From the NCBI GenBank assembly GCA_025928885.1, contig JAICIM010000003.1, forward strand, positions 1 through 37,493: 37,493 bases of DNA, read 5' to 3'. Made by a program: the position numbers and the translations under genes. Shown piece by piece: positions 1-37,493 of this stretch; the first letter of the stretch is position 1; each line of letters opens with the position of its first letter. The DNA comes from Ktedonobacteraceae bacterium. GTDB taxonomy: Bacteria > Chloroflexota > Ktedonobacteria > Ktedonobacterales > Ktedonobacteraceae. The notes under the pieces are model-generated. The model saw only the letters and a list, made by a program, of their open reading frames with translations, was not told the DNA's origin and searched no databases.

Positions 1-371
1 AAGGCCAGATCGAAATGATGGTGGCGCAATCGTCGTGCCAGCGCAAAATACTCGCTCAAACGATAGCGACCAGGAATGCCAACGCTGCCACAATCGATCA
101 CCTGATCGACGATGGGTTGATGCTCAACAATAACCTTCGACCAGCTGCCAGCGATATAGGTAATGCGGGCCTCCGGGTAGTTCTGGCGAATGACCTCTAA
201 GAGCGGTGTGGTCATAATCAGATCGCCCAGGCAGCAGGGTTTGATGACCACGATAGAGCGCGGTTGCTGGTGTGCTCTTTTTGTCGCCTGCAATGGTCTC
301 TGAAGCGCATCGAGCAGGCCAAACGGCGCACGCAACAGGATGGACAGGCCGGTGATGATGTGCTGGCGCAG
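1..371 (-). CDS. GT9-family glycosyltransferase (heptosyltransferase-like), partial
   Basis: The frame reads IVVIKPCCLGDLIMTTPLLE followed by IRQNYPEARITYIAGSW, which is the N-terminal half-domain of family 9 glycosyltransferases (ADP-heptose:LPS heptosyltransferase type). These transfer a sugar from a nucleotide donor in cell-surface glycan synthesis. The gene runs off the left edge, so only about 120 residues are seen and the catalytic C-terminal domain is missing. The ORF track omits it because there is no ATG or GTG between an upstream in-frame TGA and the conserved IVVIK block. The end given here is a CTG two bases after the stop of the zinc-ribbon gene, with a GGAGG nine bases upstream. 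A TTG at 335 is the main alternative. Family assignment is firm; acceptor and start are not. Confidence 0.8.
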   Translation of the reverse strand, partial: MRQHIITGLSILLRAPFGLLDALQRPLQATKRAHQQPRSIVVIKPCCLGDLIMTTPLLEVIRQNYPEARITYIAGSWSKVIVEHQPIVDQVIDCGSVGIPGRYRLSEYFALARRLRHHHFDLA

Positions 372-373
372 AG

Positions 374-1198
374 TTATTGTCCTCCATCTTTTGCTTGTTG
401 GTCTTCTGGCTGCTCACCGCGAACCGTCTCCAGATCAGCGACATGAGGCGGCGGTGGTGGTGTTTCGGGCGTGTAGACCGTTGGCTCTTCCGCTCCGGTT
501 GACTCTGCACGCGCCGTTTCCTGCCCCGATGGGTAAAAACCTGAACGCACAGTTGGCAAATGCTGGATCGCGCTGCTCTCGATGTGAGTACCACAGTTAG
601 GGCAGTACGCGTTGCCGGGGATCAGCTCAGACTGACATTGAGGGCAGCGGGCCGCTGTTGACACTCCTGGAGGAGGCGGTGGTGGATTATTGGTGTCAAG
701 TAGTAGCGTGTCGAGAGCATTGACCGTCGAGGGCTGAACGCCTGGGGGCGGTGGTGGTACAGGAATGGGTATCGTGCTGTCCAGCGTCGAGTAGCCTGGA
801 GGAGGAGGCGCGGTTAGGGCAGATGGCATCAGCGGAACCGGGACCGTCGGCGCAATCTCGCCGCCCGTGATTGGATGGGGTCCGGTTGGCGTCTGTCCAG
901 TTGACGATTGTGAAGGAACCGACCCCTGGTTGAGCAGCAGCTTGAGTTCGTGTTGTGCCTGATCGAGTTGTTGTCGCAGGATGGCCAGATCCTGACAAAC
1001 CGGGAGAAGTTCGCTCTGAGTCATCTGTCCAGCCGCAAAAACCTCCATTGCGCGAGTCACCAACTGGTTATTTTGAGTTGTAAGCTGGCGTGACAGGCTA
1101 TCAACGGTGGAACGGAGCCGCTGGATTCTGCCAATGCGAGCCGCTTCGTGGGATGCTTTTTCCAGGCCGCGCTGCATAGATTCCCAGATGTTGCCCAT
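374..1198 (-). CDS. proline-rich zinc-ribbon protein of unknown function
   Basis: A 274-residue protein starting MGNIWESM; the track's TTG three codons earlier is less likely, since an AAGGGGG lies upstream of the ATG. Residues about 15-90 are heptad-like and probably form a coiled coil (SLSRQLTTQNNQLV, LRQQLDQAQHELKLLL). A long proline-rich linker with PPPPPG runs follows. A double-CXXC zinc ribbon (CPQCQSELIPGNAYCPNCGT) lies near residue 190, and the tail is acidic and proline-rich. No signal peptide or membrane segment is visible. Such proteins are common in Ktedonobacteria but have no known role. The gene is tightly followed by the GT9 gene, so the two are probably co-transcribed. Confidence 0.75.
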   Translation of the reverse strand: MGNIWESMQRGLEKASHEAARIGRIQRLRSTVDSLSRQLTTQNNQLVTRAMEVFAAGQMTQSELLPVCQDLAILRQQLDQAQHELKLLLNQGSVPSQSSTGQTPTGPHPITGGEIAPTVPVPLMPSALTAPPPPGYSTLDSTIPIPVPPPPPGVQPSTVNALDTLLLDTNNPPPPPPGVSTAARCPQCQSELIPGNAYCPNCGTHIESSAIQHLPTVRSGFYPSGQETARAESTGAEEPTVYTPETPPPPPHVADLETVRGEQPEDQQAKDGGQ

Positions 1199-1299
1199 GA
1201 GTAACAATGCCCCCTTTTTATGAAGAGATAATCATTAGCCAGCTCAACGATGGCTACAATGCGTGATCGTTATATACAGCAAGATGAGAGCCGATTTCA

Positions 1300-1308
1300 A
1301 TTATAGCA
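1300..1308 (-). promoter_or_regulatory. extended -10 promoter for the zinc-ribbon gene
   Basis: On the minus strand the sequence is TGCTATAAT, a perfect -10 with the extended TGn element. TCGACT lies 17 bases upstream as a partial -35 match. It would start transcription near 1293, about 95 bases before the ATG at 1198. Called by eye. Confidence 0.5.
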
Positions 1309-1380
1309 AAGTAGAGGTGTGAAGTCGAGGGCAGTAGCTGCTGTAAAGTGAGCAACTTGGGTGGATTGCTCCCACCATGT

Positions 1381-1417
1381 GCCTGGATATCCTGGCCTCA
1401 CAACAGGATATCCAGGC
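1381..1417. terminator. perfect 14-bp hairpin at the end of the ispE-DUF5679 unit
   Basis: GCCTGGATATCCTG pairs perfectly with CAGGATATCCAGGC across a 9-base loop, and T1380/A1418 can add one pair. It sits 14 bases beyond the DUF5679 stop codon. There is no U-tract on either strand, so it may be a transcript-end or processing hairpin rather than a classical intrinsic terminator. Confidence 0.5.
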
Positions 1418-1430
1418 ATTGAACGAAAAA

Positions 1431-1586
1431 CTACTTCTTTGCGGCACTGAGAATCGCGTTGACGGTCGTACCACAGACGGCACACTGGCCTTTGAGGGCA
1501 GGTTTACCGTTTTTCATGGTCACTTTTTGTCCGTTTTTCATCTCAGTTTTGGTTTTGCATTTGACACAATAATACAGGTCTGCCAT
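1431..1586 (-). CDS. small DUF5679-like zinc-ribbon protein (51 aa)
   Basis: This gene is missing from the ORF track because it is short. It encodes MADLYYCVKCKTKTEM, then a lysine-rich middle, then CAVCGTTVNAILSAAKK. Two CXXC pairs (CVKC and CAVC) make a small zinc ribbon of the DUF5679 type. Function is unknown. The start is well supported by AGGAGGT about eight bases upstream of the ATG. It begins 23 bases after the ispE stop, so it is probably the last gene of an ispE transcript. The hairpin at 1381-1417 follows it directly. Confidence 0.85.
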   Translation of the reverse strand: MADLYYCVKCKTKTEMKNGQKVTMKNGKPALKGQCAVCGTTVNAILSAAKK

Positions 1587-1609
1587 GTGTTTTACCTCCT
1601 ACATCCTTG

Positions 1610-2539
1610 TTAGAAAAAAGTAATGTTTTCGCCGCCAGGAGCGATGGCGCGTGTCAGATGTACTTCGTACCCCTGACGATGCAGTTGTTGCTGCACATGT
1701 GCGGCCTGATCTAAGCGGGAAAACGTAGCAAAGAGTGTTGGGCCACTGCCGGAGAGCCGTACGTGGGAAGCGCCTGCCTGTAACATATCCTCTCGCGCCT
1801 GTGCGACCTCTGGATAGCGTTCCAGTACGCCGCGTTGCAGGCCGTTGTGGAGATCCTCCATATGTAGCTCGCCCTTGCTGGTAAAAGCGGAACAGATAGC
1901 CCGGCTGCGTGATCCATCGGTATAATCAGTGGGTGGCAGGTTGCGAAAGACTGCCGCCGTGGAGACTCCGATAGAAGGCTTGAGCAAGAGCAGCCAGCGC
2001 ATGGTTGTTGGCCAGTGTGGAGCAAGCGGTGTGATGCGTTCACCGCGCCCTTCACAGAGCGCCAGTCCTCCGGTCAGGAAAAACGGCACATCTGACCCCA
2101 GCGAGGCCGCGATGTCGAGCAGATCGGAGGAGGATAATGAAAGTTGCCACCATGATTGTAAGGCAAGCAGGACAGCAGCGGCGTTGCTACTGCCTCCTCC
2201 CAGGCCGGCAGCCACAGGGACATGTTTCTGTAATTCAATCATAATTCCCTGTGAGAGCGAGAGTCGTTGACGCACCGCCTGAGCCGCTCGTGCAGCCAGG
2301 TTATCTTCACCATTGAGTTCGGGCCGCGAGCAAATAATGCGTACGGTATCTTCTGCTAGCGCCGTGAGGCAGATGGTATCATAGAGGTCAATGGTCTGCA
2401 TGACCGTGACCAGTTCATGATACCCGTCGGCGCGTTTTCCCAGAATATCAAGGGAAAGATTGATTTTCGCATACGACCGAACAAAGTGCGTGCTACCTGT
2501 TGCATAGCTCGGCTGTGTAGTAATGTGTGCGTGACTCAT
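1610..2539 (-). CDS. ispE: 4-diphosphocytidyl-2-C-methyl-D-erythritol kinase
   Basis: A GHMP-family kinase that phosphorylates CDP-methylerythritol with ATP in the fourth step of the MEP isoprenoid pathway, in the cytosol. The N-terminal block SYAKINLSLDILGKRADGYH is the IspE substrate-side signature. The glycine-rich ATP motif PVAAGLGGGSSNAAAVL lies near residue 110, and a C-terminal GHMP motif VRLSGSGPTLFA follows. I start it at the ATG of MSHAHITT (309 aa). The track's longer version uses a TTG and adds 20 unconserved residues. ispD and ispF lie about 9 kb away in the same window, so the pathway genes are close but not contiguous. Confidence 0.95.
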   Translation of the reverse strand: MSHAHITTQPSYATGSTHFVRSYAKINLSLDILGKRADGYHELVTVMQTIDLYDTICLTALAEDTVRIICSRPELNGEDNLAARAAQAVRQRLSLSQGIMIELQKHVPVAAGLGGGSSNAAAVLLALQSWWQLSLSSSDLLDIAASLGSDVPFFLTGGLALCEGRGERITPLAPHWPTTMRWLLLLKPSIGVSTAAVFRNLPPTDYTDGSRSRAICSAFTSKGELHMEDLHNGLQRGVLERYPEVAQAREDMLQAGASHVRLSGSGPTLFATFSRLDQAAHVQQQLHRQGYEVHLTRAIAPGGENITFF

Positions 2540-2717
2540 GGGTGCATTGTGCCTTGAGATGGAGCGCTTGTCAAGCACAGGGCCGCGTATATATACCAAA
2601 AGTCGTGGATTTTGCAGCTTGTTTTGCCTGCATTGCCCTCGTTATACTCCTGTTTATTCGCCTATCCTTCCCTGAATAGCCTGAAACTCCCTTTTGTAGA
2701 AGGATATAATAAAGCTA

Positions 2718-2726
2718 TGCTATACT
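2718..2726 (+). promoter_or_regulatory. extended -10 promoter for the 2808 gene
   Basis: TGCTATACT is an extended -10 with no clear -35. A perfect TATAAT at 2705-2710 with CTGAAA 18 bases upstream is an alternative. Either would give a 5' leader of roughly 75-90 bases. Confidence 0.4.
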
Positions 2727-2727
2727 G

Positions 2728-2745
2728 TGGTGTGTGCATACACCA
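2728..2745. promoter_or_regulatory. 18-base near-palindrome, candidate operator
   Basis: TGGTGTGTGCATACACCA is palindromic at 16 of 18 positions and overlaps the predicted start of transcription of the 2808 gene. That is where a repressor would bind. No regulator is assigned. Confidence 0.35.
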
Positions 2746-2807
2746 ATGTTGCTGCTTTTAAGTACATCTATTATCGTTTTTTTACTCCCTGAATTCTGGT
2801 AAGCTTT

Positions 2808-3800
2808 ATGGATATCACGGTTGCCTATTTTCATACTCTATTTCATGTTGATACTGTAAAACGAGATTTTGAACAAATACGTGCTACCGGCGCGACCAGT
2901 ATTGTGTATGCTGTCCATGAGCAGGAGGATCAGCGCTGGCCGCGTGACCTCGAACGTGGGCTGAAACTGGCGCAAGAGGCCGGATTAAAAGTCATGTTGA
3001 GCCTGGGTCGCTACGGCAATCTCTTTGCTGGTCCCTCGCATATACCAAGCTGGTATACGTTTCGTCATCCTGAAACATGCATCAAAGATCGTCATGGTCG
3101 TTTTCATAATGTTTCTTGCCATAATCATGAAGCGTTTCGCTCCTGGCTTTTTCATGAAATAGAATATTTACTTTCTTCTTATGCTGTAAGTGGTATTTTG
3201 CTGGATGAACCGCGCTGCCCCGATGTGACCTGTTTTTGTTCGGTGTGCCGCGCCCTCTGTCCCGATATTACCGATCTACAACATTTCCAGCGCCGCTCTT
3301 TTATCGAGTTTCTCAGTGCGCTCTTCTCGACCGTCAAGGCTGTGAAGAGCAATGCAAAGACCGCCATTGTATTGTTGCCGCAAGATCTGAACCTGGTTGA
3401 TGAGCTGGTGACGATCCCCCAGTTGGATACGCTGGGCTGTCATTTGTTCTGGCAATTGCTCAACGAAGATATCTCGCAGGTAGAGACCTGGGGGCGTACA
3501 GTGGTCGAAGCGGCGCGGCAGCACGACAAGCGCAGCCAGCTCTGGCTGCAAAACTTTCATCAGGATGAAGAAGGGGAGCAGATGCTGGAGCCGTCCTGGG
3601 CAAAGTTGCTCAGTGCCGAGCCAGATGAGGTGGCCTGTTATTATTACTGGCGCAATAATTGCGATCCCGAACGAGTCTGGGAGACGACGCGCACACTGTT
3701 ACGTCGCATCCCGCGCCGCCAGCTCCATTGGCAGCCTGCCTTTGCACGCCTCTCGTCCCCCGTTGCAAACTCGAACCAGGCTCAGGAAGGGGTGCAATAA
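2808..3800 (+). CDS. glycoside-hydrolase-like TIM-barrel protein of unknown substrate
   Basis: A 330-residue protein with the look of a (beta/alpha)8 barrel: it opens with ITVAYFHTLFHVDTVKRDFE and contains GLKVMLSLGRYG. The segment GILLDEPRCPDVTCFCSVCR resembles the strand-end acidic residue plus CxC..C cluster seen in several uncharacterised glycosidase-like barrels and GH42-type proteins. D and E of LDEP could be active-site residues, but this is inference. There is no signal peptide, so the protein is probably cytosolic. No strong ribosome binding site is visible (TGGTAAG only). It is transcribed divergently from ispE and ends inside a terminator hairpin. The substrate is unknown. Confidence 0.65.
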   Translation: MDITVAYFHTLFHVDTVKRDFEQIRATGATSIVYAVHEQEDQRWPRDLERGLKLAQEAGLKVMLSLGRYGNLFAGPSHIPSWYTFRHPETCIKDRHGRFHNVSCHNHEAFRSWLFHEIEYLLSSYAVSGILLDEPRCPDVTCFCSVCRALCPDITDLQHFQRRSFIEFLSALFSTVKAVKSNAKTAIVLLPQDLNLVDELVTIPQLDTLGCHLFWQLLNEDISQVETWGRTVVEAARQHDKRSQLWLQNFHQDEEGEQMLEPSWAKLLSAEPDEVACYYYWRNNCDPERVWETTRTLLRRIPRRQLHWQPAFARLSSPVANSNQAQEGVQ

Positions 3801-3810
3801 GCACCCCTTC
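3786..3810 (+). terminator. intrinsic terminator whose loop holds the stop codon
   Basis: GAAGGGGTGC pairs with GCACCCCTTC across the loop AATAA, followed by TCATTTTG. The TAA in the loop (3798-3800) is the stop codon of the upstream gene, so the last codons form the 5' arm of the stem. Confidence 0.7.
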
Positions 3811-3835
3811 TCATTTTGTGGATGTGCCTATGGAT

Positions 3836-4642
3836 TTAGCGACGAATGCTTGGGATCGTGCTGTCTTTATCTTCCTGGAAGAGCTTCTCCAGCAGTTCGC
3901 GAACGTGCTTGATCTGCTGCGTCGTGGTCTCGCCACTCTCGCTGGCAGTAAGGATAACTGCCTGCACGCCGAGAATTTTCAGCGTCTGGGCATCTTGCTC
4001 GTTGAAAGCGCTCTGAATCGGCACGAATGCCGGATACTGGGCCACCTCGCGCAAGCCGCGATAGTAGGCCGCATCCTCGATGGTCAGCGTGCCAGGGCTG
4101 GCCTTGAAGCCAAAGTCTACCAGCACCGCACCAATGCCACTCAGCGCCGCCAGGCTGCGGATCGCCAGCGGGACGAAGAAGCGCGAGAGGTTATCCTGCG
4201 TTGCAGTTTGCAAGGGGACCGTGACAACTTTCTCGACCTCTTTTGTCTCAATTGCCAGCAGGTGTGCGGGGGCGTTGAGCGGCAAAATGATATATTGAAT
4301 GCCCTGTTCTTTGATCTGAAGCAGGCTTTCGCGGGTCAGTTTCTCCCAACCTCCCGTCAGGCGCAGTCCTGCCACCAGATCTTCGTTCAGCGCATGGGTA
4401 GATGCAATCTCCTGTTTGATAGATTCAAGCTGAGCAGCTTCTTTCCCATTCCAGGCAAAGAGCAGGCCATCGGCTCCTGCCTTGATCGCCGCCTCGGCGC
4501 TGCCTGCGACAACAGTAGGAAACTCGACGACCAGCGAGGCAGCGTGGGGTTTGGATTCGGGTTTGCTTTTCCCCAGGAAGCCCATGCCTCCGCTGCTTTG
4601 TGTTCGGCGTGCCTGCGAAAACAGATCTTGCAGTTTAGCCAT
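3836..4642 (-). CDS. TIM-barrel-like protein of unknown function
   Basis: A 268-residue cytosolic protein starting MAKLQDLFSQARR, with AAGGAGA ten bases upstream. A short basic N-terminus is followed by alternating hydrophobic strands and helices (VVAGSAEAAIKAGADGLLFA, GIQYIILPLNAPAHLL, GIGAVLVDFGF, LGVQAVILTASE) suggesting a small barrel of the phosphate-binding or aldolase-like kind. I do not see a catalytic signature that names it. It converges on the 2808 gene, with the terminator at 3786-3810 beyond its end, and is probably monocistronic. An enzyme acting on a phosphorylated compound is possible but unsupported. Confidence 0.65.
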   Translation of the reverse strand: MAKLQDLFSQARRTQSSGGMGFLGKSKPESKPHAASLVVEFPTVVAGSAEAAIKAGADGLLFAWNGKEAAQLESIKQEIASTHALNEDLVAGLRLTGGWEKLTRESLLQIKEQGIQYIILPLNAPAHLLAIETKEVEKVVTVPLQTATQDNLSRFFVPLAIRSLAALSGIGAVLVDFGFKASPGTLTIEDAAYYRGLREVAQYPAFVPIQSAFNEQDAQTLKILGVQAVILTASESGETTTQQIKHVRELLEKLFQEDKDSTIPSIRR

Positions 4643-4741
4643 ATGTGAACAAATCTCCTTATCGTAGCATGGAGCAGTTTCACCTGTTCCGTGCTGTAGA
4701 ATGTAGCGTTATATGATGCTCAGGGTACAGATGTTGTGTCC

Positions 4742-4750
4742 ATTATAGCA
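4742..4750 (-). promoter_or_regulatory. extended -10 promoter for the 3836-4642 gene
   Basis: The minus strand carries TGCTATAAT, a consensus -10 with extended TGn. There is no good -35. Transcription would start near 4735, leaving a leader of about 90 bases. Confidence 0.5.
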
Positions 4751-4821
4751 CGTTTGCGGATGGCTAGCAGACCATCGCTATCGACTGTGAGGTCAGCTTT
4801 TGATGGGTTGGCAGCCTTTGC

Positions 4822-4850
4822 TTGACGCAACCATCTTTCTGGCCGATAAT
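4822..4850 (+). promoter_or_regulatory. sigma-A-type promoter of the purine nucleoside phosphorylase gene
   Basis: TTGACG, 17 bases, then GATAAT. The predicted start is near 4857, about 50 bases before the ATG. The ORF-track start at 4822 is this -35 box, which argues against the longer reading frame. A short hairpin (ATGCCTG/CAGGCAT, 4865-4881) sits in the leader before the Shine-Dalgarno. Confidence 0.65.
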
Positions 4851-4908
4851 CGAGTCAGAAAGAGGATGCCTGCAACAGGCATTGACAAAGATGAAGGAGG
4901 TTCTATGT

Positions 4909-5760
4909 ATGTTCTCTCTCTATAATCAGGTGCAGGAGGCCGTCGCTGCGATCCAGGAGCGAACAACGCTCAAGCCTGCGGTAGCGATCATCTTAGGGTC
5001 GGGCCTGGGCGATCTGGCCGCCGAGCTGGAGAACGCGGTTGCCGTTCCCTATGCTGAAATTCCTCATTTTGCTCAATCAACCGTTTCGGGCCATGCTGGG
5101 CGTCTGCTGCTGGGGACACTGGAGGATGTGCCGGTGCTGGTGATGCAGGGACGTTTTCATTTCTACGAGGGCCATTCGATGGCGGCATTGACGCTGCCCG
5201 TTCGTGTGATGCGCATGCTGGGTGCCGAAACGCTTGTCGTCACCAATGCTGCTGGTGGAGTCAATCCGGCCTATCAGCCGGGCGATTTTATGTTGATTCG
5301 CGACCATATCAATCTGCCGGGTCTGGCTGGAGCCAATCCATTGATCGGACCCAACGAGGAGCGTTTTGGCGAGCGCTTCCCGGCGATTGCCCATGCCTAT
5401 GATGCGCAACTGAACGCTCTGGCCCGCGAGGTTGCTGCTGAACGCTCGGAGATCACACTGCACGAGGGCATCTATACGATGGTGGCCGGTCCCAGCTTTG
5501 AGACTCCCGCTGAATTGCGCTTCCTGCGCACGATAGGCGCCGACGCCGTGGGAATGTCAACGGTGCCAGAGGTTATTGTGGCCCGCCATATGCAGATGCA
5601 GGTACTGGGGATCAGTTTGATTACGAATAAAGCGACCGGTGAGGAGACGGGAGAGGCGAGCCATACTGAGGTATTAGAAACGGCGAACTCGGTTCGTCCG
5701 AAGTTCGCCGCGCTGGTTCGTGGGATTATGCGCAGAATGCAGCCATCTTCAGCTGTTTAA
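4909..5760 (+). CDS. punA: purine nucleoside phosphorylase, trimeric (class I low-mass) type
   Basis: Cleaves inosine and guanosine (and deoxy forms) with phosphate to free base and (deoxy)ribose-1-phosphate in purine salvage. The family is shown by the GSGLGDL phosphate motif, GRFHFYEGH, VVTNAAGGVN, GPSFETPAELR, GADAVGMSTVPEVIVARH and SLITNKATGE. The active-site Glu and Asn are present. I start at MFSLYNQ (283 aa), eight bases after AAGGAGG, which matches the usual family length. The track's 29-residue extension overlaps the promoter. The stop codon overlaps the stop of the convergent gene in a TTAA tetranucleotide. It stands alone, not in a nucleoside operon. Confidence 0.93.
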   Translation: MFSLYNQVQEAVAAIQERTTLKPAVAIILGSGLGDLAAELENAVAVPYAEIPHFAQSTVSGHAGRLLLGTLEDVPVLVMQGRFHFYEGHSMAALTLPVRVMRMLGAETLVVTNAAGGVNPAYQPGDFMLIRDHINLPGLAGANPLIGPNEERFGERFPAIAHAYDAQLNALAREVAAERSEITLHEGIYTMVAGPSFETPAELRFLRTIGADAVGMSTVPEVIVARHMQMQVLGISLITNKATGEETGEASHTEVLETANSVRPKFAALVRGIMRRMQPSSAV

Positions 5761-6449
5761 TTTGCCTTGCTGACGTGAAACCCAACCCAACTCCAGTTGG
5801 CATATATGCCCCAGGCATTCAATATAACGAGATAGTAATCGCCCTTTTTGGCATCTGGTGAGATGCTAAACTTCCACATGCCCTGGCCCTTGTCGTCGCA
5901 TGAATGGGTCTGTGGAGTGGTCGGATCAAACACCAATACATTTTGAACCTCTTCCGTGAAGGGTTGTGAAATGCTTGCGGTGTTTTTAAGCTCATCCTGT
6001 TTAATCTTAACGATGCCGTTGTTATCGGGTACCTTTGAAAGCCAGAGTTTGCAAGTAATGCCCGGCGATTGGAGTGCCTGGCCATGAGTGCATGCGCTCG
6101 AATTACCTGTTTTCGCTACAGCGTGCGCCTGGAAGGTGTGGATGGTGGCTCCATCAGCCACGCCTCCGGCGTCGGTCTGATCGATGCTAGGACAGTTGAG
6201 CGGCTGTGCTTCGGTTTTCGGGGCCGTCGTTGGTTGAGCTTTCTGGGCGACCGGGTTGACGGTAGGAACTGCCGTCGGTTGCGCCGCTTGTTGAGGACGA
6301 GTGACTGCGCCTACAGCAAAGCCTATAATCAGCCCGGAAAGGGCCAATAACGTAATGGCGGTAATGATGAGCGATTGTGTGCGTGCAGGGCCGCCATTCT
6401 GGCTATTGGGCGGCATATTTGGTTGTGGTCTGGACATTGTTTGTTGCAT
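5757..6449 (-). CDS. membrane-anchored extracytoplasmic protein of unknown function
   Basis: A 230-residue protein. Residues 1-25 are polar and proline/asparagine-rich. One hydrophobic segment at about 27-50 (SLIITAITLLALSGLIIGFA) acts as a signal anchor. A low-complexity Q/A/P/T/V linker follows, then a globular domain of about 140 residues containing three or four cysteines (LNCPSID, SSACTHG, GITCKL, HSCDDKG) that could form disulfides outside the membrane, and aromatic strands near the end (YYLVILNAWGIYANWSWVGF). No family is recognised. The candidate structured RNA with its terminator lies upstream on the same strand, so that RNA could be a leader for this gene. It overlaps the convergent punA by four bases. 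Confidence 0.65.
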   Translation of the reverse strand: MQQTMSRPQPNMPPNSQNGGPARTQSLIITAITLLALSGLIIGFAVGAVTRPQQAAQPTAVPTVNPVAQKAQPTTAPKTEAQPLNCPSIDQTDAGGVADGATIHTFQAHAVAKTGNSSACTHGQALQSPGITCKLWLSKVPDNNGIVKIKQDELKNTASISQPFTEEVQNVLVFDPTTPQTHSCDDKGQGMWKFSISPDAKKGDYYLVILNAWGIYANWSWVGFHVSKAN

Positions 6450-6570
6450 GCTATAAAAACGCCTTCTACTTGTCTTTCAATGCTCAATCCTTGTTCTCAT
6501 GATACCACGCTCCCGCCAGTCCGTTGACAAAAACAAGCACGTTATAGCCCAAATAGGTCTCTCTGGCTGA

Positions 6571-6610
6571 GAAAAAAGAGACCGGTCGCATTCTGGGGAA
6601 ACGCGACCGG
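6571..6610 (-). terminator. intrinsic terminator of the candidate small RNA
   Basis: On the minus strand CCGGTCGC pairs with GCGACCGG (8 bp plus a G-T pair) across a loop of about 11 bases, followed by TCTCTTTTTTC. This fixes the direction of the upstream structured RNA. Confidence 0.75.
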
Positions 6611-6762
6611 CGCACCTGGGTCAGGGGTGTGTGGGGGAAAAGCTCCCAGGTACGGATACCGTCCACCACAAGCAGCGCAGCATGGCTTGTCGGGGCAGAT
6701 GAGACACGAGATACCATGCTGCGCTGTGAGATCTCTTGTATGCTCTCTCATGAATATGAACG
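6571..6762 (-). ncRNA. candidate structured RNA (~190 nt), sRNA or leader
   Basis: Between a TTGACT/GAGAAT promoter and an intrinsic terminator the minus strand holds three hairpins in tandem. Hairpin 1 is a perfect 13-bp stem (CAGCGCAGCATGG with CCATGCTGCGCTG, 6673-6726) enclosing 28 bases. Hairpin 2 has stem ACCTGGG/CCCAGGT (6614-6651) with a C/T-rich loop. Hairpin 3 is the terminator. The ORFs in the track here are not gene-like and are crossed by the stems. I could not match it to 6S, SRP, tmRNA, RNase P RNA or a riboswitch class I know. It may act in trans, or attenuate the gene at 5757-6449. Confidence 0.5.
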
Positions 6763-6768
6763 CAACCT

Positions 6769-6797
6769 ATTCTCTCTTTGGGATATTTGGCAGTCAA
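6769..6797 (-). promoter_or_regulatory. promoter of the candidate structured RNA
   Basis: On the minus strand: TTGACT, 17 bases, GAGAAT (4 of 6 to consensus). The predicted start is near 6762, giving an RNA of about 190 nt to the terminator. Confidence 0.5.
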
Positions 6798-6832
6798 ATT
6801 TTACGTTCGCTCTTTCGTTCGATGGTCGCGAA

Positions 6833-6841
6833 TGGTAGAAT
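6833..6841 (+). promoter_or_regulatory. extended -10 promoter of the tatA-like gene
   Basis: TGGTAGAAT matches an extended -10 with no good -35. Transcription would start near 6848, leaving about 47 bases before the ATG. It is divergent from the small-RNA promoter. Confidence 0.45.
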
Positions 6842-6894
6842 AGGGTGCATAACCTGAAGAGAGTTGTTATATCTCCCGCTGAAAGGGGTCTGTT

Positions 6895-7212
6895 ATGGGC
6901 GGATTTCATATGCTCGACATTATCGTTGTAGCCGCGATCGCGCTGGCGTTATTTGGTCCCAAAGCGCTGCAATCGATGGCTCGCGGTGCTGGCAAAGGGG
7001 TCGCGCAGGCTAAAGATATGAAAGATAAGCTGATGTCGGATTTGCCAGTAGAGGATATCACGAAAATTACTGATAACATTCCCCAGGTTCCTCTCAATGC
7101 ACGTCAGGCCGTTGGGATGCTGCTGGCTTCCGACGCGGGCAAAGAGAAAGAGCCGAAGACCGAACTTAAGAAGGTTGAGGAAGATCAGGAGGTCAAAGCG
7201 AACGAGTTGTAA
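6895..7212 (+). CDS. tatA: TatA-family twin-arginine translocase subunit
   Basis: A 105-residue protein with the TatA/Hcf106 layout: an N-terminal membrane helix (MLDIIVVAAIALALFGP), the FGPKAL hinge, then an amphipathic helix (QSMARGAGKGVAQAKDM) and a charged E/K-rich tail. TatA oligomers open the membrane for folded twin-arginine proteins. AAAGGGG lies just upstream; the start is MGGFHML or the internal ATG five codons on. No tatC or tatB is in the window, so it is an orphan subunit here. It is followed 68 bases later by the PCD gene and may share a transcript. Confidence 0.85.
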   Translation: MGGFHMLDIIVVAAIALALFGPKALQSMARGAGKGVAQAKDMKDKLMSDLPVEDITKITDNIPQVPLNARQAVGMLLASDAGKEKEPKTELKKVEEDQEVKANEL

Positions 7213-7280
7213 GCTGAAGACCGGTGTCCTGGGTTGTATATCGTCATGGCAGATCAACCTCATCGAGAAGGAGTATATGC

Positions 7281-7622
7281 ATGCAGGATCTTGAACAGAT
7301 GAAGTGCGAGGTGTGCAGAGCTGGCGCACCAAAGGTTACTGACGAAGAGGCGGTTACGTATTTGCAGCAGATACCGCAGTGGTCTATCCTTGAAAGCGAT
7401 GGCGTCAGGCGGATTGAGCGTATTTTTACCTTCAAAAATTTTGTCGATGCGCTGGCTTTCACCAATAAAGTGGGAGAGATTGCCGAAGAAGAGGGGCATC
7501 ACCCGGCCATTTTACTCGAATGGGGTAAAGTGACGGTGGCCTGGTGGACGCACAAAATCGGCGGTTTGCACCGCAATGATTTTATTATGGCCGCCAAAAC
7601 AGATAAGCTGTACGAGGCGTAA
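7281..7622 (+). CDS. phhB: pterin-4a-carbinolamine dehydratase
   Basis: A 113-residue PCD-family protein. The classical enzyme dehydrates 4a-hydroxytetrahydropterin, recycling the cofactor of aromatic hydroxylases. The signature [20 protein letters not shown] with the following TH..GL..ND matches the family's HHP, W and TH...GL..D residues. The true start is the ATG of MQDLEQM, seven bases after AAGGAG; the track's 19-residue extension is unsupported. A CEVC pair near the N-terminus ([11 protein letters not shown]) is an unusual small addition. No aromatic hydroxylase gene is nearby, so the substrate in this organism is open (a moonlighting or molybdopterin-related role is possible in such orphans). 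Confidence 0.9.
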
Positions 7623-7653
7623 TAGCTGCTCTCAACTACCAGGAAAAGATAAG

Positions 7654-7677
7654 GACGACCCGCTTCCGGGCCGTCCC
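7654..7677 (-). terminator. terminator of the beta-hydroxyacid dehydrogenase gene
   Basis: On the minus strand GGACGGCCCG pairs with CGGGTCGTCC (one G-U pair) over the tetraloop GAAG, followed by TTATCTTTT. It lies seven bases past the stop codon and between convergent genes. Confidence 0.7.
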
Positions 7678-7683
7678 ATCCAA

Positions 7684-8565
7684 TTATTTGCGCACTCCGG
7701 CCAGGGTTGCCAGTACATCGAAGATCACGACGAAATCCTCTTTTTCCCAGCCCATCCCTTTTGTCGCCGTCAGAAATTCGTCGGTGATGGCGGTTGTTGG
7801 CAGGGGGACGCCGCTCTCCTTTGCCAGATCAAGGGCCAGATGCATATCTTTTTGCATCATATTGACATCGAACCAGCCCTCTTTCTCTTTATCGGTAATC
7901 AGTTCCGCGCGATGCTTTGTCGCCGGAGCGGCGGCGGCGCTTTTCAGCCAGGCATCGATGGCTACATTGCGGGGAACGCCGTTCTTCTCTGCCAGCAAAA
8001 TCCCCTCGCTCAGACTCAACATCTGAATGGGCAGACTGAGGTTAATGGCGATCTTCATCACCAGCGCCTGTCCGTTGCCACCGATATAGGTGACGTGTGC
8101 TCCCACATCGAGCAGAATGGGTTTGATCTGCTCAAACGCCGCAGGATCGCCGCCAACCATGAACGAAGAGCTACCGTCAGCAAGGGTGACGAGATTACCC
8201 GAAATAGGAGCGTCCAGCATTTGAGCGCCCGTTGCAGCTACCTGCGCGGCGATTTCGCGCGAGACGGTCGGGCTGGCCGTGCTGATATCGACGTAGAGCT
8301 TCCCGGGCTTGAGTGCAGCAAGAATGCCATTGTCGCCATTGACGATCTCTTGCAATGCGCTTGAATTGCTGACCATGCTGAACGTAATATCCGCCGCTTC
8401 AGCCACCTGGCGCGGCGTCTCGCCCCACTTCATGCCCGCATCGAGCAGCCATTGCGCTTTCTCACGCGTCCGATTATATCCAGTGACGGTATGACCCGAG
8501 TCTAATAGTCTTTTTGCGATGGTGCCGCCCATCGTGCCGAGTCCAACAAAACCAAGATTTGCCAT
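7684..8565 (-). CDS. NAD(P)-dependent beta-hydroxyacid dehydrogenase (3-hydroxyisobutyrate dehydrogenase-like)
   Basis: A 293-residue member of the 6-phosphogluconate/3-hydroxyisobutyrate dehydrogenase superfamily. The Rossmann motif GFVGLGTMGGTIAKRLL is at the N-terminus, and YNRT follows strand 2. The substrate loop is DAPISGNLVTLADGSSSFM, and the catalytic lysine sits in MKIAINL, where the usual first Asn of KxxNN is Ile. It oxidises a short beta-hydroxyacid or reduces a semialdehyde; the exact substrate cannot be told. Starting at MANLGF with AAGGAGAT upstream is better than the track's 12-residue extension. It follows a LysR regulator gene on the same strand, 187 bases downstream. Confidence 0.85.
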   Translation of the reverse strand: MANLGFVGLGTMGGTIAKRLLDSGHTVTGYNRTREKAQWLLDAGMKWGETPRQVAEAADITFSMVSNSSALQEIVNGDNGILAALKPGKLYVDISTASPTVSREIAAQVAATGAQMLDAPISGNLVTLADGSSSFMVGGDPAAFEQIKPILLDVGAHVTYIGGNGQALVMKIAINLSLPIQMLSLSEGILLAEKNGVPRNVAIDAWLKSAAAAPATKHRAELITDKEKEGWFDVNMMQKDMHLALDLAKESGVPLPTTAITDEFLTATKGMGWEKEDFVVIFDVLATLAGVRK

Positions 8566-8752
8566 GTCTGCATCTCCTTCATAGAGTAACGATACTTCCA
8601 ATTCTCTATTCTAACGTATCCCTTGAGGCTATTGAAAGATATGTGCCTGCTGTATTGTATGGCGCTGAGGATGCGAATCGTCAAGCCAGGCGAAGATAGT
8701 GCTATATAGCGGCACGCTTCTCAGGCGGTTTCATTGATGAAGATTGCTGTGC

Positions 8753-9682
8753 TTATTTGTGTACAAGAGCTTCCCAGGGATGATATTGCATATCCTCATG
8801 GAGAAATTGAAGAAAGGCCGTTCCGGTGAGGGAATGTGTCAGACGCTGATGCCAGGCAACCATAACGGTGCGCGGCGGGATGGGCGGATCTAAGGCAAGC
8901 GCAACGATGGCCTGCCCGGGCGACTCCGCCACCGTACGTGGCAGGACCGATATCCCCAGTCCCTCAGAGACCAGTGCGCGGATGGTGCCGATATTGCCGC
9001 TTTCGAGCAATATATGTGGCGTGAAATGGCCCCTGTCGCTGAGGTGGATGAGGGCCTGTCGTAGTCCCGATCCTGCTTTGAAGAGAAGAAAGGCTTCATG
9101 TTGTAACTCCTCGGGGGCGATGCTCCGACGCCGGGCTAGTGGATGGTTGGGAGCAACAATAGCGACGATCTCCTCCTTGAGAATAGCTTCGACAACAATA
9201 TGGGGATCGATTTTGTGAACAGGAAAGATGTCTTCAATCGTGTGGATCAGGGCGAGATCAAGCTGTCCTTGTGCGATTTGCTCCAGGAGATCTTCGGTGA
9301 CGCTTTCATGCAATGTGATTTCGATGCCTGGATAGCGGGCATGAAAACGCGCCAGCAGCGCTGGCAATCGATACATGCTGAGCGATTGGAGGACGCCGAT
9401 CGCCACACGCCCTCGTTTCAGCGTGGCGAATGTTTGCAGATCTGCCCGCGCTATCTCTACCGCAGCAAGGATGCGTTCGGCATGCTCTAATAGTGCCTCG
9501 CCAGCGGTGGTCAGGCGGACGCGCCGACTGGTGCGCTCAAAGAGGGTTACCCCATATTCATGTTCCAAAGCCTGTATTTGTTGCGAAAGCGCCGGTTGTG
9601 CTATGCATAATTCTTCTGCTGCTCGCGTGAAATGTCGTTTGTGGGCAACAGTGACAAAATAACGAAGCTGGCGCAGTTCCAT
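8753..9682 (-). CDS. LysR-family transcriptional regulator
   Basis: A 309-residue LTTR. The N-terminal winged HTH is typical (MELRQLRYFVTVAHKRHFTR, then AAEELCIAQPALSQQIQALE). The periplasmic-binding-protein-like effector domain follows from about residue 90 (KRGRVAIGVLQSL, LDLALIHT, LVSEGLGISVLPR). The start at MELRQLRY has GGAGA six bases upstream; the track adds 13 residues. It is divergent from the MFS exporter gene, the classical LTTR arrangement, so that gene is the likely target. The inducer is unknown. Confidence 0.92.
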   Translation of the reverse strand: MELRQLRYFVTVAHKRHFTRAAEELCIAQPALSQQIQALEHEYGVTLFERTSRRVRLTTAGEALLEHAERILAAVEIARADLQTFATLKRGRVAIGVLQSLSMYRLPALLARFHARYPGIEITLHESVTEDLLEQIAQGQLDLALIHTIEDIFPVHKIDPHIVVEAILKEEIVAIVAPNHPLARRRSIAPEELQHEAFLLFKAGSGLRQALIHLSDRGHFTPHILLESGNIGTIRALVSEGLGISVLPRTVAESPGQAIVALALDPPIPPRTVMVAWHQRLTHSLTGTAFLQFLHEDMQYHPWEALVHK

Positions 9683-9719
9683 CGTGTATCTCCATGCATA
9701 AGCTAGACATATCAATCTC

Positions 9720-9763
9720 ATTGTATCAATATATTGGACTTATTGCTATTTCTATGGAATACT
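9720..9763. promoter_or_regulatory. divergent lysR/MFS promoter region with LTTR box
   Basis: Plus strand: TTGGAC (9734-9739), 18 bases, AATACT (9758-9763). Minus strand: -10 TACAAT at 9720-9725. Between and overlapping both is TCAATATATTGGA (9726-9738), a T-N11-A box containing the perfect palindrome CAATATATTG. Binding there would cover the MFS -35 and abut the lysR -10. Confidence 0.5.
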
Positions 9764-9839
9764 TTATAGAGGAGTTTGTGTACAAATACGGTAGTTGTGA
9801 AGCGTTTTTCAATATTCAGGGGAAAGTCAAAAAGTCACT

Positions 9840-11027
9840 ATGGAAAAGAGCGTGGATACCATCGATCGTCGATCTCTTGCTGTACTGTCATCGGGTCATC
9901 TGTGTATTGATCTGTGTCAGGGCGCCGTCCCTGCGTTTCTGCCGTTTCTGGTCGCCGAACGGCATCTCACCTATGCCGCTGCTGCCGGGCTGGTGCTGGC
10001 AACTAATATCGCCTCGTCGGTCGTGCAGCCGCTCTTCGGGCAATTTGCCGATCGCTTCTCCGTCCTCTGGCTCATGCCCGTTGGTTTGCTGCTGGGCGGT
10101 ACTGGCTTAGCGCTCACCGGCCTGGTCCCTGGCTACTGGGATCTGGTATTTGCTTTGATGCTCTGTGGGATCGGGATCGCGGCATTCCACCCGGAGGCGT
10201 CGCGGCTGGTGAATGCTATCGCGCAAAAACGGCGTGCTACCAGCATGAGTATTTTCTCTGTCGGAGGTAGCCTGGGCTTTGCCGTTGGTCCACTGTTGAC
10301 GACGGCGATTCTGGTCTCGCTGGGTTTGCGCGGTTCGCCTCTGCTGTTGCTGCCAGAAGCCGCCTTCGCCCTGATCATTTTCGTCAATTTCTCGCGCTTT
10401 CTCCCGTATTCAGGGGCCAGCAAGACGCGTAAGCAGGTTCAGGATACTGCTCAGCAGAATGCATGGGGAGCGTTTACGCTGCTCACGGCGGTCGTGATTT
10501 GTCGCTCAATCGTTTTCTATGGCCTGAACACCTTCTTGCCGCTCTATTGGATTGGCATCTTGCATCAGACAAAAGCAGAGGGCAATATCGCGTTAACCTG
10601 CTTCCTGGCTGTGGGGATCGTCGGCACGCTGATTGGTGGGCGGCTAGCGGATCGCTATGGACGCCGCATCATCGTGCTGATCGCGTTGATCGGTCAGATG
10701 CCGGCGGTGTTGTTGTTTGCTATGTTTGCCCCGCTCAATCCTTTGCTGGCCCTGCTGCTCCTGGCACCAGTCTCTTTCACCCTTTTTGCGCCCTTCAGTA
10801 CAATGGTCGTGATGGGGCAGGAATATCTTCCAGGCCGCGTGGGAACCGCTTCCGGCGTCACGTTAGGGTTGGCCCTGACGGTTGGAGGAATTGCTGTACC
10901 ATTGTTTGGATACCTTGCTGATGTGTACGGACTACAGGTGGCTCTGTTCTCGCTGGCTATCGTGCCAGTGATTGGCGTCGCGCTGGCTTTCATGCTGCCT
11001 CGTCCACCACTGGCTGTTGCACGGTAA
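9840..11027 (+). CDS. MFS exporter resembling fosmidomycin-resistance protein Fsr
   Basis: A 395-residue, 12-helix major facilitator transporter. The N-terminal GHLCIDLCQGAVPAFLPFL followed by FGQFADR resembles the Fsr type, and the loop 2-3-like GGRLADRYGRR recurs in the second half. Family members export fosmidomycin and other small compounds; in this organism the substrate is not known. It is read divergently from the lysR gene with a candidate LTTR box between them. The ribosome binding site is weak (GGGGAAAG about 14 bases away). It converges with ispF across a 28-bp hairpin. The nearness of ispD/ispF, whose pathway fosmidomycin inhibits, may be coincidence. Confidence 0.85.
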   Translation: MEKSVDTIDRRSLAVLSSGHLCIDLCQGAVPAFLPFLVAERHLTYAAAAGLVLATNIASSVVQPLFGQFADRFSVLWLMPVGLLLGGTGLALTGLVPGYWDLVFALMLCGIGIAAFHPEASRLVNAIAQKRRATSMSIFSVGGSLGFAVGPLLTTAILVSLGLRGSPLLLLPEAAFALIIFVNFSRFLPYSGASKTRKQVQDTAQQNAWGAFTLLTAVVICRSIVFYGLNTFLPLYWIGILHQTKAEGNIALTCFLAVGIVGTLIGGRLADRYGRRIIVLIALIGQMPAVLLFAMFAPLNPLLALLLLAPVSFTLFAPFSTMVVMGQEYLPGRVGTASGVTLGLALTVGGIAVPLFGYLADVYGLQVALFSLAIVPVIGVALAFMLPRPPLAVAR

Positions 11028-11047
11028 TGATGAAAATCTCCTTTCAA

Positions 11048-11110
11048 AACCTGTAATGGATGTCGTAGTTGCGCGATAAAGCCGCGCAACTACGACATCC
11101 ATTACAGGTT
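11048..11110. terminator. perfect 28-bp hairpin between convergent genes
   Basis: Positions 11048-11075 are perfectly complementary to 11083-11110, with a 7-base loop ATAAAGC. It lies between the MFS stop and the ispF stop and could end transcription from both sides, although neither strand has a strong U-tract (GGTTTTG on the minus strand). The stem is far longer than a usual terminator. Confidence 0.6.
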
Positions 11111-11142
11111 CGTAAAAAGTTATTATCTTGTTGTTACTTATG

Positions 11143-11619
11143 CTAGCGTTCGATGAGGGCAACGGCGTAACAGGCGATGCCCTCGCGACGGCCCGCGAAA
11201 CCCAGGCCATCGGTCGTGGTCGCTTTGACGCTGACCTGATCGAGGGCGAGATGGAGGTGTTCGGCGAGATGGGTACGCATCGCTTGAATGTGCGGACTCA
11301 ATTTGGGGCGCTCGGCAATGACGGTAGCATCGATGTTGCTGATGCGCCACTGTTGCTGGCTCAGTAGTTCGCGCGTGTAGTCGAGAAAAACGGCGCTCGG
11401 CTGATCTTTCCAGCGTGGATCGTGGGAGGGAAAGTGGGTGCCGATGTCGCCCAGCGCCGCCGCTCCCAGCAGGGCATCGACGACGGCGTGAATGACCGCA
11501 TCGGCATCAGAATGCCCGGCGAGGCCGTATTCGTAAGGGATGGTGACGCCGCCTAGAATCAGCGAACGGTTGGGCGCGAAGGCATGTACATCGTAACCAG
11601 AACCAATGCGTATAGTCAT
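11143..11619 (-). CDS. ispF: 2-C-methyl-D-erythritol 2,4-cyclodiphosphate synthase
   Basis: Cyclises CDP-methylerythritol 2-phosphate with loss of CMP, the fifth MEP-pathway step; a homotrimer with a zinc per subunit. Metal ligands are visible in GSGYDVHAF (Asp and His) and AGHSDADAVIHA (His). DIGTHFPSHDPRW, the loop VIAERPKL and the C-terminal KATTTDGLGFAGRREGIAC are typical. Its 158 residues match the family. The ATG overlaps the ispD stop by four bases (ATGA), so the two are translationally coupled. Confidence 0.96.
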   Translation of the reverse strand: MTIRIGSGYDVHAFAPNRSLILGGVTIPYEYGLAGHSDADAVIHAVVDALLGAAALGDIGTHFPSHDPRWKDQPSAVFLDYTRELLSQQQWRISNIDATVIAERPKLSPHIQAMRTHLAEHLHLALDQVSVKATTTDGLGFAGRREGIACYAVALIER

Positions 11620-12299
11620 AAATTGTGTCCTTGTAAGAGTGCTTCAGCGAAGATCAGATCTTCCTGCGTGGTGATCTTGATATTGGTATAGGAGCCGGGA
11701 AAGACCGCGACGTGGTGGCCGAGCAGTTCGACCAGCGTGGCGTCATCAGTCACATCGGTCTGAGCGATGGGTGAATGATGGGCCTCGTGAATCAGGGGGA
11801 AGGAGAAGACCTGCGGCGTCTGAATGGCCCAGAGTTGGGAGCGATCCAGTGTCGCGTGAATAACGCCATCCTGCACCTGTTTGATCGTATCTTTGACCGG
11901 GACCGCCGCGACCGCCGCTAGATGCTGTTGGGCTGTCTGTAGACCGGCCTCTATGATGGCTGGCGTCACGAATGGGCGTGCGCCATCGTGAATCATCACC
12001 CAGCTGGTCTCCGGGGCCAGCGTATCGAGGCCGATACAGACCGAATCCTGGCGGCGGCTGCCACCGACAACGACCGCGCTGACCTTGTGCCATTGCTCCT
12101 GCTGGCACAACGCACGGGCATCGTCCAACCGCTCTGCGCTGGTCACGAGCACGATCGTGTCGATCAGTGGCGATGCTTGAAAGGCATCAATGGTATGGGC
12201 AAGTGTGATGCGGCCTGCCAGGGGGAGCCAGAGCTTATCGCGGCCCATGCGACGGCTCGCTCCTGCGGCGACGATGACAACGGATGTTGTTTCTTGCAT
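11616..12299 (-). CDS. ispD: 2-C-methyl-D-erythritol 4-phosphate cytidylyltransferase
   Basis: Couples MEP to CTP, giving CDP-methylerythritol, the third MEP-pathway step. The nucleotide-binding N-terminus VVIVAAGASRRMGRDKLWLP, the GGSRRQDSVCIGL block, VMIHDGARPFV and the C-terminal TDDATLVE and NIKITTQEDL are IspD signatures. The 227-residue length is normal. It lies 155 bases downstream of yacL on the same strand and overlaps ispF. That is the order found in Bacillus (yacL-ispD-ispF). Confidence 0.96.
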   Translation of the reverse strand: MQETTSVVIVAAGASRRMGRDKLWLPLAGRITLAHTIDAFQASPLIDTIVLVTSAERLDDARALCQQEQWHKVSAVVVGGSRRQDSVCIGLDTLAPETSWVMIHDGARPFVTPAIIEAGLQTAQQHLAAVAAVPVKDTIKQVQDGVIHATLDRSQLWAIQTPQVFSFPLIHEAHHSPIAQTDVTDDATLVELLGHHVAVFPGSYTNIKITTQEDLIFAEALLQGHNL

Positions 12300-12454
12300 A
12301 GATGTTTGGAGTCTATCCCCTTATTGGGTGTTGGAAGAGCGTTTGCTCTCCCTCAGAGAACGACATAGAGATTGGTCTGGACAGAAAGAGCGGGCAGACC
12401 GCTGGAGAGCGATTGCCCGCAAAGAGTGTGACTGACGGTGAAGCCCTACCGCGC

Positions 12455-13636
12455 TTATTTTTGTTTGAACGTCGATTGTGCTGGCGGTATGACGACGCCG
12501 CTCTGTTTGGGATGGGCGAAGATCATGCGGCCCGCAACGGTTTGCAAGACACGGGTGACGGTTACTTCAATCGTCATATTCATGTATTGCCGTCCGTTTT
12601 CGACCACAATCATCGTGCCATCGTCCAGATAGCCAACGCCCTGTCCCAACTCCTTGCCATCCTGCATAATTTTAATGTGAATGTCTTCTCCCGGCAAGAG
12701 GACCGGTTTGATCGCGTTTGCCAGTTCGTTGATGTTGAGTACCTTGACGCCCTGAAGTTCGGCGACACGATTGAGGTTGAAGTCGTTGGTAATAATGGGG
12801 CATGTCTGATTTTTCGCCATTTTGACCAGTTTCCCATCAACATCAGCAATCCCTTCAATATCGGTATCGACAATCTCAATGGGAACGGTCGCATCTTTTT
12901 GCAGGCGGTTGAGAATTTCCAGTCCTCGGCGTCCACGATTGCGGCGCATGGTGTCAGCAGAATCGGCGATACGTTGCAGCTCGTTCAAGACGAAGCGCGG
13001 GACAACCAGGGTGCCAGTGATAAAGCCGGTCTGGCTGATATCGGCGATGCGCCCATCGATGATCGTGCTGGTATCGAGCAGGATCTGGGTGACAGGAATG
13101 AAACCATTGTGAGACTTTTCCGCGTCTCGTTCTTTGTCGCGCTCTTTCCGTTCGCGTTCGCGTTCGCGCTCCTCTTCGCGTTCGCGTTCGCGCTCACGAG
13201 CGCGGCGTGTCCAGGCACTCTGAAAGAGGTGGATGATGTCGTTTTTGCGCAGGACGGCGATCATAACGCCGAGATAGCCAAAGAGAACGGCACCGACGAA
13301 AGGAAGAAAGCGACCCAGCAGATCTGGTAAACTTGCCAGAGGAATAGCCAGAAGAGCGGAAATGATAAGTCCGACGGTCAGGCCGAGGGCAGCCGCGATA
13401 AGATCGCTGGCAGCGGCGACACGGATTTTGTCCCGCATCCAGACATAAGGTTTGACCGTGATATGGGGTGTGATAATGAACGCAGCGATGCCAGCGACCA
13501 CTGCAATACCCGTTATCCAGGGCCAGCCAATGGCTGTGTGAGGATTAACGCGGTAGAACTCGAAGAAGTAAATGCCGAAAGCAGTGCCAATGGCAATAAG
13601 GGACCCGACGATGCGGGCTATAGGGTTAGTGAACAT
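12455..13636 (-). CDS. yacL: YacL-type membrane PIN/TRAM-domain protein
   Basis: A 393-residue protein. Four membrane helices occupy about residues 5-125 (for example SLIAIGTAFGIYFFEF and FLPFVGAVLFGYLGVMIAVL). An Arg/Glu-rich linker follows (about 145-175), then a PIN nuclease domain from ILLDTSTIIDGRI through GRRGLEILNRLQ and CPIITNDFNLN, whose acidic residues would bind metal. A C-terminal TRAM-like RNA-binding domain ends it (KELGQGVGYLDDGTMIVVEN). It is presumed to be a membrane-tethered RNase; its target is unknown. I start at MFTNPIAR, eight bases after GGAGG. It heads a yacL-ispD-ispF unit with its own promoter. Confidence 0.9.
   Translation of the reverse strand: MFTNPIARIVGSLIAIGTAFGIYFFEFYRVNPHTAIGWPWITGIAVVAGIAAFIITPHITVKPYVWMRDKIRVAAASDLIAAALGLTVGLIISALLAIPLASLPDLLGRFLPFVGAVLFGYLGVMIAVLRKNDIIHLFQSAWTRRAREREREREEERERERERKERDKERDAEKSHNGFIPVTQILLDTSTIIDGRIADISQTGFITGTLVVPRFVLNELQRIADSADTMRRNRGRRGLEILNRLQKDATVPIEIVDTDIEGIADVDGKLVKMAKNQTCPIITNDFNLNRVAELQGVKVLNINELANAIKPVLLPGEDIHIKIMQDGKELGQGVGYLDDGTMIVVENGRQYMNMTIEVTVTRVLQTVAGRMIFAHPKQSGVVIPPAQSTFKQK
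13143..13198. repeat. short tandem GTTCGC-type repeat within yacL
   Basis: The plus strand shows repeated TTCGCG/TTCGCT units encoding the RERERE-type linker of YacL. Such a tract can slip in replication, so linker length may vary between strains. Confidence 0.75.
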
Positions 13637-13814
13637 CCCTGCATCCTCCATAGCAGTACACGTAACGTGCGCGATGACTCAAGGGCTACGTGACGCGCGG
13701 TCAATGGCAAGGACGGTGATGATAATAAAAATGATAAGTGCAAGAAAATGCTGCCTTCACCTGCTGACCTTAAATGATGCACGTCGAGCCGTAAAATCAT
13801 CATATCGAATATGC

Positions 13815-13843
13815 AGTATACATCTTTCGCGTACAGGAATCAA
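13815..13843 (-). promoter_or_regulatory. sigma-A promoter of the yacL-ispD-ispF operon
   Basis: On the minus strand: TTGATT, 17 bases, TATACT, with start predicted near 13808 and a leader of about 170 bases before the yacL ATG. The rest of the 490-base gap between radA and yacL (13637-14126) holds only poor ORFs, a small GATAAC/GTTATC hairpin (13904-13921) and a TCACCTGGTGA near-palindrome. Confidence 0.65.
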
Positions 13844-14126
13844 TAGTTGTACTCGTACCAGGACTATTGACGGTTGAGAGTGTCACCTGGTGAGTGGTCA
13901 AAGGATAACCTGATAGTTATCGTAACCTCGTTAAATGAAACGTTGTGACTATTTCCATCGGTTCAATAGCAGTACTGAAACGAGCGCGAGAGCCTCCGAA
14001 GTATTACATGGTTGCACCTCCAATTACTATTGTACACGACTTTCCCTCATTCTACATCCTGCTGGCGATCTCCGCAACTAAAAAGCCAATATCCCTATAC
14101 GTGCCTGTGATTTGCGCTGTTGAGCT

Positions 14127-15545
14127 TTACTTTTGATTGAAGAGTATTTCGAGCGCTACCGCCAGCGAACTAGCGGTGAGAACTTTGAAGTCGGGGGGCA
14201 GGCCGGACTCTTCTAATTCTGCTCTGGTCTGTGCGCCTCGGCCCGCGCTCGGTATCACACAGCGTTTAAAGCCGAGCTTCGCGGCCTCGCGTACCCGCAA
14301 AGGGAGACGGCTCACGGCGCGTATCTCGCCAGAGAGGCCGACTTCGCCGATTAACGCCATATCTGGTGGAATAGATTTCTCGCGATAACTGGAGGCAATT
14401 GCAGCCGCCACGCCGAGGTCAATGGCCGGTTCTTCCAGCGTGAAGCCGCCGACGACGTTGGTATAGACATCGTGGTTGTTGACCGCCAATCCGACGCGTT
14501 TGGTCAGCACGGCCAGCAGCATCAACAGTCGGTTATGCTCGATGCCATTGGCGGTGCAGCGGGCGATGCCAAAGTTGCTGGGAGTGACAAGCGCCTGCAC
14601 CTCGACGAGCAGGGGGCGCGTTCCCTCCATACTCACCACGACACCCGATCCGTTGGCTCCGGTGGCGCGATCGGCCAGAAAGACGGCGGACGGGTTGGGA
14701 ACCTCCAGCATGCCTTCGCCGTGCATCTCAAAGACGCCGACTTCGTGGGTAGCACCAAAACGGTTTTTCACGCCGCGCAACAGGCGATACGAGTGGTAGC
14801 GCTCCCCTTCCAGATACAGCACAGCATCGGCGATATGTTCCAGCGCTTTCGGACCGGCAACGGTTCCCTCTTTGGTGACGTGGCCAATGATAAAGATGGG
14901 AATATGGGTGCTTTTTGCCAGCTGCATCAGTTGTAACGTGCATTCGCGCACCTGACTGATGCTGCCAGGGGCAGATGTGATATGCCCAGCTATCACGGTC
15001 TGAATAGAGTCAACGATCACCAGGGCCGGTTTTAGCCGATGGACAGCTTCTGTGATGACCTCAAGCTCGATGGCCGCCAGCAAATAGAGCCGCTCCCCGG
15101 TAATATCCAGGCGTTCCGCACGCATTTTGACCTGTTCAATCGATTCTTCGCCGGAGATATAGAGGACCGGTCCGACCTCCTGTGCAATAGAGCCGGAGAC
15201 CTGGAGTAAGAGCGTCGATTTGCCGATGCCGGGTTCTCCACCAATCAAGATCAGGGAACCAGCGACAAGGCCGCCACCGAGAACGCGATCCATCTCTGGA
15301 TAGCCAACGGAGATGCGCGGTTGGGCCAGCGGTTTGATATCGGGGAGGGTCACCGGACCTATCGCGCTCTGATGTGATGAAGATGGTCCCAGCAGCGTCT
15401 GGCGGCGTTGTTGAGCGGGCGTGGGAGCCGTTTCGACCACCTCTTCCAGAGTATTCCAGGTGCCACAATCGGGGCATTTCCCCATCCACTTGCTCTGTTC
15501 ACCGCCGCATTGTTGGCAGACATATTTTGTGCGGAGCTTTGCCAT
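14127..15545 (-). CDS. radA: DNA repair protein RadA (Sms)
   Basis: A 472-residue RecA-like DNA helicase that extends recombination intermediates. A C4 zinc finger sits at residues 9-27 (CQQCGGEQSKWMGKCPDCG). Walker A is GEPGIGKST near residue 105, the RadA-specific KNRFG motif is present (GVKNRFGATHE), and a Lon-protease-like domain fills the C-terminus (LGVAAAIASS through GEVGLSGEIRAV). The start MAKLRTKYVC is clear from alignment, but no Shine-Dalgarno precedes it (TAATAAAAAA only). It lies about 100 bases downstream of clpC with a strong hairpin between. The usual next gene, disA, is absent. Confidence 0.96.
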   Translation of the reverse strand: MAKLRTKYVCQQCGGEQSKWMGKCPDCGTWNTLEEVVETAPTPAQQRRQTLLGPSSSHQSAIGPVTLPDIKPLAQPRISVGYPEMDRVLGGGLVAGSLILIGGEPGIGKSTLLLQVSGSIAQEVGPVLYISGEESIEQVKMRAERLDITGERLYLLAAIELEVITEAVHRLKPALVIVDSIQTVIAGHITSAPGSISQVRECTLQLMQLAKSTHIPIFIIGHVTKEGTVAGPKALEHIADAVLYLEGERYHSYRLLRGVKNRFGATHEVGVFEMHGEGMLEVPNPSAVFLADRATGANGSGVVVSMEGTRPLLVEVQALVTPSNFGIARCTANGIEHNRLLMLLAVLTKRVGLAVNNHDVYTNVVGGFTLEEPAIDLGVAAAIASSYREKSIPPDMALIGEVGLSGEIRAVSRLPLRVREAAKLGFKRCVIPSAGRGAQTRAELEESGLPPDFKVLTASSLAVALEILFNQK

Positions 15546-15604
15546 TTTTTTATTACATCTTTACTGCATAGGTTATCAGGAGAGAAAGAATATAGGGAGA
15601 AAAT

Positions 15605-15642
15605 GCAACGAGGGGGCGTGAATGTTCACGCCCCCTCGTTGC
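15605..15642 (-). terminator. clpC terminator, 17-18 bp perfect stem
   Basis: GCAACGAGGGGGCGTGAA is fully complementary to the following TTCACGCCCCCTCGTTGC, leaving a minimal loop. On the minus strand it is followed by ATTTTC. It starts five bases after the clpC stop and probably reduces readthrough into radA. Confidence 0.75.
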
Positions 15643-15646
15643 TGCG

Positions 15647-18175
15647 TTATGCTTCAGAACCGGGGCCACTCTCGCCACCAGCCGAGAGCGCTGCTTCAGG
15701 GGTCGCAGGTGGCGGCAACTGCTCGATGCGGCTGCGTACCTGGAGAACCAGGTTGCCATCTTCCACCACGGCCTCTACCAGATCGCCGGGGCGGTACTTA
15801 CCCTGTAACAGACCTTCAGCCAGAGTATCTTCAACCATACTCTGAATCGTGCGGCGCAACGGACGCGCCCCATATTCAGGATTGAAGCCCTTCTCAATAA
15901 GGAAGTCCTTAGAAGGTTGTGGCACGACCAGTTCGATCTGCTGTTCTGTCAACTGCACACGAACGCGGTTGAGCAATAGATCGACGATGGCGTACATCTC
16001 TTCCATGCGCAGTGAATGGAAGACGATCACTTCGTCAATACGGTTCAGGAACTCAGGTTTGAAGGTATTCTTCAATTCGCCGAGCACCTTGTTTTTCATG
16101 TTATCGTAATCGGCCTGTTGAGCTTTCGCTTTGTCTTTCGACTGACGGAAGCCGATCGATGCCTCTTTGTTGAGCAGGGCAGCGCCGACATTCGATGTCA
16201 TGATGATAACGGTGTTGCGGAAGTCCACCGTTCGTCCTTTGGCGTCGGTCAACTTGCCATCTTCCAGAATCTGAAGCAGCATGTTGAAGACATCAGGGTG
16301 AGCCTTTTCGATTTCGTCAAGCAGGATCACACTGTAGGACTTGCGGCGCACAGCCTCGGTAAGCTGACCCCCTTCTTCATAGCCGACGTATCCTGGAGGT
16401 GCGCCGACCAGACGTGCGGCGGCGTGGCGCTCCATGAACTCGGACATGTCGATTTTGATCAGTGCCTCTTCGCTGCCGAACATAAACTCGGCGAGCGTCT
16501 TGGCAAGCTCAGTCTTACCAACACCGGTTGGACCCATAAAGATGAACGAACCGATCGGGCGTTTCGGATCTTTCAGACCGGCACGGGCGCGACGAACGGC
16601 GCGTGCGATCTTTTCAATCGCCTCGTTCTGACCGATAACGCGAGCGTGCAGAGCCTCCTCCATCTGGAGCAAGCGCTGTGACTCTTCCTGCGCAATACGC
16701 ATCACAGGGATGCCGGTCCACATTGAGACGATCTGAGCGATTTCCTCTTCGCCAACGACGGGTTTATCGCTGCCACGCTCGCGATGCCAGCCGGACTCCA
16801 GCTTGGCGATGCGGTCGCGCAGTTTCACCTCGCGGTCGCGCAATTCGGCGGCCAGTTCGTATTCTTGCTGCTGGATGGCGGCTTCCTTCTCGCGAAGCAC
16901 CGACTCCAGACCCTTCATCGCCTCTTTGAGGTTGAGAGGAGCCAGAGAGTTCTGCATGCGTACGCGGCTGGCAGCTTCGTCGATCAGGTCGATGGCCTTA
17001 TCCGGCATGAAACGATCAGTTATATAACGGCTCGCCATATCGGTTGCGGCTTTGAGCGCCTCATCGGTAATCGTTAGTCGATGGTGCTGCTCATAGCGCT
17101 CGCGGATACCCTTGAGGATCTCAATGGTTTCCTCGACCGAAGGCTCGCGGACAATCACTTCCTGGAAGCGGCGTTGAAGGGCGGCATCGCGCTCGATGTA
17201 CTTGCGGTATTCATCGAGAGTGGTGGCACCAATGCATTGCAGTTCGCCACGGGCGAGTGCAGGCTTCAGGATATTCGCGGCATCGACTGCACCTTCAGCG
17301 GCACCAGCCCCGACGAGGGTATGCACCTCGTCAATGAAGATGATACAGTCGCGGCTGTTGCGAATTTCCTCGATAATCTTCTTCAACCGCTCTTCAAATT
17401 CACCACGATATTTGGTACCGGCAACCAGAGACCCGACATCAAGAGTCAGCAGGCGTTTACCAGCCAGCGTCTCAGGCACTTCGCCAGAGATCAGGCGCTG
17501 GGCCAGGCCCTCAACGATGGCCGTTTTACCGACGCCAGGCTCACCGATAAGAGCGGGATTGTTCTTATTGCGGCGGGAGAGAATCTGGATGACGCGTTCG
17601 ATCTCCTGATGGCGACCGATGACGGGATCAAGGGTGCCTGCACGAGCAGCTGCCGTGAGGTCGATGCCCATTTGATCGATCGTGGGTGTTTTGGAGTGTT
17701 TGGGTTCGCGTTCGCCGGAGGCACCAGACTGGCTGAGCACCTGAATGGTCTGCGTGCGAACTTTTTCGAGGTTGACGCCCAGGCTTTCCAGGACGCCAGC
17801 CGCGATACCCTCTCCCTCACGAACCAATCCGAGCAGGAGATGTTCGGTACCGATATAATGATGATTCAGGCGACGAGCTTCATCAACAGCTAGCTCGATC
17901 ACCTTTTTGGCACGTGGCGTCAGACCGATCTCGCCCAGGACGATGCGGTCGCCACGGCCAATGATAAATTCAACGGCGCTACGAACTTTGTTAAGTTCGA
18001 CACCGAGATTGGCTAGAACTTTTGCAGCAACACCTTCGCCTTCGCGCACAAGGCCCAGCAGGAGATGCTCTGTACCAATGTAATTATGCTGGAAGCGTTG
18101 AGCTTCTTCTTGAGCGAGACTCAAGACTTTCCTGGCTCGCTCTGTGAACTTATCAAACCTATCTCTATCGTTCAC
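15647..18175 (-). CDS. clpC: ATP-dependent Clp protease ATPase subunit ClpC
   Basis: An 842-residue class I Hsp100 unfoldase that feeds proteins to ClpP. The N-domain has two copies of the Clp repeat ([19 protein letters not shown] near 30 and [19 protein letters not shown] near 105). The first AAA module has Walker [10 protein letters not shown] near 215, and the second has GPTGVGKTE near 550. Between them the M-domain with a UVR-like segment ([20 protein letters not shown]) marks ClpC rather than ClpA or ClpB. The tail beyond about 815 is poorly conserved. No ctsR, mcsA or mcsB genes precede it and no CtsR or CIRCE operator is visible, so control must differ from Bacillus. Promoter P1 lies 70 bases upstream. 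Confidence 0.97.
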
Positions 18176-18252
18176 CTGTTTGTCACCCCCCTTTCACAGT
18201 GGCAGAGGGTGGAACCGAGCCCTCTGTGTCGCTCAGGTAAACTATTTGCTTC

Positions 18253-18281
18253 ATCATACAACACCCAACATACTGCGTCAA
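18253..18281 (-). promoter_or_regulatory. clpC: clpC promoter P1
   Basis: On the minus strand: TTGACG, 17 bases, TATGAT. Predicted start near 18246, about 70 bases before the clpC ATG. The surrounding 55-65 bases closely resemble P2 at 18699-18727. Confidence 0.7.
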
Positions 18282-18343
18282 GGATAACAACCGTAGCCTC
18301 CCGTCTGTCAATAAACGCTCCTTACTTCTTACTGTGAAACAAT

Positions 18344-18391
18344 CGACCTCCGCGCTGCCCTACTAGAGACGTGTACGCAGCGGAGAGGTCG
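18344..18391 (-). terminator. imperfect hairpin between the two duplicated promoters
   Basis: CGACCTC/GAGGTCG and CGCTGC/GCAGCG pair around a 2x2 internal loop. It lies about 48 bases past the stop-like end of the rpsA-tail remnant, as the true rpsA terminator follows the true stop. On the minus strand it is followed by ATTGTTTC, a weak U-tract. Confidence 0.4.
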
Positions 18392-18433
18392 GGTGGATCA
18401 TCTGTTCAGGTACGACGTGCTTAACCAGCAAGT

Positions 18434-18500
18434 GAGCTTACTTTTTGTTGCCTCCGTATCTTCTTTGATGCGTTGACGAGTGGCTGTGCGGAGTTCAACG
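18434..18500 (-). pseudogene. remnant of the 3' end of the rpsA-like gene
   Basis: On the minus strand the sequence around AAAGAAGATACGGA followed by a TAAGC stop region matches the 3' end of the rpsA-like gene (22 of 26 bases in the best block, with the same stop context). In frame it reads RQRIKEDTEATK, against [12 protein letters not shown] in the intact gene. An upstream TGA and the lack of a start codon show it is not a gene. It is part of a diverged tandem duplication. Confidence 0.6.
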
Positions 18501-18698
18501 CGCTTCCTTCAGCCAGAGAGCGATAAACTGATGTCTTTCTACTCTGAGAATAACAGAGAAACGACTTGCCCTAGAATGATATGAAGTTGTACAGAAAGAA
18601 ATGTTTCGCGTACAAACGACGTAAGGTGCTAGATAGTAGCTCTTTGACAAGCCGACGCTGGAAAGACTTCCTGTCTCACTTAGTAAACTGTGCATTCC

Positions 18699-18727
18699 AT
18701 CATACTACACCTATTTTATAGCGTCAA
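18699..18727 (-). promoter_or_regulatory. promoter P2, diverged copy of the clpC promoter
   Basis: On the minus strand: TTGACG, 17 bases, TATGAT, identical boxes and spacing to P1, with shared flanks TATCC before the -35 and AGTTTAC after the -10. It would start near 18692 and read about 350 bases of sequence with no credible gene up to the hairpin at 18344-18391, or on into clpC. The track's 66-codon ORF at 18495-18695 starts within three bases of this point and does not look like protein. Confidence 0.6.
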
Positions 18728-18798
18728 GGATATCAATTTCTGATGTTTTTGTTTCAGTGAAGGTGTAGAGAAGGTTGCTACTGTTTTCACTACGAATG

Positions 18799-18842
18799 AA
18801 AAAAGATCGGGTTGAGTTGCTGTTTGGCTGCTCAACCCGATC
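18799..18842 (-). terminator. rpsA terminator
   Basis: GATCGGGTTGAG pairs perfectly with CTCAACCCGATC (12 bp), followed on the minus strand by TTTTTTC. It begins about 70 bases after the rpsA stop. Confidence 0.85.
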
Positions 18843-18914
18843 CAGGGAATTCTGTGAAGAAGATGCGGTGACATGACGAAGAGAGGAATAATTTCCTACT
18901 CGCTCGCTTGTCGC

Positions 18915-20438
18915 TTACTCGTTGTTGTCCGTATCTTCTTTTGTGCGCTGTCGTGCTGCGCGGAATGCTTCGGCCATAGCGGTTAGCTCGCCATCGTCCC
19001 CGAGACCAGAATTGTCACCGGTTCGTTCGCGCTCGCGACGATCGTTCCGCTCGCGTCTGGGTGCATGTTCCGGCTGAGAAGCCGCTTCCAGCGAAGGAGT
19101 TGTTGCCTCCAGCGAAGGAATAGTTTTCTCAGGTATGGGAGCGGCTGCAACCGGAGCTGCTGGAGCTGCGCTGGTCTCTTCTGCACCTTCTGGGGCCGCC
19201 TCTTTGGCTTCGGCGGTCTCATCGGTTTGGCGGAGGCTCAGGCCCAGGCGGCGGCGCTCGGCATCGATACGCAGGATGCGCAGTTGTAACTGAGCACCTT
19301 CATGGAGCACCGTTTTGGGATCAACTCCTTGCGGAAGTTCTGACTGATGGATCAGACCCTCGATGCCGTCTTCGATGCGGGCAAAAGCACCAAAGGGAGC
19401 AATCTTTGTCACGGTGCCGGTCACCATCTGACCGGGGGTGTAACGCTGTTCAACTGTGGTCCAGGGATCAACCTCGGCGCGTTTGATCGAGAGAGCAATT
19501 TTCTTTTTCTCTTTATCGACGCTGAGAACCTGGACCTCGACTTCCTGGCCGACGTGAAGCACTTCGCTGGGATGGTTGACGCGGCTCCATGCGAGCTGGC
19601 TAATATGGACCAGTCCGTCGGCACCACCCAGATCCACGAAGGCCCCAAAGTTGGCGAGGTTGCTGACCACGCCTTTGCGCACTTCGCCGGGTTTGAGTTC
19701 ATCGAGCAGTTCCTCGCGGCGGCGCTGACGCCATTCCTGGACGGCCAGGCGCTCCGAGAGGATCAGGCGATTCCGCGCCCGATTGATCTCGATGATTTTG
19801 AGTTGCAGCTCTTTGTCCTTCATCGCCTGAAGCTTGGCCGCAGTCTCCTGATTCTCGCCGCCAGCCGCAACCTCTTCGCGCTTGAGGTTGAGGATCTGCG
19901 AGATCGGCACGAAGCCGCGAATACCGGCGACATCCACAATCAAGCCACCCTTGTTGTAGTCAATGACTTTGGCTTTGAGGAGTTCGCCATTTTTGAACTG
20001 CTCTTCGGCGATGCGCCACTGGCGTTCGGTGTTGGCCCGTTTTAATGAGAGGACCGCATGCCCCTCCGACGTTTCGGGCTGGATCACATAGACCAGCACT
20101 TTGTCGTTGAGGTGAAGCTCACTAAAGGAACCGTAACCGTTGGCTGGCAATTCTTTGGTTGAGAGGACGCCCTCAGATTTGAGGCCAATATCAACCAGAA
20201 TTTCGTCCTGGTCGATACGCACGATTACGCCTTCGACCACATCGCCTCGCTTAATGTTGATGGGAGTTGTTGAGAGTGCCAGCAACGCTTCCATCTCATT
20301 TTGGTTCATGTCTTCTACTTCGGGGTTGCTGTTGTTTTGCCCTTGTGGGTCATTGCCTTCGATCATCGTCTGTACCCGCCCGCTGTTAAGATTTTCCGCT
20401 GGCTCTGTCGAAAGGTCGCCGTGCTGTTGTGCTTGCAT
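18915..20438 (-). CDS. rpsA: 30S ribosomal protein S1 homolog (four S1 domains)
   Basis: A 507-residue RNA-binding protein. Four S1 domains are recognisable at about 65, 150, 250 and 335: [59 protein letters not shown] and [20 protein letters not shown]. The third and fourth carry the FGAF and LIH/LVH core. The first 55 residues are polar, and the last 100 are low-complexity (A/P/E-rich, then R/D/E-rich). In other bacteria S1 brings mRNA to the 30S subunit; Gram-positive four-domain forms may do this less strictly. AAGGGGG lies 10 bases upstream of the ATG. Confidence 0.93.
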
Positions 20439-20826
20439 GGGTAAAAAACCCCCTTCGATCCACGGTTATTGCCCGTGCCGATGACGATCTCCCTGGCTTG
20501 TGCTGACAAGAGTATGCCGAGATTACTATTCCCGATATAGCTATCGGCGTTCCCTGTTACTGCTGCAACCCTTGCGCCCCTTTGAAGAGCGAGAAGGGCC
20601 TCATTATTGAGAAGCACGGGGAGTATATACCATCGGACCTGGGCTTATTCGGAGGAGGTACTCAGGCGGTCATCGTTTCGGTCTTCTGTACTTTGTTGTC
20701 ATTAAAAAGTACGTATTGGACCTGTTGTTTGCTCTACAGAACGGTGATACGAAACGATACTCGCAGGCAGGTAAGCCATAGTACGACACATATAGTGCGC
20801 CTGGACAAAGCATACCCCCACTCGAT
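20439..20826 (-). other. long 5' leader of rpsA (~390 nt)
   Basis: From the predicted start near 20826 to the ATG at 20438 there is no convincing gene. An 84-codon GTG-started ORF (20363-20617) overlaps the rpsA start in another frame and is probably chance. Visible structure includes CCGATA/TATCGG (20532-20547) and a small GGG/CCC hairpin at the ribosome binding site. Such a leader could host S1 autoregulation, but no known element is recognised. Confidence 0.45.
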
Positions 20827-20832
20827 GCTGTA

Positions 20833-20861
20833 ATTATACCAAAAGCCGTCCTTGAATGCAA
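20833..20861 (-). promoter_or_regulatory. rpsA: rpsA promoter
   Basis: On the minus strand: TTGCAT, 17 bases, TATAAT (perfect -10). It is the best promoter in the 640-base gap upstream of rpsA. The rest of the gap (20862-21062) is AT-rich with nothing else recognisable. Confidence 0.65.
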
Positions 20862-21062
20862 GACAATACGCAGCCTTTTAGCAACTCTCTCCGATGCCAA
20901 ATTATTATATCACAATTCCACATTGTACCATAGTAATGCAAACTTTGACAGGGAAAGATCGCAAAATTGCGGGATGAAAACCCACATTCTGGACGAGGAA
21001 CATGATATTTTTTTCTTCTTGCCGCTTCCTGAGCCGAAATGAAACACAAGAAGTCAAGAATA

Positions 21063-21071
21063 TGCTACAAT
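21063..21071 (+). promoter_or_regulatory. extended -10 promoter placed for a leaderless mRNA
   Basis: TGCTACAAT ends seven bases before the ATG at 21078, so transcription would begin at or within a base of the start codon. There is no Shine-Dalgarno before this ATG. Confidence 0.55.
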
Positions 21072-21077
21072 AAAACT

Positions 21078-21701
21078 ATGGAGGTAGACACAACTGCGAC
21101 GATCTTGCGCACCTTACGTGAGCGCCTGGCGCCCATCGAACGGGCCGACGTATTGATTGATACCGTCGAGGGCGAGCGACCACAGGCCCGGAAAGCGGCT
21201 GTTTTGTTGCCGCTCTTCGTGCAGAACGGGAAGCTCTCGCTTTTATTTATCCGCCGCGCCAGTACATTACGCGCCCATAGTGGCGAGATCGCGTTTCCGG
21301 GCGGCAGTCGTGATGCGACCGATGCCTCGCCCGTCATGACAGCACTCCGTGAGGCGTACGAGGAGGTCGGTCTGGAGACGACGCGTGTTGAGGTGCTTGG
21401 CCTGCTGCCTCCGGTATTTACCGTTGTCAGTAATTTTATCATTACGCCTGTAGTTGCGTATTTGCCCTGGGGGTCGGGCGAATTGCGCTTGCAACGCAGC
21501 GAGGTAACGGAGGTCATACTGGCTCCGCTCCACGAGCTGGCCAATCCTCTTATCGCTCGTCGCGAACAATGGACGCGTGGCGATGTCACTCGTACAGTAT
21601 ATTTTTATGATTATGGTTCTCACTGTATCTGGGGGGCGACAGGCAGGATGCTCAATGCGCTGCTCGAAGTTATAGTTGAGGGTGGACCGCAGGAACCATA
21701 G
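21078..21701 (+). CDS. Nudix hydrolase, CoA pyrophosphatase-like
   Basis: A 207-residue Nudix enzyme. The UPF0035 signature of CoA pyrophosphatases is visible (LLFIRRASTLRAHSGEIAFP, then GG). It is followed by the Nudix box GGSRDATDASPVMTALREAY plus EEVGL, in which the metal-binding REAYEE is intact and Asp replaces the first Glu, as is common in this subgroup. It would split CoA or its derivatives into phosphopantetheine and 3',5'-ADP. I start at MEVDTTA; the ORF-track start 13 codons upstream overlaps the -10 element. The mRNA appears leaderless. It stands alone on the plus strand. Confidence 0.88.
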   Translation: MEVDTTATILRTLRERLAPIERADVLIDTVEGERPQARKAAVLLPLFVQNGKLSLLFIRRASTLRAHSGEIAFPGGSRDATDASPVMTALREAYEEVGLETTRVEVLGLLPPVFTVVSNFIITPVVAYLPWGSGELRLQRSEVTEVILAPLHELANPLIARREQWTRGDVTRTVYFYDYGSHCIWGATGRMLNALLEVIVEGGPQEP

Positions 21702-21791
21702 CTGCTGCAAAGGGGATGCTTGCTCCATAGTGACTTGAATGATGGCATCAATTGACCAAATAGTCATAGAACTCTTGTCAATTGGTGGCAT

Positions 21792-21821
21792 TTGACTACA
21801 ATAAACAGTGAAGGCTATAGT
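21792..21821 (+). promoter_or_regulatory. promoter of the tail-anchored protein gene, with upstream inverted repeat
   Basis: TTGACT, 18 bases, TATAGT; start near 21828, about 80 bases before the GTG. Just upstream CAATTGAC (21749-21756) and GTCAATTG (21777-21784) form an 8-bp inverted repeat spaced by 20 bases, a possible operator. Confidence 0.5.
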
Positions 21822-21910
21822 ATTCTGAAATAAAGGTCTGTAGTGCGTACGTTGTAAGCTGTTCTTTGAAATTGCGGTTGGTCAGTACGTGTCCTTAGTG
21901 GAGAAAAATC

Positions 21911-22312
21911 GTGACATTGCCGACACCAGACGCTCACTTTTCGCAATCCCAGTCACAGCGACCACGAATGAGCCTACCAACTCACTCGATGCCTATATCA
22001 CCCTCACCTTCATCACCTTCATCACCTTCTCTTTCTACCCCTTTCGGGTCTGCTGCTGATTTTGCTGAAAATGTTGAGCATCAACACGCCATCGATTTTG
22101 CCACGCACTCCTGGGATCTGGCGACCGGCGGGTTAAAAACACTGACCGCAAAACGAGAACTCCCCACGCGATCGGATCGACGAGCGGCGGGCGTCAAAGT
22201 TGATGATCGGGCTGTTTCACGGAGTTATACCTTTGCCCTGGTCATCCTGGCCTGCGTTGTGTTGATGCTGATCGGTGGGGGTGTGGTGTTATTTGTAATG
22301 CTTCAGCCATAA
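21911..22312 (+). CDS. small tail-anchored membrane protein of unknown function
   Basis: A 133-residue protein with a GTG start and GGAG eight bases upstream. Residues 1-45 are Ser/Pro/Thr-rich, including an SPSSPSSPS run encoded by a 9-base tandem repeat. The middle (about 48-105) is polar and charged. A single hydrophobic helix ends the protein (YTFALVILACVVLMLIGGGV, about 106-130), so it should sit in the membrane with the bulk in the cytoplasm. No family is recognised. It converges with the P1 peptidase gene. Confidence 0.6.
   Translation: MTLPTPDAHFSQSQSQRPRMSLPTHSMPISPSPSSPSSPSLSTPFGSAADFAENVEHQHAIDFATHSWDLATGGLKTLTAKRELPTRSDRRAAGVKVDDRAVSRSYTFALVILACVVLMLIGGGVVLFVMLQP
22004..22030 (+). 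repeat. three tandem copies of TCACCTTCA
   Basis: Two exact copies and one with a final T encode Ser-Pro-Ser repeats in the tail-anchored protein. Copy number could vary. Confidence 0.8.
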
Positions 22313-22355
22313 CTGAATGGGAGTTACGCTGTTCACAAAACCTTTCACAATCTAG

Positions 22356-23312
22356 CTATCGCGTCATGCTACTCGCGGCTGGAATCCCGTGCAGGTCGCT
22401 GGCGTGCCTGATAGCCTTGAGAATGGCTCTGGCGAGCGTATCGGCTGCGGAGGCACCGACCATGCTGACGTATTGCGCTGCTTGTGCTGGATCAGACCTT
22501 GTTTGTGATCGTGGTCCCAGAGCGAGCGCAAAAACTGTGTCACCATCAAACATGGTATGTGCAGGTTGAATGACCTGCGCCATTCCGTCGTGCGCCATCT
22601 GTGCGACTTTATTGCACTGCTCCTTCGAGAGTGCAGCACTGGTGGCAACGACGGCAATAGTTGTGTTACCAAAGGGGTTGGCCGGTAAAATGCCATCCCC
22701 CAGTGGGTCACGCGCTCCAGCGATAATTTGCCGCGTGTCCAGATCAATAATATTGCCCAGTGCGTTCACGACGACGATCGCGCCTACCAGCGTGCCATCG
22801 GGAAGTCGTGAGCTGGCTGAACCTGTCCCTCCCTTCATTGCAAGGAGAGGGCCGACCAGTTTGCCCACCGTTGCGCCGGTGCCTCCACCGACGTTCCCCT
22901 GGGCAACGGGACCTGCGTTTGCCTGTTCGCAGGCACGATAGCCGGCGGCGGCATCTGGCCTGATGGTTGCGGAGCCAATGGGCAGATCAAAAATAGCGGC
23001 GGCTGGCACAATTGGTACGGTTGCGACGCCAACGTCGAGGCCAATGTTGTGCTCTTCCAGATAGCGCATGACGCCGCTGGCCGCGTCGAGGCCAAACGCG
23101 CTACCGCCGCTCAGCACGATGGCATGGACCTCCTCGACCATGTGCAGCGGGCGCAGCAGGTCCGTCTCGCGAGTGGCCGGTGCGCCGCCACGTACGTCCA
23201 CGCCTCCGACCGCCGGGGTATCGCAGAGCACAACTGTACAGCCCGTCGCAGCTTCCAGATTTGTGTCATGCCCCACGCGAATGCCAGGGATATCAGTAAT
23301 ATCATCATGCAT
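22356..23312 (-). CDS. P1/S58-family peptidase (DmpA-like aminopeptidase)
   Basis: A 318-residue Ntn-fold self-processing hydrolase. It opens DITDIPGIRVGHDTNLEAAT as these enzymes do. The segment VRGGAPATRETDLL and the glycine-rich SGGSAFGLDAASGVMRYL are conserved. The autocleavage site is likely in NPFGNTTIAVVATSA, where the Thr would become the N-terminal nucleophile of the small subunit. Members release N-terminal residues or hydrolyse amides and esters; the substrate here is unknown. It follows the thioesterase gene by 48 bases and is probably co-transcribed. Confidence 0.9.
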   Translation of the reverse strand: MHDDITDIPGIRVGHDTNLEAATGCTVVLCDTPAVGGVDVRGGAPATRETDLLRPLHMVEEVHAIVLSGGSAFGLDAASGVMRYLEEHNIGLDVGVATVPIVPAAAIFDLPIGSATIRPDAAAGYRACEQANAGPVAQGNVGGGTGATVGKLVGPLLAMKGGTGSASSRLPDGTLVGAIVVVNALGNIIDLDTRQIIAGARDPLGDGILPANPFGNTTIAVVATSAALSKEQCNKVAQMAHDGMAQVIQPAHTMFDGDTVFALALGPRSQTRSDPAQAAQYVSMVGASAADTLARAILKAIRHASDLHGIPAASSMTR

Positions 23313-23360
23313 AAGTGGTAAATCCCTTTCTCTCTTTTGTACGTCTCCGGGCGTATCTAT

Positions 23361-23828
23361 TTACAGTGTATCCTGCTCGTCTGGTGGCAGCACAACGTAG
23401 CGCCCCTTGAAGGAGACGGCCAGGCCAGCCTCGTTGCGGATCTCTGCCTGCAATTCTATTCGCGCCCTGTTATGTTTGCGAAAGGTCTGTTCCAGCCGCG
23501 CCACTTGTGTGGGAGAGGGCCGTTCGCAGGTGGCGCGAAAGTCGCTCTGTACCGGGAGCAGATAGCTGTTCGTGCTATCCTGAATAACAATTTTGCCGTG
23601 CAGTTGACGCTCTTTGAGGATGAGCCAGAGCTGTCCCCACCCGGCCAGTGTGACCAGTGCGTTCAGGCTGCCAGCAAATGCAGTGCCTTTATGGTTGATG
23701 TTTTGTGCAAGTGGCGCACTCAGGACGAGTCGCTGCTCATCGTAGCTCTCAAGGGTGATGCCTAAATGGCGTGTCACAGGGATTTCCAACCTCAATGTTT
23801 CCTGTAGTTCCAGTAATAGCTGCTCCAT
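23361..23828 (-). CDS. YiiD C-terminal-type thioesterase
   Basis: A 155-residue hotdog-fold protein matching the thioesterase domain found at the C-terminus of YiiD. The diagnostic segment is NHKGTAFAGSLNALVTLAGW, and IPVTRHLGITLESYDEQRLV forms the first strand region. It lacks the GNAT acetyltransferase domain fused to it in Enterobacteria. It would hydrolyse an acyl-thioester; the substrate is unknown. It is the first gene of a probable two-gene unit with the P1 peptidase. Confidence 0.82.
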   Translation of the reverse strand: MEQLLLELQETLRLEIPVTRHLGITLESYDEQRLVLSAPLAQNINHKGTAFAGSLNALVTLAGWGQLWLILKERQLHGKIVIQDSTNSYLLPVQSDFRATCERPSPTQVARLEQTFRKHNRARIELQAEIRNEAGLAVSFKGRYVVLPPDEQDTL

Positions 23829-23947
23829 AAATAGTTTCCTTAGAAAATAGCCTGCGCGGCGTGAAATGGTGCTTCTTGCGGCGCGAGGTCAGATGGATGG
23901 GGGTCTGCTTCCCAGAGAGAGGCAAATCCTGATGCTGTTTCTATCTC

Positions 23948-23976
23948 AGTATATATTATCGTCGATACCCTGTGAA
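23948..23976 (-). promoter_or_regulatory. promoter of the thioesterase-peptidase unit
   Basis: On the minus strand: TTCACA, 17 bases, TATACT (5 of 6 in both boxes). Start near 23941, leaving a leader of about 110 bases. The 376-base gap (23829-24204) otherwise holds only the divergent promoter at 24088-24117 and AT-rich sequence. Confidence 0.6.
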
Positions 23977-24087
23977 GTGCGCTGAGGAGAGTGATGCGAT
24001 CATTTTAGCAATAAGAGTAATAATAGACCATCAATATAATATATGTGTTTGATTATTGCGTTTTGCGCGAAAAGGTAAAACGGTATA

Positions 24088-24117
24088 TTGATTTTTATCT
24101 TGATTAAATGTTATTCT
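24088..24117 (+). promoter_or_regulatory. promoter of the HTH-methyltransferase pair
   Basis: TTGATT, 18 bases, TATTCT; start near 24124 and an 80-base leader. The -10 is imperfect. Confidence 0.4.
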
Positions 24118-24204
24118 ATAGTGGGGATTCCAGAGATGGTGATGGCTGTGACTAGCCATAAAGCGGTCATAAATGTTCTTTTCATGTAGGAGTTGGCGGA
24201 TTTT

Positions 24205-25203
24205 ATGGACGAAAAGCATGAGGCTCGGACCTGGCCTGAATTGTTGGGATTGTTGACTGAGAATTCCAGGGAGCGTAACCGTATTGCGCGTGAGGTTGGG
24301 GTACAATCTGTCACGCTGGTACGCTGGGTAAAGCAAACGGCCAAACCGCGCGAGGAAAATATGCGAGCATTGCTCAGCGCGATCCCTCATGACTACTATC
24401 ACGTATTTGCCCGCCTGAGTATGGCGGATTTTCCCGGTCTGGTTGTCGAACATCGGAAAGGAGTTCTTGTTACACCTGATCCTCCACCAGAGTTTTATAC
24501 GCGCGTCTTGAGGGCATACGCCCATACTCCATCTGCGTTGTATCCGCATGCGTTGCATGATCTGATTTTGCAACAGATTATCGTGCATATGGACCCGGAG
24601 CGTCGGGGGATGGCCGTGCGTATTGTGCGCTGCGTGTCGCCTCTTCCGGGCCAGAAGGTTCGCAGTTTGCTTCAGATAGAGGGAATTGGGACCGGTCCCT
24701 GGCAACGAGATCTGGGGCAACAAATGATCTTTCTGGGGGCGGAATCGCTGGCCGGGGCCGCCGCGACACACTCTCGCCTCATGGTGGTGAACAGTCGCGA
24801 TGAACATACTCTCTCGCCTATCCATTGGGAAGAGCATGAGCAGAGCGTAGCGGCAGCACCTATTTTGTGGAAAACGAAAATTGCCGGCTGTTTGCTCATT
24901 TCTAGCGTTCAGCCGCATATTTTTAGCGAGACCTATGTATCGTTGGTGGAGATCTATGCCTATCTCATGGCTCTGGCGTTTGAGCGAGAGGCTTTTTTTG
25001 ATCTTCAGGAGATCAAACTTGCGCCTATGCCGCAGTATACGGAGCAGCCACGTTTCTTGCAGCATTTTAACCAGCGGGTGTACCAGAAGATGAATGAGAG
25101 TATGCTGGAGCGCCAGCCCATCACATTTTCTGTCGCGCAGGAACGTGTCTGTCAGGAAGTCGAAAGCGAAATGTTGCGCTTTTTATCATCGCGGATTGAA
25201 TAA
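24205..25203 (+). CDS. HTH regulator with a probable GAF-like sensor domain
   Basis: A 332-residue protein. Residues about 5-60 form an XRE-like helix-turn-helix (LLTENSRERNRIAREVGVQS, VTLVRWVKQTAKPREENMRALL). The rest resembles a GAF sensor (MAVRIVRCVSPLPGQKVRSL, then KIAGCLLISSVQPHIF with YVSLVEIYAYLMALAFERE), ending in a helical tail. The effector is unknown. I use the ATG (MDEKHEAR, with TAGGAG 12 bases upstream); the track's TTG four codons earlier sits directly on the ribosome binding site. The methyltransferase gene follows by 66 bases. The two are probably one transcript. Confidence 0.65.
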   Translation: MDEKHEARTWPELLGLLTENSRERNRIAREVGVQSVTLVRWVKQTAKPREENMRALLSAIPHDYYHVFARLSMADFPGLVVEHRKGVLVTPDPPPEFYTRVLRAYAHTPSALYPHALHDLILQQIIVHMDPERRGMAVRIVRCVSPLPGQKVRSLLQIEGIGTGPWQRDLGQQMIFLGAESLAGAAATHSRLMVVNSRDEHTLSPIHWEEHEQSVAAAPILWKTKIAGCLLISSVQPHIFSETYVSLVEIYAYLMALAFEREAFFDLQEIKLAPMPQYTEQPRFLQHFNQRVYQKMNESMLERQPITFSVAQERVCQEVESEMLRFLSSRIE

Positions 25204-25269
25204 GAAAAGGCGGCGGGCGCGATCGTGTCCACCGTCTGATATGATTATTTATGGAAGGAGCCGCATTGT

Positions 25270-26148
25270 ATGGAGGAGTTTCGACCGGAAGAGAACCGTT
25301 ATGTCATCGATCAAGAGAGTAGTGTCGAGATGGCCCGGCTCATGGAACTGGATATCCTCACGACGAAGTGTATGGGGAGCCTCTTTCCTGCCGATATCGA
25401 TCTCTCTCTTGTTCACGATGTGCTAGATGTGGCCTGCGGACCCGGGGGCTGGGTATCGGAGGTCGCCTTCGCCCATCCCGAGAAACGGATCGTTGGCGCA
25501 GATATCAGCCATGCGATGCTGAGCTATGCTCGTGCCTATGCTGATGTGCAAGGGTTAAAGAACACTACGTTCTATTATCGCTCTGCTACCGAGCCACTAG
25601 ATTTCCCCGCTAATTCGTTTGATTTCGTTAATTCCCGTTTAATGGTGGGTTTTATGTGGAAAGAGGCCTGGCCGAAATATATACAGGAGTGTGCGCGGAT
25701 CATACGGCCCGGGGGGACCATTCGTTTGACGGAATCTGATTGTGCCAGCGGACTCAGTGCCGGCAATAGCGTAGCCCTTTCGTGGATTAACAGAATGCTG
25801 GTGCGGGCTTTTTGTCGTACCGGGAGAAGTTTTTGCGCTGATGAGGATGGCTATCAGGTTGGCGTCACTCCCATGCTGCCAAAATTCCTAAGAGAAGCAG
25901 GTTTCCAGGACATTCGTGAGCGACCGCATCTCTTAAATTTTTCGGCTGGGACCGAGGTCCATCAGCGAATGATGAAGAATTTGCAGGTCGGGCTTAAATT
26001 GGTACAGCCGTTTTTGCTGAAAACAGGGGTGACAACTGAAGAAGAGGTTGAAAAATATTATCAGCAGGCAATGACTGATTCTATGAGCGAAGACTTCCAG
26101 GCTGCATGGTATTTCACCAGTGTTTATGGCGTGAGAGGAGAAAAATAA
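25270..26148 (+). CDS. class I SAM-dependent methyltransferase
   Basis: A 292-residue enzyme. Motif I is VLDVACGPGGWVSEVA near residue 50, an acidic residue at the end of strand 2 is in RIVGADISHAML, and motif post-I/II is seen at PANSFDFVNSRLMVGFM and RIIRPGGTIRLTE. This is the UbiE/COQ5-like fold with an added C-terminal helical part (residues 200-292) that may bind substrate. The substrate is unknown; natural-product or quinone-like targets are typical but unsupported. GGAAGGAG lies nine bases before the ATG. It follows the HTH/GAF regulator gene and ends at a bidirectional terminator. Confidence 0.85.
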   Translation: MEEFRPEENRYVIDQESSVEMARLMELDILTTKCMGSLFPADIDLSLVHDVLDVACGPGGWVSEVAFAHPEKRIVGADISHAMLSYARAYADVQGLKNTTFYYRSATEPLDFPANSFDFVNSRLMVGFMWKEAWPKYIQECARIIRPGGTIRLTESDCASGLSAGNSVALSWINRMLVRAFCRTGRSFCADEDGYQVGVTPMLPKFLREAGFQDIRERPHLLNFSAGTEVHQRMMKNLQVGLKLVQPFLLKTGVTTEEEVEKYYQQAMTDSMSEDFQAAWYFTSVYGVRGEK

Positions 26149-26187
26149 AACGAAGAGGGCTGGCTCACAGGCCAGCCCTCTTCGTTT
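26148..26187. terminator. bidirectional terminator, 17-bp stem
   Basis: AAACGAAGAGGGCTGGC pairs perfectly with GCCAGCCCTCTTCGTTT across TCACAG. It begins at the last base of the methyltransferase stop and lies eight bases from the rpe stop. The minus strand continues into TTTTATTTTTC, the better U-tract, so it mainly ends the pentose phosphate transcript. Confidence 0.8.
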
Positions 26188-26195
26188 GCCCTGAG

Positions 26196-26876
26196 TCAAG
26201 AGCGAGCCGGGATGATGGCCTCGCGCAGACGGTTCATCGACTGCTCCACCGTCTCTTTCTGGTTATAGACGGCGGAACCGGCAACGAGCAAATTAGCTCC
26301 TGTCCGTACAACCTGGGGGATCGTGGTGGCATTGATGCCCCCATCGACCTCAATATCGCAGGAGAGGCCGCGCTGCTCGACCAGCTGGCGAGCCTGCGTG
26401 ATCTTGGAGAGCGTTTCGGGAATCAACTCCTGTCCGCCAAAGCCCGGATTGATCGTCATAATCAGCACAAGATCGATCAGTGGGATCATATCCTGGAGCA
26501 TAAAGACCGGTGTAGATGGGTTGAGTGCAACTCCGGCCTGCTTCCCGGCGGCCTTGATCTTTTGAATATTGCGATGCAGGTGCGGACTGACCTCATAATG
26601 CACGATGATGACATCTGCTCCCGCCTGCGCGAACGTCTCAATATACTCCTGGGGATTGGTAATCATGAGATGCGCTTCCAGCGGCAATTTCGTGCAGCGG
26701 CGCACCGCCTCGACGACCAGCGGCCCCATTGTAATATTGGGGACGAAATGACCATCCATGACATCGATCTGAATACGCTGAGCACCTGCCGCTTCAGCTT
26801 CACGAACCTGCTCACCAAGCCGCGTGAAGTCAGCCGAGAGGATAGAAGGGACAAGCCCGATCCTGGTATGTTCCAC
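26196..26876 (-). CDS. rpe: ribulose-phosphate 3-epimerase
   Basis: Interconverts ribulose-5-phosphate and xylulose-5-phosphate, linking the oxidative and non-oxidative branches. A 226-residue TIM barrel with VPSILSADFTRLGEQV, DVMDGHFVPNITMGP (catalytic Asp and metal His), EAHLMITNP, MTINPGFGGQ and IEVDGGIN, all diagnostic. It is the last gene of the pentose phosphate cluster, four bases after pgl, and ends at the bidirectional terminator. Confidence 0.96.
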   Translation of the reverse strand: MEHTRIGLVPSILSADFTRLGEQVREAEAAGAQRIQIDVMDGHFVPNITMGPLVVEAVRRCTKLPLEAHLMITNPQEYIETFAQAGADVIIVHYEVSPHLHRNIQKIKAAGKQAGVALNPSTPVFMLQDMIPLIDLVLIMTINPGFGGQELIPETLSKITQARQLVEQRGLSCDIEVDGGINATTIPQVVRTGANLLVAGSAVYNQKETVEQSMNRLREAIIPARS

Positions 26877-26880
26877 TTTT

Positions 26881-27618
26881 CTATTGCCTCTTTTTTAATG
26901 TCGTCGCAGCCGCGCTATCAAGCATCCAGGTAACTTCGCCCTGTGACGGCTGCACAATTTGCGCCGGGTACTCGTCCGGCTGATGATCGCCCTCCAGCAC
27001 AGCCTGGACCGCATCCTCTTTATCTTTCCCGGTGATCAGGAAGAGAATATGCGTCGCGGCGTTGAGCAGGGGAGGGGTGAAGGTCAGGCGGGCAGGTGGT
27101 GGCTTGGGAACGCTAACCGGCATGACCAGGCGCTGTTGTTCATGCAATGATGCCTGGTGCGGGAAGAGCGAGGCTGTATGTCCTTCTGGACCCATGCCAA
27201 GCTGGATCAGATCAAATTTGGGTACGCCGCTGGTGCCACAAACGTTGCGCATCTCCTGCGCATATGCCTCTGAAGCGGCGTCGCGATCGGCCTCATCAGC
27301 CGGCGTACGATGGATCTGGTTGGCAGGGATTGGCACCTTGCTCAGCAAGACCTCTTGAGCCATATGGTAGTTGCTGTCAGGGCTATCGGCAGGGACGCAG
27401 CGCTCATCAGACCAGAAAACCTCGACCAGATTCCAATCAATCTGGCTGACATATGGCTCAGTTGCCAGCAGGCCATACAATTTTTTCGGTGTGTTGCCGC
27501 CCGAGAGGGCGAGCGTAAAGCGTCCATGCGTCACAATCGATTCCTGGGCAACCCGGACGATGTATCGGGCCGCCTCATGACTCAAAATGTCGGTATCAGG
27601 ATAAATGGCAATATGCAT
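26881..27618 (-). CDS. pgl: 6-phosphogluconolactonase
   Basis: Hydrolyses 6-phosphogluconolactone to 6-phosphogluconate. A 245-residue DevB/Pgl-type protein with ALSGGNTPKKLYGLLA, VEVFWSDERCVPADSPDSNY and LIQLGMGPEGHTASLFP, the family signatures that hold the active-site residues. It lies 15 bases after opcA and four before rpe, consistent with a single transcript. Confidence 0.95.
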   Translation of the reverse strand: MHIAIYPDTDILSHEAARYIVRVAQESIVTHGRFTLALSGGNTPKKLYGLLATEPYVSQIDWNLVEVFWSDERCVPADSPDSNYHMAQEVLLSKVPIPANQIHRTPADEADRDAASEAYAQEMRNVCGTSGVPKFDLIQLGMGPEGHTASLFPHQASLHEQQRLVMPVSVPKPPPARLTFTPPLLNAATHILFLITGKDKEDAVQAVLEGDHQPDEYPAQIVQPSQGEVTWMLDSAAATTLKKRQ

Positions 27619-27633
27619 ACCTGCTCCTACGTG

Positions 27634-28902
27634 TTATTCGGCGAGCATCTCAAACACTTCGTGTAATGCCGCCTCATAAAGGTGGTCGCGACCGATAATT
27701 TCTAGTTCATCATGTAACAGAATGCTGGCGTCTTGCGGTGTCGCGACGTTAACGTTGCGTTGTGGGAGCGCTCCTCCCTCCTCTGGCAAATGAGCAGAAG
27801 TAAGGACGTTATCGGTCTCGTCCTCGCGATTAATTGTGAACGTGGCACGCTTATTCTCGACGGTGCTGCTCAGGCGCACCAGACAGAGCGACCCTGGCTG
27901 TATCCCCGATTGCACGCGTGGTCGAATGTGAATGCTGCCTTGTCCACTATGTCCCAGTTTTGTGGTGGTCTCCTTGCCGGGAAGGTCCATGTGCAGCGGC
28001 CCCGTATTGCGCACAATATTCCAGATATGTGTGCCGGTCTCGGGATCATGCAGGTTCTCTTCGCCGCCGTTGACCTTCCAGTTTAGACTATTTTTCAGCC
28101 ACCCCGCCAGCAATAGGGCGCGGGTGGGATTGGGAGAGATATCTCCCTGCTCATTGGCAAGGTGTCCAGCAATAGGCGCAACGGCATGTTCCACCTCGAT
28201 ATTGTAGACACCGGCCAGGTATGGTTTATAGGCAGGTACATCAAAAAACTGAGCAACAAGCTGCCGCCAGGGAGTGATGCGGCCCCAGTTGAGGTCACTC
28301 AATGCACTATCAGGCACTTCTTGTAAGAAGGTTGAAAGTGTACTGACGCTCTGTTCAGGAGTAAGGAACGTATTTGAATCGACAATGACTCTGCTACTCA
28401 GATCGGTTAGCTTGTGTAGAATGGTCTCATCCTGGGGAGGATCGCCCAACCACCATAAGTAGATCGGCAGATCGGGTTTGAGTAGCGGCTGAATAAGGGA
28501 CGCAGAGGCGCGAGTGGCTGCACCAGAGGCCAGGATTGTGACCTGCTCGAAGCTGTGGCGCATAATGTCGGAAATGATAGGAAACGAGCGCAGAGTGGCC
28601 CACGTCGTAACATCGGTGGGAGACTCTGCGCTCGTGTCCAGAATCAACAAGACAACTCGCGCGATATGCGTACTAGAAAGGTTGCGCAGGAGTGCGCTTG
28701 CACGCTGGGCAGAAGGAATATCTTGCGCACAAATCACAAAATTGAGGACACTCGTACGCACATTCATGTTCTGGCTGATACGCACGTTATCAGCCGACAT
28801 ACGCCAGAAGTAGGAGAGAGTTGTCTCCACCTCTTCCATGCGTACCACTTTACCTGCCCAGGGTAAACGCACCCCTGGGGTCTCGGCGATTTCCTTTGTC
28901 AT
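27634..28902 (-). CDS. opcA: glucose-6-phosphate dehydrogenase assembly protein OpcA
   Basis: A 422-residue OpcA family protein, which in cyanobacteria and actinobacteria helps assemble or redox-activate glucose-6-phosphate dehydrogenase. Recognisable blocks are TSVLNFVICAQDIPSAQRAS, then LPIYLWWLGDPP, IVDSNTFLTP, DLNWGRITPWRQLVAQFFD and the C-terminal LLHDELEIIGRDHLYEAALH. AAGGGG precedes the ATG by seven bases. It follows zwf by 87 bases. Finding it between zwf and pgl fixes its role well, although OpcA is less common outside those phyla. Confidence 0.93.
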   Translation of the reverse strand: MTKEIAETPGVRLPWAGKVVRMEEVETTLSYFWRMSADNVRISQNMNVRTSVLNFVICAQDIPSAQRASALLRNLSSTHIARVVLLILDTSAESPTDVTTWATLRSFPIISDIMRHSFEQVTILASGAATRASASLIQPLLKPDLPIYLWWLGDPPQDETILHKLTDLSSRVIVDSNTFLTPEQSVSTLSTFLQEVPDSALSDLNWGRITPWRQLVAQFFDVPAYKPYLAGVYNIEVEHAVAPIAGHLANEQGDISPNPTRALLLAGWLKNSLNWKVNGGEENLHDPETGTHIWNIVRNTGPLHMDLPGKETTTKLGHSGQGSIHIRPRVQSGIQPGSLCLVRLSSTVENKRATFTINREDETDNVLTSAHLPEEGGALPQRNVNVATPQDASILLHDELEIIGRDHLYEAALHEVFEMLAE

Positions 28903-28989
28903 TCCCGAACCCCTTCATAGTTTGAACCGCGATGTTCGCAAGGACGGCACTGTGCTAACGTTTTCGTCACTACAAACCAAAGGTTGAGA

Positions 28990-30540
28990 CTAGGGTCTGC
29001 GCCACCGATACCCTTCACGCCAGATAAATTCGTCGGCAGCCTGTGGACCCCAGGTGCCAGACTCATAGGTCAGAATGCTGGAACGTGGTTCATTCTGCCA
29101 CTCGTCGAGAATGCCCTGAACAAAGCTCCAGGCTGCTTCTACCTCATCGCGTCGGGTAAAGAGGGTAGAGTCGCCAAGCATGCAATCGAGCAGAAGGCGT
29201 TCGTATGCCTCCGGTTGCTGGCGTACAAAAGATGAGCCATAGAAAAAGTCCATATTCACGGAGCGGATCTGCATATCCGTACCTGGCACTTTAGCACCAA
29301 ACTTGAGCGAGATGCCTTCGTCTGGCTGGATGCGCAGCGTTAACGTGTTTGGCTCAACCTGTCCCTGGGCATCACTGCGCTTAAAGAGCATTAGCGGTGC
29401 CGTTTTAAATTGGATCGCAATTTCGGTAACGCGCTTTGGTAGATGTTTCCCAGTCCGTAAGTAGAATGGTACGCCTGCCCAGCGCCAGTTGTCAATAAAA
29501 AGTTTCATGGCGACGTAGGTTTCGGTCGTCGAGGCTGGATTGACCCCGTTTTCTTCCAGGTAGCTAGGAACCTGCTGACCGCTGACCCAGCCCGGCCCAT
29601 ACTGCGCACGAATAGTGTTATTGATCACATCGCGTCCCACCAGTGGCTGGAGGGCATGCAACACCTTGACCTTTTCGTCATGAACTGCATTCGCTTCAAA
29701 GGCGATCGGTGGCTCCATTGCGACCAGCGTTAGCAGTTGAAGCATATGGTTTTGCACCATATCGCGAATGGCCCCGGATTCTTCATAGTAGGCTCCACGA
29801 CCTTCGATACCGATGTTCTCGGCCACCGTGATCTGGACGTGATCGACGTAGCGCCGGTTCCAGATCGGCTCGAAAATGCCGTTCGCCAGGCGGAAGACCA
29901 GGATGTTCTGGACCGTCTCTTTTCCAAGATAGTGGTCGATACGATAGACCTGATCCTCTTTAAAGACCTTACCGACCTGACGATTGAGTTCGCGGGCCGA
30001 GGGCAGATCGTGTCCGAACGGCTTTTCGACAATGATGCGCGTCCAGCCTTTGCGGTTCCTGTTCAGGCCAGCCGCACCAAGATTCTGGATGATTTCTGGG
30101 TATTGGCTGGGAGGCGTGGACAGATAGAAGATGCGATTCCCGCTGGTGCCACGCTCCTGATCGAGCTTGTTTAACAGGTTTGCCAGCTTTTCGTACCCAG
30201 CAGGATCATGGAAGTTGGATTGCAGGTAGAAAAGGCCGGAGGCAAAACTCTCCCACACCTGGGGGTTAACGGGCTTTTGCCGCGAAAATTCGTTCACCGA
30301 GTCAAGCGCTTGTTTACGAAACGTTTCATCGTCGTAGGGGCGTCGTGCAAAGCCTACGACCGAGAAGCCCGCAGGGAGGGGATGCTCCAGCGCCAGATTA
30401 TAGAGCGCTGGGAGCAACTTGCGGTGCGTCAGGTCACCGGTTGAACCAAAGATGACCATGACGCACGGTTCAGGGCTTTGTTTAATGCGTAGCCCCTCTC
30501 GTAATGGGTTGGGCGCCTCGACTACGCTACGTTGAGGCAT
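28990..30540 (-). CDS. zwf: glucose-6-phosphate 1-dehydrogenase
   Basis: First enzyme of the oxidative pentose phosphate pathway, making 6-phosphogluconolactone and NADPH. A 516-residue protein: IFGSTGDLTHRKLLPALYNL is the coenzyme fold, YRIDHYLGKETVQNILVFR holds the active-site region, and IVEKPFGHDL is conserved. I start at MPQRSVVE, six bases after AGGAGA; the track's MLMPQ uses a TTG two codons earlier. It is followed by opcA and preceded by gnd (36 bases). Confidence 0.97.
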   Translation of the reverse strand: MPQRSVVEAPNPLREGLRIKQSPEPCVMVIFGSTGDLTHRKLLPALYNLALEHPLPAGFSVVGFARRPYDDETFRKQALDSVNEFSRQKPVNPQVWESFASGLFYLQSNFHDPAGYEKLANLLNKLDQERGTSGNRIFYLSTPPSQYPEIIQNLGAAGLNRNRKGWTRIIVEKPFGHDLPSARELNRQVGKVFKEDQVYRIDHYLGKETVQNILVFRLANGIFEPIWNRRYVDHVQITVAENIGIEGRGAYYEESGAIRDMVQNHMLQLLTLVAMEPPIAFEANAVHDEKVKVLHALQPLVGRDVINNTIRAQYGPGWVSGQQVPSYLEENGVNPASTTETYVAMKLFIDNWRWAGVPFYLRTGKHLPKRVTEIAIQFKTAPLMLFKRSDAQGQVEPNTLTLRIQPDEGISLKFGAKVPGTDMQIRSVNMDFFYGSSFVRQQPEAYERLLLDCMLGDSTLFTRRDEVEAAWSFVQGILDEWQNEPRSSILTYESGTWGPQAADEFIWREGYRWRRP

Positions 30541-30576
30541 GAGCAATCTCCTGATATATTTGCTAGAAAATTTTTG

Positions 30577-31479
30577 TTATTCTGCTGATTTGACGGCGTG
30601 GCCCCCAAATTCCTTACGCAGAGCCGCAATAACCTTTGCGGTGAAGGATTCGTCCTGACGTGAGCGGAAACGCTCAAGCAGAGAAAGAGTAATCACAGGT
30701 GCCGGGACATCGGTGTCGATGGCTTGTTGGACGGTCCAGCGACCTTCGCCGGAGTCTTCGACATAGCCCCGAATGCCCGAAAGATCGGAATCATGCTCAA
30801 AGGCAAGTTCCGCCAGTTCGAGCAGCCAGGAACGCACTACGCTGCCCTGGTTCCACAGATGAGAAATGGCATGCAGATCAAGGTCATACTGTTTGGCCGC
30901 TTGCAGGATTTCAAAACCCTCTCCATATGCCTGAAGCATACCATATTCGATACCATTATGCACCATTTTGACAAAATGACCAGCGCCGGCAGGACCACAA
31001 TGCAGATAGCCATCGGGTGGTGCCAGCGATTTGATGATCGGCTCGACATGTTCAAAGGTAGCTTTTTCGCCGCCAACCATCATACAATAGCCGACCTTCA
31101 AGCCCCAGATACCACCGCTGGTGCCGGCATCCATGAACTGGAAGCCCTGTGCGGTCAATTCCTGACTGCGACGAATCGAGTCGTGATAGTTGGAGTTTCC
31201 CCCGTCGATAATGATATCGCCCTTACTGAGTAGCGGCGTCACTTCGTTAATCATGTCGTCGGTTGCCTGACCAGAAGGGACCATAATCCAGACGATACGT
31301 GGCGTGTGTAGCTTCTCAACCAGTTCCTGTATGCTATACGCGCCCTGTGCGCCTTCCGTTACAATCTCATCCGTCTTGGCGGCGGTGCGGTTCCATGCGA
31401 CGACGGTATGCCCGTCACGCAGCAAGCGACGAACCATGTTAGCGCCCATGCGCCCCAATCCAATAAAGCCGATCTCCAT
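30577..31479 (-). CDS. gnd: 6-phosphogluconate dehydrogenase, decarboxylating, short type
   Basis: Oxidises 6-phosphogluconate to ribulose-5-phosphate with CO2 loss. At 300 residues it is the short GndA/YqeC type rather than the 470-residue enterobacterial form. GLGRMGANMVRRLLRDGHTV is the cofactor fold and WNRT follows. IDGGNSNYHDSIRR, TSGGIWGLKVGYCMM and the catalytic lysine in AGHFVKMVHNGIEYGMLQAY are signatures. Short forms often prefer NAD+, an inference here. AAGGAGA precedes the start. Confidence 0.95.
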   Translation of the reverse strand: MEIGFIGLGRMGANMVRRLLRDGHTVVAWNRTAAKTDEIVTEGAQGAYSIQELVEKLHTPRIVWIMVPSGQATDDMINEVTPLLSKGDIIIDGGNSNYHDSIRRSQELTAQGFQFMDAGTSGGIWGLKVGYCMMVGGEKATFEHVEPIIKSLAPPDGYLHCGPAGAGHFVKMVHNGIEYGMLQAYGEGFEILQAAKQYDLDLHAISHLWNQGSVVRSWLLELAELAFEHDSDLSGIRGYVEDSGEGRWTVQQAIDTDVPAPVITLSLLERFRSRQDESFTAKVIAALRKEFGGHAVKSAE

Positions 31480-31537
31480 GTTTTTCTCCTTACAACTGAC
31501 GGGCGAAAACTATTTCGTTGCCCATACGAGTGTTGTT

Positions 31538-31566
31538 ATTTTCATTCTGTTAAAATAGTCGATCAA
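31538..31566 (-). promoter_or_regulatory. possible promoter of the gnd-zwf-opcA-pgl-rpe unit
   Basis: On the minus strand: TTGATC, 17 bases, GAAAAT (4 of 6 in both boxes), start near 31531, about 50 bases before gnd. Moderate support only. Confidence 0.4.
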
Positions 31567-31617
31567 CGGCACGACGGCAGCATCATCTCTGCATCCATGC
31601 TGTTGTGCTCAGTAAGA

Positions 31618-31641
31618 GGGACAGCGCTTGTCCGCTGTCCC
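31618..31641 (-). terminator. hairpin downstream of tal
   Basis: GGGACAGCG pairs with CGCTGTCCC over CTTGTC. It lies about 60 bases past the tal stop, with only a weak T-rich run (TCCCTCTTAC). It may separate tkt-tal from the gnd unit. Confidence 0.45.
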
Positions 31642-31701
31642 TGCTCACTCAAGCGTGATGAACTTGATGACTGTGTGCTGAATCGGTTGCGATGCCTGTG
31701 A

Positions 31702-32844
31702 TTAGTGCGCAACCTGACCGGCGATTGTCTGCCTCTTGCTCTCGATCCCGGCAAACAACTGATGGAACGAGTCGGCAAATTTCTTGACGCCCTCGTCCTG
31801 GAGCTGTTGCGTGATCTGCTGGTATGAGATGCCCTGGTTTTCCAGGTCATCCAGCGTGGCCTTTGCTCCGGCGATATCGTTTCCGATGGTCTTGCTGACC
31901 TTACCATGATCGCGGAAGTTAACGATGGTCTCCAGCGGCATCGTATCGACCGTATCGGGTCCGACCAACTCCTCAGCATACAATACGTCGCGATAAGCGG
32001 GATTCTTGGTGCTGGTGCTGGCCCAGAGCGGGCGCTGCACATGTGCGCCGACGTGCTTGAGCGACTCGAAGCGCGGCGTGCCGAAGATGCGCTCGAACTC
32101 CTGGTAGACCAGACGGGCATTGGCAATCGCGGCCTTGCCTTCCAGGCTCTTGAGCTTCTGCTGTTCGGCGGCATCGCTGGTGGCCTTGATTTTGTCGTCG
32201 AGCAGCTTGTCAACCAGCGTATCCACGCGGCTTACAAAGAAGCTGGCGACCGAGGCAAGCGTGCTGACATCCTCTCCCGCGCCGTTGCGATCTTCCAATG
32301 CGCGGATATACGCATCGGCCACATCGCGATAGCTGTCCAGCGAGAAGATCAGCGTGATGTTGACGTTGATCCCTTTGCGCAGGGTCTCGTAGATGGCCGG
32401 AATGCCCTCACGGGTCGCCGGGATCTTAATCATCAGGTTGGGGCGCTCAACCAGCTTCCAGAAGCGCTCCGCCTCATTGATTGTTCCCTGGGTATCATGA
32501 GCCAGCTCAGGAGAGACCTCCAGGCTGACGTAGCCGTCTTTGCCCTCGCTGCTGTCATAGATTGGGCGCAGCAGGTCGGCAACAGTGCGGATGTCGGCGA
32601 TCACGACATCTTCGTAAATCTCGTTGGTGTTTTTGCCCGCTTTGACCAGCTCTGTGATCTGCTCATCATAAGCATGGCCTGCGCTGATCGATTTCTCGAA
32701 AATGGTGGGGTTGGCGGTGACGCCGACGACACCATCTTCGTCCAGCATCTTTTTAAATTTACCAGATGCAAGCTGAGCGCGATCGATATTGTCGTACCAG
32801 ACGCTTTGTCCCTGATCTTTCAGTTGCAACAGTGGATTTGTCAT
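31702..32844 (-). CDS. tal: transaldolase (long, cyanobacterial/actinobacterial type)
   Basis: Transfers a dihydroxyacetone unit between sugar phosphates in the non-oxidative branch. A 380-residue protein: QSVWYDNIDRAQLASGKFKK, VTANPTIFEKSI, SLEVSPELAHDT and the Schiff-base lysine in NLMIKIPATREGIPAI are typical of the long Tal family. NVNITLIFSLDSYRDVADAY and SFFVSRVDTLVDKLL follow. The ATG of MTNPLLQL is preferred; the track adds six residues from an upstream start. AAAGGTAG precedes it. Confidence 0.96.
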   Translation of the reverse strand: MTNPLLQLKDQGQSVWYDNIDRAQLASGKFKKMLDEDGVVGVTANPTIFEKSISAGHAYDEQITELVKAGKNTNEIYEDVVIADIRTVADLLRPIYDSSEGKDGYVSLEVSPELAHDTQGTINEAERFWKLVERPNLMIKIPATREGIPAIYETLRKGINVNITLIFSLDSYRDVADAYIRALEDRNGAGEDVSTLASVASFFVSRVDTLVDKLLDDKIKATSDAAEQQKLKSLEGKAAIANARLVYQEFERIFGTPRFESLKHVGAHVQRPLWASTSTKNPAYRDVLYAEELVGPDTVDTMPLETIVNFRDHGKVSKTIGNDIAGAKATLDDLENQGISYQQITQQLQDEGVKKFADSFHQLFAGIESKRQTIAGQVAH

Positions 32845-32868
32845 GTTGTGTCTACCTTTCAATGTGTT

Positions 32869-32910
32869 CCATGTTGCTGCGTGCGTTTGCCGCTTTGTGC
32901 AGCAACATGG
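32869..32910. other. 12-bp hairpin just before tal
   Basis: CCATGTTGCTGC pairs perfectly with GCAGCAACATGG across an 18-base loop. It ends about 10-15 bases before the tal Shine-Dalgarno on the minus strand and 115 bases after the tkt stop. There is no U-tract. It could stabilise the downstream message or end some tkt transcripts. Confidence 0.45.
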
Positions 32911-33024
32911 ACGATTCCCTACAATGTTTGCTCTTACCTTTACTCTCTATAATGTACGCAACCTCTATGCGGGGGTACGAGAGCCGTTCGTGGCTGCGTG
33001 CTCAATCGCGCAACCATGAAACGA

Positions 33025-35037
33025 TTAGAGTACCTTTTTGGCCTGCTCTACGATATTGTCAGCGGTGAAACCGAACTTCTGGAAGACCGTTTTGGCAGGA
33101 GCGGAAGCGCCGAAATGATTGAGGGTCACGGTTGTCCCCTGCAAGCCGACATAGCGGTCCCAACCCATCGGAGAGGCCGCTTCAATGGCGACGCGAGCGG
33201 TGACGCTCTTTGGCAGAACCGCCTCTTTATACTCTGCGCTTTGTTCCTCAAACAATTCCCAACTGGGCATACTTACTACACGAACGGCTATCCCCTCTTG
33301 ATGCAACTTATTGGCAGCATCCAGGGCGAGCGAAACCTCGGAGCCGGTGGCGATGAGGATGATCTGAGGAACACCTTCGCTATCTTGTAGCACGTACGCG
33401 CCCTTTGCGGTGTTACTTGCCGCGCCCAGTTGTGAGCGATCGAGCGTCGGGAGTGCCTGTCTGGTCAGCGCAAGGGCGACCGGGCCATGATGACTGATTG
33501 CTATGCGCCACGCCTCCGCCGTCTCGTTGGCATCGCCAGGACGCAGCACGGTCAGACCAGGAATGGCACGCAGAGCCGCCACCTGCTCAACTGGCTGGTG
33601 TGTGGGGCCATCTTCGCCCACGCCAATGCTATCGTGCGTGAAGACATAGATCGTCTTGATGCCCATCAGCGCGGCCAGCCGGATCGGTGGACGCATGTAG
33701 TCCGAGAAGATCAGGAACGTTGCGCCGAAGGGGATCAGGCCACCATAGAGGGACATACCATTCATGACGCTGCCCATTGCATGTTCGCGGATGCCGAAAT
33801 GCATGTTGCGTCCGTTCTCATCCGGTCCGAAGTCGCCCAGTCCCTTGACATAGGTATTGGTCGAAGGGGCCAGGTCAGCCGAACCGCCGATGAGGTTGGG
33901 CAGTTTGGGCGCAATGGCGCTCAGTGTTTTGCCGGAGGCGGCGCGGCTGGCGAGTGCCTCACCAGTTGCGAACGTCGGAATATCGCTATCCCAGCCCTCT
34001 GCTAGCTGCCCGCTCAGCTCTTGCTGCCACCGGGCTGCCAGTTCGGGATACGCGGATGCATAGGCGTTGAAGCGTTCCTGCCAATCCTGCTCCTGGGCTG
34101 CGCCACGCTCGACGGCCTGCCGATAATAGGTGAGGCTCTCTTCAGGAACATAGAACGGCTCCTCTGAGGGCCAGTTGAGGTTGCGCTTGGTGAGAAGCAC
34201 CTCGTCTGCTCCCAGCGGCTCGCCGTGCGCCTTCGAGCTATCTTGCTTGTTGGGGCTGCCGAAACCGATGTGGGTGCGGACAATGATCAGCGAGGGGCGC
34301 TCGTCGGCCTGAGCTGCCAGGATCGCCTGTTCCACTGAGGCCAGATCGTTGACATCAGCGACGCGCTGAACGTGCCAGTGATACGCTTCAAAGCGGCGGC
34401 CAACATCTTCGCCAAATGCCAGATTGGTTGAGCCTTCGATGGTAATGCTGTTGTCGTCGTAGAAGTAGATCAGTTTGCCCAGCTTTAAGAAACCGGCCAG
34501 AGAGGCAGCTTCGGCTGTAACACCCTCCATCAGGTCGCCGTCGCTGGCAATGGCGTAGATATAGTGGTCGATCAGGGTGTGATCGGGGCGGTTGTACTGG
34601 CTGGCGCGGAAGCGTTCTGCAATCGCCATGCCAACGCCATTGGCGAAGCCCTGACCAAGCGGACCGGTGGTGGTCTCGACGCCCGGGGTGTGTCCGTATT
34701 CCGGGTGTCCGGCAGTGCGGCTTCCCCACTGACGGAAACTCTTCAGTTCTTCAAGCGGCAGATCGTAGCCGGTGAGATGGAGCATGCTATAGAGCAGCAT
34801 GGACGCGTGACCAGCGGAAAGGATAAAGCGGTCGCGGTTGGCCCATGCAGGATTGCGTGGATTGTAGTGCATGAACCGGGTCCAGAGCAGGTAGGTGAGG
34901 GGGGCAAGGGCCATCGCAGTGCCGGGATGCCCGGAGTTGGCTTTCTGGACCCCATCCATCGCGAGCGTGCGAATCGTATTGATGCAAAGCTCTTCCAGAG
35001 TATTCTTCTGGATGGGCGTCTGTTCCTGTATTGTCAT
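33025..35037 (-). CDS. tkt: transketolase
   Basis: Thiamine-diphosphate enzyme transferring two-carbon units in the non-oxidative branch. A 670-residue protein: [20 protein letters not shown], the TPP motif [20 protein letters not shown] with [43 protein letters not shown] and [13 protein letters not shown] are all diagnostic. The start is taken at the ATG four bases after GGAGG, one codon inside the track's TTG. It is the first gene of the cluster, with an extended -10 promoter upstream. Confidence 0.97.
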
Positions 35038-35093
35038 CAATCCTCCGTGTACGTTTTGATTTATTGTATCTGATACACTAAGTCGTTACCCAT

Positions 35094-35102
35094 ATCATAT
35101 CA
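35094..35102 (-). promoter_or_regulatory. tkt: extended -10 promoter of tkt
   Basis: On the minus strand TGATATGAT gives an extended -10 with no clear -35. Start near 35087, about 50 bases before the ATG. Confidence 0.45.
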
Positions 35103-35205
35103 CATCCTCTCCCAAAAGGTAGTGGTTGAGACGTGCTGATATTTGGGCCAATCGATGTTTAGGGTAACTATGTGTGCAACTTGCTCAAAAATATGGTTGC
35201 TTCTC

Positions 35206-37493
35206 TCATGCATCTCGCTTGGCCTTCTGTTGCAACTCATAGAGCTTGCTGATCGCCTCAATTGGTGTTAGCTCGTCAATTGCAAGGTTTTTTAGCTCTT
35301 CCACCAGTGGATGTGGTTCGGCTGCAAAGAGGGTCATTTGCCATGCTGCTGGCATGGTCATATCGCGCATCGTCTTGCGGCGCGTTTTGGCATCGCCTGT
35401 GCGTTCTAGCTCTTCCAGAATCTCCTGTGCGCGATGGATCACCGGTCGGGGAATGCCTGCGAGCTGGGCGACATGAATGCCGTAGCTTCTATCTGCACCT
35501 CCTGGTACGATTTTGCGTAAGAAAATGACCTGCCCATTTTCTTCGGTGACGGCGACATTTAAGCAGCGAATACGTGGTAGCAACTGGGCAACCTCTACCA
35601 GTTCGTGGTAGTGGGTGGCGAAGAGCGTGCGTGCGCCACAGCGCTTGTTGTTGTGCAGGTATTCAACAATCGAGCGGGCAATCGCCAGACCATCATAGGT
35701 GCTGGTACCGCGCCCAATCTCATCGAGGATAATCAGGCTGCGTGACGTGGCGTGGTGCAGGATGTTGGCCGTCTCCACCATCTCCACCATAAATGTGCTC
35801 TGCCCGGTTGCCAGATCGTCCTGAGCGCCGATGCGGGTGAAAATGCGATCTACCAGCCCGATAATCGCGGACTCGGCTGGCACATAGCTGCCAATCTGCG
35901 CCATCAGTGCTATCAGAGCCACCTGACGCAAATAGGTCGATTTACCGGCCATATTGGGGCCGGTGATGATGGAGATCTGGGCCTCCTGATTGGAAAGGTT
36001 GGTGTCGTTCGGGATGAACGGTGTATCCGACTGCGTTTGCTCCACCACCGGATGGCGTCCGGCAACGATATGGACGATATCGCCGTCGTTGAGTTCGGGC
36101 CGACAATAGTTATATCTAGCCGCTACTTCCGCGAGGCTGAGATAGACATCGATTTCGGCAAGGGCGTGGGCAGTATCGAGAATGCGTTCGGCGGCATGAA
36201 TGGCGATATCGGAGCGGAGCTGGACGAAAAACTCGTTCTCTATCTTGTTGACGCGATCCTGCGCGTTGAGTACCAGCGTCTCGTACTCTTTCAGATCGGG
36301 CGTGATATAACGTTCGCTGTTCGTCAAGGTCTGACGGCGCTTGTATTCGGTTGGCACGCGGTTGAGGTTGGAATTTGTGACCTCGATAAAGTAGCCGGTG
36401 GCGCGATTATAGCCGACCTTGAGCGTGCTGATGCCGGTGCGCTTGCGTTCGCGCTGCTCTAGATTGGCGATCCACTGCTTGCCGTTTTGCGATGCATCTT
36501 TCAGCTGGTCAAGCTCTGCATTGAAGCCCGAGCGGATAATCCCACCCTCATTGATGCTCAGGGGCGGCTCGTCCACAATGGCCTGTTCGATCAACTTGAT
36601 AATATCGTCATTGTCGCTGAGCCGCTGGATCACACGCCAGAGCGAGGGCTTCTCCTGTTCGACCTCTTTTGTGAGCGTGGAGCGGATCTCGGCGGCAGAT
36701 TGCAGGCTGCTGGCAAGCGCGACGAGATCACGCGGGGTGGCGATGCGTTGTCGCACACGATTGATCAGCCGCTCCACATCGCCGATGCGCTTGAGCGATT
36801 CGGCGAGGCGGGCCTGGAGTAACGTGTCATTGAGCAACTCAGTAATCGTCTCCTGGCGCTGCTGTAAGATGGGGAGGTCGAGCAGCGGTTGATTGATCCA
36901 GCGGCGCAGCAAGCGACCACCCATCGGGGTGCGCGTCTTATCGAGTACCCAGAGCAGCGATCCCCGCGTGGAGCCGCTGCGCCCGGTTTCAAACAGTTCC
37001 AGGTTACGGCGGGTATAGGGATCGAGGGTCATAAAGTTGTTGACATGATAGGTTTCCATCGCCGTGAGGTGCTGAAGTAGCCCTTTTTGCGTCTCCTGCA
37101 CATAGGAAAGCACTGCTCCGGCGGCGCGAATAGCCAGCGGGAGATGGGCGCAACCAAAGCCCTCAAGCGAGGTCACCTCAAATTGTTGCAGCAGGCGGTG
37201 ACGGGCATCATCTTCGGCGAAGTAGCGCGAGTCGTGCGGCGTGACGTGTCCAGCCAGGCCGTTGAGCAGTTTTACAAGAGGTGCGAAATCGTCTTCGTCC
37301 TCTTCAACGTCGGGGATCTCAGCATTGGCGTTTCCGTTACTGCCGACCTTCGTGACCTGTTTCTCGTTCATTACGGCGGCCAGCCAGCGCCGCTTGCGGC
37401 TGCCGGGGCGACTGTAATGAGCTTCGACGAGGACCTCTGCCGGACCGACGCGGGCGATCTCCTGTTGCAGTGCCAGCTGGGGTTCGGGCGTGC
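35206..37493 (-). CDS. mutS: DNA mismatch repair protein MutS, partial
   Basis: Mismatch-recognition ATPase. The ORF track begins at an internal ATG (37371), but the frame stays open to the right edge (TPEPQLALQQEIARVGPAEV), so the N-terminal mismatch-binding domain is outside the window. Visible are the lever/core (ETYHVNNFMTLDPYTRRNLE, GSLLWVLDKTRTPMGGRLL), the clamp (STLKVGYNRATGYFIEVT) and the ATPase: Walker A GPNMAGKSTYLRQ, Walker B SLIILDEIGRGTSTYDG and FATHYHEL. An acidic, probably disordered segment (GNANAEIPDVEEDEDDFAPL) interrupts the connector domain. The gene ends 165 bases before the tkt start region. Confidence 0.96.
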   Translation of the reverse strand, partial: TPEPQLALQQEIARVGPAEVLVEAHYSRPGSRKRRWLAAVMNEKQVTKVGSNGNANAEIPDVEEDEDDFAPLVKLLNGLAGHVTPHDSRYFAEDDARHRLLQQFEVTSLEGFGCAHLPLAIRAAGAVLSYVQETQKGLLQHLTAMETYHVNNFMTLDPYTRRNLELFETGRSGSTRGSLLWVLDKTRTPMGGRLLRRWINQPLLDLPILQQRQETITELLNDTLLQARLAESLKRIGDVERLINRVRQRIATPRDLVALASSLQSAAEIRSTLTKEVEQEKPSLWRVIQRLSDNDDIIKLIEQAIVDEPPLSINEGGIIRSGFNAELDQLKDASQNGKQWIANLEQRERKRTGISTLKVGYNRATGYFIEVTNSNLNRVPTEYKRRQTLTNSERYITPDLKEYETLVLNAQDRVNKIENEFFVQLRSDIAIHAAERILDTAHALAEIDVYLSLAEVAARYNYCRPELNDGDIVHIVAGRHPVVEQTQSDTPFIPNDTNLSNQEAQISIITGPNMAGKSTYLRQVALIALMAQIGSYVPAESAIIGLVDRIFTRIGAQDDLATGQSTFMVEMVETANILHHATSRSLIILDEIGRGTSTYDGLAIARSIVEYLHNNKRCGARTLFATHYHELVEVAQLLPRIRCLNVAVTEENGQVIFLRKIVPGGADRSYGIHVAQLAGIPRPVIHRAQEILEELERTGDAKTRRKTMRDMTMPAAWQMTLFAAEPHPLVEELKNLAIDELTPIEAISKLYELQQKAKRDA

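Follow-up and report, generated by a model that had tools for sequence, protein, structure and literature searches.

The window, that is, the whole 37,493-nt stretch of DNA analysed here, comes from a genome of the Ktedonobacteraceae (Chloroflexota), a family of soil bacteria. The named relatives of its tatA gene product also belong to this family and include Ktedonosporobacter rubrisoli. On the minus strand, between gene 5757-6449 and a divergent tatA-like gene (6895-7212), lies an element that is, judged by its sequence features, a compact stand-alone small-RNA gene. The region comprises the following features, given in the direction of the predicted transcript.

6895..7212, plus strand: divergent tatA/B-like gene, the usual neighbour, outside the RNA.
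6759..6782, minus strand: conserved promoter-like element, CCCAAA (6782-6777) and CGTT (6762-6759) with the core AAA-N15-GTT, present in 21 of 21 homologs; putative promoter.
6572..6751, minus strand: predicted sRNA transcript of ~180 nt (start ~6750), its 5' end placed from the promoter-like element and its 3' end from the terminator.
6743..6748, minus strand: 5' AGAGAG, predicted to form the closing helix P1 with CUCU after the terminator stem.
6673..6726, minus strand: hairpin P2, 14 bp (6726-6713 with 6686-6673), variable, absent in genomes G011, G016, G020 and G023.
6612..6653, minus strand: hairpin P3, 9 bp (6653-6645 with 6620-6612), with the C-rich 24-nt loop AGCUUUUCCCCCACACACCCCUGA (6644-6621); 9 of 9 pairs show double changes among 21 homologs.
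6581..6611, minus strand: terminator hairpin P4 (6611-6603 with 6589-6581), loop UUUCCCCAGAA; double changes in 8 of 9 pairs, 97.4% of cells paired, also found by the terminator scan.
6571..6580, minus strand: tail CUCUUUUUUC after P4, a conserved CUC and then a U-tract (CUCUUUUUU, 6580-6572), from the terminator scan and the homolog alignment.
6499..6557, minus strand: distinct promoter region serving the downstream gene, with an operator-like CCTATTTGGGCTA (6557-6545) and an extended -10 TGGTATCAT (6507-6499); of 29 loci, 14 show the strict operator pattern and 28 the extended -10 pattern.
5757..6449, minus strand: downstream gene of 230 aa without a Pfam or NCBIfam match, neighbour of the RNA, with a copy in each of the 29 family genomes.

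The hairpins and the terminator noticed in a first-pass annotation of this DNA are borne out on the minus strand, where a 14-bp hairpin, a 9-bp hairpin, and a strong terminator hairpin with a U-tail follow one another; the stem sizes given there are 13 and 7 bp. The minus-strand fold reaches -97.8 kcal/mol against -79.5 +/- 5.1 kcal/mol for shuffled sequences (z = -3.6), and none of 200 shuffles is as stable. The plus-strand fold is much weaker relative to its shuffles (z = -1.6, 12 of 200). The earlier impression that no plausible reading frame exists extends to the relatives, in which no frame is conserved because the loops of close relatives differ by one or two bases. A small-protein reading was rejected on this absence of a conserved frame.

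Upstream of the hairpins, the pattern AAA-N15-GTT-N7..12-AGAG occurs in all 21 loci, compared with a mean of 0.05 and a maximum of 1 in dinucleotide shuffles. GTT and AGAG anchored the first alignment and AAA did not; AAA is invariant at a fixed spacing in 17 aligned loci. We infer that the AAA-N15-GTT element is the promoter of the RNA. Its position at 6782-6759 implies a likely start near 6750, so that the length of about 190 nt proposed earlier becomes ~180 nt, with the 3' terminator retained. The element resembles SigI-like promoters (A-tract plus CGWA; PMC10575876), a likeness only. A search for a wider regulon gave no excess, with 8 sites where the control has 9; the pattern in the form used does not recover the copy in the window itself. 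The sigma70 promoter assigned in the first-pass annotation, TTGACT-17-GAGAAT, is probably not the real one: it matches at 9 of 12 positions, the window holds 3 such sites with 2.3 expected, and the relatives lack it at this place.

A DNA search of 60 relatives returned two clear matches, both beside tatA. Inspection of the region upstream of tatA within the family revealed many more copies, with stems almost unlike in sequence and loops that are kept. A covariance model of the 3' half of the RNA (R1) detects the RNA in 21 of the 29 family genomes, always as a single copy and across nine genera (E 7e-23 to 7e-13), and detects none in 18 genomes from sister families of the order. Some of the absences within the family come from fragmented genomes; the syntenic gaps of G002, G004, and G005 gave no match to the RNA. 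A search of a plasmid collection returned nothing. In G006, locus L050 upstream of tatA may hold a degenerate copy, with AAA-N15-GTT, AGAG, two hairpins, and CUCUUUUCUUUU (CUCUUUU), and without the C-rich P3 loop. A second model (R2), run on 301 Chloroflexota genomes, yielded just four further matches, all of them weak (G194, G276, G224, and G148), with 22-34 bits against at least 56 for real copies; all four lie inside protein-coding frames and were rejected.

The stems covary. The first alignment, of 15 loci, was made by sequence alone; pairs were counted on it for a two-hairpin structure that had been drawn by eye, and 15 of its 18 pairs show double changes. RNAalifold, unaided, predicts the same two helices. 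With 21 sequences, compensatory double changes are present in 17 of 18 pairs and 93.6% of cells are paired, in an alignment that was fitted to the model and is hence biased toward the structure; the first, sequence-only alignment agreed. The covariation score is 0.64 for the 21 sequences versus 0.30 in shuffles, of which none in 500 reaches it, and controls with a slid structure attain at most 0.14 in score and 39% in pairing. Together with the single copy per genome in nine genera, the promoter-like element, and the lack of an Rfam match, this covariation strongly supports the earlier suggestion of a stand-alone, undescribed small RNA. At the sequence level, the locus is an independent unit with a terminator and a conserved structure, and it is classed as a bacterial trans-encoded sRNA gene because it combines the promoter-like element, covariation, and terminator. 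A full-text literature search on small and other non-coding RNAs of Ktedonobacter and the Ktedonobacteria found no relevant paper, and we regard this predicted RNA as previously undescribed and conserved across the Ktedonobacteraceae.

Conservation is distributed unevenly along the molecule. The predicted RNA measures ~175-220 nt in most genomes and 290 nt in genus g13, and models give ~95-105 nt in the four genomes without P2 (G016, G020, G023, and G011). This hairpin is, by such comparisons, an optional and dispensable part of the RNA. The CUC after the terminator stem is invariant in 21 of 21 homologs, and the AGAG:CUCU pairing of P1 has a probability of 0.88 in the window and at least 0.68 in 18 of 21 predicted transcripts. 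P1 offers no covariation because AGAG and CUC are both invariant. In P3, the loop pattern UUCCC(CC)A...CC is kept in all 21 homologs, with 3-5 consecutive C plus further C and only 0-2 G per loop. Loop length and spacing vary between genera, from 17 to 24 nt. Among 13 representatives, the P3 loop carries 1.27 bits of information per column versus 1.05 for the stems, and U, CCC, A, and C are its invariant positions. The terminator loop of P4 is C-rich and of the CCCCAG type in 16 of 21 homologs; it is replaced in genus g13. Most full-length folds predict that the loop C's are unpaired, with exceptions for P3 in G000 and G010 (~0.46) and for P4 in G001, G010, and G013.

A design of this kind is known from the 6C RNA of Actinobacteria, in which two neighbouring stem-loops each expose a C run (PMC4046766). 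In the mycobacterial form, B11, either of two C-rich loops represses a message whose 5' UTR carries a tract of six G (PMC10470900). We consider it reasonably probable that the Ktedonobacteraceae RNA is a stand-alone trans-acting sRNA whose C-rich loops pair selectively with G-tract messages independently of Hfq. The gene would be transcribed leftward from a dedicated promoter of the AAA-N15-GTT type and end at its own terminator. The transcript would close through pairing of 5' AGAG with 3' CUCU and present two hairpins with C-rich, G-poor loops. Being single-stranded, these loops would pair with G-tracts that overlap or lie close to the ribosome-binding sites of a restricted group of mRNAs. 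Such pairing would block translation without Hfq, as the actinobacterial 6C RNA does, so the RNA probably silences messages that carry G runs. Hfq (PF17209) was found in none of the 29 Ktedonobacteraceae genomes, with controls detected. A search of the RNA's own genome gave no long complementary target, with 55 loose loop-complement sites versus 49 for the reversed control. A general anti-Shine-Dalgarno role finds no backing either: among 199 ORFs of this genome, GGGGA precedes 2%, which is the shuffled level, and AGGAG precedes 14%, ORF starts being crude in both counts. Since GGGGA is not the usual Shine-Dalgarno sequence and a long target is lacking, either only a few messages are targeted or the loops have some other ligand. 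The loss of the second C-loop in genus g13 and the dispensable P2 count against the mechanism. Selective G-tract pairing is proposed from the likeness to 6C, the absence of Hfq, and the lack of a general match to ribosome-binding sites, with protein binding retained as the main rival.

Under that rival, which we hold to be unlikely, the C-rich loops would bind and titrate a protein with a preference for unpaired C-rich RNA, such as a KH-domain protein, a cold-shock protein, or Rho. The exact loop core UUCCC..A..CC is kept while stems change freely, and neither an extended target nor a match to the common ribosome-binding site across the genome was seen; however, the candidate partner is still hypothetical, and the variation in loop spacing and length (17 to 24 nt) suits short pairing seeds equally well. 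A different alternative, also raised by the first-pass annotation, is a leader or attenuator of gene 5757-6449. In most relatives this gene follows just downstream on the same strand, with the terminator in between. Yet a conserved promoter of its own lies past that terminator, and genomes that lack the RNA have this promoter too. An extended -10 of the form TGnTATnAT precedes the gene in 28 of 29 loci and the strict operator pattern CCAATTtgGGCTA in 14 of 29 (L107-L135), with mostly exactly 50 bp from the operator box to the extended -10. Moreover, the gene lies 8.3 kb from the RNA in G010, and a different gene stands behind the RNA in G015, where the 230-aa gene sits on another contig; an alternative anti-terminator fold was not seen. 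Since the RNA is thus not always upstream of this gene, and since the gene has its own promoter, the attenuator reading is very improbable. In G001, G008, and G013 the RNA is not adjacent to tatA, and because of these arrangements and those in G010 and G015 it is tied obligatorily to neither neighbour. As a separate observation, the CCAATTtgGGCTA box with the extended -10 forms a conserved activator-type promoter in many Ktedonobacteraceae. The downstream gene itself, with its 230-aa product, is an uncharacterised core gene of the family, with two copies in several genomes (G007, G011, G016, G020, G023 in tandem).

Two known RNA classes were also considered for the locus. No Rfam family matches the RNA: a search of the whole window, and loose-threshold searches of the element and of 12 relatives' loci, gave only chance matches of microRNA type or to other eukaryotic families. 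The least probable of all alternatives is a 6S RNA, so far unrecognised, with RNA polymerase as its binding partner. The size near 180 nt, the paired ends, and the absence of any detected 6S RNA (RF00013) from the 29 family genomes, with controls detected, would fit it. However, the molecule has two independent C-loop hairpins and lacks the single long rod with its central bubble, finds no match in the RF00013 model, shrinks to 95 nt in its short form, and is absent from 18 sister-family genomes. It appears improbable that the RNA is a genuine 6C RNA (RF01066) that has diverged strongly after inheritance or transfer from Actinobacteria. Such a relative would share the plan of two neighbouring C-run stem-loops and short forms near 100 nt. 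In 6C, each of the two adjacent stem-loops carries a run of about six C; here adjacent stem-loops occur in 21 of 21 homologs, with 3-5 consecutive C in the P3 loop and a C run of P4 in 16 of 21, lost in g13. Against it, in a search of 29 genomes with E <= 1 the 6C model is silent at the RNA loci, as it is in the loci of 12 relatives, nothing exceeds its cut-off in 151 Chloroflexota genomes, and the host belongs to the Chloroflexota and not to the Actinomycetales, where 6C occurs. The loci thus stay below the Rfam gathering score, a weak negative because the model falls below cut-off even in the C. glutamicum control. In another Chloroflexota family, locus L194 (G091:C99:25723-25793) shows a sub-threshold match to the 6C model (34.3 bits, E 0.01).

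Selective pairing of the C-rich loops with G-tract messages remains our preferred reading, and the RNA is directly testable because its stems covary, it occurs family-wide as a single copy, and its promoter-like element is conserved. Tentatively, with somewhat less than an even chance, we suggest that it represents a new family of RNAs with no kinship to 6C, which would have reached the same design independently in a second phylum, again of mycelial bacteria that form spores and lack Hfq, with C-loops that police G-tract messages and a dedicated alternative promoter bearing the invariant AAA-N15-GTT. Actinobacteria are not known to have Hfq. Should the loops work in the manner of 6C, two distant Hfq-less phyla would share the C-loop solution, which would bear on how sRNAs act without this chaperone.

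Comparison with known systems delineates this proposal. The UCCC-motif sRNAs of Firmicutes (RsaE/RoxS and the LhrC family) use C-rich single-stranded loops as seeds against G-rich ribosome-binding sites. The Ktedonobacteraceae loop complement, in contrast, fits the usual Shine-Dalgarno sequence of its host poorly, and the known likeness lies in the C-rich loops alone. 6S RNA (RF00013) resembles the window's RNA in a size near 180 nt and in ends that pair, and differs in its rod with a central bubble. 6C RNA has plain C runs, whereas the loops here read UUCCCCCACACACCCC and CCCCAG; the AGAG:CUCU closing helix, the optional third hairpin, the RNA's own promoter-like element, another phylum, other neighbours, and the failure of the 6C model to detect it set the RNA further apart. 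Nevertheless, both are trans-encoded with two neighbouring C-exposing stem-loops, the short forms here measure ~95 nt against ~100 nt for 6C, and the pairing of loops with G-tracts in 5' UTRs, published for 6C (PMC10470900; PMC4046766), is the action proposed here.
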